The position numbers and the translations under genes are program-made. From NCBI GenBank assembly GCA_947496235.1, contig CANMCE010000004.1, positions 62,001-126,000 on the forward strand: a stretch of 64,000 nt of DNA, written 5' to 3'. Positions 1-64,000 of the stretch are shown piece by piece; positions within the stretch are counted from its first letter, which is position 1; the number at the start of each line of letters is the position of its first letter. The notes under the pieces were generated by a model. The model did not search any database and was not told where the DNA came from. It saw only the letters and a list, made by a program, of their open reading frames with translations. This DNA is from an uncultured Glaciecola sp. GTDB lineage: Bacteria; Pseudomonadota; Gammaproteobacteria; Enterobacterales; Alteromonadaceae.

Positions 1-1681
1 TAGAGTTTAGATTATCATCTGTACAACCGGTGGGACGTACGGAATCCGCGCCGATGTAGGAAGATCTATGACTTACGCGAGTTGCGCGCCGTACGGAATA
101 TGAAGTACTACTTTCACCGCGTTTGCGACCGTAATACACGTCTCTACCACCATAATACATAGTAGCTTCGTATAAAGTATCCACTATTGGCGTGTAACCA
201 TTTGCACTTAGCTCATCAACTTTGCCGATCAAATGTTGCCTTACGGTAGAGGTAGTGCCAGGGGTTGCATTTCCTTCGTATTCTATGACCAATCTTACTG
301 CACCTGATGGCTTACCATTATACGAATACGCACCCCGCTTAGCATAACTGAAGTTCGACATCACAAACATCATATCGTTGTTGGGCTGCCAGCCTGGACG
401 ATTGACAATCTCTTGCACTATGCTTGTAACAGGCGGACTTTGGTAATCATTATTACGATACCAATTGGGAATATTACTCCAAGAGACCGAAGCTGCTGTT
501 TTAGCTATATTGGCCAACATATAACGCTTATATGGGTGGAAATCTTTTGGATCATCTTCTGCTGCGCCACGTATTGTCATCTGAGCGCCATTGCTAGTGG
601 CATTTTGATAGGCAGTAAATTCTAAATAGGCATTGGTAATAGTTGCACCTTGAGGTACCGCAATTTTTTTAAAACGAGTACCAATATAGGCGTTATTCCC
701 TGCATCAAAGGTAAGTTCACTTCCTGTGGATTGATAACCATTTGAACGTTCTTCAGCATTTTCATCCTGCTGGTCAACTTGATAAATGAGTCTTTCGCTG
801 ACACAGCCAGTGGCAGTTGTATCGTCATAAGTAATAATAAGTTGTGGCGCTCGACTATTTCCATCCTCGTTTGAAAAAGCGCGTCTAGAACTACTTACGT
901 CGGCACTTGTGCCTTCCAATAAAAAGCTCATATTGTTGTTACCGCACCAGTCGCCACGGTTTACGATTTCCTGTACCACGGCTGAAATATCAGGCGTTGC
1001 AATAACTTCATCCGTTAAAGGAAAACTATTGTCAGCATTCCAATTGATCACGGCGCCTGTTTTAGTTCGACTACTGATGTTATTAGTTGTGCTATCAAAG
1101 GTATTTGAATTTCCGACCGACTCACCAAAAATTCTAATTTGGCTTACGCCAGTATTTATCCCAGCGCTTGTAAATCTTATAACAGCACTGGTAATGGTGG
1201 CGCCTCTTGGAATATTAAGTTCCTGAAAGCGTAAACCTGTCCACACGGTATCTGTGCCATTTGTTAGTTCTAACTGACTATCATTTCGATACACATTACC
1301 ACCGACTTCAAAGGCATCATCACTGCCCGCGGTAACGGGTACTATAAGTTCCGGGGAAATCGATGCATCAATACCATTGATCGGAAATAATATAGGCCCA
1401 CCGTAGTCTGAAAAACGCATTAATCCTGCGTTAATGTTAGTAGCATTACCTAAAGCGGTTCGCAGTGCGTTTTGCACTTTCTGCATTCGTGATTCAATAC
1501 CATCGTCTTTAGTTCCCATAGAACCAGAGGTATCCATAATAAAAAGTACATTTGGATTGTAGGTAACAGCGGCTGACCCTGAACCTGTATAGATTTCGAG
1601 ATCATCGGCCAAAACGGTGAACGAAATCATGCTAGATAGAAATAAGGCTACAACAAATGAAAATGAACGTTTCATATTCAT
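1..1681 (-). CDS. pilY1: PilY1-like type IV pilus tip/assembly protein, C-terminus beyond window
   Basis: Open frame of about 560 codons running off the left edge, so only the N-terminal part is visible. It begins with a signal peptide (hydrophobic residues 6-24, cleavage near residue 25), then a von Willebrand A-type segment with the MIDAS motif DTSGSM at residues 50-55. Two copies of a beta-rich domain follow (about 1310-840 and 735-270), each with a P-x-GATIT segment and each closing with VQEIVNR. PilY1 proteins sit at the pilus tip and prime pilus assembly with the minor pilins. The gene lies 12 nt after pilX, last in view of the operon. The start at 1681 follows a GGGGG ribosome site; an in-frame ATG at 1675 is the alternative. 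The C-terminal beta-propeller that defines PilY1 is not in view. Confidence 0.8.
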   Translation of the reverse strand, partial: MNMKRSFSFVVALFLSSMISFTVLADDLEIYTGSGSAAVTYNPNVLFIMDTSGSMGTKDDGIESRMQKVQNALRTALGNATNINAGLMRFSDYGGPILFPINGIDASISPELIVPVTAGSDDAFEVGGNVYRNDSQLELTNGTDTVWTGLRFQELNIPRGATITSAVIRFTSAGINTGVSQIRIFGESVGNSNTFDSTTNNISSRTKTGAVINWNADNSFPLTDEVIATPDISAVVQEIVNRGDWCGNNNMSFLLEGTSADVSSSRRAFSNEDGNSRAPQLIITYDDTTATGCVSERLIYQVDQQDENAEERSNGYQSTGSELTFDAGNNAYIGTRFKKIAVPQGATITNAYLEFTAYQNATSNGAQMTIRGAAEDDPKDFHPYKRYMLANIAKTAASVSWSNIPNWYRNNDYQSPPVTSIVQEIVNRPGWQPNNDMMFVMSNFSYAKRGAYSYNGKPSGAVRLVIEYEGNATPGTTSTVRQHLIGKVDELSANGYTPIVDTLYEATMYYGGRDVYYGRKRGESSTSYSVRRATRVSHRSSYIGADSVRPTGCTDDNLNS

Positions 1682-1693
1682 AAAAACCCCCAC

Positions 1694-2257
1694 TTAGTTA
1701 GACGCAGGTGCGAAAACAGCGGCAGATAATGTGTTTGCCACAGCATAACCACTACCATCGGCTTGACCGCATCCGCGCACTAAAAATACATGACAGTTAA
1801 TATTTGAACCGCCAATTACATTACTTGATCCTCGACAAGCTTGCTCTCTAACAAACACAGTCTTTGACCAAGAGTTTATTGCTGGGCTATCGCTATACCT
1901 TGATATCGTCGTATGTCGAGTATTGAAAGTCATACCGCTTGCGGTAGTATTGCGAGTGACTCGATTGTCATCGAAACAACTTAAATCTTCGGTCGCAAGA
2001 TCAATCGCATTTGCTTGTCTAGCTTCAGACAAGGGATCCAATAATGCAGGATCACTCAATAAACCCTCGTCTTCCGATTCAAACACAACACCTGCGATGG
2101 CAGCTTCAGCTGCATCAAATGCAAATGAACGTTTTTCTAAAGACGTTGCCATTTTAGTTTGTAGCACACTACTTGATACCGAGCTGATACCTAAAATAGT
2201 AATAGAAAGCAGAACCAATAGTGCGAACACCATAACCAACCCATGTTGCTTATTCAT
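1694..2257 (-). CDS. pilX: PilX-type minor pilin assembly protein
   Basis: 187 residues. Starts with a short leader and a long hydrophobic helix (residues 7-30, GLVMVFALLVLLSITILG) typical of the PilX N-terminal domain, followed by a conserved FAFDAAEAAI segment near residue 45 and a cysteine-containing C-terminal half. PilX belongs to the minor pilin complex that starts type IV pilus assembly. The leader lacks the usual prepilin phenylalanine, as is common for PilX. It overlaps pilW by 4 nt (ATGA) and precedes pilY1, the canonical order pilV-pilW-pilX-pilY1, so translation is probably coupled. Function is inferred from the N-terminal signature and the neighbours. Confidence 0.8.
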   Translation of the reverse strand: MNKQHGLVMVFALLVLLSITILGISSVSSSVLQTKMATSLEKRSFAFDAAEAAIAGVVFESEDEGLLSDPALLDPLSEARQANAIDLATEDLSCFDDNRVTRNTTASGMTFNTRHTTISRYSDSPAINSWSKTVFVREQACRGSSNVIGGSNINCHVFLVRGCGQADGSGYAVANTLSAAVFAPASN

Positions 2258-3123
2258 GCACTCCCCTTAGCAAAGTTTTTTGCGTTTCTTAATGTAATTG
2301 TTGTTTCAAACGCCTTGTACAATCCCTTATCGGGCGCAGTGATTGTATCTTCGTTAAGTAATGTAAATTTGGCGGGTTGGTCAACGAAGCCATCGCCTTC
2401 TCCTTTTACAACAATGGCAATTCTTATCGCCACCACAAAAGCATTGTTATCCAGTGCATCTTCCAAATCACTCGCATCTATGTATTGGACCGGTCGAGTC
2501 ACACCGTCTGTGTTGTTTGGAATTGTAATGCCATACATGACTTGAAAGCTCAAAACATCGTCGACTAGCGTAAAAGCAGCATCACCATTGTTACCTACTG
2601 CGACTTTTTGTCCACGCAGAACACGACCGTCGAAGCCTCTGCATTTTAGTTTTCCATCGTCTACAAAATATTCATTTACCACAAAAAATTCTTGCTCGGC
2701 TAAGTAACCAAGTTTATAACCTCGACAATCGCGTAAACCTTGCTTTGCAATGACTAGGGTATCATTTGCACCATCGGCTCCTTGGATAGAACCTAGCGCT
2801 GGGCGATTTGCAAAATCATTGGGAATCGCCACAGCATGATTGCGAATAAACACGCCCTCTTCGGCAATATCTACAAGGCGACTTAGATTGGGATCGAGCG
2901 GATCATAGAACCCCGTCATAAGTACGTCTTGGCGAATACGCGATATTATGAAACGGCCATTCTCTTGAGCACTGGCGACTGCTTTATTTAACTTATCAGT
3001 CACGCTATTACTGACCAAAATTTTCACAATCGCAGATGCGATCATAAGCCCTAGAGCAAGCGCTATCATTAATTCAACTAAGGTCACACCTCGCTGTTTG
3101 GATATGGAAGAGTACATCCTCAT
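2254..3123 (-). CDS. pilW: PilW-type minor pilin
   Basis: 289 residues. The N-terminus carries a class III prepilin signal, KQRG followed by VTLVELMIALALGL, with Glu at +5 after the predicted PilD cleavage. The rest is a long beta-rich globular part, as expected for PilW (usually 270-350 residues), which takes part in the initiating minor pilin complex at the pilus tip. It overlaps pilV upstream and pilX downstream by 4 nt each, so the three genes form a tightly coupled operon. Confidence 0.85.
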   Translation of the reverse strand: MRMYSSISKQRGVTLVELMIALALGLMIASAIVKILVSNSVTDKLNKAVASAQENGRFIISRIRQDVLMTGFYDPLDPNLSRLVDIAEEGVFIRNHAVAIPNDFANRPALGSIQGADGANDTLVIAKQGLRDCRGYKLGYLAEQEFFVVNEYFVDDGKLKCRGFDGRVLRGQKVAVGNNGDAAFTLVDDVLSFQVMYGITIPNNTDGVTRPVQYIDASDLEDALDNNAFVVAIRIAIVVKGEGDGFVDQPAKFTLLNEDTITAPDKGLYKAFETTITLRNAKNFAKGSA

Positions 3124-3749
3124 AATAAAATCTCCACCACCACACAGTCGTAGTCGTCAGAACCATCTGAATTACATGCACTATTGGCAATTCGGTCTTG
3201 ATTTTGCCAACTTGGTGCTGGCCATTTCACCATAATTTGTTGAATAGAACCGGCAGTACAGCTATCAGCATCAGTATCATCTTTGTCAGAACAATTAACA
3301 GAAATTGTTGCCGCTGGATTAGAAGCAACGGTAGCGCAAGACATTTGATAGGCATCGAACACGGCAAAGTCGCTAGCACTGCATTCACCAGTTAAACAAT
3401 TTGGGACATCAGCGGGAATAGATAAACAGAAACAGTTGTAATCAGAAGCGCTGGAACCACAACTTAAGTTATTGAAGTTGTAGTTATTCGCATTGTAGTA
3501 AGCATTGTCAACGATAAAGCCATCAGTTACGTCTGATGCACTAACACTAGCTCTCAAGCGTTCAGCCATTTGCTGGGTTACCATAACAGCCTGAGTTCTC
3601 GACATTGCATTCTTATTTGAAAAGGATCCAATAAATTGCATTGATACAACACCCAACAATCCAATCGAAAGCACAAACAATGTCACCAAGACTTCTATCA
3701 TGGTGATGCCTTTTTGATGCTGTACCAATTTTCTTTTTGCTATTTTCAT
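3120..3749 (-). CDS. pilV: PilV-type minor pilin
   Basis: 209 residues from the ATG at 3749; an in-frame GTG at 3773 would add 8 residues, and neither has a strong ribosome site. The prepilin leader ends KG and is followed by ITMIEVLVTLFVLSIGLLGV, a textbook N-methylation signal. The C-terminal part is rich in cysteines (CGSS, CFCL, CLTGEC, CNSDG), suggesting several disulfides in the periplasm. PilV pilins join PilW, PilX and PilY1 at the pilus tip. It is first in the visible operon; no fimT or pilE gene lies upstream here, where ispH is found instead. Confidence 0.83.
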   Translation of the reverse strand: MKIAKRKLVQHQKGITMIEVLVTLFVLSIGLLGVVSMQFIGSFSNKNAMSRTQAVMVTQQMAERLRASVSASDVTDGFIVDNAYYNANNYNFNNLSCGSSASDYNCFCLSIPADVPNCLTGECSASDFAVFDAYQMSCATVASNPAATISVNCSDKDDTDADSCTAGSIQQIMVKWPAPSWQNQDRIANSACNSDGSDDYDCVVVEILL

Positions 3750-3890
3750 GCTGATACCAATTACTATTGCCACGAAACCACTTTATTATGGAATCGGCAA
3801 GATTTGGTTATTCAGTATGAGTCTAACGTATATATTTGGAAAAAATACTGTACTGAAGAATAGATTGAAAAATAACAATAGGTAATAAAA

Positions 3891-3915
3891 TCAGATAGAT
3901 GAGATATCTATCTGA
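3891..3915 (-). terminator. Rho-independent terminator after ispH
   Basis: Perfect 10-bp stem (TCAGATAGAT with ATCTATCTGA) and a 5-nt loop; on the minus strand it is followed by TTTTATTA. It lies 15 nt downstream of the ispH stop and separates the ispH operon from pilV. The stem is AT-rich, so strength may be moderate. Confidence 0.7.
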
Positions 3916-3930
3916 CTTTATATGAGATAT

Positions 3931-4875
3931 TTAGGAAACTTGTTTTATACGTAATTCTTTTGGCACTGCAAATTCGATACTTTCTTCGCGACCTTGACGT
4001 TCAGTAGCCTTGCTGGCTCCCCATTCAAGTAATTTATCAACCACGCCTTGCACTAGCACCTCTGGCGCAGAAGCTCCCGCAGTGACCCCCACATTAGAAT
4101 TTTCTGTAAACCAGTCCTGTTTTATGCAGTCTTTATCGGCAATCAGATAAGCAGTTGATCCCATCTTCTCTGCAAGCTCTCGCAATCGGTTTGAATTGGA
4201 ACTGTTTTGCGCGCCCACTACCAAAATTACATCACAATCCTTTGCCAGCTCTCTTATGGCATCTTGACGATTTTGGGTAGCGTAACAAATGTCATCCTTG
4301 CGCGGACCATCTATAGCAGGAAATTTTTCTCTTAGAGCTTCGATAACTTCCGCAGTATCGTCAACTGACAAAGTTGTTTGGCTACAGTAATAAAGTTCTT
4401 TAGGATTTTTTACTTCCAAGGTTGCAACGTCACTGGTAGATTCAACCAGATAAATGCCACCCTCAGGATTGTCATATTGTCCCATGGTCCCCTCGACTTC
4501 AGGATGACCATGATGCCCAATTAATACGCACTCAGTCCCTTTTTTACTGGCGCGCATAACTTCCATATGCACTTTAGTGACTAACGGACAGGTGGCATCG
4601 AAAATTTTAAGTCCTCTTGCTTCAGCTTCTTGTCGAACCGCTTGAGAAACGCCGTGAGCAGAGAAAATCACGATATTATCGTCAGGAATTTCATTCAGTT
4701 GATCGACAAAGATAGCACCTCTTTGTTTTAAGCCTTCTACCACAAAGCGGTTATGCACCACTTCATGACGCACATAAATCGGTGGTTCGAAAATTTCTAA
4801 CGCTCGTTCCACTATAGTAATGGCGCGGTCTACGCCTGCACAGAAGCCTCTCGGATTTGCTAAATGAATATCCAC
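3931..4875 (-). CDS. ispH: 4-hydroxy-3-methylbut-2-enyl diphosphate reductase
   Basis: Last enzyme of the MEP isoprenoid pathway: it reduces HMBPP to IPP and DMAPP with a [4Fe-4S] cluster. The 314 residues match the E. coli protein from end to end. Cluster cysteines are at 12 (ANPRGFCAG), 96 (DATCPLV) and about 197 (DDICYAT). The substrate residues His41, His74, His124 and Glu126 are present ([10 protein letters not shown]), as is the SSNSNRL motif. Start ATG at 4875 lies 5 nt after the fkpB stop. It is last in the ribF-ileS-lspA-fkpB-ispH operon, followed by a hairpin terminator. Confidence 0.97.
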
Positions 4876-4880
4876 AATTA

Positions 4881-5321
4881 TTACCTTACGTCGATGATTT
4901 CAACATCAAATATTACATCTTGCCCAGCTAACGGATGATTAAAATCAACCGTTACGGAATGCCCAGCAACGCTTCGAATGATACCCGGTAGTTCAGAACC
5001 ATCAGGTTGAGCAAAGCCCATAATCATACCTTCTTGTAAGTCAGCATCCGCTGGAAATTTAGTTCTATCTACATGATAGATATTATCGGGATTTGGCATG
5101 CCAAACGCATCATTTGCCGCTATTTCGAAAGATTTTGATTCACCTTTCTTCAAACCGCGCAAGCAATTTTCGAAGTTGACCGTCAGGCTTCCATCCCCCA
5201 TTACCATCTTAGCAGGCTTTTTACCCACTCTGGTACTATCGACAGCTGAACCATCTTTTAGTTTGAGATCAAAATGCAAAATCACTTCACTGGCATCGCC
5301 AATCACAGGCTCACTACTCAC
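4881..5321 (-). CDS. fkpB: FKBP-type peptidyl-prolyl isomerase FkpB (SlpA-like)
   Basis: 146 residues from the GTG at 5321. Folding helper of the FKBP/SlyD family with an inserted chaperone flap: FKBP part at both ends ([30 protein letters not shown]) and the insert in the middle (AFGMPNPD...[10 protein letters not shown]). The GTG start is preferred because a GAGG ribosome site lies 9 nt upstream and the N-terminus then matches E. coli FkpB; an upstream ATG at 5354 lacks such support. The start overlaps the lspA stop by 8 nt, a sign of coupled translation. Confidence 0.93.
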
Positions 5322-5811
5322 TTTGTGTATCCTCTTTGTTTGTAAACATATCAATGATCAACAGTACTGCTCCAATAAAAATTACTGAATCTGCCACATT
5401 AAATGCCGGCCAATGAGAATTACCTATATAAAAATCCAAGAAATCGATCACATACCCATGCAAAACACGGTCAATAAAGTTTCCTAATGCTCCTCCCAAA
5501 ATAAAGGAAAAAGCAATGGGTAATAGATTTTGCTCTTTAGGCGTTTTCTTCAACCACCAAACAATCAGAATACTAACCGCTAAGGCAATTCCGCCTAAAA
5601 AGTAACGTTGCCAGCCGCCCGCATCGTACAAAATACTAAAAGCTGCACCATAGTTATGCACGTATGTTAAATTGAAAAATGGCAAAATTTGAATCGATTG
5701 AGACAGCTCCATCTGTGCTACCACTGCATGTTTGGACCACTGGTCTAATACTAATGCAATCAGACTGATCCAAAGATAACGCAATCCAGTGTCTTGAAAT
5801 ACCTTAAGCAT
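5314..5811 (-). CDS. lspA: Lipoprotein signal peptidase (signal peptidase II)
   Basis: 165 residues from the ATG at 5811. Inner membrane aspartic protease that cleaves the signal peptide of diacylglyceryl-prolipoproteins. Four transmembrane helices are visible. The conserved NYGAAFS segment, the first catalytic Asp region [10 protein letters not shown] and the second, FNVADS, are all intact. The start at 5811 overlaps the ileS stop by 8 nt; an in-frame ATG at 5829 lies directly against a GGAG and is less likely. Position between ileS and fkpB is conserved in gammaproteobacteria. Confidence 0.95.
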
Positions 5812-8617
5812 ATAGTCTAGTTTCCCCATCTCCGTCGACGTTTACCACACAACGATGACACAATTCTGGATGCTCAGGTTCGTTGCCAACATCAGTCGTA
5901 AAATGCCAACAACGTGCGCATTTAGTACCTTCAGCTTTTTCTACTAGTACAGCGGCTTTGAGTTCAGGGTCTTCAGCTAAATCTTCAGGTTTCGCTGATA
6001 AAGGACTAATTTGCACTTCAGAGGTAATCAGTACAAACCTTAGTTCATCTTCTAATTTTGCAAGTTCTGACATTAGCTCATCATTTACAAACAAGTGGAC
6101 GCGGGCTGCCAATGAACCACCAATCACTTTTTGGTTTCTTGCCTGTTCCAATGCGCTATTGACGAGGGTTTTAACTTGCAAAATACGTTGCCAGTACGCA
6201 TTTGGTAAGGCTGGAGAAACTTGTGGGAATCCATCGTACCATTGACTGGTGAAAACAAATTCGTCTCTTTGCCCAGGCATCACTTCCCACACTTCTTGAG
6301 CAGTAAAGCTCATAACTGGCGCCATCCATCGTACAAGGGCTTCCACAATGTGATAAAGAGCCGTTTGGCAGCTTCTTCGGGCTAAACTGTCGCCTTTTGC
6401 TGTGTATTGTCTATCTTTGATGATATCCAAATAAAAACTACCCAGCTCTATAGAACAAAATTGCGTGAGTTTTTGACTCACACCTAGCATGTCATATGCT
6501 TCATAAGCTTGTAGAATCTCTTCCTGAACTAATTTTGTTCTTTCAATGATCCAGGCATCAAGTGCGACTAACTCCTCAACTGGTACAAGATCTTTTGCAG
6601 GATCGAATCCATTCAAGTTCGCCAACAAGAAACGACAAGTATTTCGAATTCTACGATAAGCATCTGCTGCCCGTTTAAGTATTTCATCACTTACGGTCAT
6701 TTCGCCTCTATAGTCGGTTGAGGCCGTCCATAAACGCAAAATATCAGCACCCAGTTTATTGGTAACTTCTTGTGGCGCAATGACATTACCTAAAGATTTA
6801 GACATTTTGCGCCCTTCTGCATCCACGGTAAATCCATGGGTCAACACTTGTTTGTAAGGGGCACGTCCGTGCATTGCGACTGAAGACATTAGGGATGACA
6901 TAAACCAACCTCGGTGCTGATCTGAACCTTCTAAATATAAATCTGCACTGGCAGGAATATCAGCTCTTTGATCAACCACAAAAAAGTGAGTTACACCAGA
7001 ATCAAACCAAACATCTAGGGTATCAGGGACTTTTTCGTAATCTTGCGCATCGCTACCTAGGAGAGATTCAACAGACATATCAAACCATGCCTGAATCCCC
7101 TCTTTCTCAATAGCTTGAGCGACCTTTTCCATTATTTCAGAACTGTCCGGATGAATCTCACCGGTTTCTTTATGAATCAATAATGCTATAGGAACGCCCC
7201 AAGTTCTTTGGCGTGAAATACACCAATCTGGACGTTGCTCAACCATGCTTCTTATGCGGTTTTCGCCCCACTCAGGGATCCATTGAGTTTTCCCAATCTC
7301 ATCTAAGGAAGCTTGGCGTAGTCCTTTTTTATCCATACTCACGAACCATTGCGGTGTTGCACGGAAAATAATAGGCGTTTTATGGCGCCAACAATGTGGG
7401 TAACTGTGTAAGTATTTTTCATTTAATACTAGTGCGCCCACTTCGTCTAATTTGCTGACAATATTCGCGTTAGCTTTAAATACATGTTGCCCGGCAAATA
7501 ATGGCGTATTATCCAAGTACACCCCGTTACTTCCCACTGGGTTATAGACCTCAATGTTATATTCTTTACCTACATTAAAGTCATCAACACCATGCGCAGG
7601 CGCTGTATGCACACAGCCCGTACCCGATTCAGTAGTAACGTGTGCTCCTAAGATTAACGGCACCTGAATATCAAGTAATGGATGTTGTAGTTTAACGAGC
7701 TCAAGATTTTTGCCCAGCGTTTCCGCCACTATGTTGACATCTGATGCTGCGTATCTTTTTGCACAGGAGTCAACCAAGTCAGTAGCAAGTACGAAGGTTC
7801 GCTTACCTGCTGACAAGGTCATTTCGACTAGGCTGTAGCTCAATTCAGGATGTATACTTACCGCTCTATTTGCAGGAATTGTCCATGGTGTTGTCGTCCA
7901 AATGACTACAGCTGCATCAGCCACTTCTGGATGATTATCAAATGCTTTAGCCGCACCTGCGACATCAGCAAAAGCAAATGCTACATCGATTGCAGGAGAC
8001 TCTTTATCTTTATATTCAACTTCAGCTTCAGCCAGTGCAGAGCCACAATCGGTACACCAATGTACAGGTTTAAAACCTTTTTCTAAATGACCAGAAGTGA
8101 CAATTTTTGCAAGCGCTCGTACTATGTCAGCTTCCGATTTAAAATCCATGGTCTTATACGGATTTTGCCAATTACCTAGCACACCCAAACGGATAAAATC
8201 GTTACGTTGACCATCAATCTGTTGTTCCGCGTAAGCGCGACATTTTTGTCTAAACTCAGCGACACTTACTTTGACACCGGGTTTACCGACTTTCTTCTCT
8301 ACCATTAATTCGATAGGAAGACCGTGACAATCCCAGCCAGGAACATAAGGAGAATCAAACCCAGACAAAGTTTTAGATTTAACAATGATATCTTTTAGAA
8401 TTTTATTAACCGCGTGACCAATATGAATACTGCCATTTGCATAGGGAGGTCCATCATGCAAAATGAAAGGTTTTTTACCTTTGCGAGATTGGCGAATAAC
8501 TTCATACAGATCTTTTTTCTGCCAACTTTTCAGCATTTCTGGTTCGCGCTGCGCGAGATTCCCGCGCATAGGAAACGCTGTTTCAGGTAAATTAAGTGTT
8601 GATTTATAATCACTCAT
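5804..8617 (-). CDS. ileS: Isoleucyl-tRNA synthetase
   Basis: 937 residues from the ATG at 8617, against 938 in E. coli. Class I synthetase that charges tRNA-Ile. HIGH motif at residues 65-68 (GSIHIGH), GWDCHGLP nearby, the CP1 editing domain in the middle ([12 protein letters not shown]), KMSKS near residue 600 ([10 protein letters not shown]), and a C-terminal zinc ribbon with CARCWH and CHRC. An upstream ATG at 8671 would add 18 residues inside ribF without family support. The chosen start follows a GGA site and overlaps the ribF stop by 8 nt. Confidence 0.97.
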
Positions 8618-9560
8618 ATTGGTTTCCGTTATTATATTTATGTTGAAACAAGTCTCTCGCTTGTTTCGCATCTAATTCGATTTGTGTTTTTAACTGTTCA
8701 AAACTGTCGAACTTCATTTCGTCTCGTAGTTTGCCCCAAAATTCTACCGTCATATGTTTGCCATACAGATCCCCAGAAAAATCAAATATATGGGTTTCTA
8801 ATTGCAATCTCTGGCCTAACAATGTGGGTCTCACCCCCAAATTCGCAACCCCTTGATACCGATTCCCGTCAATTCTAGCGGTAACAGCGAAAACTCCTGA
8901 GACCGGAGCTTTTTGTTTTTTGATGACAATATTAGCTGTAGGAAAACCGATGGTTCTTCCGTTTTTTTCACCGTGCACAACTTTCCCAGAAAGTGCATAA
9001 GGGCGACCTAGCATAGATTTAGCGTAGGCAAAATCATCGTTCGCTAAAGCTCTTCGAATCTCAGTTGACGAAATTCGACAATCATCTAAACGATAACTTT
9101 GTGTGCTGACAACTTTAAATCCAGAGTTTTCACCAGAAGATTGTAAAAAAGCAAAGTCTCCCTTTCGCTTGTATCCAAATTTAAAATCATCTCCGACAAC
9201 CAAGAACTGCACACCTAGTTTTTCAACCAATAAATGTTGCACAAATTCTGTAGGGGATTGTTTTGAAAATGTTTCGTCAAAACGTACACATATCAGGCGT
9301 TCTATCCCTATTTGATCAAGCAACACAAATTTATCTCTTAGAGTAGATAATCGCGCAGGCGCAAGTTCTGGCGCAAAATACTCCTCGGGTTGAGGTTCAA
9401 ACACCATTACCGCCGCAGGCACCCCTAGCTCTCGCGCTTTCTTTACTAAACTATCTAGCACTGCACGATGCCCAAAATGAACGCCGTCGAACTTACCTAT
9501 AGTAAGTACACAGCCATGATGTTCAGGTTTAATATTTTGAATACCGCGGATCAGTAACAC
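8610..9560 (-). CDS. ribF: Bifunctional riboflavin kinase / FMN adenylyltransferase
   Basis: 316 residues. Converts riboflavin to FMN and FMN to FAD. The N-terminal adenylyltransferase half shows the nucleotidyl-transfer motif [12 protein letters not shown] near residue 20-31 and SSTEIRRAL. The C-terminal riboflavin kinase half shows [11 protein letters not shown] and the [10 protein letters not shown] and ETHIFDF segments. First gene of the ribF-ileS-lspA-fkpB-ispH operon, with a sigma-70 type promoter 75-105 nt upstream. No FMN riboswitch is visible in the short leader. Confidence 0.96.
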
Positions 9561-9635
9561 TGAAAGTTTTATGCCCCAATTAAATCTTCGAACTGCTAAG
9601 GCCTGAATATTTTACAGCCTCAAACAAAACGCCAG

Positions 9636-9665
9636 ATTATAAACGTAATCCAGCTATTTAACCAA
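9636..9665 (-). promoter_or_regulatory. Sigma-70 type promoter for the ribF operon
   Basis: On the minus strand a perfect -10 TATAAT (9641-9636) with a -35 TTGGTT (9665-9660) at 18 nt. Transcription would start near 9629, about 70 nt before ribF. The same TATAATCTGGCGT block occurs in the tig promoter. The 187 nt between murJ and ribF otherwise show no clear terminator. Confidence 0.55.
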
Positions 9666-9747
9666 GGGTTTAAGGGGAAATTTGTCCCTCAAATAGTAGT
9701 CAAGCAGCCTTTATCTCTGCCAAGGATTAAAGGAGGGCTAAGCAGCA

Positions 9748-11316
9748 TCAGTTATTGGCGCTCTGATTACGCATTAAGTGCCAAGGTTTTATTCCTAAAA
9801 TCAATAGGGAAATCAAATAAGCAACAACTCCCAAGCCTATGGCAACAGAGAGATTTTCAACCCTTTGTACAAAGGTTAACAACGCCCAATCAATACGAGC
9901 ATTCCACCACAACACCAGCGCACTCATTATCACTGTTGCAAAAGCCACCTTGACAATAAAAACCCAAGTCGATTTTGAAATAGTATAAACACCTAATTTA
10001 TTCAGTCGTAAATACAACAATAATGCGTTTAATGAGCCTGAAATTGCAGTTGCCATAGCTAAACCGACGTAGCCAAAAGGAACAGCGAGAATAAGATTAA
10101 ATACCATATTGACGACCATGGTAATAATTCCATATTTTACTGGGGTCTTTGTATCTTGGCGGCTATAAAAAGCCGGCGCGAATATTTTAACCAGCATAAA
10201 GCTATAGAGCCCACATCCATAAGCCATAAGACTGAAAGTAGCCATACTGGCATCTGAAACTTCAAAAGCGCCTCTTTGGAATATGACCAATAACAATGGA
10301 AACGCGAGAACACATAGGCCTGCAGCGGCAGGAATTCCGAGCAAAGAAATGAACTTTAGCGCCCAGTCCATTGTGGAGGAAAAGGTTTTGGCATCATTTT
10401 GCACGTGATTTTTTGCCAGCGAAGGTAAAATCACCGTCGCTATTGCAATCCCAAACAGTCCCAGCGGAAATTCTAATAGCCGATCTGAATAATATAACCA
10501 ACTGATAGATCCTGTGACTAAAAAACTCGCAATTAAGGTATCCAACAAAAGGTTTATTTGACTTACCGACACACCAAAGAGTGCTGGTATCATCAGCTTT
10601 CTAACTTTGGTAACGTAGTTATCACTCCAGCCCCATTTTGGTCGAACGAGCATTCCACTTCTGTATAAGAAAGGAATTTGAAATGAGAGTTGAACGACAC
10701 CTCCCACAAATACTCCCCAAGCTAGTGCGAATGCTGGCTCTTCCACATAAGGTGTTATCGCATAAGCACACCCAATAATAGATACATTCAACAGAACAGG
10801 GGTGAATGAGGAAACAGCAAATTTATTCAGCGTATTTAATATCGCCCCAGCAAAGCCTGTCAGCGAAATAAATAATATGTAAGGAAAGGTGATTTTTAAC
10901 AGGGTTGCAGCGAGAACAAACTTTTCACCGTCTGGTTCATCGTTATAATAATCTAGAAACCAACCAAAACCGAAAAGTGCGGTAATAACTGGCGATAACA
11001 CTACCCCTATAATAGCGGTGAAAAAAAGAATAATCCCCAAGGTTCCTGAGACTTTAGCGACAAACTCTTTTTGCCTTTTTTCGTCTTCATTTTCCACTAC
11101 TTCGGTCAAAACAGGGATAAAGGCCTGCGCAAAAGCACCTTCAGCAAATAAACGACGTAAAAAATTAGGAATTTTATTGGCAAAAAAGAACACATCAGCA
11201 GCAGCTTCAGCGCCAACGATTTTAGCTACCACGACATCTCTAACAAGACCAAGGACGCGAGATAATAGCGTCATGGTACTGACAATTAAGCCAGCACGAA
11301 ATAATTTTTTAGCCAC
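9748..11316 (-). CDS. murJ: Lipid II flippase MurJ
   Basis: 522 residues, about 14 transmembrane helices. Member of the MOP superfamily (MviN) that flips lipid II across the inner membrane for peptidoglycan synthesis. The N-terminus is diagnostic: STMTLLSRVLGLVRDVVVAK followed by the FFANKIPNFLRRLFAEGAF segment. Central cavity charges (Arg18, Arg24 region) are kept. Upstream is the CBS-domain gene on the same strand and 26 nt away; downstream is ribF, a common arrangement in Alteromonadales. Confidence 0.95.
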   Translation of the reverse strand: MAKKLFRAGLIVSTMTLLSRVLGLVRDVVVAKIVGAEAAADVFFFANKIPNFLRRLFAEGAFAQAFIPVLTEVVENEDEKRQKEFVAKVSGTLGIILFFTAIIGVVLSPVITALFGFGWFLDYYNDEPDGEKFVLAATLLKITFPYILFISLTGFAGAILNTLNKFAVSSFTPVLLNVSIIGCAYAITPYVEEPAFALAWGVFVGGVVQLSFQIPFLYRSGMLVRPKWGWSDNYVTKVRKLMIPALFGVSVSQINLLLDTLIASFLVTGSISWLYYSDRLLEFPLGLFGIAIATVILPSLAKNHVQNDAKTFSSTMDWALKFISLLGIPAAAGLCVLAFPLLLVIFQRGAFEVSDASMATFSLMAYGCGLYSFMLVKIFAPAFYSRQDTKTPVKYGIITMVVNMVFNLILAVPFGYVGLAMATAISGSLNALLLYLRLNKLGVYTISKSTWVFIVKVAFATVIMSALVLWWNARIDWALLTFVQRVENLSVAIGLGVVAYLISLLILGIKPWHLMRNQSANN

Positions 11317-11342
11317 TCAACTTCCTTATTTTATCGTTCTTA

Positions 11343-11765
11343 TTATTGAGATAGTAAATGTGCTGAAAGTTTAACAAAATCGGACGACGTTAAGATACCC
11401 ACTAGCTTTTGTTCTGCATTAAAGACAACCACGCAGCCATGTTTGTTCTTGATAAAATAGTTTGCTACTTCCGCTAATGATTGATCAGTTGAGACAGTTT
11501 CAAAATCTTCTATCCATATTTCGCTAACGGAGGTTTGCATTTCCTGCTTTAATAGCTCATCAGCACCATGCTCTGTTAAAATTTTAATAACTCTGCTCAT
11601 CATTGCTTTTTGAGTTACCAACCCTAGCATTTTTTGATTGTCATCATCCATGACTGGAATATGGCGAATTCCCTTCTTACTAATCAAATCATGGGCATTT
11701 TTCATAGTGTGATGGGGTTTTAAGGTAACCAGACTTTGCGTCATAAGTTCTGCTACAGTTCGCAT
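11343..11765 (-). CDS. CBS-pair domain protein
   Basis: 140 residues from the ATG at 11765, which follows a strong GGAGG ribosome site at 6 nt. The frame is open further upstream to 11987, but that extension is low-complexity and would run into rpsT. Two CBS motifs: residues 1-60 (MTQSLVTLKPHHTM, KKGIRHIPVMDDDN, LGLVTQ) and 75-138 (KHGCVVVFNAEQKLVGILTSSDFVKL). Stand-alone CBS pairs bind adenosyl ligands and regulate partners; the ligand and partner are not known here. It sits between murJ and the divergent rpsT. Confidence 0.85.
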   Translation of the reverse strand: MRTVAELMTQSLVTLKPHHTMKNAHDLISKKGIRHIPVMDDDNQKMLGLVTQKAMMSRVIKILTEHGADELLKQEMQTSVSEIWIEDFETVSTDQSLAEVANYFIKNKHGCVVVFNAEQKLVGILTSSDFVKLSAHLLSQ

Positions 11766-11853
11766 TTTAACCCTCCAAAACGATAAAATTGCATTGTAGG
11801 GAATAAATCTTTTGGAATAAACCGATTTTTTTACATTAAATGCACTGATACAT

Positions 11854-11882
11854 TTGACATCTAGCTTCAGAACTAAGATAAT
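11854..11882 (+). promoter_or_regulatory. Sigma-70 promoter for rpsT
   Basis: Perfect -35 TTGACA (11854-11859), 17-nt spacer, -10 GATAAT (11877-11882). A G/C-rich discriminator (CTGCGCCC) follows at once, as seen in promoters under stringent control. Expected start about 11889, leaving a leader of about 39 nt before rpsT. Confidence 0.8.
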
Positions 11883-11927
11883 CTGCGCCCTTAATTTTAC
11901 ATAGAACAAATTTTTTAGGAGTACACC

Positions 11928-12191
11928 TTGGCTAACATTAAGTCTGCTAAGAAACGTGCGATTCAAGCGGAAAAGCGCCGTAAGCACAATGCAAGCCGTC
12001 GTTCAATGACGCGTACTTGCATAAAGAAAGTGGTTGCCGCTATTGATGCTGGTGACAAAGAAGCTGCTCAAAATGCATTTGCAGCTGCAGTACCTGTTTT
12101 AGATAGAATGGCGACTAAAGGTCTAATTCATAAAAACAAAGCTGCACGTCACAAGTCACGTTTAAATGCACAAATAAAAGCGATTGCTTAA
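11928..12191 (+). CDS. rpsT: 30S ribosomal protein S20, TTG start
   Basis: 87 residues. Small basic helical protein of the 30S subunit binding 16S rRNA; the full length matches E. coli S20 ([20 protein letters not shown] at the start). The start codon is TTG (11928-11930), preceded by AGGAG at 6-nt spacing. E. coli rpsT also begins with UUG and this weak start is part of its translational self-control, so the same control is plausible here. Divergent from the CBS gene and monocistronic, ending in a strong terminator. Confidence 0.97.
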
Positions 12192-12227
12192 GCTTTAGCT
12201 AGAACGCGTTTTTACTGCAAGAATTTG

Positions 12228-12263
12228 AAAAGCCGGTTAATATTTTATATTGACCGGCTTTTT
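12228..12263 (+). terminator. Terminator after rpsT
   Basis: Stem AAAAGCCGGT (12228-12237) with ACCGGCTTTT (12253-12262), 15-nt AT-rich loop, then a T-run. Works in both directions on paper but only rpsT reads into it. Confidence 0.88.
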
Positions 12264-12329
12264 AGTATTTCAATCCAACTTTTTGGCAAATTCGTATATT
12301 CACAAAGAACAGAAATCTAAAAGACTAAA

Positions 12330-12497
12330 ATGCTTAAATTTTTATTTTTAATACCTGTGATACTGTATTTTGCTTGGTACATGTATCTGCGAAACAATGA
12401 CTATACGATTCAACAGGGTAAACAGGGCTTTATTTACATCACTGTTTTATCTGGGGTGATATTTTTGTTTTTTGCCGTTACTGCAGTCTTTTTCTAA
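12330..12497 (+). CDS. Small two-helix membrane protein (hypothetical)
   Basis: 55-residue ORF. It begins MLKFLFLIPVILYFAWYMY and ends in TVLSGVIFLFFAVTAVFF, two hydrophobic helices separated by a polar stretch (RNNDYTIQQGKQG), so a hairpin in the inner membrane is likely. No good ribosome site is seen (CTAAA before the ATG), and the rpsT terminator lies upstream, so it would need its own promoter. It ends just before the shared terminator with ppiD. I do not recognise a family. It may be real because the frame is full of membrane-type codons and fits the gap exactly. Confidence 0.5.
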   Translation: MLKFLFLIPVILYFAWYMYLRNNDYTIQQGKQGFIYITVLSGVIFLFFAVTAVFF

Positions 12498-12527
12498 AAA
12501 AAACGCCGCTTTAAGCGACGTCTTTTT
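12497..12527 (-). terminator. Terminator after ppiD (possibly bidirectional)
   Basis: Stem ACGCCGCT / AGCGACGT around a TTA loop (12503-12521), flanked by A-runs on the left and T-runs on the right. The one imperfect pair becomes a G-U pair on the minus strand, so it fits best as the ppiD terminator, 20-45 nt after its stop. Confidence 0.75.
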
Positions 12528-12545
12528 ATAGCTACTTTGACAATA

Positions 12546-14423
12546 CTAATTTGTGATACTTATATCCGCATCAGCTTTTAATGCTTCAACGAAATTTTCA
12601 AAGGTGCGTTGAGCTTGTTGGCTAGCATAACGTCCCTTGTATTGTGTGATTTCTTCTTCAGTTAACGCTTCCACCGGATTGATCTTATCAAGTTTAATCA
12701 CGCCGACGTTTCCATTATTCAGGTTTACAACCGCACTCTTGTTACCTTCAATAGTGGAAAGCGCAAATAATGCTTCAGTAACATTTCTAGATACTTCTGC
12801 GTTATTTCTAGCTAATCCAGGAAGGACTTTCCATGATAAGGATTTTTCTGCCAACAAATCATCAGCATTGTCATTTTCCATCAAGCTATTTTGGACTTCC
12901 TGTGCCCACTGATATGCAGCTTGTTGTGCTTTCTCGTTTGTCAAACCAATACGAATATCAGCACTCACTTCATCTAATGACATAGTTCTTTGAGGCTGAT
13001 GCTCAACAACTCTTACAACCATTACTTCGTTTTCGCTAATGGAAAGTAATTCACTGTTAACCTTATCTTCAGTTAATTCCGGTGAAAACGCAACATTTTC
13101 TACTTGAGGGAAATTAACAGAAGCCGGAAGGTTATTTTTGCCAAACAAATTGGTTTCTAAAACAGGTCGATCTATTAGCTCAGCTATTGGCGCTAAATCA
13201 TCTGAAGATTCAAACGCAATTCGCTCTATCTCAGACTGTAAGGCATAAAATTCTTCTATTGCCTTATCGCGTTTTAAATCAGTAAAGATTTGCTCTCGAA
13301 CTTGTTCTAGAGGATCAGTTTCAAGCGGTTGATACGAGGTCATTTGAATAATGTGATATCCGAATTCAGTTTCTACAATACCGCTGTAATCGCCCTCAGC
13401 TTCTAATGCAAATACAGCTTCCATAAAGGAATCTTCATAGTCACCTTCCTCTACAACGCCAAGTAAACCACCTTCTTCAGCGCTAACAAAATCGTCTGAC
13501 AGCTCTTCAGCAAGAGTGGCAAAATCTTCACCATTGTTGAGTCTTTCAAGAGCAGCTTCTGCGCGACTTTGGGCATCTTCGCTAGTTTCAAATAGTATAT
13601 GAGCGACAGCTCTTTCTTCTGGTGTTTGGAAATAGCCGATATTCTCTTGGTAGTAAGCTTGAATTTCGTCTTCACTCACCTCTACTCGTGGAAGCAAGTT
13701 ATCAACAGAAAGACTGATAAAGGCTAGCCTTACTTTTTCTTCAGTATCGTATTGCGAAATATTAGCATCATAATAAGCCTGAATTTCTTCGTCAGTGACA
13801 GTGACTTCATCAATGTAATTGCTTGATGATACTTCTATATAACTGGCATCTCTTGTTTGCTTTTGAAGTTTTAATAAATCTTCAACCGCCTTATTGATAC
13901 TTATAGTAGATCCGTTTATCGCTTGTCTTAATTGACTGCGCGTCAATTGGACTCGCATGTATTCAGCAAACTCGCTTGGTGTATAACCCGCGCGCTGAAT
14001 AGACATTTGATAGGACTCATTTGAAAACTGCCCCGCGATTTGGAATTCAGGCATCTGAACAATGGCTTCTTTTATTTGCTCATCACTTACTCTCAGACCC
14101 AATTCTTTTGCTTTTTGTGCAATTAGTGCATCAGCAATTAAACGGTCGAGTATGCCAGCTCGAAAATCAGCTAGATATTGTTCGTTTGCAAACAAACTGG
14201 AAACAGCTTCGCCAAAGCGTCTTTCCATAGCTATGCGTTCATTTTGCATTGCAATTTCTAAGCTGTTTAAAGAAATTTCTTCTTCATTTACTACCGCAAT
14301 TGCAGTTGACGCACTAGAGTTAAGATATCCACCAACTCCTGTAAATACAAAGCTTACGACGATCAATGCGACTATAGCAATCGCCCAAGGTCCGTTTAAG
14401 CCTTCTCTAATTCTTTCTAACAT
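12546..14423 (-). CDS. ppiD: Periplasmic folding chaperone PpiD (SurA/parvulin family)
   Basis: 625 residues (E. coli 623). Inner membrane protein with a single N-terminal helix (about residues 14-34) and a large periplasmic part that helps newly translocated proteins at the Sec exit. Domains: SurA_N-like chaperone region (about 35-200), parvulin PPIC domain (about 265-370, AVAHILFETSEDA ... FGYHIIQMT), and C-terminal helices. Close to lon and hupB as in E. coli. A TATAAT -10 lies at 14475-14470 on the minus strand, overlapped by an inverted repeat (14456-14472). Confidence 0.95.
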   Translation of the reverse strand: MLERIREGLNGPWAIAIVALIVVSFVFTGVGGYLNSSASTAIAVVNEEEISLNSLEIAMQNERIAMERRFGEAVSSLFANEQYLADFRAGILDRLIADALIAQKAKELGLRVSDEQIKEAIVQMPEFQIAGQFSNESYQMSIQRAGYTPSEFAEYMRVQLTRSQLRQAINGSTISINKAVEDLLKLQKQTRDASYIEVSSSNYIDEVTVTDEEIQAYYDANISQYDTEEKVRLAFISLSVDNLLPRVEVSEDEIQAYYQENIGYFQTPEERAVAHILFETSEDAQSRAEAALERLNNGEDFATLAEELSDDFVSAEEGGLLGVVEEGDYEDSFMEAVFALEAEGDYSGIVETEFGYHIIQMTSYQPLETDPLEQVREQIFTDLKRDKAIEEFYALQSEIERIAFESSDDLAPIAELIDRPVLETNLFGKNNLPASVNFPQVENVAFSPELTEDKVNSELLSISENEVMVVRVVEHQPQRTMSLDEVSADIRIGLTNEKAQQAAYQWAQEVQNSLMENDNADDLLAEKSLSWKVLPGLARNNAEVSRNVTEALFALSTIEGNKSAVVNLNNGNVGVIKLDKINPVEALTEEEITQYKGRYASQQAQRTFENFVEALKADADISITN

Positions 14424-14455
14424 AGTTCAGAACTACCTTTCTATTGATTCTTTAC

Positions 14456-14472
14456 AATCCACCGAATGGATT
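14456..14472. promoter_or_regulatory. Inverted repeat at the ppiD promoter
   Basis: Arms AATCCA and TGGATT with a 5-nt centre, touching the -10 TATAAT (14475-14470, minus strand) and covering the expected start of transcription. This is a usual place for a repressor site or a start-site hairpin. The regulator is unknown. Confidence 0.35.
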
Positions 14473-14520
14473 ATACCGCGAGATATATGTTGAGGCGAGA
14501 AATATAGGGGTTTAAAACCA

Positions 14521-14550
14521 AAAAGGCGACAGTTTTTGCTGTCGCCTTTT
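14521..14550 (-). terminator. Terminator after hupB
   Basis: Perfect 12-bp stem AAAAGGCGACAG / CTGTCGCCTTTT with a 6-nt loop, 17 nt after the hupB stop, followed by T residues on the minus strand. It separates hupB from ppiD. Confidence 0.9.
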
Positions 14551-14567
14551 TGAAAAAACAAAAATGC

Positions 14568-14840
14568 TTAGTTACAAGCGTCTTTAAGCGCTTTACCAGC
14601 TTTAAAAGATGGTACTTTAGCAGCTGAAATTTGGATAGTTGCGCCAGTTTGTGGGTTACGGCCCGTACGAGCAGCACGCTCACGTACGCTGAAAGTACCG
14701 AAACCAACTAAAACAACTTGATCACCGTCTTTAAGTGCTTCTGTTACAGAATCAGTTAGTGCGTCTAGCGCTCTGCCTGCTGCTGCTTTAGAAATGTCCG
14801 CACCCGCTGCGATTTTATCAATAAGTTGAGACTTGTTCAC
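14568..14840 (-). CDS. hupB: DNA-binding protein HU-beta
   Basis: 90 residues from a GTG at 14840 preceded by AAGGGG at 8 nt. Nucleoid protein that bends DNA without sequence specificity; forms dimers. Nearly identical to E. coli Hup[21 protein letters not shown] at the start, then [20 protein letters not shown] with the DNA-inserting proline in RNPQTG. The frame is open to an ATG at 14912, but that extension has no family support. Lies between lon and ppiD as in E. coli, with its own promoter region (TATAAT at 14867-14862, minus strand). Confidence 0.96.
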
Positions 14841-14960
14841 AATATGATCCCCTTCATTGTTATTATATTGCTTATTTAAAAAAAAATTATTGTTAAGTCG
14901 CAGCACAATCACGAACAGTTTATCAACTGCCTACGACTTTACACTGTTAGTATTCTTATG

Positions 14961-14991
14961 GCTCAGAGCCTTATTAAATCAGGCTCTCAGC
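14961..14991. other. Stem-loop in the lon-hupB intergenic region
   Basis: GCT-C-AGAGCCT (14961-14971) pairs with AGGCTCT-C-AGC (14981-14991) around a 9-nt loop, with a single C-C mismatch. No T-run follows on either strand, so it is not a classical terminator. It lies about 120-150 nt upstream of hupB and about 130 nt after lon; it could end or stabilise the lon mRNA. Confidence 0.4.
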
Positions 14992-15116
14992 TCCACCCCG
15001 TTAAGGTAGCACAACTGCCGACGATGTGAATACCTAAAACGTAAAAAAGTTAAAAAAAAACGTCTTTTTGTATATAAACTTTACTAAACAGGTTAATTTT
15101 TAACCGCTAAATCTGA

Positions 15117-17462
15117 TTAGGATGCAGATTTAAAGGCCTCAACTGGATTTTCCAATGCAATATCCAGCACTTCATCTATCCATTTTACCGGATGAATATT
15201 AAGATCACCTTTGACGTTGTCTGGAATCTCTTCCAAATCTCGCTCATTCTCATGAGGAATAATCACAGTCTTAATTCCTCCTCTATGGGCAGCCAGTAAT
15301 TTTTCTTTTAAACCACCAATTGCCAGAACTTCTCCACGTAAAGTGATTTCCCCTGTCATGGCGACATCGCATCGAACAGGGTTTCCAGTCAAGGATGAAA
15401 CCAAAGCTGTACACATGCCAATACCAGCACTAGGACCATCTTTTGGTGTTGCTCCTTCAGGTACGTGAATATGGATATCACGTTTTTCATAAAAGTCTGA
15501 ATTTATTCTGAGCTTTTCAGCACGTGAACGAACCACTGTCATAGCTGCTTTAATTGACTCTTGCATAACATCACCTAAAGAGCCTGTTGCTGTGGTTTTA
15601 CCTTTGCCAGGCACCGAAGTTGTCTCTATGGTAAGGAGATCGCCACCTACCTGAGTCCAAGCTAAGCCAGTTACTTGACCAATCTGATTATTCTTATCCG
15701 CTTTACCATAATCGAATCTTTGCACCCCAAGATATTCTTTTAGATTATCTTGATTAACAACCACAGGTTTTTTCGACTTTTTCAATAAAATATTTTTTAC
15801 TGCTTTGCGACAAATTTTGGAAATCTCTCGTTCTAGATTACGCACACCAGCTTCTCTAGTGTAATACCTTATTGCGCCGATAATTGCAGACTCTTCAATT
15901 TTCAACTCTTTGTCTTTAAGACCATTACGCGCCATTTGTTTTGAAATAAGATGACGTTTGGCAATATTGAGTTTTTCATCTTCGGTATAACCAGACAATC
16001 GAATGACTTCCATGCGATCCAATAAAGGTCCAGGAATATTCATACTGTTTGAAGTTGCCACGAACATAACGTCAGACAAGTCATAATCCACTTCAAGGTA
16101 ATGATCACTAAACGATGAATTTTGTTCTGGATCTAATACCTCTAATAGCGCCGAAGATGGATCCCCGCGCATGTCAGAACTCATTTTGTCGATTTCATCT
16201 AATAAAAACAGAGGATTTTTAACGCCCACTTTGGACATTTTTTGGATTAATTTACCCGGTAATGATCCTATATAAGTTCGTCTGTGACCTCGAATCTCAG
16301 CTTCGTCTCTAACGCCACCCAAGGCCATACGAACATATTTACGTCCAGTCGCCTTCGCGACAGACTGACCTAAAGAAGTTTTACCTACCCCTGGAGGACC
16401 AACCAAACACAAAATGGGTCCTTTGAGCTTTTTCACTCGTTGTTGAACCGCAAGGTATTCAAGTATGCGCTCTTTAACTTTTTCTAACCCATAATGGTCA
16501 TTATCTAGAACTTCTTCAGCTTTAACCAAGTCACGTTTTACTGCGCTTCGCTTATGCCAAGGAACAGATACCAACCAATCAATATACGAACGTACGACTG
16601 TTGCTTCAGCCGACATTGGCGACATCATTTTCAATTTATTGAGTTCTGCATGCGCCTTCTCCAAAGCTTCTTTAGGCATACGTGCTTCTTCAATTTTTTT
16701 ACTTAATGCTTCAAATTCGTCCGGCGCATCGTCTAATTCGCCAAGCTCTTTTTGAATCGCTTTCATCTGTTCATTCAGATAATATTCGCGCTGGCTTTTT
16801 TCCATTTGTTTTTTAACGCGGGTACGAATTTTCTTTTCAACCTGCAATAAGTCAATTTCACCTTCCATCAGCGCCATCAAGAACTCGATTCGCTCATTGA
16901 CACTTTTCATTTCAAGTACTTTTTGCTTCTCGGAAAGTTTCAATGGCATGTGAGCGGCCATGGTATCAGCTAAGCGGGCAGCATCTTCAATACCATTTAA
17001 CGAAGTTAATACTTCAGGTGGAATTTTCTTATTTAGCTTTACGTAGCCTTCAAATTGAGAGACAGCTGAGCGAATCAATACTTCTTGTTCGGATTCTTCG
17101 ATTTCTTCGTCTTCAATTAAACTAATATCAGCAACGAAAAACGGATCGATTTCAGTAAATTCTTGGATACTCGCTCTTACAGTCCCTTCAACCAATACTT
17201 TCACGGTACCATCGGGCAATTTAAGTAGTTGTAATATGGTTGCCACAGTTCCTATGGAAAAAACATCTGATGTTTCAGGATCATCTACACTGGCCTCTTT
17301 TTGTGCGACCAAAAATACTTTTTTGTCCTGATCCATCGCTGCTTCTAAGCATTGAATCGACTTTTCTCTTCCCACGAAAAGTGGAATTACCATGTGTGGA
17401 TAAACTACGACGTCTCGCAACGCCAAAACAGGCATGTTTGTGAGCAAGTTTTTCTCGGCCAT
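15117..17462 (-). CDS. lon: ATP-dependent protease Lon
   Basis: 781 residues (E. coli 784). AAA+ serine protease that degrades misfolded and regulatory proteins in the cytoplasm. N-terminal LON domain ([22 protein letters not shown]), coiled-coil linker, AAA+ module with Walker [10 protein letters not shown] near residue 354, Walker [11 protein letters not shown], and the C-terminal protease with the catalytic Ser in [10 protein letters not shown] (about 677) and Lys near 720 ([14 protein letters not shown]). Preceded by a sigma-32 type promoter, and separated from clpX by a terminator. Confidence 0.97.
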
Positions 17463-17493
17463 TATTCTCTCTTATCTCTCATTTTGTCTTTTT

Positions 17494-17522
17494 ATATGGG
17501 GACGGGAAAACAAAGTTCAAAG
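17494..17522 (-). promoter_or_regulatory. Sigma-32 (heat shock) type promoter for lon
   Basis: On the minus strand: -35 CTTTGAA (17522-17516), 14-nt spacer, -10 CCCCATAT (17501-17494), a full match to the RpoH -10 consensus CCCCATNT. Transcription would start near 17487, 25 nt before the lon ATG. E. coli lon is a known sigma-32 gene. Confidence 0.8.
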
Positions 17523-17532
17523 TAGTAAAGCG

Positions 17533-17562
17533 AAAAAAAGGGTCATGTTTGACCCTTTTTTT
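17533..17562 (-). terminator. Terminator after clpX
   Basis: Stem AAAAAAAGGGTCA / TGACCCTTTTTTT with a 4-nt loop, between clpX and the lon promoter. The GGGTCA core plus T-run on the minus strand makes a classic intrinsic terminator. Confidence 0.9.
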
Positions 17563-17579
17563 TATTTTAGACGATCGCG

Positions 17580-18857
17580 TCACTCAGACGCTGCTTTTTT
17601 CTCGCTTCCACTCTCGTATATAAGGATAGGTTTAGACTCACCCTTGATGACAGTTTCATCAATGACAACCTTAGCAACTTCTTTGTTTGAAGGTAATTCA
17701 TACATAGTATCAAGTAATACACCTTCTACAATAGAGCGCAGTCCTCTCGCACCGGTTTTACGATGCATAGCCTTTCTAGCTATAGCTTGAAGTGCGTCTT
17801 CTCTAAATTCTAGTTCAACATCTTCTAGTGAGAATAGCGCCGCAAACTGTTTAGTAATGGCATTTTTTGGCTCAGTTAAAATCTGAATTAATGCATCTTC
17901 ACTTAACTCTTCCAAACTAGTGACTACAGGTAAACGGCCAATGAATTCGGGAATCAAACCATATTTAACCAGATCTTCTGGCTCCACTTCTTTAAACAAA
18001 GTAGAAAGGTTTTTCTTCTCTTCAGCTGTTTTCACTTCGGCACCAAAGCCTATACCAGCACTTTTAGCAGAACGTTGCTCGATGATCTTATCCAGCCCCG
18101 CAAAAGCACCACCACAAATAAATAGAATCTTACTGGTATCTACTTGCAAAAACTCTTGCTGCGGATGCTTACGTCCACCTTGAGGAGGCACCGAAGCGAT
18201 AGTACCTTCAACCAATTTAAGTAGTGCTTGTTGCACACCTTCCCCCGACACATCGCGGGTAATCGATGGATTGTCTGACTTTCTCGAAATTTTATCGATT
18301 TCGTCTATGTAAACAATGCCGCGCTGTGCTTTTTCCGGGTCATAATCACATTTCTGCAAAAGTTTCTGAATGATGTTTTCTACATCTTCGCCCACATACC
18401 CGGCTTCCGTAAGAGTAGTCGCATCAGCCATTGTAAATGGCACATCCAGAAATCGAGCTAAGGTTTCTGCAAGTAAGGTTTTACCACTACCTGTAGGCCC
18501 AATTAACAAGATATTACTTTTACCGAGTTCAACGCCATTATGTACGTCTCCATTTCGGAGGCGCTTATAATGGTTGTATACAGCAACCGATAACACTTTT
18601 TTCGCGTGTTCTTGACCAATGACGTAATCGTCTAGATGGTTATGAATTTCATTTGGTGTAGGCAAAGCGTCAACCTTGCCCTTAGGCGAAATTTCTTTTA
18701 TTTCTTCACGAATAATGTCGTTACATAATTCAACGCACTCATCGCAAATAAATACTGAAGGACCCGCAATCAGCTTTCTCACTTCATGCTGGCTCTTACC
18801 ACAGAAAGAACAATATAATAATTTATTGCTACTGTCCTTGGTATGATCATCACTCAT
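17580..18857 (-). CDS. clpX: ClpXP protease ATP-binding subunit ClpX
   Basis: 425 residues (E. coli 424). AAA+ unfoldase that feeds substrates to ClpP. N-terminal zinc-binding domain with Cys16, Cys19, Cys38 and Cys41 (YCSFCGK, ICDEC), Walker A GPTGSGKT at 120-127, Walker [11 protein letters not shown], the ClpP-binding IGF loop (AGIGFGAEV) and the pore motif GYVGED. 29 nt after clpP on the same strand, so the two are probably one transcript, closed by a terminator before lon. Confidence 0.97.
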
Positions 18858-18886
18858 AATTATTGCCTATCCTATATGGATTTACA

Positions 18887-19519
18887 TTACTTGTCGTTTT
18901 TACCGACTTCTGCTCGACTTGTTAACACACTGTCGACAAGTCCATAGTCTACCGCTTCTTGGGCACTAAGAAAGTTATCTCTATCAGTATCTTTAGCTAC
19001 TTTTTCATAATCTTGACCAGTATGCTCTGCCATTAATCTGTTCATTTTCTCTTTAATTGACAGGATTTCTTTTGCATGTATTTCAAAATCAGACGCCTGC
19101 CCCTGGAAACCACCTAACGGCTGGTGAATCATTACTCTTGAATTAGGTAGACAATAACGTTTGCCTTTAGTGCCACCTGAAAGTAAAAAAGCGCCCATAC
19201 TTGCTGCCTGACCAATACAAACCGTACTGATATCCGGTTTAATAAAGTTCATGGTGTCATAAATTGCCATACCAGCGGTCACAGAGCCACCGGGTGAGTT
19301 GATATAAAGATAAATATCTTTTTCTGGATTTTCTGCTTCTAAAAATAACATCTGGGCGACGATTAAGTTCGCCATGTGGTCTTCAACTTGCCCTACTAAA
19401 AATATAACGTTTTCTTTTAACAACCTAGAATAAATGTCAAAAGAGCGCTCACCTCTTGACGTTTGTTCAATAACCATAGGAACTAGGGCATTTGTCGGAT
19501 CGAAGATTTCTTTATTCAT
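18887..19519 (-). CDS. clpP: ATP-dependent Clp protease proteolytic subunit
   Basis: 210 residues. Serine protease forming the tetradecameric barrel that works with ClpX and ClpA. Catalytic triad Ser107 (GQAASMGAF), His132 ([10 protein letters not shown]) and Asp181 (TDRDNFLSA), in line with E. coli precursor positions 111, 136 and 185. A short propeptide before ALVP is likely cut off by self-processing. Between tig and clpX as in E. coli, with the tig terminator upstream, so a promoter must lie within 19520-19573. Confidence 0.97.
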
Positions 19520-19573
19520 TATGTCTCTTTTTAAAAATGCGTGACCGGTAAACTTGTTACTGTCAGATAAAAA

Positions 19574-19598
19574 AAATGCTCGGAATCTCCGAGCATTT
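19574..19598 (-). terminator. Terminator after tig
   Basis: 10-bp perfect stem AAATGCTCGG / CCGAGCATTT with a 5-nt loop, followed on the minus strand by a run of T. It lies 42-66 nt after the tig stop. Confidence 0.9.
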
Positions 19599-19639
19599 AA
19601 TCAGTTTCAAGAACTAAAAGTCAATGACTGCTTTGTAAT

Positions 19640-20944
19640 TTACGCTTTTTTGTTCATTACTTCGTCGAAAGACTTTTTAACTTCTTTTACTTTCGCTTTA
19701 CCAAGAATGGCGTCAATCGCTTGCTCTTCAAGGGCAAGGTTTTGAACTTGCTGCATTAATTCCTGGTTGCTTTTGTAATACTCGATAACTTCAGCTGGAT
19801 CTTCATAAGCAGACGCTGTTGATTCTATAATGGCGTCAATTCGAGATTCTTCAACCTCTAATTTCTCTTGTTTGATAACTTCACCTAACAAAAGACCTAC
19901 AGAAACACGACGTTTTGCATTATCAGCGAATAATTCAGCCGGTAATTCAGGAACGTTAGCGCCATTGCCTTGTTGAGCAAAACGCTGTTTAGCTTGTTCT
20001 CTCAACGCGTTAATTTCTTGATCAAGAAGTGCTTGAGGAACATTTAAGTCGTTCTTTTCAAGTAACTTAGCAATAACGTCTTCTTTCACAGCATTCTTAA
20101 GAGTCTGATCAAGCTCACGTTGCATGTTCTTTTTAACTTCTTCTTTCAACGCGTCAACACCACCTTCTTCTACGCCGAATAATTTGGCGAATTCTTCGTC
20201 AACTTTAGGCAGCTTCAGACCATCTACTTTTTTCACGGTAATCGCGAACTTAGCGTCTTTACCTTTAAGGGTTTCTGCGTGATAGTCTTCAGGAAAGGTA
20301 ACTTCTGCAACAACTTCATCACCAGTCTTCGCGCCTACTAATGGCTCTTCAAAACCAGGGATCATTTGACCTTTACCTAGTTCTAATGGGAAATCTTCAG
20401 CTTTACCGCCTTCGAATTCTTCACCGTCAATGGTACCAACAAAGTCAATAACCACTTTATCGCCATTTTTCGCTTTACGCTTAACTTCACTGTACGAAGA
20501 GTGTTGCTTTTGCAACGTCTTCATCATTTCGTCAAGATCTTTCGCTTTGATATCAACAACTGGCTTTTCGATTTCTATCTCGTCTAACCCTTTAACTTCT
20601 ACTTCTGGGTAAACTTCAAAAGTTGCAGCGAATTCGAAATCTTGACCATCTTCATCTTTAATCAAAGAAAACGCTGGCATGCCCGCTGGATTGATCTTTT
20701 CTTTCATAATTGCTTGGTAGAAGTTTTGCTGCATGACATCACCAGCAATCTCCTGCCTAACAGCTGCACCAAAGCGCTGCTTAATCACTTTTACCGGCAC
20801 TTTACCAGGGCGGAAACCATTGATACGTTGCGTTTTAGCTAACTGTTGCAGTCTAGCTTTAACCGCTGAATCTACTGACTCGGCAGGCACCGTAATAGTC
20901 ATACGGCGTTCTAATCCTTGAGTAGTCTCTACAGACACTTGCAT
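19640..20944 (-). CDS. tig: Trigger factor
   Basis: 434 residues. Ribosome-bound chaperone with prolyl isomerase activity that meets nascent chains at the exit tunnel. N-terminal ribosome-binding domain with the signature GFRPGKVP (residues 43-50), FKBP-like domain about 150-245 ([22 protein letters not shown]), and a helical C-terminal chaperone domain. Start ATG at 20944 follows a GAGG site. First of the tig-clpP-clpX-lon-hupB-ppiD block, with its own sigma-70 type promoter. Confidence 0.97.
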
Positions 20945-20992
20945 TCTTCTACCTCAACTATGCGCTATCGCTGCGCTTTGTTTATCATTTAT

Positions 20993-21017
20993 CTCAGTAG
21001 CCAAGGCTACATCTGAG
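20993..21017. other. Inverted repeat in the tig leader
   Basis: CTCAGTAGCC and GGCTAC-AT-CTGAG form a near-perfect hairpin with a 2-nt centre (practically a 4-nt loop in RNA). It lies in the tig leader about 30-55 nt downstream of the predicted start of transcription. No regulator is known to me. Confidence 0.35.
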
Positions 21018-21052
21018 GGCATTTCTTGCCCTGTGTTAAAAAAGGACGCCAG

Positions 21053-21081
21053 ATTATACAGAGACACTATAACTGAGTCGA
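21053..21081 (-). promoter_or_regulatory. Sigma-70 promoter for tig
   Basis: -10 TATAAT (21058-21053) and -35 TCGACT (21081-21076) on the minus strand with a 17-nt spacer; transcription would start near 21046, giving a leader of about 100 nt. Confidence 0.65.
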
Positions 21082-21366
21082 GCAGTTTGGTTAAAAAACT
21101 CTGCTTATTTTTAATGCTCCCTTTGATTCTGAAGAAAAAATAGGCGTTTTATCGCAAGAATTGCCTTTCTCCACTGCGCTTTGCACGATGATCAACCAAA
21201 AAAAACCTCTTTTTTATCACCTTTGGACGAATAGCGTTAATTTGTGGTGTATCTGTTTCCTTTGCCCACCAAATTTTTCTTACCTTATGCATCAGGGAAA
21301 GCAATCGCACTAAATTCCCTTACGAGATTGTTGTTCACATTAGTTATTAATTAAACCAAAGGAAAT
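21082..21366. other. Divergent upstream region of tig and the YHS-bufferin operon
   Basis: 285 nt without a convincing ORF. It must carry the promoter of the 21.4-24.2 kb operon, but no clear sigma-70 match and no CueR- or Fur-like palindrome could be read with confidence. AT-rich near the YHS gene, with AAAGGA as its ribosome site. Confidence 0.4.
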
Positions 21367-21849
21367 ATGAAAATGAGAATTTCTAAATTTATTAAAGTTG
21401 CTGGACTAGCCAGCTCAATTTTATTCAGTAGCTTCACTTTTGCTTCTTCAGTGAACTTAGGTGAAAACGACGTTGCAATTCATGGTTACGACCCAGTGGC
21501 GTATTTCGTTAAGAATATGGCCGTCGAAGGTAATGCAAAATTCACAGCGACTCATGAAGGTGCAATTTATCGTTTTGCAAGTGCAGAAAATCGCGATTTA
21601 TTTAAAGCCAATTCGGACAAGTATGCACCTCAGTTTGGTGGTTACTGTGCAATGGGTGTTGCGTTAAATAAGAAACTTGATGTTGACCCAAGCGCATTCT
21701 ATATCGAAGACGACAAACTATACCTCAACTTGAATAAAGCTGTTCAGAAAAAATGGCTTGAAGACGTTCCTGCGAACTTAAAAACCGCTTACCGCGTTTG
21801 GGATGGCATCGAAGGTCTTTCTGTAGCTGAAACTAACGCAGAGGAGTAA
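21367..21849 (+). CDS. Secreted YHS-domain protein
   Basis: 160 residues. A signal peptide (about residues 1-27, ending TFASS) precedes a YHS-like domain: HGYDPVAYF near 39, YRFASAENRDLF near 68-79, and GGYCAMGVA with the single conserved Cys94, a position occupied by Cys or selenocysteine in this family. YHS domains are linked to metal, often copper, or heme handling in the periplasm; the exact job here is not known. Start may be the ATG at 21367 or the one at 21373, which is better spaced from AAAGGA. It is the first gene of an operon with thioredoxin and bufferin genes (6 nt to the next start). Confidence 0.8.
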   Translation: MKMRISKFIKVAGLASSILFSSFTFASSVNLGENDVAIHGYDPVAYFVKNMAVEGNAKFTATHEGAIYRFASAENRDLFKANSDKYAPQFGGYCAMGVALNKKLDVDPSAFYIEDDKLYLNLNKAVQKKWLEDVPANLKTAYRVWDGIEGLSVAETNAEE

Positions 21850-21855
21850 GCACGA

Positions 21856-22182
21856 ATGAGTTCGGGTATTCAGGGAATTTCGCAAACTGGACATTTATTT
21901 CCAGAACCCATTGCCATGTTGTGGTTCAGCGCGCAATGGTGCGGTCCCTGTAAACAAATTACGCCTGTTATCAATATGCTTGAACAGGCGTATGCCGGCA
22001 CTGTCCGGATAGTCAAAATTGACGTAGATGAAGAAGTCGAGTTAGCGCAACAAATGGGTGTGCGTGCCGTTCCGACCATGATTCTACTTGATCGTAACAA
22101 GCGCCTCGATACGCATATCGGGGCTGGAAGTTTCGCTGAGTTATCTCAGTGGCTCCAAAGCAACATTACATTAATCGCATAA
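21856..22182 (+). CDS. Thioredoxin-fold protein (cytoplasmic)
   Basis: 108 residues without signal peptide. The WCGPC redox site has Cys29 and Cys32 ([10 protein letters not shown]), followed by the cis-proline loop [10 protein letters not shown], so it should be an active dithiol reductant of the thioredoxin family. The gene lies 6 nt after the YHS gene and 13 nt before the bufferin precursor, with GAGGAG as ribosome site inside the end of the YHS gene. A role in keeping precursor cysteines reduced before modification is an inference from position. Confidence 0.85.
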
Positions 22183-22195
22183 CGAGGTAATAAAG

Positions 22196-22486
22196 ATGAA
22201 AAATACGCAAACTATTGCAGCCGCCGCCCTAGCTATAGCGCTAACTGGCGTAGTCGCAGGTCCAGCACAAGCTGCCAGCAAAGAGAAGTGTTATGGCATT
22301 GCTGCCGCTGGCCAAAATGACTGTGGCAATCTAGCTGGAACCCATTCATGTGCAGGTCAATCGACAGTGGATAAAGATCCTGGCGAATGGAAATTGGTGC
22401 CAAAAGGCAGCTGTGAGTCTATGGGCGGAATGCTAAAAGCTGAAGCCAAAAAGCGTTACAAAGAGCAGCAACAAAAGAAAGACTAA
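22196..22486 (+). CDS. bufA: Bufferin-type RiPP precursor (DUF2282, BufA1-like)
   Basis: 96 residues. A Sec-type signal peptide (residues 1-26, ending AGPAQA) precedes a core with exactly four cysteines at 32, 43, 52 and 73 in the DUF2282 pattern [21 protein letters not shown] and KGSCESMGG, and a Lys/Gln-rich tail. DUF2282 proteins were recently described as bufferins: secreted, ribosomally made peptides whose cysteines are altered by an MNIO (DUF692) enzyme and which bind copper. The two genes that follow encode that enzyme and its partner. The ligand in this organism is not shown by sequence. Confidence 0.9.
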
Positions 22487-22516
22487 GCGAGAACCCTAAA
22501 CAGCGGAGGAACAAAG

Positions 22517-23431
22517 ATGACCGAGATACACCAAACACATAAAGCAGTACGTAAACCCGCCCCCGTGGGAGTTGGTTTGCGACACGAGCATTATTCAACG
22601 GCGTTATTGAAGTCATCGCCCTCTGTTGATTTTGTTGAAATTCACGCAGAAAATTTTTTTGCAAAAGGTGGAGCAATCAGCCGATTGCTCGATCAAATAG
22701 TAGATACCTACCCAGTCAGTATTCATGGCACTGCAATGGGATTGGGATCAGCTCAAGGGATCAGTGCAAATTATCTACGAAAATTTGTCCAGCTAGTGAA
22801 CCGCGTAAATCCAATATTGGTTTCTGACCACGCTTGTTTTACTTGGGGAGCGCTAGGCAATAATCCTGTTCATGCGGGCGATTTATTACCGCTCAAATAT
22901 GACCAAGCAACTCTGAATGTACTGGTAAATAACATTGACCAAGTACAGCAAGCACTAGGTCGACAAATATTGATTGAAAATATTGTCACCTACAAACATT
23001 TTGAAAATGAAGACTTCTATGAAGCAGCGTTTCTAGCTAAGGTCGCGGAAAAAACACAATGCGGCTTGCTAGTTGACTTAAACAATATATTGGTCAATTA
23101 CCATAACTTTTCCGATGCCAACCCTTTGCAAGCAGCGAAGAAATGGCTACAACATATTCCGCCACACCTAGTACAAGAACTGCATTTAGCTGGCAGCACT
23201 CCGGTGCAATCTGATGCATACATTGTGGACGACCACGGTCAACCTGTATCTGATGAATGTTGGGAATTGTATGAAACAACCCTTTCAATGTTTCCTAACG
23301 CAGCTGTCTTGATAGAGAGAGACAATAATCTTCCTAGCTGGACTGAACTAACCAATGAAGCAAAGCATGCTAGAGAAGTCGCAAACAAAAAGCATATGAA
23401 AGCAAAATCTTTGGAGGCTGCGTATGCCTAA
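22517..23431 (+). CDS. bufB: MNIO family (DUF692) RiPP-modifying enzyme, BufB-like
   Basis: 304 residues, TIM-barrel multinuclear non-heme iron oxidase family. Likely metal and active-site segments are intact: HAENFF (43-48), SIHGTAM (69-75), SDHACF (103-108), IENIVTY (153-159), VDLNNI (186-191), ELHLAG (221-226), DDHGQPV (238-244) and IERDNN (266-271). Such enzymes oxidise cysteines of the precursor to heterocycles; for bufferins thiooxazoles have been reported. The gene lies 30 nt after the precursor, with GGAGG as ribosome site, and overlaps bufC by 8 nt. Confidence 0.93.
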   Translation: MTEIHQTHKAVRKPAPVGVGLRHEHYSTALLKSSPSVDFVEIHAENFFAKGGAISRLLDQIVDTYPVSIHGTAMGLGSAQGISANYLRKFVQLVNRVNPILVSDHACFTWGALGNNPVHAGDLLPLKYDQATLNVLVNNIDQVQQALGRQILIENIVTYKHFENEDFYEAAFLAKVAEKTQCGLLVDLNNILVNYHNFSDANPLQAAKKWLQHIPPHLVQELHLAGSTPVQSDAYIVDDHGQPVSDECWELYETTLSMFPNAAVLIERDNNLPSWTELTNEAKHAREVANKKHMKAKSLEAAYA

Positions 23432-24176
23432 GTTAACCAAATCAGCATTGCAATATCAATCTGGCTTACTTACCCAAGTGTTTACTTTTAACAACCCAGA
23501 AAAAGATAAAGGGCTGCAAATATACCAGCATAATTTACACATGACTGCATTGCGCAGTTTAAGCATTAGCTATCCAGTGTTAGAAAAAATGATTGGAGAC
23601 CAAGCGCTTTTTATTTTAACGCGACGCTTATTGGACATTGAATTGCCTAAATCAGGGGACTGGGCTGATTGGGGAGCGAATTTACCTAGCTTAATTGCAC
23701 AAAGCGAAATGCATGAAGATCATCCCTATTTAACCGATATCGCAGCATTAGAATGGGCCTTTCATCAGTCCTCCCGAGCAGCTTTTGAGGACTTAAATAT
23801 CGGAAGTTTACAAGCGTTAAGTGAAGACGACTTAACCAATAGATATTTCGAATTACAACCTTCATTACGATTTGTATCCAGTGTGTTTCCAATTCACATT
23901 CTTTGGCAGTTACATCGTAACAGTGGAAGTTTAGATGGATTAACTAACCAATCACTGGAGAATGCAATGAATACTGAAGAAACAGGACTTTATATCGTTG
24001 GACAAACTGATTCTAGTCCACAAATTACCCAAGTTAGCGAGGATGAATATCAATTCATTCAAGGTATCTCTGAAGGCTTAAGCGTAGCTGCTTTATTAGA
24101 GAGTTTTGAAAATATTGATTTTGCACATTGGCTGACAAAGGCCATGCAGAGTCACTGGATTACTGGCATTAAATAG
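23424..24176 (+). CDS. bufC: DUF2063 partner protein of the MNIO enzyme, BufC-like
   Basis: 250 residues. The N-terminal DUF2063 domain (about 1-95) has the typical YQHNLHMTALRSLSISYPVLEKMIG segment in two parts and the aromatic DWADWGANLP motif; the C-terminal part ends in a helical region (GLSVAALLESFENIDFAHWL) as in RRE-like partner proteins. It is thought to deliver the precursor to the DUF692 enzyme. Overlap of 8 nt with bufB shows coupled translation. A terminator follows 25 nt later, closing the operon. Confidence 0.9.
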   Translation: MPKLTKSALQYQSGLLTQVFTFNNPEKDKGLQIYQHNLHMTALRSLSISYPVLEKMIGDQALFILTRRLLDIELPKSGDWADWGANLPSLIAQSEMHEDHPYLTDIAALEWAFHQSSRAAFEDLNIGSLQALSEDDLTNRYFELQPSLRFVSSVFPIHILWQLHRNSGSLDGLTNQSLENAMNTEETGLYIVGQTDSSPQITQVSEDEYQFIQGISEGLSVAALLESFENIDFAHWLTKAMQSHWITGIK

Positions 24177-24201
24177 TTTATTCGACCCTCCCCCGGTCTA
24201 T

Positions 24202-24230
24202 GCGGTGTTTCCTTGCACCGCTTTTTTTTC
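24202..24230 (+). terminator. Terminator of the YHS-thioredoxin-bufferin operon
   Basis: Stem GCGGTG / CACCGC (24202-24207, 24216-24221) with an 8-nt loop, then eight T. It lies 25 nt after the bufC stop. Confidence 0.88.
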
Positions 24231-24356
24231 TTCAACTTTTCTCACACCTAAAATGATTTGGTGAATCGGATAAGTTTTTAGTACTAACTGACAACTCTTA
24301 ATTTGATGCTTGTATAAAATTTCGCGCAAATTTAAACAGGTTATTAAGGTAACGAC

Positions 24357-24515
24357 ATGAGGAATCTACTCTTAAAATTTAAATGGCTTATCAAGCTAAT
24401 TGTCAGCTTCTTATTTGGCATGCTCCAAACAGAAGTTATCGCGTTTACTACATCCCTGATGCAAGAACTTGCCAAGGTTGAAGTAAATATACTGCTTAAG
24501 CAGGTCTTGTTATAG
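24357..24515 (+). CDS. Small ORF upstream of the TlpA-like gene (hypothetical)
   Basis: 52-residue ORF with a good ribosome site (TTAAGGT, 6 nt before the ATG). N-terminal half is basic and hydrophobic (LLLKFKWLIKLIVSFLFGML) and could be a membrane helix; the rest is amphipathic (QELAKVEVNILLKQ). It ends 27 nt before the TlpA-like gene and is likely on the same transcript. No family is recognised. The surrounding 24231-24356 holds only AT-rich promoter-like sequence. Confidence 0.45.
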   Translation: MRNLLLKFKWLIKLIVSFLFGMLQTEVIAFTTSLMQELAKVEVNILLKQVLL

Positions 24516-24542
24516 CAAATCAGAATTATTGGAGAATTCGAT

Positions 24543-25052
24543 ATGAAATCTAAACATTATATTTTAGTAAGGCTATATATAGTGTTCGCACTTTTGTGTT
24601 ATGCGGTAGCCAGTCTTGCAGACGCACAACAAGGTAAACAGCAAAGCCTAATCGCTCCTGATTTCACATTCAGTGAAATATCGGGCGAAGAATATACCCT
24701 AAGTGAAAAGGTTAGCGGCAAACCTGCCTTGTTGTATTTTTGGGCGACCTGGTGTCCATACTGTAAGAAAGCTACCCCTAAAATCGTTGAGCTACACAAC
24801 AACTACTCAGACGTTATAGAAGTATTGGGCATTAACGTGGGAATTGATGACTCGGTAGAACTAACCCAAGCGTACATTGAAGAGTTTGACATCAAATTTC
24901 CAATCATGTTTGACCATGATAATTCGGTTAGTCAGTCTTACAACGTATTTGGAACCCCAGTATTTGTGGTTATATCAGATCAAGGCAAAATGCTATATAG
25001 AGGGCATGTGTATCCAGAAGGGATTGAACAAGCCTTGCAACCTACGCCATGA
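24543..25052 (+). CDS. TlpA/ResA-like periplasmic thioredoxin
   Basis: 169 residues. Signal peptide or anchor (about 8-28, VRLYIVFALLCYAVASLADA) followed by an AhpC/TSA-Redoxin type thioredoxin fold: APDFTFSEISG, redox site WCPYC at 70-74 (ATWCPYCKKATP), and the cis-proline loop FGTPVFVV. Such proteins reduce or isomerise disulfides in the periplasm, often for cytochrome c or copper sites. It shares a 4-nt ATGA overlap with the next gene, so the two are translated together. The partner is not known. Confidence 0.85.
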   Translation: MKSKHYILVRLYIVFALLCYAVASLADAQQGKQQSLIAPDFTFSEISGEEYTLSEKVSGKPALLYFWATWCPYCKKATPKIVELHNNYSDVIEVLGINVGIDDSVELTQAYIEEFDIKFPIMFDHDNSVSQSYNVFGTPVFVVISDQGKMLYRGHVYPEGIEQALQPTP

Positions 25053-25279
25053 AAAATATGATTACCAACCTTAATCACAATTGGTTAAGCCTAATCACAC
25101 AAGGGATACTGATAAGTGCACTTAAAACCTCTTTGCTTGTTGGATCCTTACTTATTTTAATTAACCAATTTGATATTTTCGTCGGTACTGCTGAATTTCA
25201 TTTAGGTAAAGCAGCTCTTAGCTACTGTGTACCTTTTCTAGTATCATTGTACAGTCGAATCGCCTGCTTAAAAAAATAA
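25049..25279 (+). CDS. NrtS-like small nitrate/nitrite transporter
   Basis: 76 residues, two transmembrane helices. The pattern ALKTSLLVGSLLILINQ followed by KAALSYCVPFLVSLYS resembles the NrtS family of very small nitrate/nitrite transporters. I make this call from memory of the family, so it is tentative. It starts inside the end of the TlpA-like gene (ATGA overlap). Pairing with a periplasmic thioredoxin is unusual; no nitrate reductase gene is in the window. Confidence 0.6.
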   Translation: MKNMITNLNHNWLSLITQGILISALKTSLLVGSLLILINQFDIFVGTAEFHLGKAALSYCVPFLVSLYSRIACLKK

Positions 25280-25309
25280 CCAAAGAGATGTTAATAGTCA
25301 GATATTAAT

Positions 25310-25327
25310 GTATACTAACCTGTATAC
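25310..25327. promoter_or_regulatory. Candidate TetR operator, box A
   Basis: GTATAC-TAACCT-GTATAC, an inverted repeat 6 nt before the TetR start codon. Read on the minus strand it matches boxes B (30337-30354) and C (30270-30253) at 14 of 18 positions each. Position suggests autoregulation. Confidence 0.6.
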
Positions 25328-25332
25328 AAATA

Positions 25333-25941
25333 ATGAGTATTAATATGACTAAAGGACGTAAAAGCAAGCGCGAACATTTAGTAGAGACGGCGCAACGCTT
25401 ATTTTATCGTGAAGGTATCAAAGGCACAGGTATAGACACAGTACTTGAACACGCCGGCGTTGCTAAAAGAACCTTATATAATCACTTTAAATCTAAAGAT
25501 GAACTTGTCATTGCAACCTTACAGAGGCGCGATGAAGAATTCATGAACATGCTAAAAACAGGCGTAAAAAAATTTGAAACTGAGCAACAAGGAGATCCTG
25601 CTTTTGCCCGCATCTTGGCGTTTTTCGATGCCATTGACGAATGGACAACCTCTAAGCAATTTTCTGGTTGTATGTTTATAAACGCATCTGCTGAATATCC
25701 GCGTCACGACCATCCAGTGCATGTTATTTGTGCTATGCATAAACGTCTGGTAATCCAATATATAGAAGAGCTTTTGAGTCCATTGTCGTTAGCTGACCCA
25801 CATGGGATAGCAGTTCAATTAGCTGTACTTACCGATGGCGCCATAGTTAACGCTCATACAACAGTCAACAAAAATGCAGCGCAAGTAGCAAAAGAAATAG
25901 CGCAATCAATGCTAGTTCTGCACACGCAACCTCAACACTAA
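25333..25941 (+). CDS. TetR/AcrR family transcriptional regulator
   Basis: 202 residues. N-terminal TetR DNA-binding domain (about 12-60): KREHLVETAQRLFYREG, GIDTVLEHAGVAKRTLYNHF with the recognition helix VAKRTLYNHFKSK. The C-terminal ligand domain is of the type found in many gammaproteobacterial regulators with a Cys-containing FSGCMFINASAEYP segment. The start may also be the ATG 12 nt further on. It probably binds the palindromes at 25310 and 30253-30354; no ligand can be read from the sequence. Confidence 0.9.
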   Translation: MSINMTKGRKSKREHLVETAQRLFYREGIKGTGIDTVLEHAGVAKRTLYNHFKSKDELVIATLQRRDEEFMNMLKTGVKKFETEQQGDPAFARILAFFDAIDEWTTSKQFSGCMFINASAEYPRHDHPVHVICAMHKRLVIQYIEELLSPLSLADPHGIAVQLAVLTDGAIVNAHTTVNKNAAQVAKEIAQSMLVLHTQPQH

Positions 25942-25958
25942 ACTGTCAGCATACTGAA

Positions 25959-26951
25959 TTATTCTGGCTCGTAACCTTCTAACGGGCCAAACAGAGTGAG
26001 ACGAGACTTAATAGTATTCGCTAATTCTTCTGTGAGAATTTTAGGTGCGCGCTTTTGGTCGATACAATCATTGTATTCTTTTAAAGTGGTGTAAAAACCT
26101 TCGGATATAGCTTCCGAGAGTTTTTGTCGTGTATGCACTGATAGTTGGGCTATTTTACTAATAGAAAGATTACGGCTAAAACGCGCAACCTTTCGATAAC
26201 AAAACCTCTCATTTACATAGCTATCGCTTCTTGCAATGAAATGTTCCATAAGAAGATACAAGAGAAAATTCAGATCAGGCTCAGGCAATAATAAAGAAAA
26301 TTCACTTTTTTTATTTTCAGGCAATTCTGAGTGTTCTGAAAGCAGTAGGCGAAAATCGAGTAATATTTCGTTGTTATAGCGTTGTTCGATATTCATAACC
26401 GCTATTTTAGCATGATCAAAACTTACCCCCTGCAACAAGTTTACTAACGCCCGTCTAAATTGAGTAAAAGTTTGAGCTGGTTGTTGATAAGACATAAACT
26501 CAGCTTGCGCCACAATGAGTGGTAAATCTTGATGGGTGCTAAAAGGCGCGCTTTTTTTATTGTTTACCTGTATTTTAAACCTTTCTCTTATTTCGTGTTC
26601 GCGTGCCTTTTTAATAGCAAGAAAAATAGTTTGAATAAGCTCAGAGGTTGGGAACTCGGGTTCTATTCGCCACCGTCGCCCATACACAATTTTTTTCTTA
26701 GTTTGGGAATGAATTGGTTTAAAGGTGTCATAGCCAACGATACCGATTTGAACGAAAAGTCCAAATCCATCCTCTCCTGCCATAATGATGTAATCGTCAT
26801 CGAAATCACAATCTAATATGATTTGCTGAACTGACGCTAAAGTATGTCGGTAGGATAAATAATGTTGCGGAATACATTGAGCCCCACTTTCAAGATGCAC
26901 CTTAGGAGCATTTGTCAGGGGGCTCTCACCGATAATAGGGTCCCAATCCAT
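25959..26951 (-). CDS. Hypothetical protein, 330 residues
   Basis: No signal peptide or membrane helix. I do not recognise a family. The N-terminal 100 residues look alpha/beta (DDDYIIMAGEDGFGLFVQIGIVGYD), and the rest is rich in helices with many charged residues (FCYRKVARFSRNLSISKIAQLSVHT reads like a helix-turn-helix). It lies 13 nt after the DoxX gene on the same strand, so the two are likely cotranscribed. Convergent with the TetR gene. Ribosome site before 26951 is weak. Confidence 0.6.
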   Translation of the reverse strand: MDWDPIIGESPLTNAPKVHLESGAQCIPQHYLSYRHTLASVQQIILDCDFDDDYIIMAGEDGFGLFVQIGIVGYDTFKPIHSQTKKKIVYGRRWRIEPEFPTSELIQTIFLAIKKAREHEIRERFKIQVNNKKSAPFSTHQDLPLIVAQAEFMSYQQPAQTFTQFRRALVNLLQGVSFDHAKIAVMNIEQRYNNEILLDFRLLLSEHSELPENKKSEFSLLLPEPDLNFLLYLLMEHFIARSDSYVNERFCYRKVARFSRNLSISKIAQLSVHTRQKLSEAISEGFYTTLKEYNDCIDQKRAPKILTEELANTIKSRLTLFGPLEGYEPE

Positions 26952-26964
26952 AAATCATTCGCAC

Positions 26965-27447
26965 CTAAGCAGTTGCTAACCTAGGTTGTGCATCCTGGCT
27001 ATGCACTCTACCAAATGTAAAATAATCAAGAGAAAGTTTACCTGCACCCCATACCGTAATATGTAGCAAGATTAATCCCCAAATAATGTGACCATACAAG
27101 GCTGCAGCTGCAATATCTTCTAAACTTATGACAGCCACAATATTGACTATACCTAAACCAAGAGCACTAATCCGGCTTACAAATCCTAAGGCTAATAATA
27201 CAGGTAAGAAAAGTTCAGCGATGGTAGCCAAATATGCAGACAATACAAAGGGTAACACTGGTACATGATATTCGTATTCAAACAAAAATAATGTGGTTTC
27301 CCAGTCATCAATTTTGGTTAAGCCAGAAGCAAAAAACACCCAAGCTACATAAAAGCGCCCTATTATGGCTAATACGCTTTGCAATGGTAAAAAAAGTGTA
27401 GCAGAAAGCTCGCGCAATCTAACTATGATTAAACTTAATGGTTTCAC
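26965..27447 (-). CDS. DoxX family membrane protein
   Basis: 160 residues, four transmembrane helices. DoxX features: RFYVAWVFFASGLTKI near 30-45, then AYLATIAELFLPVLLALGF and the C-terminal GHIIWGLILLHITVWGAG with a His in the third or fourth helix. Start is GTG at 27447 with AAGGA at 8 nt. DoxX genes often stand beside DUF692/DUF2063 genes in bufferin-type operons; here the gene is about 2.8 kb from bufC and on the other strand, so any link is only suggested. Confidence 0.85.
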   Translation of the reverse strand: MKPLSLIIVRLRELSATLFLPLQSVLAIIGRFYVAWVFFASGLTKIDDWETTLFLFEYEYHVPVLPFVLSAYLATIAELFLPVLLALGFVSRISALGLGIVNIVAVISLEDIAAAALYGHIIWGLILLHITVWGAGKLSLDYFTFGRVHSQDAQPRLATA

Positions 27448-27556
27448 AATACAATTCCTTATTAAATGTCAGCTCTAAACTCAGTATTCTGGCAATTCGC
27501 CATTAGCTATAAGGTACTTTGAATTAATCAGCGAAAATAACCCGATTGTCTTGGAT

Positions 27557-28441
27557 TTATAGCTGATCGTATAGATTATTCCCATTAGGTTCTGGATCTA
27601 ATTGTAAGGGTTGACTTTTATCTCTCTTTGGTTTTTTTAACCACTGTTTTGGCGATATTCCCAGCTTTTTCCTGAATAATCGCGCTAACGCAGAACCATG
27701 TTCATACCCCACCATATTCGCTACCAGATTGACGGGTTTATGTGCTTCTAACATTTCTTGTGCAATAGCAATACGAATGTCAGTCAAGTAATCATTTGGA
27801 GTAACGCCTACAACAGATTTAAAGGTAGCGGCAAACCTTGAACGGGACATAGCCGCTATTTCAGCTAGGGAATCTACTGTCCAATTTTCTTCTGGGCGAT
27901 TGTGCATAGCACTGATAACCTTCGCCATCATAGGATGTGTAAGTGCTGCTAAAATGCCGCCTTTCACTAATTCATTTTCTAAAACATAGCGTAATATCTG
28001 GAATAAAAATATCTCACTCAGCTTATCTACCATCACAGCTCTTGTCACTGACCGACTAAAAGCTTCGTCAAATAACCATTGCGCGGTTTGCGCAATGTAG
28101 GGTTCTAGATCTAAAGGTAAGATGAGTAAAGGTGGTAAAGCCTCTAATAACAACTTCTGGTTCGCAGATTCCATGCTTACAGTGGCGCACACCATTTCAG
28201 CTCCCTCTGATTGCTCTGCTAAAATTCTGTGTTCAATTGCACCTGGAATGAATATAACCGAAGGGACATTAATGACCTGTTTGTTTCCATCTTGCATCAA
28301 AATAGTAAGGCAACCCGATTTAAGTAAATGCAGGTGACCTTTTTGGTCAGATGAAAAAGACTGAATACCGCAAAGTTTACCGCTGAAGAAAACATCTGCC
28401 TTGAGGGATATCCGTCGAATTATATCTGTTATATTTTCCAT
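27557..28441 (-). CDS. AraC-type regulator with cupin-like N-terminal domain (1)
   Basis: 294 residues from the ATG at 28441, which follows AAAGAG; an ATG 18 nt upstream has no ribosome site. N-terminal cupin-type ligand domain (about 1-170: GHLHLLKSGCLTILM, VIFIPGAIEHRI), C-terminal AraC double helix-turn-helix (about 180-285: MSRSRFAATFKSVVGVTPNDYLT, GYEHGSALARLFRKKLGISP). Clearly paralogous to the next gene upstream, which lies 35 nt away on the same strand. Likely targets are its neighbours such as DoxX. Confidence 0.9.
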   Translation of the reverse strand: MENITDIIRRISLKADVFFSGKLCGIQSFSSDQKGHLHLLKSGCLTILMQDGNKQVINVPSVIFIPGAIEHRILAEQSEGAEMVCATVSMESANQKLLLEALPPLLILPLDLEPYIAQTAQWLFDEAFSRSVTRAVMVDKLSEIFLFQILRYVLENELVKGGILAALTHPMMAKVISAMHNRPEENWTVDSLAEIAAMSRSRFAATFKSVVGVTPNDYLTDIRIAIAQEMLEAHKPVNLVANMVGYEHGSALARLFRKKLGISPKQWLKKPKRDKSQPLQLDPEPNGNNLYDQL

Positions 28442-28476
28442 TAAATGCTCTTTTTTCATTGATTAAAATTAAAAGG

Positions 28477-29322
28477 CTATCTATCACAAGTTGCCATTTC
28501 ATTTTGGGCACTTCGATTCTGTTGTAACCATTGTCGAGGAGAAACACCCAATTTCTTTTTGAAAATCCTTACCAAAGCGGAACCATGTTCATAGCCAACC
28601 TCACCTGCAACAAATCCAATGGGTTTGTTTTTGGATAATAGTTTTTGCGCTAAGGCAAGTCTGAGATCTGTGATGTATCCATTTGGTGTCTGTCCCACCA
28701 GCATTTTAAAATGCTCAGCAAATTTAGACCGTGACATTGCCGCAATACTTGCAAGATTATTTAATGTCCATTGATGACCTGGTGTTTTGTGTATAGCTTC
28801 AATCACTCTGCGCATTTGAGGATGGTTTATTGCCGCTAGCGCACCCTGATGCAAACTACCGTTTTCAGTAGCATGACGAAGGATCAGCAACATAAAAATT
28901 TCGCCAAGCTTATCTATGATCAGTTCTTTACCAAACCTTTGCTCAAATACTTCTTCAAATAACCATTGGACCGTACAGGATAGAGAACAAGCTGGGCTGA
29001 TTTGCAAATAAACGATTTCTGGCAACGCATTCATCAAAATCGACGATTCATGAATGTTAAAAGACAGACTGGCACTAATGATACTGGCAGCTTCTTGTCC
29101 TACAGATTCAAGATGATGCTGGCAACCTATGGGCAATAAGACAATGGAAGGTCGATCCAGCAAAATTTCCGACTTTCCTTTTCTATGAATGCGAACTTTG
29201 CCTGACCTTAACAGGTGTAATTGACCTTTTTGGGTGAAATGTTTAACACCTTTAAAGTGCCCATTATGATTAACAACTGTTGAAAAACTATGTTGATTGA
29301 GGATGCCACCTAAATTATCCAT
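28477..29322 (-). CDS. AraC-type regulator with cupin-like N-terminal domain (2)
   Basis: 281 residues, same build as its neighbour: cupin-type domain (GQLHLLRSGKVRIHR, SIVLLPIGCQHHL) and AraC HTH domain (MSRSKFAEHFKMLVGQTPNGYIT, GYEHGSALVRIFKKKLGVSP). The two proteins share the whole domain order and most HTH residues, so they probably arose by tandem duplication. Start ATG 29322 follows GCGAGA. The ligand is unknown. Confidence 0.9.
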   Translation of the reverse strand: MDNLGGILNQHSFSTVVNHNGHFKGVKHFTQKGQLHLLRSGKVRIHRKGKSEILLDRPSIVLLPIGCQHHLESVGQEAASIISASLSFNIHESSILMNALPEIVYLQISPACSLSCTVQWLFEEVFEQRFGKELIIDKLGEIFMLLILRHATENGSLHQGALAAINHPQMRRVIEAIHKTPGHQWTLNNLASIAAMSRSKFAEHFKMLVGQTPNGYITDLRLALAQKLLSKNKPIGFVAGEVGYEHGSALVRIFKKKLGVSPRQWLQQNRSAQNEMATCDR

Positions 29323-29513
29323 GTGTTTTCTCGCTTTACTAGTTAATATTCAATGATGAATACAACGCCAATTTCACCCGGCTCTACCAACTCTATAAAT
29401 ATACACACTTCGTATATTTAAATTTCTCGATTAAAATTAAAAAACCATCTTCAATAAAACCCAAAAATACAAGCAGATTTTAAATGCACTAATTGTGTAT
29501 TTATTTTAATTTA

Positions 29514-29993
29514 TTACAAACCCAAATCGGACAAACCTGGATGGTTGTCGGGTCTTCTTCCTAACGGCCAATGGAATAGTCTTTCGCTTTCACTAATTGG
29601 CAAATCATTGAGTGACGCATAGCGATTTACCATTAATCCTCTTCCATTAAATTCCCAGTTTTCGTTACCATAGGAACGAAACCAATTGCCTGAATCATCA
29701 CACCACTCGTAGGCATAACGAACAGCAATGCGATTATCACTAAATGCCCAAAGCTCTTTTATTAATCTGTATTCAAGTTCCTTTGCCCACTTTCTCTGTA
29801 AAAAGTTTCTAGCTTGATCTCGACCTTGTAAAAATTCAGACCGATTTCTCCATTGAGTATCCACGCTATAGGCTAGAGCAACTGTTTCGGGGTCTCTGCT
29901 ATTCCAACCATCTTCAGCTAAGCGAACTTTTTCAATTGCTTTTTCTAATGTAAACGGGGGCACAGGTTGTCTAATTTCGTTAATCATGTTCAC
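29514..29993 (-). CDS. DUF1348 / nuclear transport factor 2-like protein
   Basis: 159 residues, SnoaL/NTF2-like cone fold. The N-terminal segment [32 protein letters not shown] is typical of DUF1348, as is the central [26 protein letters not shown] and the C-terminal [16 protein letters not shown]. The start is GTG at 29993 with AGAGG at 8 nt (an ATG lies two codons later). Function of the family is unknown; it is often found with TetR genes, and here two boxes like the one at the TetR gene lie upstream. Confidence 0.85.
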
Positions 29994-30251
29994 TTAAATA
30001 TCCTCTTTAATCTGGTTAAATATGTTTAAATCGGATAGACAAGAGGAAATTTATTACTTTTCCTTTTTCTACCTTCACAAGTATTTCTTCTAAATAAAAC
30101 TCTGCATGTATATATGTGAAAAAGCCTAATCATCCGGCTCTTTTTTCGTTTGCTTTGAGTAAAACAAGAATTCACAAAATGCTCTCCTAGAGGTTTACTT
30201 AATGATTTGAATAGCATAATTTCACTTCGCTAATCACGCCTTACACTATTA

Positions 30252-30279
30252 AATATACCAATCTGTCTACTTTTTGCAA
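30252..30279 (-). promoter_or_regulatory. Candidate DUF1348 promoter with TetR-type box C in the spacer
   Basis: -35 TTGCAA (30279-30274), 16-nt spacer, -10 TATATT (30257-30252) on the minus strand. Box C, GTAGACAGATTGGTATAT (30270-30253), covers the spacer and the -10, the usual place for a repressor. The leader to DUF1348 would be about 250 nt. Confidence 0.5.
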
Positions 30280-30336
30280 ACAAAAAATAGCTTGAATATT
30301 GTTAGCTTGAGCTAAGCTTATGAAATTAAAAGATAT

Positions 30337-30354
30337 ATATACAGATCTGTATAC
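30337..30354. promoter_or_regulatory. Candidate TetR operator, box B
   Basis: ATATACAGATCTGTATAC, including a perfect 16-bp palindrome (30338-30353). It matches boxes A and C at 14 and 13 of 18 positions. It lies about 60 nt upstream of the promoter that contains box C. Confidence 0.55.
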
Positions 30355-30531
30355 TTTATAAGTGTTTATAAATTTATAGGACAAGAGTGGCGGTGAAGAC
30401 CGAGTGACATCTTCAGCTTAAATAAATGAAATGCAGAAAATAATGGGTATCGAAACAAGCGCTCAAAAATGAGTATCAAGAAACGTAGATGTAAACATTT
30501 CAAAACACGCGACTAAAGCGTAAGGTGGTAA

Positions 30532-31059
30532 TTACCAAGGGCTGTAGGTGTTATTAACTTTGTAGCTAATATTTGGGTACACTCTGTTTAGTGCCTGATG
30601 TATATCTTTTATTGGATTTAAACCTGCTTTAAATTCTCCATTGAAAAAATTAAGGCAAATTTCGTAAAAATTTCCATCTTTAGTTACTACTCCAACTTTG
30701 GGAATCCCCTTACCCGCATGAGAGTGAGAAATTCGACGCTCAATTCTATCGATGTCTTGAATATTGATTGAAAACGACCATTTCTTGGAACCCGGATATG
30801 AAATACAAAAAGTTGTATTTGTGATAGACATTTCATATGTACCGTCTCGCTGATAAAAGCGCCAAGCCACAAAAAATAGTAGAGAGCTAGCTATTGTCAT
30901 TACAAAATAACAAATCTGTTTAAAATCTGAAGAGAGCTGACCATTAAATTGGGTATCGTATATAAATACTCCAAGTATATAAATCCAACAGGCAATCCCC
31001 ATGTTAATAAAGAGTTTAGCCTGTTGTTTTCGATTTTTTTTAAAGTGATATAGATACAT
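30532..31059 (-). CDS. Small membrane protein with possible PH-like domain (hypothetical)
   Basis: 175 residues from the ATG at 31059; the frame is open upstream to 31140, which would overlap the LuxR-type gene. Two transmembrane helices (about 20-40 and 55-75), then a C-terminal beta-rich part (SITNTTFCISYPGSKKWSFSI, IERRISHSHAGKGI, KDGNFYEICLNFF) that looks like a membrane-bound PH-type fold. 26 nt after the LuxR-type gene on the same strand, so probably cotranscribed. Function unknown. Confidence 0.65.
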   Translation of the reverse strand: MYLYHFKKNRKQQAKLFINMGIACWIYILGVFIYDTQFNGQLSSDFKQICYFVMTIASSLLFFVAWRFYQRDGTYEMSITNTTFCISYPGSKKWSFSINIQDIDRIERRISHSHAGKGIPKVGVVTKDGNFYEICLNFFNGEFKAGLNPIKDIHQALNRVYPNISYKVNNTYSPW

Positions 31060-31085
31060 AGTGCCAAAACAATCATTAACGCGAT

Positions 31086-31604
31086 TTATGACAGTGTAGA
31101 TGGCTGTTCGGATTCGCCAAGTAAATCTTCGAAGAACCATGCAGATAATGCATGCCGCCCCTCAATTCCCGCTTTAGCATAGATAGCAGAGGCTTGTTGT
31201 CGGACTGTCTTTTCTTTTGTATCGCGCAAAACTGCAATTTCTTTTAGACTCAGCCCTTTTAACATAAAAATAGCTATTTCTTTTTCACTTTCACTCAGCA
31301 TCCATTGCTCAAACTGTTCTGCAATCGCTAATGAAAATTGATGGCGAGCATTTCTAAACTGATCAGACATTTTGGCCAATTGATGCTTTGTCACTTTCAA
31401 ATTAGTCGTTATTTCCAAATATTTCCGTGTTCGTTTGTGCATATCAAATATCAAATATATCGCAAGCACACCCGCCAGTACGGTTAACAGAAACTCTTGA
31501 ATAATATGCTCTATGGGAATGCCTAACATGGTATCAAATATGACATCTTGCAGATTAAGCGCCATGATGACCAATAGACTTAGGGTAAGAATTTTGTCTT
31601 TCAA
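31086..31604 (-). CDS. Membrane-anchored LuxR-type HTH regulator
   Basis: 172 residues. Two hydrophobic helices at the N-terminus (about 5-20 and 35-52), a short coiled coil (about 58-95), and a C-terminal LuxR/FixJ-type HTH (about 100-160: LSESEKEIAIFMLKGLSLKEIA, TKEKTVRQQASAIYAKAGI). No receiver domain. The start is a TTG at 31604 with AAAAGG about 9 nt upstream; no ATG gives the first helix. Divergent from the RND efflux operon, with a perfect palindrome between, so it may sense a membrane or periplasmic signal and control the pump. Confidence 0.75.
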   Translation of the reverse strand: MKDKILTLSLLVIMALNLQDVIFDTMLGIPIEHIIQEFLLTVLAGVLAIYLIFDMHKRTRKYLEITTNLKVTKHQLAKMSDQFRNARHQFSLAIAEQFEQWMLSESEKEIAIFMLKGLSLKEIAVLRDTKEKTVRQQASAIYAKAGIEGRHALSAWFFEDLLGESEQPSTLS

Positions 31605-31650
31605 ATTTTTATACCTTTTATGATACAGATCAATGTGTTAGCGAGCTTTA

Positions 31651-31662
31651 GGACATATGTCC
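31651..31662. promoter_or_regulatory. Palindrome between the LuxR-type gene and the RND operon
   Basis: GGACATATGTCC, a perfect 12-bp palindrome in the 118-nt divergent gap. Nearby, GGTTAAATAACC (31677-31688) is a second symmetrical element. Both are candidate operators; binding by the LuxR-type protein is an inference from position. Confidence 0.4.
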
Positions 31663-31722
31663 GATGACAGTAATCGGTTAAATAACCAATAATAAGGTTA
31701 ACTATTACCGATCATTTGAACA

Positions 31723-32961
31723 ATGAAAATGCCATTATTATTTTCTAGTCTTTTTAAGCCAAACCACAATTCTATGGTAATAACTATCAAACGCTTAAGC
31801 CTAGTCTTCGGCTTAGCGTTTTTGACCCAAGCTCAGGCAATTGAATTAGCAGACTTGCGCACTAAAGTACAAGAACGCAATACTCAGTTAGTCACATCCG
31901 AGCCTGCACTTGGACAAAAATACCAAACCTCTATTTTTAAATGGTTATCTGGACCACCTAGCGTTCAATTTCAAGCAATGAAGAGTAACATGGCACTGGG
32001 ATCTGATGAATACGAAGTTGGCATTAGTTTACCATTTAATTCGCCTTCTGCTCTGCAATTGCAAGAAAAACAGAGACAGCTTGACTCCCAAATTCAACAC
32101 ATCCAAGACCAACAACTACGACTGTTTTATTCAGGCTTACTAAGACAAGTATTATGGCAGCGACTTTTGGCACAACAAGAGGAAAAAATAGCCTTGGATA
32201 AACGCCAGTGGATGAGTGATATATTAGCCGATTTACAAACACAAACTCGCGCTGGCGAGTTATCTGAATACGCATTGTTATTGTGGCAACAAAGACATAT
32301 TCAAAGTCAAATTAGTTACGCTAAGGCCAAATCTGAACTTGATGCTGCCATAAATTATTATCAATCAGTCACTGGCACGACTGAACTACCAGAGCATTAC
32401 GTTGAAACTTCGGTTATTGAAAGCAATCAGCGCTGGCATTCACACCCACAACTTCAAATGCTTAGCCTTACTCGTCAACAAGCTAATCTGGCTTACGCTT
32501 TATCAGATGCCAAACAAACGCCTTGGACTCTGCAAATTCTTGCTAGGCAACTCCGGGGGCCATTTCAAACAGAGAATTTGCTCGGTGTTGCCATAGATAT
32601 TCCTTTGACTTGGGGATCTCAAAACACGTTGTCAAATCATATTGAATGGCGTCAAACCATACAAGAAATCGAGCAAATGACTGCTCAAGCCTACACTCAG
32701 ATACGCCAACAATATTTAGATAGCCAATCTCAATTGGTATTTTTACAACACAAAAATGAGTTACTTGAACAGCAAGCAGGCATCGCTGAAAAAATCACTC
32801 AGCACTTGCAACTGTTGACCAGAAATAATGAAGTGGAGCAAGGCAGTTTATTGTTGGAATTAATCAACCAGCGAGAAATAAGTTACCAATTTTCAAAAAA
32901 CCAATTACTGCAAGCCCAACAAATTTCAATCTTAAATCAAATATCAGGACAAGCATTATGA
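31723..32961 (+). CDS. TolC/CusC-family outer membrane efflux protein
   Basis: 412 residues. A signal peptide is visible (hydrophobic stretch about 24-38, ending TQAQA), with the start at 31723 or an internal ATG at 31774; neither has a clear ribosome site. The mature part is helical with heptad-like patterns (LQLQEKQRQLDSQIQHIQDQQ; LVFLQHKNELLEQQAGIAEKI), as in the alpha-barrel of outer membrane factors of metal RND pumps. No lipobox is present, unlike E. coli CusC. First gene of a four-gene operon; overlaps the adaptor gene by 4 nt. Confidence 0.85.
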   Translation: MKMPLLFSSLFKPNHNSMVITIKRLSLVFGLAFLTQAQAIELADLRTKVQERNTQLVTSEPALGQKYQTSIFKWLSGPPSVQFQAMKSNMALGSDEYEVGISLPFNSPSALQLQEKQRQLDSQIQHIQDQQLRLFYSGLLRQVLWQRLLAQQEEKIALDKRQWMSDILADLQTQTRAGELSEYALLLWQQRHIQSQISYAKAKSELDAAINYYQSVTGTTELPEHYVETSVIESNQRWHSHPQLQMLSLTRQQANLAYALSDAKQTPWTLQILARQLRGPFQTENLLGVAIDIPLTWGSQNTLSNHIEWRQTIQEIEQMTAQAYTQIRQQYLDSQSQLVFLQHKNELLEQQAGIAEKITQHLQLLTRNNEVEQGSLLLELINQREISYQFSKNQLLQAQQISILNQISGQAL

Positions 32962-33974
32962 GAGCGCTATTTCTTACATTAACTTTGTCAGCCAGTCTAG
33001 GTTTGTCTGCCTTAGAACCTGTAGATATAGCAGCCATGGGGAAATATCAGTTATCTTTTGTTGCCGCAACTGAGGTACAAGAAATGACGATGCCTCCCCA
33101 ATTGGCAGAAGTTTCTTATTTGCCTAAAAGTGCTATGAAAATAGTGGCTCCATTTTCGCCTCAACAAATACTATTTTTAGTCTCTGACGGCAGTAAGGTA
33201 AAAAAAGGCCAGCGTATTGCTCAGCTATCAGGCAGCGAAGTTCATCATTTTATGGAAAGGTACGAAGCGCAACAAGCATTGATGCAGCAGGCTGAAAATC
33301 GCTATTTTGAAAGTAAAAAACTATTTGAAAGGCAAGCGATTAATCAAGAAAAATGGCAACAAATTCTTACTCATTATTATGACATAAAAATAAGCTTCGG
33401 CCATTTGCAACACTTTGCAGAAATGTTTCAGTCAGGTGAGCATGATGATGAAGGGTTTCTAGTTGCCCAACAAACAGGCATTTTCATTTACCCTACGGCA
33501 GAAACTCAAACCGAAGAAATGGAGCTTGGCAGTATTATTGAGATAAAAGAGTTACGACTCTTGACCAAGTTACCTGCAAATTATCGTCAATCCATCGTTC
33601 AATTAAAAACATCCCAATGCGCAATTAAGGTAGAGTCTGTTGAACCCAAATCCTTAGGATTCAATGTCAATGTGTGGTCAGAATCCTTGACCGATAACTG
33701 TGCGTTAACTTTGGGGGATTTAATAGAAGTAACGCCGGTTTTAAGCATATCAGCACTTGAAGTTCCCTCTGACAGCATTTTTTCTATACAAGGCATAACC
33801 TGGATAGCCAAAAAACAGGGGCAACAATTAATGCCTGTTAGGGTAGATGTAATAGGCAAATCCGGCACTTCAAAGCTACTTATTAAACAAAATGCCACAT
33901 TAAATAACGCAGAAATTCTTAGTCAATCGGTTAGTGCGTTGCAAGGAATTTTGCTAGGTCTGGGAGCTGAGTAA
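32958..33974 (+). CDS. RND efflux periplasmic adaptor (CusB/CzcB-like)
   Basis: 338 residues. Signal peptide (about 1-18), then a barrel-sandwich segment (KIVAPFSPQQILFLVSDGSKVKKGQRIAQLSGSE in two parts, about 60-95), a helical hairpin with a short coil (HHFMERYEAQQALMQQAENRYFESKK) and a C-terminal beta part. Shorter than CusB and without a visible N-terminal Met-rich metal site. The adaptor links the pump with the outer membrane factor in the periplasm. Overlaps the previous gene by 4 nt and abuts the pump gene with no gap. Confidence 0.85.
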   Translation: MRALFLTLTLSASLGLSALEPVDIAAMGKYQLSFVAATEVQEMTMPPQLAEVSYLPKSAMKIVAPFSPQQILFLVSDGSKVKKGQRIAQLSGSEVHHFMERYEAQQALMQQAENRYFESKKLFERQAINQEKWQQILTHYYDIKISFGHLQHFAEMFQSGEHDDEGFLVAQQTGIFIYPTAETQTEEMELGSIIEIKELRLLTKLPANYRQSIVQLKTSQCAIKVESVEPKSLGFNVNVWSESLTDNCALTLGDLIEVTPVLSISALEVPSDSIFSIQGITWIAKKQGQQLMPVRVDVIGKSGTSKLLIKQNATLNNAEILSQSVSALQGILLGLGAE

Positions 33975-36900
33975 GTGATCAATAACATTATTCAGTTTTC
34001 CTTAACACAACGCCTTTTTGTCATTGTTGCATTTCTTATTTTATTAAGTGCAGGTGTCATGGCTTGGCTAAAGTTACCTGTAGACGCATTTCCTGATATT
34101 TCGCCAACGCAAGTGAATGTCATTATTAAAGCATCAGGCATGACGGCATCAGAAATCGAAGCCCAAATAACTCAACCAATAGAAACCGAACTTTTAGGCA
34201 TTCCCAATCAAAGTATATTGCGCTCCACAACTAAATACGCCATTACTTCTATTACTTTAGATTTTGAAGAAGGCACAGATATCTATTGGGCACGCCAGCA
34301 AGTTACTGAGAGACTAAATAATATTTGGGCAAATCTGCCTGCAGTCGCGCAAGGGGGGTTAGCGCCCATGAGTACTCCCCTTAGTGAAATGTTTATGTTC
34401 ACTATTGAAAATCCAAATTTGTCGCTTAGTGAACGTAAGCATTTACTGGATTGGCAAATTCGTCCAGCATTACGCACCGTCAATGGTGTTGCTGACGTAA
34501 ATGTACTCGGCGGATACACCCGTACAGTCCAATTTGCACCCGATAATAGTCGCTTATTAGCATACAACATTAGTTTGACTGACATCGAACAAAAACTCTC
34601 AGATACCCATATGAACGGCAGTGTTGGTCGTATGCAAATAGGGAACGATTCAGTAATAATACGCACCCAAGGTCGAGCAATGGATTTGGATGCTTTGGCC
34701 AATTTTGTCATTGCTTACCAAAATGGTATTGCGATCAAATTAAAAGATCTCGGGCGTATTGAATACGGAAGTCTGGCGCGCTACGGAGGTGTGACGCGTA
34801 ATGGTCAAGAAGCTACAGAAGCATTAGTAGTTGCATTGAAAGATAGCAACACAGCTGAAGTAGTAGAAGGTGTAACTCAAAAACTGGCCTCTCTAGAATC
34901 TAGTTTACCACTTGGCACCAAGCTAAATGTTTTTTATAACCGTAAAACCCTGATTGATACTGCAGTAGCCACTATTACCAGTGCCTTAGGCCAGGCTGTA
35001 ATTATCGTTATCATTTTATTAGCGCTATTTTTAGGCCAAATAGGTGCATCAATAGTTGTAGCTTGTGTGATTCCAGTTGCGGTTTTATTGACTTTTTTAC
35101 TTATGCAACAAGCGCTAATTACCGCTAATTTGATGAGCTTAGGAGGATTAGTTATTGCTATCGGCATGTTGGTTGATGCTTCTGTAGTCATTGTTGAAAA
35201 TTCAGTAAGTCAATTATCCAAAGGCGTAAACTTACCCAAATTACACATTATTTACCGCGCCACAAAATCTATAGCAGCTCCCGTCATTGCAGGAACCATT
35301 ATAGTCTTAGTGGTTTTTGCGCCCCTGTTAACCTTGTCTGGTCTTGAAGGAAAATTATTTACACCGGTAGCCTTAACCATAGTCTTTGCTATGTCAGCGG
35401 CATTAGTCACGGCTTTCACTCTTATACCAGTATTAACATCTTATTTAGTAGGACAAAATAACGTAAAACAGCCTAGATACCTAGCCGCTCTCCAATCTGG
35501 ATACAAGGCGTCCTTAGCCAAACTGTTGCACTTTCCAAAATTACTGATTGGGTTAACCCTGATTGTTCTTTTATTTACCCTGTTTTTGTATACCCAGCTA
35601 GGCAAAACCTTTATGCCTACCTTAGATGAAGGTGACATTATCGTTCAGCTTGAAAAATCGCCGACTATTTCATTAGCTGCGTCATTAGAATTGGACAAAC
35701 AAATAGAAAAAGTACTCCTTGAGCAGGTACCAGAGATTGAACAAATCGTTGCTCGTACTGGTTCGGATGAACTAGGTTTGGATCCAATGAGTTTGAACGA
35801 AACCGATGTTTTTATGCAATTAAAACCTATGGCGCAATGGCGTTTCGAGAATAAAAACCAACTTGAAAACGCCATTCGAGAGGTACTGACACAATTTCCA
35901 GGAATAAACTTTGGTTTTACTCAGCCAATTCAAATGCGCGTTTCTGAAATGCTTACTGGCAGTACAGGAACTGTTACTGTAAAAGTGTTTGGCGACAACA
36001 TAGATACACTATCTGACGTAGCGCAGGACATTGCTGATAAAATACATAAACTTCCTGGCGCCGTAGATATTCAAATGACCTTGATAGAAGGCGGTGATTT
36101 TTTAAGTATTATTCCGCGTGCCAATGCGGCTGCTAGCATGCAAATGTCTGTTTCTACACTATCTGAATATCTTCGTATGCAAGTTACAGGTAAACAAGTT
36201 GGGCAATTGATTCAAGGTAAAATACGCACGCCTATTACTTTTTCGGGACAACGAGCGGGTGTTGCACCCATCACTTCAATTGCAGATTTACAAGGATTGT
36301 TAATTAATTTGCCAAATGGAGAACAAGTACCTTTGTCTAAAATAGCAGATATTCAATGGACACAAGGACCATCTATCATCGAAAGAGAAAATGCCCAACG
36401 CTTTGCGGTAGTATCGATGAATGTTGAAGAAAGAGACTTATTGACCTTTGTAACAGACATTCAAAACGCAGTAGAAACACAAGTCAACCTACCTGCTAAC
36501 TACGCAGTCTCCTATGGCGGGGAATTTGAAAATCAAATCCGCGCGACCAATAATTTATTAGTGGTAATACCCATAGTAATTGGGATTATAGTGATCATTT
36601 TATTTAGTCTTTTTAAATCCCTGAAAACCGCAGGCCTAATTATGGCCAATGTTCCCTTTGCACTAATGGGGGGGATTTTAGCGTTGTGGGTCACTGGTGA
36701 GTACGTTTCCATTCCAGCTTCCATTGGCTTTATTGCCCTTCTTGGCGTAGCTGTTTTAAATGGTGTGGTCATGATTTCACACTTTAACCACCTCGAAGGA
36801 AGTAAACTTAATCTAAAACAACTTATCATCGAAGGCGCCGGAGATAGACTTCGACCAATTTTAATGACTGCAACCACAGCTATTTTCGGCTTGTTTCCGT

Positions 36901-37040
36901 TGGCTTTTGCCAGTGGTCCAGGCGCTGAAATTCAAAAACCATTAGCCATTGTGGTTATAGGCGGGTTAGTCAGTTCAACCCTCATTACTCTTTACCTACT
37001 CCCTTTGTTTTATTACCTTTTTGGCAGTAAAAAAATATGA
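33975..37040 (+). CDS. Heavy-metal efflux type RND pump (CusA/CzcA family)
   Basis: 1021 residues, GTG start with GGAG at 8 nt. Twelve-helix proton antiporter of the inner membrane. Typical opening FSLTQRLFVIVAFLILLSAG with PVDAFPDISPTQV. Helix 4 reads GMLVDASVVIVEN with Asp401 and Glu408; the extra aspartate of zinc/cobalt pumps (DFG in CzcA) is replaced by VIA, which is closer to the Cu/Ag-type (CusA-like) signature. Porter domains and helices 10-12 are complete. It overlaps the DUF3240 gene by 4 nt. The metal cannot be fixed from sequence alone. Confidence 0.9.
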   Translation: MINNIIQFSLTQRLFVIVAFLILLSAGVMAWLKLPVDAFPDISPTQVNVIIKASGMTASEIEAQITQPIETELLGIPNQSILRSTTKYAITSITLDFEEGTDIYWARQQVTERLNNIWANLPAVAQGGLAPMSTPLSEMFMFTIENPNLSLSERKHLLDWQIRPALRTVNGVADVNVLGGYTRTVQFAPDNSRLLAYNISLTDIEQKLSDTHMNGSVGRMQIGNDSVIIRTQGRAMDLDALANFVIAYQNGIAIKLKDLGRIEYGSLARYGGVTRNGQEATEALVVALKDSNTAEVVEGVTQKLASLESSLPLGTKLNVFYNRKTLIDTAVATITSALGQAVIIVIILLALFLGQIGASIVVACVIPVAVLLTFLLMQQALITANLMSLGGLVIAIGMLVDASVVIVENSVSQLSKGVNLPKLHIIYRATKSIAAPVIAGTIIVLVVFAPLLTLSGLEGKLFTPVALTIVFAMSAALVTAFTLIPVLTSYLVGQNNVKQPRYLAALQSGYKASLAKLLHFPKLLIGLTLIVLLFTLFLYTQLGKTFMPTLDEGDIIVQLEKSPTISLAASLELDKQIEKVLLEQVPEIEQIVARTGSDELGLDPMSLNETDVFMQLKPMAQWRFENKNQLENAIREVLTQFPGINFGFTQPIQMRVSEMLTGSTGTVTVKVFGDNIDTLSDVAQDIADKIHKLPGAVDIQMTLIEGGDFLSIIPRANAAASMQMSVSTLSEYLRMQVTGKQVGQLIQGKIRTPITFSGQRAGVAPITSIADLQGLLINLPNGEQVPLSKIADIQWTQGPSIIERENAQRFAVVSMNVEERDLLTFVTDIQNAVETQVNLPANYAVSYGGEFENQIRATNNLLVVIPIVIGIIVIILFSLFKSLKTAGLIMANVPFALMGGILALWVTGEYVSIPASIGFIALLGVAVLNGVVMISHFNHLEGSKLNLKQLIIEGAGDRLRPILMTATTAIFGLFPLAFASGPGAEIQKPLAIVVIGGLVSSTLITLYLLPLFYYLFGSKKI

Positions 37041-37357
37041 ACCAAAACCATAGCTCTATTCTTACCCTGTTCTTTTCTAAAAATTTATACGACGACCTTG
37101 TAGATTGTCTAATGAGTAATGAAGACATCGCTGGATTTACTATTAATCAAGTACAAGGGTTTAGCCGTCAGCATGCGCAATATGACGTTGCCGAACAAGT
37201 AGCAGGCTATCGCAACTTATACAGCGTGGATATTTTGATATCTAACGAACAACTTGAGAAGACGCTAAACGCATTTAGCGAAATCGGAAGTGATCATCCT
37301 TTGAGGTATTGGGTGACGCCCGTAACGGAATCAGGTGTTATAGAAGCTAAACCTTAA
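37037..37357 (+). CDS. DUF3240 protein, PII/CutA-like
   Basis: 106 residues. DUF3240 proteins are predicted to take the ferredoxin-like PII/CutA fold and are usually encoded right after a CusA/CzcA-type pump, as here (4-nt overlap with the pump gene). Visible features: LTLFFSKNLYDDLVDCLMSN, a GFSRQHAQYDVAEQVAGYRN loop region, and the closing RYWVTPV strand. A role as cytoplasmic metal or nucleotide sensor for the pump is an inference. Confidence 0.85.
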   Translation: MNQNHSSILTLFFSKNLYDDLVDCLMSNEDIAGFTINQVQGFSRQHAQYDVAEQVAGYRNLYSVDILISNEQLEKTLNAFSEIGSDHPLRYWVTPVTESGVIEAKP

Positions 37358-37364
37358 CAAAGTT

Positions 37365-38537
37365 CTACCCCGTCTGAGTATTTGCTTTAAACTTTTGTAG
37401 CCCTACAACCAAGAGACCAAGGAATAAACCCCAAACAGGCGCTCCTAAATGCAACAATATCATTCCCGAGGCAGTGCAAAGTAAGGTAATGGTGGCAGCA
37501 TGTCGATAAGTGTGCTCATCAATGGCTTTAAGTAATGATGCTTGTAAAGTGGCGACTAAAGCCAAACCAGCCAGCAAATGCACCACGACTTGTGGCATAT
37601 AGGTGAACACCACCACTACAATCGATGCCATCAAACCAAAAATGACATAACCCACGCCAGCAAAAATTGCGGCTCTATACCTTTGCTGGCGGTCACTCCC
37701 AGCTTCTTCGCCCATACAAATTGCGGCTGTAATTGCTGCTAAGTTATACGCGAAGCCGCCAAAAGGTGCGGTTAATATTTGCAGACCACCTATGCTAGTC
37801 AATACAACTTTTAAATTTGGATGAAAATCATAACTTTTAAGAATCGCGATACCTGGTAAGTTTTGGGACAACATTGTGATTAGAAATAATGGAATCGCTA
37901 ATCCAATAGTAGCGGAAATTGAAAAGTCGGGCGTAACCCACACCAATGTTGGCATTAGATTACCCCACTCGACTTCAGTAAAACTGCCACTAACTAAACT
38001 GACAATCACACCTAGGCCCAGTAAAATCAGCATTAAAAACCGTGGAAACCACAGACCGCCAATTAAATAAATAGCGACAAAGCCAAATACAAGCCATGGG
38101 TAACTACTTGCGTCTGCGAAGACTTTGACACATATGGGTAACAAAATACCAGCGAGCATCGCGGACGAAATTGAACTTGGAATACTCTCAATTTTTTTTG
38201 TCAAAAAGCGATTTTGAGCGGCTATCAGGGAAAACACTCCCGCAAGCACAAAGCTGCCAATCACTTCTTGTAAACTGTACCCTTGCACGCTTCCAATTAA
38301 AAAAGCCGCGCCGGGCGTAGACCAAGCGGTTACCACAGGAACCTTATACAACCAAGAAAAGATAATACAGGTTGTGCCCATCCCCAAACCCAATGTGAGT
38401 AACCAGCTCGTCACCATATCAGGTGAAGCACCAGCGGCTTTAGCAGCTTCAATCACAATAACCACAGCGCTACTGTATCCAACGACTACCGCGGTAAGGC
38501 CTGCGGCTAAATGACTGATTTCCCACTTTTGCGACAT
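37365..38537 (-). CDS. BenE family benzoate/H+ symporter-like transporter
   Basis: 390 residues from the ATG at 38537, which has AGGA at 6 nt; the frame is open for 22 more codons without support. About 12 transmembrane helices. BenE features: AAGLTAVVVGYSSAVVIVIEAA at the start (split here), AWSTPGAAFLI, APFGGFAYNLAAITAAICMGEEAG. The family moves benzoate or related aromatics, but substrates of many members are unknown. Divergent from the XRE-cupin regulator with a perfect palindrome between, so substrate-linked control is likely. Confidence 0.9.
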   Translation of the reverse strand: MSQKWEISHLAAGLTAVVVGYSSAVVIVIEAAKAAGASPDMVTSWLLTLGLGMGTTCIIFSWLYKVPVVTAWSTPGAAFLIGSVQGYSLQEVIGSFVLAGVFSLIAAQNRFLTKKIESIPSSISSAMLAGILLPICVKVFADASSYPWLVFGFVAIYLIGGLWFPRFLMLILLGLGVIVSLVSGSFTEVEWGNLMPTLVWVTPDFSISATIGLAIPLFLITMLSQNLPGIAILKSYDFHPNLKVVLTSIGGLQILTAPFGGFAYNLAAITAAICMGEEAGSDRQQRYRAAIFAGVGYVIFGLMASIVVVVFTYMPQVVVHLLAGLALVATLQASLLKAIDEHTYRHAATITLLCTASGMILLHLGAPVWGLFLGLLVVGLQKFKANTQTG

Positions 38538-38604
38538 TGGCGGTCCTAAAAATAATGTAAAATTTATGCAGCAGATTGAACTAGGATAAAAACACTTTAC
38601 CATC

Positions 38605-38620
38605 GTGCGTTATAACGCAC
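38605..38620. promoter_or_regulatory. Perfect 16-bp palindrome between benE-like and XRE-cupin genes
   Basis: GTGCGTTATAACGCAC, 67 nt upstream of the transporter start and 80 nt upstream of the regulator start. Half-site GTGCGTTA. Very likely the operator of the XRE-cupin regulator. Confidence 0.75.
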
Positions 38621-38700
38621 AATATATTTAAAAATAAGATTAAATAAGCTACGTAGCACCTATTTGTGTTAGATTTGGTAAAAACCTTGAATTAAGTTAA

Positions 38701-39261
38701 ATGGACTCGACACAGCAGCTAAATGAGCAAATTGCACATCAACTGAAATTACAACGTAAACAAAAAGGCTGGTCTTTGGATCGTACAGCCAAGGAAACTG
38801 GCGTATCAAAAGCAATGCTAGGTCAAATTGAACGCCAGGAATCTAGTCCTACGATAGCTACATTATGGAAAATTGCGACTGGATTAAATTGCTCTTTCTC
38901 TTCGTTTATAGCCACTCATCAGGCTTCGTCTGCGATGACAGACAATACGCCAACGGCGGCTGATTTTACTGAAGATCCTAACATGGCGGTCCTGACTTTA
39001 TTCCCATTTAATCCAATAACAAAGAGCGAAATCTTTGAAATCACACTGACCCATTTTCATGAGCAAGAATCCAGTGCCCATCAACTAGGCGTGTTGGAAC
39101 ACATCCATGTAATCGAAGGAAAATTGAATATTTTGCAAGGCGATATTTGGCATGAAGTTAACGCAAACGAACAATTTTTGTTAAAAGCAGACCAACCTCA
39201 TAGCTATAAAGATGAAGCCGGTCTAACCAAGTTTATAGATGTAATATTTTATCCAAGTTAA
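38701..39261 (+). CDS. XRE-family regulator with C-terminal cupin domain
   Basis: 186 residues. N-terminal HTH_3 domain (about 10-64: LKLQRKQKGWSLDRTAKETGVSKAMLGQIERQESSP in two segments) and a C-terminal cupin_2 domain (about 105-183: LEHIHVIEGKLNILQGD, FLLKADQPHSY). This MerR-unlike XRE-cupin type usually controls the divergent transporter in response to a small ligand bound by the cupin. Here that transporter is the BenE-like gene. No strong ribosome site precedes the ATG. Confidence 0.92.
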   Translation: MDSTQQLNEQIAHQLKLQRKQKGWSLDRTAKETGVSKAMLGQIERQESSPTIATLWKIATGLNCSFSSFIATHQASSAMTDNTPTAADFTEDPNMAVLTLFPFNPITKSEIFEITLTHFHEQESSAHQLGVLEHIHVIEGKLNILQGDIWHEVNANEQFLLKADQPHSYKDEAGLTKFIDVIFYPS

Positions 39262-39292
39262 AGCTCAAACCTGAGATAACAACTGCGAATAC

Positions 39293-39763
39293 CTATTGCG
39301 GCTGCGTTTGCTCATCTTGCTCTTCAAGTAGTTCTTTTTCTTCTATTTCTGTTTTAATAACAGATTGCAAATCCTTATATTGTTCCTTAGTAAATGGATA
39401 AATCTGACTAATAGTACATTTGTAAGGAATAGAGTCAGGTGTAAAGACGTAATCCGTCCCCTCACTTAAACTAGAACCAAATTGGCGTTTGATTACCAAC
39501 CCAGGGGCTGAGTTTAATGAGTCGCAGCTAGTAAAGAGCTTCACAACTAGATAGCGTGATAGTGAACTTCTAATCATCAGATATTGGTCAGATAATAACG
39601 AGTAACTTATTAATTTAAAGCTCGGTACTGTATGTTTGCGCTCAATTGCATTTTCCTTAATGTAATTTTCAATCAATGACTCCATTTCACTATCGCTTAA
39701 ACGAGAACTTGCACAGCCGGTTAGCAGTGTGCCAACAACTAATACCAATAATAACGATTTCAT
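39293..39763 (-). CDS. Outer membrane lipoprotein, DUF6491-like
   Basis: 156 residues. Lipoprotein signal with lipobox LLTGC (Cys17), followed by a beta-rich part with two cysteines (LFTSCDSLN and IPYKCTISQIYP) and an acidic Glu/Gln-rich tail. The pattern (SFKLISYSLLSDQYLMIRSSLSRYLVVKL ... C) recalls the DUF6491 family of small lipoproteins; that family name is from memory. Function unknown. Convergent with the XRE-cupin gene. Confidence 0.75.
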   Translation of the reverse strand: MKSLLLVLVVGTLLTGCASSRLSDSEMESLIENYIKENAIERKHTVPSFKLISYSLLSDQYLMIRSSLSRYLVVKLFTSCDSLNSAPGLVIKRQFGSSLSEGTDYVFTPDSIPYKCTISQIYPFTKEQYKDLQSVIKTEIEEKELLEEQDEQTQPQ

Positions 39764-39876
39764 ATAGGTTCCTTATCCGAATGTCCATACCATGTGTATA
39801 CTAATATGTTTTGAGATAGTTGCCACAAATTCGTTTAATTGGTTAATTAACCAACTGTGTAATTTATTTTTAGTAC

Positions 39877-40506
39877 TTATTTAACTAACTTAGCCGCTGA
39901 AAGCACAAGTTCTGCTGAAGGTCGCACTTTAAAATCTGGGTTTACATAACTAAAACGTACCTGCCCTTTAGTATCCAGAATAAATACAGCCGGCGCTGGT
40001 AACACTGCGCGATTATTTTTGTCCGCAGTTAATTCTATTTGCATGCGATCTTTATATAATTTTGCTGTTTCGCCAGGAACATAAAATCCTATTCCAAATT
40101 CACGGATAGCATTAAGATCAGCATCAGATATCAATTGTGCTGCAAACTCAGTTTTTAATTTTTGCGCTTGTAATTTTTCAGGCGTTTCTGGGGAAATAGC
40201 AATAATTTGATAGCCCTCGTCCACTAACTCTTGCTCAATATCTTTGAGTTCAGCCAATTGTCTGGAGCAATACGGACACCAACCGCCGCGATAGAACACC
40301 ACCACACTTGGCTTTTGTAACAAGAGCCCATGCAATGAAACAGGATCGCCTTCAGCAGTTTTTACCACCACATTTGGCACTGTCATACCGTTGAGCAACG
40401 GCGTAACATCTTGAGCATTTTCACGAATTTGGGTGCGATCTAGCGCTAAAAGTTGAATTGAGTAAAGACACAAAGATAATAGTATTATTTTTTTAAGAAC
40501 CAGCAT
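39877..40506 (-). CDS. Peroxiredoxin-like (AhpC/TSA) exported protein
   Basis: 209 residues. Signal peptide (about 5-21, ILLSLCLYSIQLLA), then an AhpC/TSA thioredoxin fold with the redox motif YRGGWCPYCSRQL (Cys77, Cys80), and a C-terminal VRFSYVNPDFKVRPSAE segment. The Cxx C pair after a GGW stretch is the pattern of the peroxiredoxin-like FAD-independent group that reduces peroxides or acts as a periplasmic thiol oxidoreductase. Single gene, with AGGA as ribosome site. Confidence 0.85.
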   Translation of the reverse strand: MLVLKKIILLSLCLYSIQLLALDRTQIRENAQDVTPLLNGMTVPNVVVKTAEGDPVSLHGLLLQKPSVVVFYRGGWCPYCSRQLAELKDIEQELVDEGYQIIAISPETPEKLQAQKLKTEFAAQLISDADLNAIREFGIGFYVPGETAKLYKDRMQIELTADKNNRAVLPAPAVFILDTKGQVRFSYVNPDFKVRPSAELVLSAAKLVK

Positions 40507-40621
40507 TTCAGTATTTTCCTATTTTATTGTTTACCTTAAAAAGAACAGAGAAATGCTGACTTTCTTTCAATTTTACGATTATTAGGGCAATAAATTACTG
40601 TGAACAGTAAAAAAGTCCTTT

Positions 40622-41194
40622 TTACATTCTTGGGTCGGTCGCTTCGACATTGATTGTGTTTTTATGTTTATGCCAAAAATCTACCAATGCTGGATAAGCC
40701 TCTAAATCTGCTAATTCCCTAAAATCGACCCAATCGACTAAACAATATAAGCTTATGGACAAATAATCCCAATCCTCAAAACTTCCATTTTCAACTTCTT
40801 CATTTAGTAGCCAAAGTAGGTTTTCCAGTCTTTCGCTTTGCAATCTAAACACCAGTACCTCTGGGTCAAATTCAATATTTGAACGACTGAGTATAAGCAA
40901 CTGCACAAAAGAATCATTAGCAGCATCAATGAGGGTGAGTAAGTTTTCTTGCTCCCAAGTTAAGGAGGGCTGTTGAAACTTTTTACACAGGTAACGAAAG
41001 ATGACTCTGGAATCATAAATCATCAATTCCCCATCTTCGAGCATAGGGACCTTTAAGGTCGGGTTTTTCGCTCTTAAGATGTCTCGTCCTGGCCCTGAAA
41101 AAATGTCTAAGTTCACAAATTCATGTTCAATTTCAGTTAGTAATAACCGAATTCGGCGAACATATGGGGAAGTGGTGGAACCATATAAAATCAT
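40622..41194 (-). CDS. Glutathione S-transferase family protein
   Basis: 190 residues. N-terminal thioredoxin-like GST domain (about 1-75: LYGSTTSPYVRRIRLLL, with Ser at the usual catalytic place, NPTLKVPMLEDGE with the cis-proline, and DSRVIFRYLC). The C-terminal helical domain is shorter than in most GSTs. Detoxification or signalling role cannot be told apart. Single gene; the upstream 41195-41543 region faces it. Confidence 0.85.
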   Translation of the reverse strand: MILYGSTTSPYVRRIRLLLTEIEHEFVNLDIFSGPGRDILRAKNPTLKVPMLEDGELMIYDSRVIFRYLCKKFQQPSLTWEQENLLTLIDAANDSFVQLLILSRSNIEFDPEVLVFRLQSERLENLLWLLNEEVENGSFEDWDYLSISLYCLVDWVDFRELADLEAYPALVDFWHKHKNTINVEATDPRM

Positions 41195-41543
41195 TTAACG
41201 ACACTCTACTTAATGTAAATATTGATTGTAGTCTACGCGAAGATTCAATGGGATAACAAGAATTCCAATCCCAGCAGAACCAAAACACTAGACTTAAGTT
41301 TAAGTATTGAATTAAAAATATAGTCCGATTTTTTTACAGTTTTTCTAATTAAGCAATTTTAAATGGCATAACCTTATGAAAATATTAAAATTATATTTTA
41401 GGCATATATTGTGCTTTGAATAAAAACAATAAAAATAAGCTCTTGTATCCAAAAGTGTTCTGTCACGACCGTTTTTCGTTATTTAACAAAGGGAAATGAC
41501 AGGAAATCGATACCTTGGAGTGTTGTTCCACAAGGAGATGTAT
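41195..41543. other. AT-rich intergenic region and leader of the DUF3135 gene
   Basis: 349 nt between the divergent GST and DUF3135 genes. Strongly AT-rich up to about 41440, then a structured leader. Besides the hairpin at 41513-41535, TGTCA (41461-41465) and TGACA (41497-41501) can pair. No ORF of note. Confidence 0.5.
41513..41535 (+). promoter_or_regulatory. Leader hairpin that can hide the DUF3135 ribosome site
   Basis: CCTTGGA (41513-41519) can pair with TCCA and AAGG (41527-41535, 1-2 nt bulge). The AAGG half belongs to the AAGGAG ribosome site of the gene that starts at 41544. Closed hairpin would lower translation. Confidence 0.35.
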
Positions 41544-41900
41544 ATGTCAGAAAATTTAGATTTTGACTACATTTGTAACTTACTAAAGACCGATCCAGAA
41601 GCGTTTGAAGCCTATAGAGAACGTGAAATTGAGAAGGTTATTCAAAGCGCCCCGGAAGCAACTCAACAACGCTTACGTGGTTTACAATTCCAAATAGACG
41701 CCAAACGAGAAGTCTACAAAGATAGACCTTATATGTGTTGTATGGAAATCAGCAAAATGATGCATGAGTCATTTCACAACCTAAATTACAAACTCAGCGA
41801 ATTCTGCGGTAGAAAAGCCTATTTCGATTATCAACCCCAGGTGGTTGAAAACGATCGAGAGGTGAATAATGTCGCTAATGTGGTAGAATTTCGACGCTAA
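41544..41900 (+). CDS. DUF3135 protein
   Basis: 118 residues from the ATG at 41544 with AAGGAG at 6 nt; an ATG 6 nt upstream sits directly on the ribosome site. DUF3135 pattern: FDYICNLLKTDPEAFEAYREREIEKVI, LRGLQFQIDAKREVYKD and SKMMHESFHNL. Small, soluble, helical, highly charged protein of unknown function, common in gammaproteobacteria. Convergent with the tRNA cluster. Confidence 0.85.
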   Translation: MSENLDFDYICNLLKTDPEAFEAYREREIEKVIQSAPEATQQRLRGLQFQIDAKREVYKDRPYMCCMEISKMMHESFHNLNYKLSEFCGRKAYFDYQPQVVENDREVNNVANVVEFRR

Positions 41901-42005
41901 TATAGGTTAGCCAAATACAAGATATCACTATACCTTTATACACGGGACTCGAATCGGGAACCGTGTCTAATTGCATCTCTCTTTGATTTTCACAAAACGA
42001 TCTAA

Positions 42006-42082
42006 TGGTCGGTGAGATAGGATTTGAACCTACGACCCCTTGGACCCAAACCAAGTGCGCTACCAAGCTGCGCCACTCACCG
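42006..42082 (-). tRNA. tRNA-Pro (anticodon TGG)
   Basis: 77 nt with CCA encoded. 7-bp acceptor stem CGGTGAG / CTCACCG, anticodon loop TTTGGGT with TGG, T-loop GTTCGAATC. Identical to the copy at 42410-42486. Last in the five-gene transcript. Confidence 0.97.
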
Positions 42083-42099
42083 ATACAAGAAAAAATAGA

Positions 42100-42184
42100 T
42101 GGTGCGGAAGGAGAGACTTGAACTCTCACGCCGTGAAGCACTGGAACCTAAATCCAGCGTGTCTACCAATTCCACCACTTCCGC
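42100..42184 (-). tRNA. tRNA-Leu (anticodon TAG)
   Basis: 85 nt with CCA encoded and a long variable arm, as expected for Leu. Acceptor GCGGAAG / CTTCCGC, anticodon loop ATTTAGG with TAG. Confidence 0.97.
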
Positions 42185-42201
42185 AAATTTGGTCAAGAAG
42201 A

Positions 42202-42278
42202 TGGGGTGGACGATGGGATTTGAACCCACGACAACCGGAATCACAATCCGGGGCTCTACCAACTGAGCTACGCCCACC
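42202..42278 (-). tRNA. tRNA-His (anticodon GTG)
   Basis: 77 nt with CCA. Carries the extra G at the 5' end that pairs with the discriminator C, the tRNA-His identity mark. Anticodon loop TTGTGAT with GTG. Confidence 0.97.
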
Positions 42279-42307
42279 ACTGCTTCTTGCTTACATGTAC
42301 TTTTTGC

Positions 42308-42384
<77 letters not shown>

Positions 42385-42409
42385 TCATCGAATCAACTCT
42401 AGCAAAAAG

Positions 42410-42486
42410 TGGTCGGTGAGATAGGATTTGAACCTACGACCCCTTGGACCCAAACCAAGTGCGCTACCAAGCTGCGCCACTCACCG
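42410..42486 (-). tRNA. tRNA-Pro (anticodon TGG), first copy of the transcript
   Basis: 77 nt, identical in sequence to 42006-42082. First gene after the promoter at 42523-42551. Confidence 0.97.
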
Positions 42487-42522
42487 AAAAACTATCATTT
42501 GTAGCATCGCTACGGGGGGCGC

Positions 42523-42551
42523 ATATTACCGAGTTGAGGGATTATCGTCAA
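42523..42551 (-). promoter_or_regulatory. Strong promoter of the tRNA operon
   Basis: -35 TTGACG (42551-42546), 17-nt spacer, -10 TAATAT (42528-42523) on the minus strand, followed by the G/C-rich discriminator GCGCCCCCC. Such discriminators mark stringently controlled stable RNA promoters. Start about 42516, 30 nt before the first tRNA. Confidence 0.85.
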
Positions 42552-42715
42552 ACCTTTTTTGCATCTTCTGAGTGATTTTTTTCAACTGCTCAAAATACGT
42601 GCAAAATTCGGCTATTTAATCGTCCTGCTAATTCAGCTTTTGGCATTTAAATTGTCTTTTTAGCAAGCATGACGGTAAACTAGCGGCTTTCTAGAATTGG
42701 ACAAGATTCAAAGCG

Positions 42716-43576
42716 ATGAGTGCACAGCTAATTGACGGCAAACAAATAGCCAAAAATGTACGACAGACAGTAAAAACTTCGGTTGATACCATAAAAGAAT
42801 CAGGTCGCAGAGTACCTGGACTGGCAGTAATTTTAGTAGGTGCAAACCCTGCGTCTCAAGTGTACGTCGCCAACAAAACCAAAGCCTGTGAAGAGGTGGG
42901 TTTTGTGTCCAAAGAATATAAATTGCCAGCTGACACTAGCCAAGAAAGCTTGGAAAATTTAGTTGATGAATTAAATAACGATAAAGACGTTGACGGCATC
43001 TTATTACAACTGCCCCTGCCAGCAGATTTGGACGCAGAGCCAATACTCGAAAGAATCCACCCGCATAAAGATGTTGATGGCTTTCATCCTTATAATATTG
43101 GTCGCCTTGCCCAACGTATTCCAGCGCTTCGCCCTTGCACGCCGAAAGGCATCATGACCATGATTGAGTCAACCAAAAAGCCGATCAAAGGCATGCACGC
43201 TGTGATCGTCGGCGCTTCAAACATTGTTGGTCGTCCAATGGGACTTGAATTACTATTAGCAGGTTGTACCGTCACTACCTGTCATAAATTTACCCGTAAC
43301 TTGTCTTCTCATGTAAAACAAGCTGATTTATTGGTAGTCGCTGTAGGGAAACCGCATTTTATTCCCGGTGATTGGATTAAACCAGGCGCTATAGTGATAG
43401 ATGTAGGTATAAACAGACAAGGCGATGGTAGCTTAACTGGCGACGTCGAATTTGAAGTGGCAAAAGAGCACGCTGGCTGGATAACACCCGTTCCTGGTGG
43501 CGTAGGTCCAATGACAGTGGCAAGTTTAATAGAGAACACGTTAGAAGCTTATGTGAAGTATCATAGTGACTACTGA
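42716..43576 (+). CDS. folD: Methylenetetrahydrofolate dehydrogenase/cyclohydrolase
   Basis: 286 residues (E. coli 288). Bifunctional enzyme of one-carbon metabolism making 10-formyl-THF. Catalytic Tyr50 and Lys54 ([14 protein letters not shown]), folate site [16 protein letters not shown], and the NADP fold [13 protein letters not shown]. The C-terminal [19 protein letters not shown] is intact. Upstream a TTGTCT/TAAACT pair at 18 nt could be its promoter. 17 nt before the DUF1415 gene, probably cotranscribed. Confidence 0.97.
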
Positions 43577-43593
43577 CTAAAGAGGTCGTAATC

Positions 43594-44133
43594 ATGCAAG
43601 ATAACACCATAGCCGACCAAGTTTGGACCTGGTTAGATAAAGTCATTATTGGCGAGAATTTCTGCCCATTTGCAAAACTTGTTCGAATGAAACAACAGAT
43701 ACGTCTGAATATTACCGAAATAAAAGACGAGATAGATGCATTAAATGCTGTCTTGGCAGAATGTGAATTTTTAGATAATCATCCTGAAATTGACACCACA
43801 CTTTTAGGCTTTTCTGAAGGTTTTACATCCTTCGATGACTATTTAGCCCTAGTTGAAAGCGCGAACGCCTGTATTAGTCACCACCATTACGAAGGTACTT
43901 ATCAATTAGCCAGTTTTCACCCAGAATATTTGTTTGCTGGAGAGCCTGAGTCGTCCTCGAGTCACTACACCAATCGGTCACCAATTCCGCTCATTCATAT
44001 TATTCGCGAAGATAGTATTACTAGGGTGCTTAGTACCTTTAAACACCCTGACATGATTCCTGAACGCAATATTGCCCATGCTGAGCAACTAGGCATTGCA
44101 TTTTTTAAACAGTTTTTACCCCAAAATGATTAA
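43594..44133 (+). CDS. DUF1415 protein
   Basis: 179 residues. DUF1415 pattern: WTWLDKVIIGENFCPFA near the start, LLGFSEGFTSFDDYL, FHPEYLFAGE and the IHIIREDSITRVLSTF segment. Conserved soluble protein of unknown function in proteobacteria, with one conserved Cys in NFCPF. Follows folD by 17 nt with an AGAGG ribosome site. Confidence 0.88.
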   Translation: MQDNTIADQVWTWLDKVIIGENFCPFAKLVRMKQQIRLNITEIKDEIDALNAVLAECEFLDNHPEIDTTLLGFSEGFTSFDDYLALVESANACISHHHYEGTYQLASFHPEYLFAGEPESSSSHYTNRSPIPLIHIIREDSITRVLSTFKHPDMIPERNIAHAEQLGIAFFKQFLPQND

Positions 44134-44162
44134 GCGTCCGCGCGAAAACTGAACCCTCAACC

Positions 44163-45152
44163 CTATTCCTCATCAGATGCTGTCGCCAAAAAGTCATCCT
44201 TACCGGCAAGCAATTCTTGCCCTTGATATTCTTCAATTTGATACACCCAGTAAGCGTAAAATGCTTGCTCCCCTTGCCCACTCACATGCAACAAATAGCG
44301 ACCGTCTGCATTTACTAAGGTTATACTATGCTCCAGCCCGGAGGCGTCAGTAATGCTAATTTCTGAGATAGGTTCATACTGCGCCCACTGAATCGGGTCA
44401 AACTCATTGACCTCAGTAAAGCGCAGGTTTAATAGTGTATTCACAAAATCATCAACCACTTGGGCGTACTTCAATGGTTGATTATCTAGGTCTACATCAT
44501 TCAAACGCCAGTTAGCATCGCCTTGATCTTGCTGTTTACTAATTGAAAAGCCATTTTTTGGATCTTGATTGGATATTTCAACCACTGTTTGTTCAGATAA
44601 GTCCAATATGCCTTGAGCCAACCAATCGCTTTCGTCTTCCGGTAGATTAAAAGTTTTATCCACCAGCCACATCTGGTCTTCTGTAGCCGCTCGCACATAA
44701 TGACCTTGCTGACTAGAGGCTGTATTGCCAATCAGAATATTTTGAGTTTTTCCACCTATACTCAAAGATACTTGAGTAGCAGTAGAAGCTGAATCACTAA
44801 TCGGCAATAATCCCAAGCGTGCGTGATTTTTTGCTTGTCCACTCTTAGCTTCTATTTTTATCGCCGACACAAGGCCTCTAACTAACTCAGATAAGGCCAA
44901 TTGATCTACCGGATAGGTCTGAAAACTCGACAACTGATTTGCCATCCAACCCTCTGGCGTGTTGATTGCGGACAACAATATACCGTCGGAATTTTCTATA
45001 ACCACTTGCTCAATTTCAACTTGTCCAGCAACTGAAATTAATGGCTCCATGGTTTGCGCTGAGCTTTCTTTTTGTTCGTTAGAAAGTAAGTATACCGCCG
45101 CACCAGCGAGCAAAATGAGTACCGCGATAACAGCAAATAATTGTTTTTGCAT
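44163..45152 (-). CDS. DUF4340 protein of the GldG-type ABC operon
   Basis: 329 residues. One N-terminal membrane helix (about 5-24, LFAVIAVLILLAGAAVYLLS), then a periplasmic beta-rich DUF4340 domain (GHYVRAATEDQMWLVDKTF; DWLAQGILDL). DUF4340 genes very often follow GldG-like genes. Function unknown; it may shape the periplasmic part of the ABC complex. 14 nt after the GldG-like gene; last in its operon. Confidence 0.85.
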   Translation of the reverse strand: MQKQLFAVIAVLILLAGAAVYLLSNEQKESSAQTMEPLISVAGQVEIEQVVIENSDGILLSAINTPEGWMANQLSSFQTYPVDQLALSELVRGLVSAIKIEAKSGQAKNHARLGLLPISDSASTATQVSLSIGGKTQNILIGNTASSQQGHYVRAATEDQMWLVDKTFNLPEDESDWLAQGILDLSEQTVVEISNQDPKNGFSISKQQDQGDANWRLNDVDLDNQPLKYAQVVDDFVNTLLNLRFTEVNEFDPIQWAQYEPISEISITDASGLEHSITLVNADGRYLLHVSGQGEQAFYAYWVYQIEEYQGQELLAGKDDFLATASDEE

Positions 45153-45166
45153 AAGCCTTAATCCTT

Positions 45167-46993
45167 TTACCCCAGACGAGCTTTTCGTCTACTCAACCGC
45201 GCAATTACAAATAAAAGTAATACCAAGCTAACGGGAGCAACGACAATATTGATAATAGCTAAGATATTACCCAAAGAATCAATATCCTTATCTAACTGAA
45301 ACTGCACATCACGCAATGCCTTTCGAATCTCTACGCGTTGTTCAACAAAATTATTAATAGTGGCTTGTTGTTCAGGCGTCAGGGTCAAGGATTCAGTTTG
45401 TTGAGATTGCAATTGTGCAAGCTGTGCTTCAGTTTCCTGTAAACGTTGCTGTAACAGTTGCTCTTGCTCTCGAAACTTTTCTTCAGCAATAACGGATAAC
45501 TCTTGCACTTTAATAAAGGGGCGTGCAAATGTACCGCGGCTTCTGATCCCAATAAGACCTTCGCTACCGCCATAGTTTTCCACTAAATTAGTGAGCAAAT
45601 CACCGTTATTGGCAAAAGGATTAAATACCATTTGACCAAAAAAGTTACTTTGCTGTACCCAAAATCGATCGGATAAAATATCAGCATCGGCAAAAACCGC
45701 AAGATTCAAACTATCAGTAGACTCTTTAAAATCTGCTCCTTGCACTTCTTCATCTTGTGCAAAGTGAGACTTAACCGAACCGACAACTCTTGCTGCCAAG
45801 GTATGCTTCTGTTCTTGAATTTCTATATTATTCGACAAACTTTGCGGATCTCTTTGTAGCGCATATTCTTCACTGTCTATAGTCGCTGTATTAACAGAAG
45901 AACTTAGCAAGGGCACCATTCTCAAACCGGACTGCTTATCCACAGTAATATCAGCAAAAGAAGCACCGTTGATTGAATCTAGATCCGCGGTGGTAATGTC
46001 TTTATCATTAATTTGCGCTTCGCCAAGCCCCAAATAACCTAGATGTCGAATAACATTACCCTGCTGGCCGCGAATTTCTAAGCCTAATTGAGCATCCAAC
46101 ACTACCTTGTCCAAATTGACCTGAATACCATAAGAGGATAATAAGGGCAGACTTGATGCGTTAGCGCCCGCGCCTCCTAGCATGGCCATTTGATCAGATT
46201 CATAATGGGGATCAACAAAAGCTAAGGCTTTGCCCCCTGCCATTAAATATTGGTCAACCGCATATAATAGATCCTGACCTAAGCCTTGGGGATGCCACAA
46301 AATCAATACCTGAGTTTCCTCTGGTAATTTATCAGCGGATACGTCAACTAATTGCACATCGAACAACTGCGTTAGTTGCGTATAAGCTACGTTTGCAGGC
46401 TCAGGCTGACCAGTGAGTGGATTTTGCCCGCCTTCAAGTGGTAAAGCTGTAACCACACTCACTTTTACCGGTGCAGGATTACTCAACTGATAAATTAATT
46501 TTGAAATATCGTATTCTAAAAATGACTCTTTTGACGGGTCAAAAAAACCGATAACTTTTGTATCATCCAAAGCATTGGTGCCGGCTAAGCCAAAATATAT
46601 AGCGTCATTTGCCGCGCCTGCTGATACGCCAGTTAAACCAAAAGTTGAAGCTCTATCTTCTGCTTCTGAAAATGGTTCAGGATCTATCACTTCAAGGTTA
46701 ATTTTACCTTGAGCTCGCGCTTCATATTTTCGCAGAATAGTTTCTACTTGTTCGGCGTAATTGCGCAAGCTCGTCATTCCTTTACTGCTTGAGTCGGAGA
46801 AGAAAAAGTACAGATTTATCGGTTCTTCTAAGTCGGTCAGTATAGATTCAGTGCCCGCTGATAAAGAATACACACGGTTTTCCGTTAGATCTAAGTTGAC
46901 GCCTTTAAACAATAAATTGTTGACCAAGACTGCAGCAAAAAACAAAGCTACTAAAAGAATAAAAAATAAAGCGTTTGATAATGATTTTTGCAT
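45167..46993 (-). CDS. GldG-like ABC transporter auxiliary protein
   Basis: 608 residues. N-terminal helix (about 8-30) and a C-terminal helix (about 575-600) hold a large periplasmic part with the ABC_transp_aux domain (DLTENRVYSLSAGTESILTDLEEPINLYFFFSD, in parts), a DUF4350-like glutamine-amidotransferase-like middle, and a coiled coil rich in Gln (about 500-545). GldG works with GldA and GldF in gliding bacteroidetes; homologs in non-gliding proteobacteria have no known role. 3 nt after the permease gene. Confidence 0.88.
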   Translation of the reverse strand: MQKSLSNALFFILLVALFFAAVLVNNLLFKGVNLDLTENRVYSLSAGTESILTDLEEPINLYFFFSDSSSKGMTSLRNYAEQVETILRKYEARAQGKINLEVIDPEPFSEAEDRASTFGLTGVSAGAANDAIYFGLAGTNALDDTKVIGFFDPSKESFLEYDISKLIYQLSNPAPVKVSVVTALPLEGGQNPLTGQPEPANVAYTQLTQLFDVQLVDVSADKLPEETQVLILWHPQGLGQDLLYAVDQYLMAGGKALAFVDPHYESDQMAMLGGAGANASSLPLLSSYGIQVNLDKVVLDAQLGLEIRGQQGNVIRHLGYLGLGEAQINDKDITTADLDSINGASFADITVDKQSGLRMVPLLSSSVNTATIDSEEYALQRDPQSLSNNIEIQEQKHTLAARVVGSVKSHFAQDEEVQGADFKESTDSLNLAVFADADILSDRFWVQQSNFFGQMVFNPFANNGDLLTNLVENYGGSEGLIGIRSRGTFARPFIKVQELSVIAEEKFREQEQLLQQRLQETEAQLAQLQSQQTESLTLTPEQQATINNFVEQRVEIRKALRDVQFQLDKDIDSLGNILAIINIVVAPVSLVLLLFVIARLSRRKARLG

Positions 46994-46996
46994 TGT

Positions 46997-47731
46997 TTAA
47001 TTCGCCTTCTTTTGTTCGATCACTAGGTAGCCAGCGTAAAGCCAAACTAGAATACTAATCACGTAAAACAACACATCATTAAGGGCAATAACTCCCTTAG
47101 ACATATCTTGAAAATGCGTCATAAAACTCAAGGAAGCAACAGTATCAATGACAATATTAGGCGCCCAACCTTGAACCACATCTATGATCACTGGAGAGCC
47201 CGCTAACACAAACAAAAAGCATAAAACTATCGCCAACATAAAAGCGATTACTTGATTCTTGGTAAAGGCTGACATGCAGATACCTACCGCAAGGAAAGCG
47301 CCAGCCATTAGCCAACTGCCAAGGTATGCAGCGACTATGATGCCGTTATCAGGATTTCCTAAATAATTTACCGTAAGCCACAGTGGAAAGGTCAGGACCA
47401 AACATATACCGAGCACCAGCCAAGCCGCCAAGAACTTGCCTAGCATGATGTGAAAGGTGGTGATAGGAAGTGTCATAAGTAGTTCAATAGTCCCCGACTT
47501 TCGCTCCTCTGACCATATACGCATGGAAATTGCCGGCACCAAGAACAAATATAACCAAGGGTGAAAATTGAAAAAGCTCAGTAAATCAGCTTGTCCCCTA
47601 GCATAAAAATCACCAATCAAAAAAGTGAACACACCTGACATGACTAAAAATATAGTGATAAAAATATAAGCCACTGGCGTTGAGAAAAAACTAGCGAATT
47701 CCCGCTTAAAGATAGTCATAATCTCGTGCAT
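46997..47731 (-). CDS. ABC-2 type transport permease, GldF-like
   Basis: 244 residues, six transmembrane helices. ABC-2 permease marks: MTIFKREFASFFSTPVAYIF at the start and the ERKSGTIELLMTLPIT loop that meets the ATPase. Start codon overlaps the stop of the ATPase gene (TAATG), so the two are coupled. With its ATPase, GldG-like and DUF4340 neighbours it forms one inner membrane complex; substrate unknown. Confidence 0.9.
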   Translation of the reverse strand: MHEIMTIFKREFASFFSTPVAYIFITIFLVMSGVFTFLIGDFYARGQADLLSFFNFHPWLYLFLVPAISMRIWSEERKSGTIELLMTLPITTFHIMLGKFLAAWLVLGICLVLTFPLWLTVNYLGNPDNGIIVAAYLGSWLMAGAFLAVGICMSAFTKNQVIAFMLAIVLCFLFVLAGSPVIIDVVQGWAPNIVIDTVASLSFMTHFQDMSKGVIALNDVLFYVISILVWLYAGYLVIEQKKAN

Positions 47732-48666
47732 TAGGCTACCTCCTTGTTATCCGTGCTAGTGGTTATTTCCCGAAACACATCATCTAATCGTCCTTGTTCA
47801 GGATACATATATTCAATCGGTAACTTATTTTTTTGCACATATTCATGCAAAACAGCAGAGATATCTTGTTGGTCTCGAGGAAATACAGTAATAAGATTAT
47901 TACTTCTATCATGCTGCATATCCGCAACACCTTCGAGTTCTAGCAAACCAGAGATATCCGCGATATAACTTAAACCAATGGTAATGGCATTAAAATAACG
48001 GGATCTTCTAAGTAATGCCTGAGGGGTGTCATCAAATTTTTTCTGCCCGTTGGCAATGATAATTACTCGGTTACACACCGCAGTAACTTCTTCCAAAATA
48101 TGGGTAGAAACTATCACGATTTTATTTTCAGCTAAACTGGCGATAAGCTCTCTGACTTGGTGTTTTTGATTAGGATCCAAGCCATCTGTAGGCTCATCTA
48201 AAATCAAAATATCAGGATCATGGATTAGCGCTTGCGCAATACCAACGCGACGTTTAAACCCTTTCGACAGATTGTCTATGGTTTTATTCAGTACTGCGGT
48301 TAAATCTACTTGAGAAACCACACGTTTAATGGCTTCTTCTCTTGAAGATTTTGGGATTTTTCTCGCCGCTGCAATAAAGTGTAAAAATTGATACACCGTC
48401 ATATCCGGATAGGCTGGCGCGCCCTCAGGCAAGTACCCTATGCGTTTTTTCGCCTCTAATGGTGCATTTTCGATATCATGACCTGCCACTTGGATTTTAC
48501 CAGCAGTTGCAGGCAAGAATCCGGTAATCATTTTCATTGTGGTTGATTTACCGGCACCGTTAGGTCCTAAAAACCCTACAATATCCCCAGGATTTATTTC
48601 AAAAGAAAGGTTATCTACCGCTTTTTGGTGTCCAAATTCGCGGGATAAGTTATCCACCTTAATCAT
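47731..48666 (-). CDS. ABC transporter ATPase, GldA-like
   Basis: 311 residues. Walker A GPNGAGKST near 37-45, Q-loop, signature LSKGFKRRVGIAQAL, Walker B ILILDEPTDGLDP, and His switch VSTHIL. The C-terminal extension (after about 220) is typical of ATPases of ABC-2 exporters. First gene of the ABC operon, with the divergent trmO upstream. Confidence 0.93.
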   Translation of the reverse strand: MIKVDNLSREFGHQKAVDNLSFEINPGDIVGFLGPNGAGKSTTMKMITGFLPATAGKIQVAGHDIENAPLEAKKRIGYLPEGAPAYPDMTVYQFLHFIAAARKIPKSSREEAIKRVVSQVDLTAVLNKTIDNLSKGFKRRVGIAQALIHDPDILILDEPTDGLDPNQKHQVRELIASLAENKIVIVSTHILEEVTAVCNRVIIIANGQKKFDDTPQALLRRSRYFNAITIGLSYIADISGLLELEGVADMQHDRSNNLITVFPRDQQDISAVLHEYVQKNKLPIEYMYPEQGRLDDVFREITTSTDNKEVA

Positions 48667-48809
48667 CGCTTTTCCTTGTTTTAACTCTTACAGGATTAAG
48701 TGTTAACAGTATGCAATTATGTGTAATTGTCGTCTTTTTATATTTGTGCAAATATATGGATACGACTCTTCATTTTTCAATACATGCAACAGGATTTTTA
48801 CATCATTTT

Positions 48810-49502
48810 ATGTCTCAGACTTCATCATTTTCTTTAACCCCGATAGGCAGCATTAAAACGCCTTTTCACCAAAAGTTCGGGATCCCTCGACAAGGGATAA
48901 GTTTGAGTAGTGCTCGAGGTGAAATTCATTTCTGCCATCATATCAATTCTGAAGAAGCCTGTATTGGGATCGATCAATTTAGTCATCTTTGGTTACTTTT
49001 TATTTTCAGCGAGCATATTCATTCTGAAATTAAAGCCAGTGTGCGACCTCCTCGCCTTGGAGGAAATACAAAGATGGGCGTATTTGCAACACGTTCTAGC
49101 TTCCGCCCTAATCATATTGGCATGTCTGTGGTAAAAAATTTAGGATTCAGTAACGGCATCTTGCAGGTTGAAGGCGTGGATATGCTTAACGATACGCCCA
49201 TCATTGATATAAAACCCTATGTGGCATATGCGGATAAAATTGAACATTCAGAAGCTGGATATGCCAACTTCCCCCCAGAAAATAGCTTAACAGTTGAGAT
49301 ATCCCCTCAAACAGAGCGCAAGTTATTGGCCGCAAATGTGCAATTACCTTTGTTGATAGAAATATTATCTCAAGATCCCCGCCCCGCATACAAACGTAAC
49401 ACGAAAGACGATAAAATATATAAAATTCAATTAGATAACAACGACATCTCATGGAAAGTGGTTGATGACAAAGCCATCGTCTTGGATTTACAAGCTAAAT
49501 AA
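48810..49502 (+). CDS. trmO: tRNA (N6-threonylcarbamoyladenosine37) methyltransferase TrmO
   Basis: 230 residues from the ATG at 48810; the frame is open to 48711 but only from 48810 does the protein match E. coli TrmO/TsaA (LTPIGSIKTPF). SAM-dependent enzyme that methylates t6A37 in tRNAs reading ACY codons. Signature segments: FGIPRQ, FSHLWLLFIF, SVRPPRLGGNTKMGVFATRSSFRPNHIGMS (in parts) and QDPRPAY. No strong ribosome site is seen, so the start stays open. Divergent from the ABC operon. Confidence 0.9.
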   Translation: MSQTSSFSLTPIGSIKTPFHQKFGIPRQGISLSSARGEIHFCHHINSEEACIGIDQFSHLWLLFIFSEHIHSEIKASVRPPRLGGNTKMGVFATRSSFRPNHIGMSVVKNLGFSNGILQVEGVDMLNDTPIIDIKPYVAYADKIEHSEAGYANFPPENSLTVEISPQTERKLLAANVQLPLLIEILSQDPRPAYKRNTKDDKIYKIQLDNNDISWKVVDDKAIVLDLQAK

Positions 49503-49606
49503 ATGTCACGGGAAAACCTGTCAAAACTATTTATGCTTGGGTCGCGAGTATATGACTGGTATGATTGCGGCAAATTTTAATCTCGTGCAAATGACAAAAA
49601 GAAAGA

Positions 49607-51325
49607 ATGCGTACTTCAGAATATTTAATTGCCACACAAAAAGAATCGCCAGCTGAGGCTGAAATTGTTAGTCACAAATTAATGATCCGTGCGGGTCTTG
49701 TGCGAAAACTAGCTTCTGGCTTATACACATGGTTACCTACGGGTTTACGAGTGCTGAACAAAGTTGCAGCCATAGTGCGCGACGAAATGAACAAAGCCGG
49801 TGCAATCGAAATTAGCATGCCGGTAGTGCAACCTGCAGACTTATGGGAAAGCTCTGGTCGTTGGGAAGCCTATGGGCCAGAATTGTTGCGAATCAAAGAT
49901 CGTCATAAACGTGACTTTGTACTTGGTCCAACCCATGAAGAAGTCATTACCTCGTTAGTAAAAAATGAAGTAAGTAGCTATAAACAGCTACCCCTGAATT
50001 TGTATCAAATTCAAACTAAATTTAGAGACGAAGTAAGACCAAGATTCGGCATCATGCGAAGCCGTGAATTTATCATGAAAGATGCTTATTCTTTCCATTT
50101 GGATATGTCTTCGTTAGAACAAACTTATCAACGCATGCATCAAGCATATTGCAATATCTTTGAGCGCATAGGGCTTGAATTTAGACCTGTTATTGCTGAT
50201 TCAGGCAGCATCGGTGGTGCTGTATCACATGAGTTCCATGTACTTGCAGCCTCAGGTGAAGATGACATCGCATTTTCTACTAGTTCTGGATTTGCAGCTA
50301 ACGTTGAATCTGCTGAAGCTATTGCTGTAGGTGAAAAACAACCCGGCACACAAAGCTTAGAAACGGTAGAAACCCTTAACGCAAAAACCATTGAGGAAGT
50401 GGCTAATTTGTTAGACGTTTCTGCACAACAATGTGTTAAGACCTTAATTGTTAAAGCAGCAGAAGATGTAAACGCTAATTTTGTTGCAGTTGTTTTACGT
50501 GGTGATCATCAACTTAATGAAATTAAAGCTGCTAAGCACCCGTTAATTGCTTCACCATTTGAAATGGCGTCAGAAGAAAGTATTGAGCAAACCTTTGGTG
50601 TCTCTATCGGTTCTATTGGTCCGGTCAACTTAGAATGCCCCATCATAGTCGATCGTAGTGCAGCAGTAATCGCCGATTTTGTCTGTGGCGCGAATAAAAA
50701 CGACCTGCATTTTACTGGCGCAAACTGGGACAAAGATGTTACTGAATACGAAGTTGCAGATTTACGAAACGTGGTTGCAGGAGATCCATCTCCTGATGGC
50801 GAAGGCACGTTAGAAATTCGAAAAGGCATTGAAGTTGGTCATATTTTCCAATTAGGCGATAAATATTCCAGCGCAATGAACTGTGGCGTTTTAACCGAAA
50901 GTGGTAAACATCAAGTCTTGCAAATGGGTTGTTACGGCATTGGTGTTACCCGTATTGTTGCAGCGGCTATTGAACAAAATCATGATGATTACGGGATAAA
51001 ATGGCCAGAAGCTATAGCGCCTTTCACTGTGGCAATAATTCCGATGAATATGCATAAATCTCCGCGTATTTCTGAAGTCGCGCACAAACTGCACGCAGAC
51101 TTTTTAGCATCAGGTGTAGAAGTATTGTTTGATGACAGAAAGGAACGTCCAGGTGTTATGTTTAATGACATGGAATTAATTGGCATACCTCACAGCATTG
51201 TTATTGGCGAAAGAAACTTAGATAATCAGCAAGTAGAGTATAAAAATCGTAATACTGGCGAAAAGCAGTTGCTGAATATTGATGAAGTAGTTGCTTTCGT
51301 TACCAATGCTACAGGTGCGAATTGA
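49607..51325 (+). CDS. proS: Prolyl-tRNA synthetase
   Basis: 572 residues, the same length as E. coli ProS. Class II synthetase of the bacterial type with a YbaK-like editing domain inserted (about 225-405), which clears Ala-tRNA-Pro. Visible: [19 protein letters not shown] at the start, [49 protein letters not shown] (in parts) and the C-terminal anticodon domain [19 protein letters not shown]. Serves the duplicated tRNA-Pro genes only in a general sense. The MBL gene overlaps its end. Confidence 0.97.
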
Positions 51326-52164
51326 AAGTAAAGTTTTATGGTGTAAGGGGGTCGATCCCGACCCCTGGACCAGAATATTCCAAAATCGGCGGCAACACAG
51401 CATGTGTGCATGTGGAGCTAAATGACGGCACGGATATCGTCTTGGATTCTGGTACTGGTGCTCGCCTGCTTGGAAAAAAGCTGTTAGGCAAAGATACTCC
51501 AATTTACTTTTTGCTATCCCACAATCATTGGGATCACATTCAAGGATTTCCCTTTTTCGCCCCAGCTTACCAAAAAGATCGCAAGATAATCATTACGCCA
51601 GGTCAGACAAAAGAAAACCGTCCTGAAGCCATTTTAGAGCAAATGACAGGGTCTTTTTTCCCTGTTCCACGAGAAGCACTTGGCGCCGACATTTCATTTC
51701 ATATTCCTGACAATGACAAATCAGATTGGATGATAGGTGAGGCTAAAATCAGTCGAATGCCGATGAATCATCCTGGTGGCGGTAGCTGCTATTGTATTCA
51801 GGAAGGCAACAGTAAACTGGCTTATGTGACAGATAATGAACTCTATCCGCCTTATCAAAAAGAAGGAGATTTTCAGGAGTTTGTTAACTTTGTAAAGAAT
51901 GCAGATTTATTGATTCATGATGCGCAATACATAGTGCAAGACATGCCGGCGAAGCATGGATGGGGCCACTCAGTGGCTGAAGAAGCCGTAAAACTAGCAA
52001 TGGCGGCGCAAACGAAAACTCTAGCATTATACAGTCACGATCCAGAACGCACTGACAAAGACGTCGAATCTATTACTCAGCATGCTGACGACATTTTACA
52101 CATCGGCGGTGCAGACCAGGCCATTTGCATAGCCGCATATGAAGGTTTAACACTTCCAATTTAA
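51322..52164 (+). CDS. MBL-fold metallohydrolase
   Basis: 280 residues. Metallo-beta-lactamase fold with the HxHxDH metal motif at 67-72 ([14 protein letters not shown]), later His in MNHPGGG and an Asp in YVTDNELY, and a closing SHDPERTD. N-terminus [14 protein letters not shown] is the mark of the group related to phosphodiesterases and histidine-kinase-linked hydrolases. The start is TTG at 51322, inside the proS stop region, with AGGTG at 4 nt. Substrate unknown, though cyclic nucleotide or RNA-type phosphodiesters are possible. Confidence 0.88.
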
Positions 52165-52220
52165 AAATCATTGTTTAAACTAACCTTTAGCTAAGATTTA
52201 ACCTACAACAAAAATAAATC

Positions 52221-53135
52221 ATGAAACGAATTCTTCCCCTTCTGACAATATTTTTCAGTTTATCTACTTTGCCTAACCTTGCGTGGTCTCAAGAACAAAG
52301 CCCTAGTGAAGAAAAAGAACAAGATAAACCCTCCTTGTTCAAAGAAAGACTAGAAGAGGCTAAACAATCTAATCGTAATCTGTTTGCTATTACACAACAC
52401 AGACAAAACTATCTACTGCCGTTTAGCCGAGCAAGTAATCCTAACACCATTACAGTAGACGGTTTAACCGAAGAAAACATAGACAAATTTGAAGCCAAAT
52501 TTCAAATCAGCATCAAAACGCCTTTGTTTTTACAAGAAGATGATCTTAGCGGCGTATTTTTTGGATTTACCACTGTATCCCATTGGCAAGTTTATAACTC
52601 TGAAGCTTCTAAACCATTTCGTGAAACCAATTACGAACCTGAAATATTTTATCAATGGACACCGAATTTCGATGTTTTAGGCTATGAATTTAATATGGCG
52701 CGCTTTGGGTTTAATCACCACTCCAACGGCCAAGACGGTTTAAAATCAAGAAGTTGGAACCGCATATTCGCCTCCATATTATTTAGTGATAATAATAGTG
52801 GCTATTATTTTAAGACTTGGTGGCGAGTACCGGAAGATGCCAAAGCTGACGAATTAGATCCCAGAGGAGACGACAACCCAGATATTAGCGATTATTACGG
52901 GCGCGCTGAACTAGGATTTATTTATCGTTGGAACGATATCAAAGTAGTGACCCAAATTCGCAATAATCTTTCCTTTGACAATAATAGAAGTGGCTTAACG
53001 CTCAACTTCTTGTATCCCATAAGTGATAGATACAACGTTTTATTTCAATACTTCAACGGCTATGGTGACTCATTGATTGATTACAATCGCCACCAACAGC
53101 GTTTTAGTCTTGGGATTGAACTGCGGATTCTTTAA
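52221..53135 (+). CDS. pldA: Outer membrane phospholipase A
   Basis: 304 residues. Signal peptide (about 1-23, ending LAWS), a short charged linker and a 12-strand barrel. The catalytic pattern is in place: His166, Ser168 and Asn180 (FGFNHHSNGQDGLKSRSWNR), with the same 2- and 12-residue spacing as His142, Ser144 and Asn156 in E. coli. The enzyme hydrolyses surface phospholipids to keep the outer membrane asymmetric. Its last 32 nt overlap the convergent M48 gene. Confidence 0.92.
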   Translation: MKRILPLLTIFFSLSTLPNLAWSQEQSPSEEKEQDKPSLFKERLEEAKQSNRNLFAITQHRQNYLLPFSRASNPNTITVDGLTEENIDKFEAKFQISIKTPLFLQEDDLSGVFFGFTTVSHWQVYNSEASKPFRETNYEPEIFYQWTPNFDVLGYEFNMARFGFNHHSNGQDGLKSRSWNRIFASILFSDNNSGYYFKTWWRVPEDAKADELDPRGDDNPDISDYYGRAELGFIYRWNDIKVVTQIRNNLSFDNNRSGLTLNFLYPISDRYNVLFQYFNGYGDSLIDYNRHQQRFSLGIELRIL

Positions 53136-54156
53136 TCTCTTCAGCATTCAAGGCGTTTTCTATGCGTTGTCGCACCAAAGGGTGGCTAGACAAAAACTCT
53201 TCCAATTTGCCGCCCCCTTTGCCATATTCTTCGGCAAATTTTTCCATAGCATCTGCAAACAGCTTGGGTTCTAGACCCAATGTGGGCAATTGTTCCAACG
53301 CGAAATTATCAGCCTCCCACTCCAAATCTTGGGTAAACTGATTGTTAGTCACTGTGGTAGTAACACCACCTAAGACCTCTAAAACACCCGAAACATCACC
53401 AAAAAAATAACTGATCACTAATGAGCTGACTAAGGTCTCTGCAATAAGGCGCATTGAATGCTTTTCTTCTACATGCCCAACCTCGTGTAATAACACCGAG
53501 GTAAGTAGATCTCTGTCTTGCTCGAACAATTCCACCAGCTGATCAGTAAACACAATAGTGCCATCGGGTAAGGCAAAAGCATTGGCGCCCATTGTTTCGG
53601 AATTTCTAAATTGAATATGAAAGTGCAAGTGTTCTGTGTCTAACTGATACAGTAGCTCGTCCCAGTATTCGGTAGTTTCGTCAACAAATTCCGAAGGCAA
53701 TTCGGTGGGATCAAGAATGGTTGCTTCTAAGGTGTCTAAGGTCTGTTTTGAAGCGATTTTAACAGCACCATAAGGCACTATGTCAGCGAAGGCAACAGCG
53801 GCATATGGAACTGCAAATTTAAACAATAAATACAGGGTGATGGGAACTGCAAAAAAACTTGCAACAATCATCTTTTTGTTGCTCTCAAATTTATGCAAAC
53901 GTTCGGATTTATGCTGTGCTAACCAAGTATCAAACTCTGTGGTTGATTCCACCACCAAAAGCCCTACTTCTTTGATCGCTATCTCTCTCGGCAGGTTACC
54001 AAGCTTATCGGAAATATTGTGATCCGCGATATAATAGTCTTTGCTCTCCACAGTTTCAGAGTCAAAACTAAACATACCTGAATCATAGCATTTTAACTGA
54101 ATCTGCTGGCAGCTAGAGCTTCCCGAAGGATAAAACTTTGCTTCAATCTCAAACAT
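53104..54156 (-). CDS. M48 family membrane metalloprotease
   Basis: 350 residues. N-terminal small domain (about 1-85, DUF7092-like), one membrane helix (about 95-120), then the M48 catalytic part with HEVGH near residues 222-226 (LLHEVGHVEEKHS) and the downstream EWEADNFAL Glu ligand. A second hydrophobic stretch follows the HExxH helix. It lies 2 nt after the DUF898 gene, a pairing seen in several gammaproteobacteria. Likely works in envelope protein quality control; the 3' end overlaps pldA by 32 nt. Confidence 0.88.
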   Translation of the reverse strand: MFEIEAKFYPSGSSSCQQIQLKCYDSGMFSFDSETVESKDYYIADHNISDKLGNLPREIAIKEVGLLVVESTTEFDTWLAQHKSERLHKFESNKKMIVASFFAVPITLYLLFKFAVPYAAVAFADIVPYGAVKIASKQTLDTLEATILDPTELPSEFVDETTEYWDELLYQLDTEHLHFHIQFRNSETMGANAFALPDGTIVFTDQLVELFEQDRDLLTSVLLHEVGHVEEKHSMRLIAETLVSSLVISYFFGDVSGVLEVLGGVTTTVTNNQFTQDLEWEADNFALEQLPTLGLEPKLFADAMEKFAEEYGKGGGKLEEFLSSHPLVRQRIENALNAEEIKESAVQSQD

Positions 54157-54158
54157 AA

Positions 54159-55376
54159 TTATCCTATGGCGATATCCACATCAAAGATATTGGATACTTC
54201 ATCCGCTATTGCACTATCCGATTGACTGTCATCAGAAATCACACTTTCAGCGCCTTCTTCAATATTGACCTGAGTTGCATTAGCGAAAAAGGTTAAGGTT
54301 CTGACTTTTACCCAAGGCATGGCAAACCCCAAGGTACAAATCAGCATGAGTAAATTAGTCAGTCGCAGCATGATTAGCGAACCTATTTTTACATCTGAAT
54401 TAAAGTTCGCCACATCTTCAAGTTGAGTAGAGTTATACACGTGATTACGAATAAATGCTTGGTAGATACTGCCTGAAACTACAAAAACGAAAGCGTAAAG
54501 CAGGAATGTAACTATCATGACTAAAACCTCGGTATTGCCACTAGAGCTACTTTCGGAAGCAAGAGTTACAGTACCTATCATCAAGAATCCACCAATGAAG
54601 GCAATGATCATACCTGCAATTCCAGCCACAATTGACGCTACATAATACTCCGCCGTTTGCAAATTGGGTTTCATCTGTTTGTTGCCATAAGTAATGTGGC
54701 TATAAAGAAACTCATCAATCTTTTTCAGTGCCCAAGGATAGGCTAAGTAAAAAGTAAAAAGCGCTAAAATGGGGTACAGCAAAAAGACCACGTAAGCACG
54801 ACCATAGTTTTTGGTAAAGTTAAATCTTACATTTCGATAAGCCGTCATACGCATTCTAAATCGCATCGCCATGCATACCAAAACTGGAACAAAACAGAAT
54901 ATAAGTATTGACGTAATCACAGCGGCAAAAGGAGAAATTACACTTGCAGCGTAAAAGATTGCAAACAGTAATACCCCAATAATACGCCCAATCAAAATTT
55001 GTTTAGGCTGAGCAAGATAAGAAAATCTATGCCCATCTATCTCAGTATTGGAATAAAAGTAACGATTATTTCGCACTGTGGCCCATGCTGAATAAATACC
55101 CAAGGTGACTATAGTAAGTAATAAATTCACTATCCAAATCGAAAAATACTCTTTGCCGTTACCTAAAAAGTTGACTTGGCATTTGCGGTATTGCTTAGGC
55201 TCAGGTGTATGTAGTTGTTGCTCTTGAGATATTTCAACTGGAGCGCTTTTTGCGGCAATGCATTGCTGAATTTTTTCAACCCGCTCTGGATAAGCTTGAT
55301 GGTCTATTTCTAATAATGCTTGATGCAATTCCTCTAAAGTATATTGCTCAAAATTTGGCGATTCTTCCTTGTTCAT
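54159..55376 (-). CDS. DUF898 (YjgN family) membrane protein
   Basis: 405 residues. Soluble N-terminal 75 residues, then about eight transmembrane helices. YjgN/DUF898 marks: FLGNGKEYFSIWIVNLLLTIVTLGIYSAWA (in parts) followed by VRNNRYFYSNTEIDGHRFSYLAQP, and near the end LMLICTLGFAMPWVKVRTLTFF. Function unknown. First gene of a two-gene operon with the M48 protease, which suggests that the protease acts with or on this membrane protein. Confidence 0.88.
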   Translation of the reverse strand: MNKEESPNFEQYTLEELHQALLEIDHQAYPERVEKIQQCIAAKSAPVEISQEQQLHTPEPKQYRKCQVNFLGNGKEYFSIWIVNLLLTIVTLGIYSAWATVRNNRYFYSNTEIDGHRFSYLAQPKQILIGRIIGVLLFAIFYAASVISPFAAVITSILIFCFVPVLVCMAMRFRMRMTAYRNVRFNFTKNYGRAYVVFLLYPILALFTFYLAYPWALKKIDEFLYSHITYGNKQMKPNLQTAEYYVASIVAGIAGMIIAFIGGFLMIGTVTLASESSSSGNTEVLVMIVTFLLYAFVFVVSGSIYQAFIRNHVYNSTQLEDVANFNSDVKIGSLIMLRLTNLLMLICTLGFAMPWVKVRTLTFFANATQVNIEEGAESVISDDSQSDSAIADEVSNIFDVDIAIG

Positions 55377-55442
55377 TTTACTACTTCCTATTTTAACTTA
55401 TCTGCTAAAAAACCTAGCGATGCTACTCAATTGCTGTTTAGG

Positions 55443-55552
55443 TAAATGGAGCGGCTATCCTGATTTGAAAGACGCTGTGAACCCATCCATGGGCGCTCTA
55501 CGAAATCATCCATGATTTCGAAGCTTTCAAATCAGGATAGCCGCTCCATTTA
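55443..55552. repeat. Long inverted repeat with nested hairpins (MITE- or REP-like)
   Basis: Two perfect 29-bp arms (55443-55471 and 55524-55552) enclose a 52-nt centre that itself holds two hairpins: CCCAT-CC-ATGGG (55482-55493) and CGAAATCAT-CC-ATGATTTCG (55501-55520). The whole 110 nt can fold into a three-way junction. It lies between the divergent DUF898 and GNAT-like genes, so it is not a shared terminator. No ORF or target-site duplication was recognised. Confidence 0.85.
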
Positions 55553-55666
55553 TCTTTTTCAAATCTACTGTATTTAGGGTTATATGCAGTTTATACAGAG
55601 ATTATCACTTTTTTATCATAGGAAGTTTGCTATAGTTTGCCCTAAATTAAAACAATATTTTGTCCA

Positions 55667-56083
55667 ATGGCGCTTAGATTTAAGAAATTCGATCCCCAAA
55701 CTGACATTCCAGTGCTGTATGAAATGTTGCAACAAAGGCAACACAATATTAGTCACACAAGCCTGCCTAGTTTCGAACAACATGAAAAATTTTGTCTAGA
55801 ACATCCTTATAGAGAATGGCTGTTAGTTGAATCTGATGAACAAACTATTGGTAGTGTTTATTTAACGCATAACAATGCTATAGGTATTAATCTGATTAAA
55901 GATGTACCTGATTGGTATTTGCAAGTTATCGATTATGTCGCCGGGCATTATGAATGTGTGAAAGCCGAAGCTTCTATCACACCTAGTTATTTTTACCTTA
56001 ATGTTGCCCCTACTAACAAAGTGTTAATGGCGGCTTTAGAACAACAACAAGCTCAACTGATTCAACATACCTACAAGCTTTAG
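55667..56083 (+). CDS. GNAT-like protein lacking a clear acetyl-CoA motif
   Basis: 138 residues. N-terminal pattern FEQHEKFCLEHPYREWLLVESDEQTIGSVYLTHNNAIGI (in parts) is that of sugar-amine N-acetyltransferases of the GNAT superfamily, but the Q/R-x-x-G-x-G/A pyrophosphate loop expected after it is missing and the C-terminal third is different. It may be a degraded or divergent enzyme. No ribosome site before the ATG. Convergent with the next GNAT gene with 4 nt overlap. Confidence 0.6.
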   Translation: MALRFKKFDPQTDIPVLYEMLQQRQHNISHTSLPSFEQHEKFCLEHPYREWLLVESDEQTIGSVYLTHNNAIGINLIKDVPDWYLQVIDYVAGHYECVKAEASITPSYFYLNVAPTNKVLMAALEQQQAQLIQHTYKL

Positions 56084-56532
56084 TTCAGGCTAAGCGAGTA
56101 TGCCAATGTATCTTCATTGTTTGATTTGCAAGTAAATCCAGCTTTTTCAAAAATAGCTTTACTCGCCGTATTATGTGCTTTCACTTGCGCACTAAATGAT
56201 GTTAATGGGTAATGTTCACGCATAAAATCTAAACCGCTTTTGAGTAGCGGAAAGGCGAGTTTTTGACCACGAAAAGCAGGATTAAGATTAATTGAGACGG
56301 TAGCAACACCTGTTGATCTGCATATATCAAATCGACAAATGCCTATTTTCTGATTTTTTTGTTGTCCCATTAACATAACCCGATCAGGGTTGTTCAGACT
56401 ATTGTCAAACCAAGCCTGATGTTGCTCTAGGTTGACACTTGAAGTGTCAATAGAGTTTAGTCGTGTTTGACTGTCGTTACGCCAATCAAACACGTCTTTA
56501 GAGTCAGCTCTATTGATTAATCTTACATACAT
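56080..56532 (-). CDS. GNAT family N-acetyltransferase
   Basis: 150 residues. RimJ/RimL-type GNAT: an opening VRLINRADSKDVFDWRND, the loop NPAFRGQKLAFPLLKSGLDF that carries the acetyl-CoA motif (RGQKLA), and the closing AHNTASKAIFEKAGF. This WRND-type opening is typical of acetyltransferases in pseudaminic or legionaminic acid pathways. It lies 9 nt after the methylase gene on the same strand. The substrate is an inference from neighbours. Confidence 0.8.
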   Translation of the reverse strand: MYVRLINRADSKDVFDWRNDSQTRLNSIDTSSVNLEQHQAWFDNSLNNPDRVMLMGQQKNQKIGICRFDICRSTGVATVSINLNPAFRGQKLAFPLLKSGLDFMREHYPLTSFSAQVKAHNTASKAIFEKAGFTCKSNNEDTLAYSLSLN

Positions 56533-56541
56533 GGATATTTG

Positions 56542-57156
56542 TTATTTTTCCAATAAAAACCAACTAATGTCGTCCATTGGAATTAAATGGTCACGCTTAT
56601 AGAAAAAACCATAATCAACTAATTTCAGATTATGTTGCTCTATTAACTCGCCCGCAAAATCCCGCTTGAACAATCTATCTTCATGCCCTCTGTACGGAAT
56701 CGCCATAGGAGATGGATTATAGTACTCAGCTACAAGCACGTATTTATTGCTTAAATTCACCAAGTTAGCATATACCCGATGTAAAAAATCAGGATGAATA
56801 TGAATTAAAACGCCGCAAGTAAAAGTTAAATCAAACGACTCCAGAGCTAAAGGTTCAATAATACTGCCAGTAGTGATCTCAGCGACGTTGGCATCTCTAG
56901 CGACTTGCGCGGATTCCTCATTAATTTCTACTCCGTGTAATTTAAGATCCGGATTCAAACCATTTAAAGCACGTAAATTCAATCCAATGTTACACCCAAG
57001 CTCAAGCGCTGAATTGATATTATTGGCAGCTTTTAACATCTGCGCCCAAGCTGCTACTTTGGCATGATAAAGCTGTGATGATTGATTGCGTTGTCGGTAA
57101 CCTTCTCCAAACTCACCTGCCCAAAATGCCTCTTGTTCAGTTTTAAACGACTGCAT
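56542..57156 (-). CDS. Pseudaminic-acid-type class I methyltransferase
   Basis: 204 residues. SAM-binding motif LELGCNIGLNLRAL near 50-63, acidic GVEINEESAQVA, and CGVLIHIHPDF. The opening FKTEQEAFWAGEFGEGYRQRN is the mark of the methylases found in pseudaminic acid clusters (flagellin or surface glycan modification). No other genes of that pathway are nearby in the window; the GNAT gene follows 9 nt later. Confidence 0.82.
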   Translation of the reverse strand: MQSFKTEQEAFWAGEFGEGYRQRNQSSQLYHAKVAAWAQMLKAANNINSALELGCNIGLNLRALNGLNPDLKLHGVEINEESAQVARDANVAEITTGSIIEPLALESFDLTFTCGVLIHIHPDFLHRVYANLVNLSNKYVLVAEYYNPSPMAIPYRGHEDRLFKRDFAGELIEQHNLKLVDYGFFYKRDHLIPMDDISWFLLEK

Positions 57157-57173
57157 GCCTTTTCCTATTCAAA

Positions 57174-57198
57174 TAAAAACGCCCGCAAAAGCGGGCGT
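57174..57198 (-). terminator. Terminator after guaBA
   Basis: Stem ACGCCCGC / GCGGGCGT (57179-57186, 57191-57198) with a 4-nt loop, then TTTTT on the minus strand, 47 nt after the guaA stop. Confidence 0.92.
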
Positions 57199-57244
57199 CA
57201 AAAAATAAACCATTACTTACCCTATTCTAGGGACTTAGCAAGTT

Positions 57245-58822
57245 TTATTCCCATTCAATAGTAGCGGGCGGTTTTCCTGAAATGTCGTACACCACGCGCG
57301 AGATACCATCGACTTCATTGATGATGCGATTCGACACCTTACCCAAAAATTCATAAGGTAAATGTGCCCATCTTGCCGTCATAAAATCTATGGTTTCAAC
57401 GGCACGTAGGGATACTACCCAGTCGTATTTACGCATATCACCCATCACGCCTACAGAGCGCACAGGCAAGAATACGGTAAAGGCTTGACTGACTTTGTGA
57501 TAAAGCTCCGCGTTATGCAGCTCTTCTATGAAGATCGCATCGGCTCTTCGCAGTAAATCACAATATTCTTTTTTGATCTCGCCCAGTACTCGAACACCAA
57601 GACCAGGTCCAGGGAACGGGTGACGATAAAGCATGTCATATGGCAAGCCAAGTTCTAGACCTATCTTACGCACTTCATCTTTAAACAACTCGCGAAGAGG
57701 CTCAACTAAGCCTAACTTCATGTCTTCTGGTAAGCCACCTACGTTATGATGGGATTTGATAACGTGTGCTTTACCGGTTTTCGAACCTGCTGATTCGATA
57801 ACATCTGGATAAATAGTACCTTGAGCTAACCACTTCGCATTGGTTAGTTTTGACGACTCCTCATCAAACACGTAAACAAACTGATTACCGATAATTTTAC
57901 GCTTTTTCTCAGGATCCGTTTCACCTGCTAATGCAGTTAAGAAACGTTCTTCTGCATCCACTTTAATAATATTTAGACCAAAGTGGTCACCAAACATTTC
58001 CATGACTTGCTGGCCTTCGTGCAAACGCAACAAGCCATTGTCTACGAATACGCAGGTAAGGTTTTTGCCTATGGCTTGATGTAAAAGCATTGCAGTAACA
58101 CTCGAATCGACGCCACCAGAAAGACCTAAAACAACTTCTTCATCACCCACTTGTTCACGAATACGTGCCACTGCATCTTCGATAATAGACGCTGGTGTCC
58201 ATAATTTTTCGCAACCACAAATCCCCATCACAAAGTGCTCTAAAATTCTAAGCCCTTGTTTGGTATGTGTGACCTCTGGGTGAAATTGCACACCATAGAA
58301 TTGACGCTCTAAATCCACCATAGCCGCGTGTGGACAATTGTTTGTTTTGGCAATTGTGCTAAAGCCCTCAGGAATTTCCATGACTTTGTCACCATGGCTC
58401 ATCCAAACATCTAACAAGGCTTCACCTTGAGGACCAATTTCATCTTCAATTTTGTCAAATAATGCGGTGGGTTCTATCAACTCAACTTGGGCATAACCAA
58501 ATTCTCTTAGATCTGACCCTTGCACTTTACCGCCAAGTTGCGCTGCCATGGTTTGCATACCGTAACAAATACCAAGCACAGGCACGCCAGCGTTATACAC
58601 ATATTCTGGCGCGCGAGGTGAGTTTTCCTCACCTACAGACTCAGGTCCGCCTGACAAAATAATGCCGTCAGGGGCAAAGTCTTTTATATCTTTCTCATCA
58701 ACATCCCACGCCCACAGCTCACAATAAACGCCAATTTCGCGCACTCTGCGCGCTATCAATTGGGTGTACTGAGAGCCAAAATCCAATATGAGGATTTTTT
58801 GACTATGAATATTTACTGACAT
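57245..58822 (-). CDS. guaA: GMP synthase (glutamine-hydrolysing)
   Basis: 525 residues, the same as E. coli. Converts XMP to GMP with glutamine and ATP. N-terminal class I glutaminase with Cys86 (VLGICYGMQ) and the His/Glu in [11 protein letters not shown]-pyrophosphatase P-loop LSGGVDSS near 235; C-terminal dimer domain ending [10 protein letters not shown]. 25 nt after guaB on the same strand, as in E. coli guaBA. Confidence 0.97.
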
Positions 58823-58847
58823 TCTTTCTATTCCTCAGGTTTAACAA

Positions 58848-60317
58848 CTACCCCATACGGTAGTTAGGCGCTTCTTTGGTAATACTCACATCGTGTACAT
58901 GAGATTCACCCATGCCGGCGGAAGTTACTTTGACAAATTTAGGTTTAGTGCGCATTTCTTCGATAGTTGCACAACCGGTTAATCCCATAGCTGAACGTAA
59001 TCCACCCAGTTGTTGATGAATGATATTAGCGATTGGACCTTTATAAGCAACACGTCCTTCAATACCTTCAGGTACTAGTTTTTCAGCGTTGCTGCTATCT
59101 TGGAAATAACGGTCGGAAGATCCATGGCTTTGGTTCATCGCACCCAAGGACCCCATGCCTCGATAAGACTTAAAGTAACGACCTTGATACAATTCTACCT
59201 CGCCAGGTGCTTCTTCAGTCCCGGCTAACATGCTGCCAACCATAACACTGCTAGCGCCGGCAACTATGGCTTTTGCTATATCACCGGAAAAACGAATACC
59301 ACCATCGGCAATCACTGGAATATTCAAATCATTAAGTGCCTCAACAGCATCTGCTATGGCAGTAATTTGCGGAACACCACAACCGGTGACTATGCGAGTA
59401 GTACAAATTGAGCCCGGGCCTATGCCGACTTTCACTGCATCTACCCCAGCTTCAGCTAATGCCAAAGCACCTTCTTTGGTTGCAACATTACCCGCAATAA
59501 TTTGTAAATCTGGATAGGTTTGACGTACCTTAGTAACGCGATCAATTACACCTTGAGAATGTCCATGGGACGTATCAATTAATAAAACATCTACGCCAGC
59601 CTCGACTAACAAACGAATGCGTTCGTCTGTGCCTGGACCAACACCAACAGCGGCGCCAACTCGTAATCGACCTTTTGAATCTTTACAAGCGTTAGGCTTA
59701 TTTTTCGCTTTTTGGAAATCTTTTACCGTGATCAAGCCAGTTAAACGAAATTCATCGTCGACAACTAAGATTTTTTCAATGCGATGTTCATGCATCAAAT
59801 GCATAACTTCATCCGCCGAAGCGTCAGCAGTTACTGTAACCAACTTTTCTTTTGGTGTCATAACTGAGGAAACAGGCTGATCTAAACGATTTTCAAAGCG
59901 TAAATCACGTCCGGTAACAATTCCGATCAAATTATTGTCTTCATCAATCACAGGAAAACCAGAATATCCTAGTTTTTTGCTCAACGCTTTAGTGTCACCA
60001 ATAGATACGTTTGGATAAACAGTTACGGGATCTTGTACTACACCGCTTTCGTATTTTTTTACTTGCAGAACATGCTCTGCTTGGGATTCTGCTGTCATGT
60101 TTTTATGAATAAAGCCCATGCCGCCCTCTTGCGCTAACGCAATAGCTAAAGGCGCCTCTGTAACTGTGTCCATAGCTGCGGATAACAGTGGCATATTCAA
60201 AATAATTTTATTGGTAAGTTTCGTCTGTAAACTTGCGGTATGAGGCAATACAGTAGAGTGCCCAGGCACAAGAAGAACGTCGTCGAATGTTAAGGCTTCT
60301 TTTTCGATGCGCAACAT
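58848..60317 (-). CDS. guaB: IMP dehydrogenase
   Basis: 489 residues. First committed step of GMP synthesis, IMP to XMP with NAD. TIM barrel with catalytic Cys305 ([11 protein letters not shown]), an inserted CBS pair (about 93-205), the DGGIRFSGD segment and the mobile flap region [10 protein letters not shown]. The start follows an AGGTG ribosome site. Promoter and a symmetrical element lie upstream, shared with divergent xseA. Confidence 0.97.
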
Positions 60318-60345
60318 GCAATTTCACCTGTTAGGTCGGGGGTTT

Positions 60346-60386
60346 AATTGCGGTGCAATTGTAGTGTTTTTTATCTCTCAGGTAAA
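60346..60386 (-). promoter_or_regulatory. guaBA promoter with inverted repeat at the start site
   Basis: -35 TTTACC (60386-60381), 17-nt spacer, -10 TACAAT (60363-60358) on the minus strand. The inverted repeat AATTGC-GGT-GCAATT (60346-60360) touches the -10 and covers the expected start. This looks like an operator; it does not match the E. coli PurR box. Confidence 0.6.
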
Positions 60387-60394
60387 CTACAATA

Positions 60395-61840
60395 ATGAGT
60401 AAAATCAATAAAAAAATCGGCGCTATGTTTGCAACCTCAAATCAAGTCAGTATTTTAAGTGTAACTAAACTCAATCGATTCGCTAAACGTGTTTTGGAAA
60501 GCGAAATTGGCTTGGTCTGGGTAACGGGTGAAATCAGTAACTTTGTCAAAGCAGCCTCTGGTCATTGGTACTTCACGTTAAAAGATAACAGCGCGCAAAT
60601 ACGTTCAGCCATGTTTAAAGGCGCTAATCAGCGCATTAATTTTATCCCCAAGCAAGGTGATAAAGTGCTGGTGCGTGCTAGCTTAAGCATTTATGAGCCT
60701 AGAGGTGATTATCAACTGATCATCCAACACATGGAGCCAGAAGGCATTGGACAACTTAAACAAGAGTTCGAAGCCTTAAAATTAAAACTGAGTGAAGAGG
60801 GGTTATTTGCGAATGAAAACAAAAAGCCCATTCCGCAAAAAATAAAAACCATAGGGGTAGTTACATCCCCCAGCGGCGCTGCTATACATGATATTTTGCA
60901 TGTACTGGCGCGCAGAAATCCTGCCATTCAAGTAATACTGTACCCAGCATCTGTGCAAGGTAATTTAGCCGCTGGAGAGATAGTTCGCCAAATACAAACA
61001 GCAAATAGACGCAATGAAGTCGAGGTGTTAATTGTTGGACGTGGCGGCGGTTCATTAGAAGATTTATGGCCTTTCAATGAAGAACCTGTAGCCAGAGCCA
61101 TTTTTGCTTCAAACCTACCTGTAGTCTCTGCTGTTGGTCATGAAATTGATGTGACAATCTCAGACTTTGTTGCCGACCAGCGTGCCCCTACGCCATCTGC
61201 TGCGGCTGAATTACTGAGCAGTGACATGAAAGTAATTGTCGATGGCGTACACCAACTAACGCGTCGATTAACCAAAGCCTTTTTGCAAAGGCTTAAACAG
61301 TTAGAGCATCAACAGGCATTAGCCAAGCAACAACTTAACTTTAATCATCCATCCTCATTGATTACCCAGCAAAATCAAAAACTGGATGCTTTGCAGTTGC
61401 GGCTATTCAACCAACACCCAAATACGCAAATTCAGCAGCAAGGGCGAATGCTGGCGCAACTTAAACAACGTTTAGCGCGCGCTATGTCACAACATATGCA
61501 ACAAGCAAAATATCAACAGCAAAATTGGCAACAAAGATGTTTTAAGGTATCTCCTATGCATACCATCAAGCATTTCCAAAATCAGACCGCTAGCTTTCAA
61601 AAACAACTGGAAAACGAAATCGCAGATAGATTAAAAATCAATCATCAACTTCTAGCGTCTAAAGCTGCGCTTTTAGATTCAGTAAGCCCATTAGCTACGT
61701 TAAAACGAGGTTACAGTATTAGCTTCCATGAGGGCGAAATTGTTAAAAAAGCTGACAGTGTGGAAGTTGGGCAAACCCTTGTTACACGTGTATTTGACGG
61801 AGAAATCACTTCTCAGGTCACCCTTATAGAAAAAAAATGA
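60395..61840 (+). CDS. xseA: Exodeoxyribonuclease VII large subunit
   Basis: 481 residues. Degrades single-stranded DNA together with XseB. N-terminal OB fold (VTGEISNFVKAASGHWYFTLKD, in parts), catalytic part with the PSGAAIHDIL, VLIVGRGGGSLEDLW and SAVGHEIDVTISDFVAD segments, and a long Gln-rich coiled coil (about 290-420). The start is the ATG at 60395 with AGG 12 nt away; an ATG ten codons later is possible. Divergent from guaB, as in E. coli. Confidence 0.95.
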   Translation: MSKINKKIGAMFATSNQVSILSVTKLNRFAKRVLESEIGLVWVTGEISNFVKAASGHWYFTLKDNSAQIRSAMFKGANQRINFIPKQGDKVLVRASLSIYEPRGDYQLIIQHMEPEGIGQLKQEFEALKLKLSEEGLFANENKKPIPQKIKTIGVVTSPSGAAIHDILHVLARRNPAIQVILYPASVQGNLAAGEIVRQIQTANRRNEVEVLIVGRGGGSLEDLWPFNEEPVARAIFASNLPVVSAVGHEIDVTISDFVADQRAPTPSAAAELLSSDMKVIVDGVHQLTRRLTKAFLQRLKQLEHQQALAKQQLNFNHPSSLITQQNQKLDALQLRLFNQHPNTQIQQQGRMLAQLKQRLARAMSQHMQQAKYQQQNWQQRCFKVSPMHTIKHFQNQTASFQKQLENEIADRLKINHQLLASKAALLDSVSPLATLKRGYSISFHEGEIVKKADSVEVGQTLVTRVFDGEITSQVTLIEKK

Positions 61841-61867
61841 AAAAAGCTTGTTACTTAGTTATAAAAA

Positions 61868-61900
61868 TTATTGTTAAAGTATTTTTTAACATAACAATAA
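61868..61900 (+). other. AT-rich hairpin after xseA
   Basis: Perfect 9-bp arms TTATTGTTA (61868-61876) and TAACAATAA (61892-61900) with an inner TTAAA/TTTAA pairing. It has no G/C stem, so it is a poor terminator and could instead be part of the promoter of the next gene. Confidence 0.35.
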
Positions 61901-61951
61901 CTGCTACAATCCGTTTACAAATTAGACATAAATACAGCGGACGTAGTAATC

Positions 61952-62959
61952 ATGCCGGGACAAAAAATCTTTCAAAAATGTGTATTTTTCTCAATACTCA
62001 ATTGTTGGGCAGGTGTTTCACTGGCTAACCCCCAAGTCCCCATTTTTGCCGCTGAATTAAGTGACAATATTTCCCAATATTGCGAAACCAACAACTGTCT
62101 AACTCATCATCTAGATAATCAGACCCTGACTAACATAATTGCAGAACATCCAGAATCTTTGTCATTGCAAGAAGCGTTAAACTTATCCGAATATGAAATA
62201 CTGGTCGGTAGCGTAGTCTTGGATGTAGATACAAACCCTGAGGTCGTATTGGAAATTACCACTAGTTGGCGAGGCATTCCTATTGATGAAATTAATTTGA
62301 GTCAAAAGCTAAACAATGCCCCTGACAATCAAATGGTATATGAAGCTAGTGCTCAGGTATTGGCAAATTGGGTAGAGCATATACAGCACTTCCATGTTTT
62401 AGACGCTGAATTAATCTATAAAACCATTGGCGCTAGTAATTATGAACAAGAGTTATCTCTCCCCAGTCGCATTGGGGATTTTGAATTAGAGCAAAGAGCG
62501 CTTTACAGAGATCCATTGCAGGGTTCAATCGCTAGGTACACACATCCTAAATTTGCAAATGCTATTGTAGATATTTCGGTATATCCAGTGTCTCCTTTTA
62601 CTCACGCTACCGATGTGCCTGATACGGATCTTATGGCTGCAGAGTTAGATGTAGAAAAGCAGCAATTACTGGCTTTGGTAAATCAAGCTGGAATAACGGA
62701 TTATGAGATATCTGATATTAAACTGACCCAACTTGGCACTGCCGAACAAAGTCTTCAGGGTGTAATTTTAGAAGTAAAACTGGAAAGTGATGTCGAGCCT
62801 GTGTATAGCACTCAATATCTGTTTAAGAAGGGTGACAAGTTCGTGAAGTTAACCGGTAACTTCCCCAATTTGCTAATGCAATCTGTTGTAGAGCAAAGCA
62901 TTGCGGCCATTCAAGTTCCGCCTGAATCAGAATTTATGCGGTCTATGCGTAAAGGATAA
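61952..62959 (+). CDS. Secreted protein of unknown function
   Basis: 335 residues. Signal peptide (about 7-25, ending GVSLA), then a mature part without membrane helices. A short Cys pair (YCETNNCL) follows the signal. Later segments look like two alpha/beta halves (SLSLQEALNLSEYEILVGSVVLD; GDFELEQRALYRDPLQGSIARYTH, in parts). I do not recognise a family. Start ATG at 61952 is chosen because it gives the signal peptide, although no strong ribosome site precedes it. It stands alone between xseA and a convergent gene. Confidence 0.75.
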   Translation: MPGQKIFQKCVFFSILNCWAGVSLANPQVPIFAAELSDNISQYCETNNCLTHHLDNQTLTNIIAEHPESLSLQEALNLSEYEILVGSVVLDVDTNPEVVLEITTSWRGIPIDEINLSQKLNNAPDNQMVYEASAQVLANWVEHIQHFHVLDAELIYKTIGASNYEQELSLPSRIGDFELEQRALYRDPLQGSIARYTHPKFANAIVDISVYPVSPFTHATDVPDTDLMAAELDVEKQQLLALVNQAGITDYEISDIKLTQLGTAEQSLQGVILEVKLESDVEPVYSTQYLFKKGDKFVKLTGNFPNLLMQSVVEQSIAAIQVPPESEFMRSMRKG

Positions 62960-63001
62960 AGCTATTCGCTTTTCCTTTACAGATCATAGAACTTGGGTAG
63001 A

Positions 63002-63376
63002 TTAAGCAAACATTAATTGCGCTAAATTCTTTTGCACAGATGAAGCAAGCTTGGATTTAAGTTCAATTTCAACAGGTGTTCCCTGCCCTGAAACCCAAAT
63101 TTTTAATTCAGAATCGGTATCGAACGTACCTGCGGTTTCCACGATGAATTGGGTGATAGATTTGTAGGGGATACTTAAATAGCTAACTTTTTTTCCCGTC
63201 ATGCCTTGTTTATCAATGAAAATAACTCGCTTATTGGTAAACACCAGCATATCTCGAATAAGTTTATAAGCATGCATAACGTTTTCATTGGAAGCTAAGA
63301 CCTCTGCCAAAGCCTGATTGATTTCCCCAGCATCAACTTCACTGGCGTTACCCATTAATCCGTCTAAAAGTCCCAT
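63002..63376 (-). CDS. PH-domain (bacterial bPH) protein
   Basis: 124 residues, soluble. Bacterial pleckstrin-homology-like domain: DMLVFTNKRVIFIDKQGMTGKKVSYLSIPYKSI (in parts), then TQFIVETAGTFDTDSELKIWVSG, the family formerly called DUF1696. Such proteins form ring-like oligomers; function unknown. ATG at 63376 with AGGAGAAT upstream. The terminator at 63396 separates it from the gene upstream. Confidence 0.9.
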   Translation of the reverse strand: MGLLDGLMGNASEVDAGEINQALAEVLASNENVMHAYKLIRDMLVFTNKRVIFIDKQGMTGKKVSYLSIPYKSITQFIVETAGTFDTDSELKIWVSGQGTPVEIELKSKLASSVQKNLAQLMFA

Positions 63377-63395
63377 GTTTATTCTCCTAAATAAA

Positions 63396-63420
63396 AAGGC
63401 CCATAATCATTATGAGCCTT
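63396..63420 (-). terminator. Terminator of the choice-of-anchor I type gene
   Basis: Stem AAGGC-C-CATAAT / ATTATG-A-GCCTT with a 1-nt centre (in RNA a small loop); the C-A pair becomes U-G on the minus strand. A run of T follows. Lies about 80 nt after the stop at 63499. Confidence 0.7.
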
Positions 63421-63498
63421 ACAGTAACCTTAATGTTGTATCATGTTTTAATTAAAAACAAAATGCATCCATTCATATTTAACGCAGTTATTGGGGCA

Positions 63499-64000
63499 TT
63501 ACTGCTCTATCACTTGGTAAACAGTAACTGTACCGCTAACTTCACTGCCAACAATAAGTAGCGCATTGCCATTAGGTGAATTTTCAGCGGGCACGAATTT
63601 CACACTTTCTGGACCTAAATCTCCTGATAGTGAGACTTCATCACAGTTCATGCCTTCATTAGGATCACAAGGATCATCTAAATCGTCGTCTAACTCAAAG
63701 TCAGTGGAAAAATCACGGTTGTTGTAGTGAGTAACGAAACTCACATTGAATGGGTTAGTTACGTCGTAAACAAAGAGATCACCTGAACGCTCAGATCCGA
63801 TAAAAGCATACTGGCGACCATTTATTTCACCTACATCAATGGCCTCTGGCTCGCCACCTTTGTCATCAGAACGATTGTCACCCTTGTTCTCAGTATGTGC
63901 ACTATTAAAATCATTGCCTAATACAGCAGAAGAAATACGACCAAAATCGTGGCCTGAGTCATAGACTTGTTTTATGTTTTGGTCATAAATAGAAAATGAA
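63499..64000 (-). CDS. Choice-of-anchor I type beta-propeller protein, N-terminus beyond window
   Basis: Only the last 166 residues are visible; the frame runs off the right edge. Segments such as GGEPEAIDVGEINGRQYAFIG, SGDLFVYDVTNP, SLSGDLGPESVKFVP and the closing NALLIVGSEVSGTVTVYQV are typical of the choice-of-anchor I (phytase-like, esterase-like) propeller family found in secreted proteins. An acidic insert (DFELDDDLDDPCDPNEGMNCDE) with two Cys may bind calcium. The anchor usual for the family is not at this C-terminus, which ends directly after the last strand. Confidence 0.8.
   Translation of the reverse strand, partial: SFSIYDQNIKQVYDSGHDFGRISSAVLGNDFNSAHTENKGDNRSDDKGGEPEAIDVGEINGRQYAFIGSERSGDLFVYDVTNPFNVSFVTHYNNRDFSTDFELDDDLDDPCDPNEGMNCDEVSLSGDLGPESVKFVPAENSPNGNALLIVGSEVSGTVTVYQVIEQ

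Follow-up and report, generated by a model that had tools for sequence, protein, structure and literature searches.

The window, by which we mean the whole 64,000-nucleotide stretch of an uncultured Glaciecola sp. contig analysed here, carries five consecutive genes for a secreted YHS protein, a thioredoxin, a DUF2282 precursor, an MNIO maturase and a DUF2063 partner (Table 1), the first four separated by 6, 13 and 30 nt and the MNIO and DUF2063 genes overlapping by 8 nt. All five open reading frames lie where the sequence-only reading of this DNA had placed them, its gaps of 6 and 13 nt were right, and the bufferin set that it recognised (DUF2282, DUF692/MNIO and DUF2063) is backed by Pfam profile matches as well as by adjacency. 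Its five-gene layout stands in so far as all five genes are present, but the locus is larger, as a DoxX membrane protein and an AraC regulator are also members. These belong to a minus-strand group at 25959-29322 (DoxX, a tandem AraC pair and ORF330) which that reading had not listed. A terminator-like hairpin follows the fifth gene, but is weak on its own because four such sites occur in the whole stretch where 2.8 are expected. The best reading is of a DUF2282 (Buf1-type) bufferin operon to which YHS, thioredoxin and AraC genes are added, a variant of a known system.

Table 1 Features of the bufferin locus and its surroundings in the window.
Feature	Position	Strand	Basis
Putative AraC operator, upstream of YHS	21223..21258	+	Best window match of a PWM from 13 other loci
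YHS gene, secreted single-Cys protein	21367..21849	+	NF041384 148 bits; alignments; model
Thioredoxin gene, WCGPC	21856..22182	+	PF00085 77 bits; tree
BufA-type precursor gene, DUF2282	22196..22486	+	PF10048 90 bits
MNIO maturase gene, BufB type	22517..23431	+	PF05114 281 bits; alignment to 3bww
DUF2063 MNIO partner gene, BufC type	23424..24176	+	PF09836 31 bits, cut-off 27.2
Terminator-like hairpin (intrinsic type), 3' of fifth gene	24202..24229	+	7-bp stem, 8 T
TlpA/ResA-like thioredoxin, secreted, past hairpin	24543..25052	+	Profile searches, locus comparison
ORF330, family of unknown function	25959..26951	-	Locus comparison
DoxX (HvfX-like) membrane protein	26965..27447	-	PF07681 59.7 bits; alignment
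AraC-2, AraC/Cupin_6 regulator, RclR-like Cys pair C30/C91	27557..28459	-	Profiles, RclR alignment
AraC-1, second AraC/Cupin_6 regulator, Cys pair missing	28477..29322	-	Profile search, locus comparison

The precursor has a signal peptide, judged by eye, and cysteines at positions 32, 43, 52 and 73, as the sequence-only reading had given them; all four are kept in 41 of 41 DUF2282 proteins from 39 YHS-bearing loci. The adjoining maturase falls in the MbnB_TglH_ChrH family and scores 292 bits against the BufB equivalog NF050167, slightly below its cut-off of 310, so we call it BufB-like rather than certified BufB. DoxX, encoded on the other strand 2.8 kb further downstream, reaches 53 bits against NF050144 (cut-off 80). 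With its four-Cys secreted DUF2282 precursor, MNIO, DUF2063 and DoxX the window resembles Buf1 clusters of the GIG/captophorin type, some of which carry sigma/anti-sigma genes (PMC12452194) where the window has AraC. The terms YHS, thioredoxin and AraC do not occur in the main text of that paper. Elsewhere, co-occurring transcriptional regulators are mentioned without names (PMC13097082) and a LysR gene is described in one DUF692 cluster (PMC8719888); among the matches listed in open-licence PMC papers, main articles only, we found none that places a YHS, thioredoxin or AraC regulator gene in a bufferin/DUF692 cluster.

Recurrence of the added genes at bufferin loci

A neighbourhood survey of the kind that the sequence-only reading had suggested bore the arrangement out. 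Across 197 genomes of the order, a YHS gene lay within 2 kb of 22 of the 80 DUF2282 matches (~0.09 expected), and in every one of these pairs it is upstream and reads in the same direction; the next nearest YHS on the same contig as a DUF2282 match is 244,536 bp away. In the 39 loci selected for carrying both DUF2282 and YHS, profile matches anywhere in the stretch examined around each locus were found for MNIO (37 loci), DUF2063 (36), DoxX (37), AraC/Cupin_6 (32) and thioredoxin (22), the last in support of the expected co-occurrence, and in 24 of the 39 the AraC gene is divergent from YHS and adjoins it. Cultured carriers include Marisediminitalea aggregata and Cognaticolwellia aestuarii. 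As a control, two lists of best-scoring loci supplied 52 DUF2282 loci without YHS, each taken with flanks of 1.5 kb; 23 of these come from the same order. Thioredoxin was found in one of the 52 (a 20-bit match) against four of six YHS-positive loci in the same lists (Fisher p 1.7e-4, kinship ignored), and AraC in none of the 52 against three of six (Fisher p 6.5e-4, kinship likewise ignored).

This could be an ordinary copper-stress bufferin operon, in which YHS and thioredoxin are general envelope or thiol-stress genes that share the promoter but stand outside the RiPP pathway, and AraC senses a metal or other ligand instead of oxidants. Six AraC-YHS pairs have no bufferin gene in the stretch examined (L094, L098, L103, L110, L113 and L115), 17 of the 39 loci, the second bufferin locus of the same genome among them, yield no thioredoxin match, so thioredoxin is not essential, and bufferins are known to bind excess copper through a core of precursor, MNIO, DUF2063 and DoxX (PMC12452194). 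We nevertheless consider this reading somewhat unlikely, given the invariant upstream, same-strand position of YHS and two observations on the thioredoxins themselves. In a tree with other thioredoxins taken from 14 genomes of the order, those from bufferin loci group apart, with two label changes where shuffling gave 15.7 and none of 500 shuffles came out as low, and in Deefgea the thioredoxin slot is occupied by a glutaredoxin (59.8 bits), with no MNIO found in the stretch examined there.

The thioredoxin of the window has the domain and CGPC active site expected, no signal peptide by eye, and a score below the NCBIfam equivalog TIGR01068 (84.5 bits, cut-off 96.8). That it keeps precursor thiols reduced for the enzyme, as the sequence-only reading proposed, is plausible. 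The separate thioredoxin cluster, the Deefgea glutaredoxin and the DTT required in vitro by HvfBC, a related MNIO pair (PMC13419390, a 2026 preprint), favour such a role, and the need of MNIO enzymes for an external reductant in turnover has been described as unclear (PMC13097082); a thioredoxin coded within the operon would be a concrete candidate for that reductant. In L073 and L111, where a thioredoxin or glutaredoxin adjoins the precursor and no MNIO lies in the stretch examined, a precursor-directed or unrelated role would fit better than service to the enzyme.

The YHS protein

The YHS protein scores 148.2 bits against the NF041384 profile (cut-off 70) and 29 bits against Pfam YHS, slightly below the cut-off of 30.3, and looks secreted, with a signal peptide judged by eye. 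Cys94 is its single conserved cysteine, a position taken by selenocysteine in some family members. Among the 39 proteins from bufferin loci the motif GG[YF]CA is universal and 38 have one cysteine past residue 30, the exception having a doubtful start. The predicted structure is confident (pLDDT 90.9), and a fold search for the protein gave no match at E ≤ 0.001; the top rows were, amid many chance rows, adenylate kinase 9 (1.0e-03), an axoneme entry related to it and segments of toluene monooxygenase.

In Pfam, YHS is a possibly metal-binding domain. The sequence-only reading had made the YHS protein the partner that meets the exported, metal-bound product, whilst the thioredoxin keeps precursor thiols reduced; on this view YHS would be a periplasmic metal-binding receptor for copper-loaded bufferin. 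Secretion and strong co-location with the precursor agree with a receptor, but the single cysteine, and an alignment of 50 family members without an invariant His or Met, make a thiol role at least as likely judging by the residues present, and one listed NF041384 member has selenocysteine (GxU) at the cysteine position (PMC13188914), which suggests redox chemistry. We therefore regard this version, with thioredoxin and receptor together, as improbable. At the bufferin loci none of the 39 YHS genes was found to encode selenocysteine, within a search in which ORFs with an in-frame stop are not callable, and reading through stops listed no TGA. The window protein matches the NF041384 (seleno)proteins in profile score and in the position of Cys or Sec, but adjoins a RiPP operon; the portion of PMC13188914 drawn on here gives no function for the family, for which bufferin loci now provide strong genomic context.

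The YHS protein and DoxX might also act as a thiol-oxidising pair at the periplasm and membrane, making the disulfide that joins the two outer cysteines of the bufferin, Cys32 and Cys73. A general DsbA could suffice for this bond. DoxX is nearly constant at these loci, and a disulphide does join the first and last cysteines of Buf1 (PMC12452194), but the same four cysteines occur in Buf1 clusters that lack YHS (same source) and for the membrane protein encoded next to solo YHS genes the comparison with DoxX gave a probability of only 16%, so that we do not claim it as a DoxX. We hold such a pair to be very improbable.

A candidate thiol-switch regulator and a putative operator

AraC-2 has the Cupin_6 (PF12852) and AraC HTH (PF12833) domains, both above cut-off, that E. 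coli RclR also has. Its C30 and C91 align with RclR Cys21 and Cys89, although a 49-row alignment shifts the first by three residues, to RclR residue 24, and the pair is kept in 28 of 29 (first cysteine) and 29 of 29 (second) non-identical AraC sequences from bufferin loci. RclR is activated by oxidation of its Cys pair (PMC7464077). As AraC-2 falls far below the NCBIfam RclR cut-off (108.8 bits against 400) we describe it as RclR-like and do not file it as RclR. In the window the AraC gene lies ~6 kb from YHS as a tandem duplicate, of which one copy lacks the pair.

A candidate operator stands 108 bp upstream of the window YHS gene. It scores 14.4 bits against the PWM, 2.1 bits ahead of the next window match (12.3), with its first half-site at 21225-21240 and a degenerate second half-site, and the exact half-site pattern occurs once in the whole 4.4-Mb genome, at this position. 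The 21-bp tandem pattern occurs once each in 11 of 15 genomes, every time upstream of YHS. Of the 25 upstream regions that were not used to train the PWM, 13 stay below 10 bits. The second bufferin locus of the same genome has no good operator (1.0 bit) and no AraC within 1.5-kb flanks. Near 27539 a further operator candidate (6.4 bits) does not rise above background and was set aside.

The arrangement recalls the E. coli rcl system in regulator type and aligned Cys pair, in an RclR gene divergent from its target and, on the part of the literature drawn on here, in targets (rclABC) that combine a redox enzyme of the cytoplasm with a periplasmic and a membrane protein, in the context of copper and HOCl. 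It differs in that AraC-2 is below the RclR cut-off, the operator does not appear in the E. coli rclA-rclR gap (PWM best 3.1 bits) and DoxX, in the one pair of proteins compared, is no RclC homologue (hhalign probability 0.7%, rejected). A second parallel is the COG3220-DUF2063-DoxX (hvf) operon of H. influenzae, induced by HOCl via RpoE2 (PMC7907618), which shares COG3220 (MNIO), DUF2063, DoxX and a periplasmic protein with the window but is under ECF sigma factor control and has an EGKCG-type peptide (PMC13097082), with no YHS or thioredoxin described in the portions of these two papers drawn on here.

A possible redox-regulated bufferin pathway

Gene content, co-occurrence, Cys conservation, the thioredoxin grouping and the operator-like sequence are what we observe; from them we infer the biochemical steps and the inducing signal of the scheme that follows, a bufferin operon under a thiol-switch AraC regulator with its own thioredoxin as reductant for the thiols of the precursor, the iron centre of MNIO or both, to which scheme we give an even chance. 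A reactive oxidant, hypochlorite-like or copper-driven, would oxidise the RclR-like Cys pair of AraC/Cupin_6, which would turn the operon on via the 21-bp tandem operator before YHS. In the cytoplasm MNIO and its DUF2063 partner would convert the two central precursor cysteines to thiooxazoles, and the operon thioredoxin, as a dithiol reductant, would keep the cysteines of the precursor free, the MNIO iron centre mixed-valent and so active, or both, while oxidative and copper stress last. Once exported by Sec, the peptide would bind copper in the periplasm, where the YHS protein with its single Cys and DoxX in the membrane may be its redox or thiol partners. If the AraC Cys pair and the operator act as proposed, bufferins would be linked to oxidant sensing, which would help to account for their induction by oxidative stress and copper.

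More broadly, and tentatively, such loci may form a distinct bufferin class, found chiefly among marine Gammaproteobacteria. In it a Cys-switch AraC would link the sensing of oxidants to a thiooxazole metallophore, the physiological reductant for MNIO maturation would be a thioredoxin or glutaredoxin specific to the pathway, and the YHS thiol/selenol protein would be the envelope partner.

Neighbouring genes

ORF330, which has no PDB fold match, likewise follows DoxX in L253, L068, L096 and L111. A tie to bufferins was rejected, as 11 of its 14 carriers among the 197 genomes have no bufferin genes in ~1.5-kb flanks, the other three having it beside the DoxX of a bufferin locus. Relatives of the TlpA/ResA-like gene past the hairpin follow DUF2063 in L066 and, separated from it by a PagL-like gene, in L086 and L087.

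A bufferin operon with YHS and thioredoxin genes

ORF calling and Pfam/NCBIfam profiles confirmed the positions and identities that the sequence-only reading had assigned to all five genes, a YHS and a thioredoxin gene followed by a bufferin set (secreted four-Cys DUF2282 precursor, MNIO enzyme, DUF2063 partner), and the precursor cysteines are those it named (Cys32, 43, 52 and 73). The genes are co-directional; the first four are separated by 6, 13 and 30 nt, and the last two overlap by 8 nt. The best-supported reading is a bufferin operon placed in a redox-controlled context, whose regulatory part is based on sequence conservation and whose biochemistry is proposed. No described cluster with this gene content appeared in the passages of the literature searched. 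Past the terminator-like hairpin lies a secreted TlpA/ResA-like thioredoxin gene, with relatives near the equivalent place in L066, L086 and L087.

Features of the window and of related loci
Locus	Feature	Position	Strand	Remark
Window	Putative operator	21223-21258		108 bp upstream of YHS start
Window	YHS	21367-21849
Window	Thioredoxin	21856-22182
Window	DUF2282	22196-22486
Window	MNIO	22517-23431
Window	DUF2063	23424-24176
Window	Hairpin + eight T	24202-24229		after fifth gene
Window	TlpA/ResA-like thioredoxin	24543-25052
Window	ORF330	25959-26951	minus
Window	DoxX	26965-27447	minus
Window	AraC-2	27557-28459	minus	AraC/Cupin_6
Window	AraC-1	28477-29322	minus	AraC/Cupin_6
L253	AraC tandem	3534-5276		AraC/Cupin_6
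L086	PagL-like	9040-9603		Pfam-tested
L087	PagL-like	8998-9573
L068	PagL-like	4902-5453

Co-occurrence and locus content

The association of YHS with DUF2282, first proposed from this operon, recurs in related genomes: searches for each family across 197 Enterobacterales genomes placed a YHS gene within 2 kb of 22 of 80 DUF2282 matches (21 loci, 19 genomes) against 0.09 pairs expected by chance, kinship uncorrected here and in every count below. YHS was upstream and on the same strand in all 22 pairs, and the next-closest distance on one contig was 244,536 bp. When 369 genomes sampled across the class were compared by eye, with contig breaks that may conceal some cases, adjacency was confined to the window's own genome, G006 and G409 (in the last, a partial YHS gene containing a stop), so the layout appears scarcer outside the order. 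Named genomes, scanned with the YHS alignment, gave at least 592 relatives, and DUF2282 adjoins YHS in 20 of the best 80 loci retained; named carriers include Marisediminitalea, Alteromonas, Psychromonas, Colwellia, Cognaticolwellia, Moritella, Motiliproteus, Marinobacter, a betaproteobacterial MAG and Deefgea.

We compiled 39 loci, 21 from the order survey and 18 named (L091 and L095 were omitted as apparent duplicates of order-survey genomes), in which DUF2282 and YHS are present by selection. Counting profile matches anywhere in the surrounding stretch, uncorrected for kinship and with L075 truncated by a contig end and L002 limited to 1.5-kb flanks, MNIO occurs in 37, DUF2063 in 36, DoxX in 37, AraC in 32 and thioredoxin in 22. 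AraC directly adjoins YHS, divergently, in 24 of the 39. Of the 22 loci with thioredoxin, 19 have it between YHS and DUF2282, L108 has it ahead of YHS, and L100 and L102 have it behind DoxX; in Deefgea (L111), whose stretch gave no profile match to MNIO or DUF2063, a glutaredoxin (59.8 bits) occupies this slot. Similarly, the L073 stretch of genome G134 has YHS, thioredoxin, DUF2282 and DoxX, MNIO and DUF2063 not being found there, and the enzyme pair is at its second locus, L074; a single maturase may serve both precursors. As a control we took 52 DUF2282 loci lacking YHS, each with flanks of 1.5 kb, from best-scoring lists (23 from the order; DUF2282 ORF itself called by profile in 44): thioredoxin was present in one (weak, 20 bits) and AraC in none, versus 4/6 and 3/6 YHS-positive loci from the same lists.

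The own genome's second bufferin locus (L002, contig C3) reads YHS-DUF2282-MNIO-DUF2063-DoxX without thioredoxin, and its YHS protein carries a lipobox-like LASC. Psychromonas loci L072, L093 and L095 (L072 and L095 being one locus) have two DUF2282 genes in tandem, and PagL-like lipid A deacylase genes lie in or beside three bufferin loci.

YHS and thioredoxin lineages

The YHS protein matches NF041384, a YHS (seleno)protein family, and D42, Y46, G55, F70, F79, P88, G91, G92, C94, N121 and W145 are invariant across 50 diverse members. A Sec form with GxU is on record in PMC13188914; as the motifs correspond, its U falls at the Cys94 position. A fold search with the YHS model (pLDDT 90.9) gave no convincing match other than YHS-like segments. 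A tree of 125 YHS proteins puts 27 of the 30 bufferin-linked members in a single 39-row group (support 88/87), and since this group also contains seven solo, AraC-linked YHS proteins, an AraC-YHS pair may have come first and acquired the bufferin genes later. Solo YHS genes (L021, L258, L270 and similar) lie downstream of a TANGO2/NRDE-type gene, followed in L021 and L258 by a membrane protein (in L021 a weak MauE match, 19 bits, below cut-off).

The thioredoxin tree compared 21 bufferin-locus sequences, 8 of them from survey genomes and the others from named loci or Psychromonas copies, with 26 further thioredoxins from 14 genomes of the order. Since the bufferin-locus label requires only 2 changes, versus 15.7 in shuffles (0/500 as low), these thioredoxins look like a separate lineage rather than recent TrxA copies, although L108 groups with non-bufferin thioredoxins and several long branches were flagged. 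The related MNIO pair HvfBC required DTT in vitro, and its authors suggest that substrate thiols and the iron cofactor must both be kept reduced (PMC13419390). By this analogy the earlier idea that thioredoxin keeps precursor thiols reduced for the enzyme is reasonable, and the iron centre would be a second possible target.

AraC regulators and a putative operator

The window locus is a dispersed form, with ORF330, DoxX and tandem AraC/Cupin_6 paralogues on the minus strand; G175 (L253) has an identical gene order, including the tandem. ORF330, a conserved family following DoxX in several bufferin loci, had no Pfam, NCBIfam or PDB fold match; it occurs in 14 genomes of the order, in 11 of them without a bufferin gene in the flanks examined. 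C30 and C91 of AraC-2 align with Cys21 and Cys89 of E. coli RclR, although in a larger alignment the first lies three residues away from Cys21. Among non-identical bufferin-locus AraC rows, some possibly one gene cut differently, the first Cys is present in 28/29 and the second in 29/29; beside solo YHS genes the counts are 13/16 and 16/16, and in the remaining rows 2/4 for each. AraC-1 has neither, in the window or L253. In RclR, oxidation of the pair to a disulfide activates the regulator, which controls rclABC, including the gene for the Cu(II) reductase RclA (PMC7464077, PMC7527725).

AraC-YHS gaps contain GGACGATTGGGTTCAA-like half-sites as a direct repeat, 21 bp start to start. The repeat was first spotted by eye, with the window among the sequences viewed, and the weight matrix built afterwards drew on 13 loci, none of them the window; its top match in the entire window, both strands, is the putative operator (14.4 bits, runner-up 12.3). 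Outside the training set, 12 of 25 upstream regions reach ~10 bits, including the window and L253 (L094 and L255 being one locus), and 13 score lower, L002 and L087 among them; L086 scores low as well, but its called YHS start probably lies too far 5'. The best score in 44 YHS-negative bufferin upstream regions was only 6.7 bits. In the own genome (4.4 Mb) the exact half-site pattern has a single occurrence, at the putative operator; allowing one mismatch gave 22 sites, and the control 31. With one mismatch allowed, the tandem pattern was found in 11 of 15 genomes, in single copy and always upstream of YHS (reversed control, 1); the four others include G134 and G023, though these carry bufferin-YHS loci. 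The patterns derive from some of the same sites, so presence there is expected and absence elsewhere in those genomes is informative; this absence suggests a regulator that acts locally.
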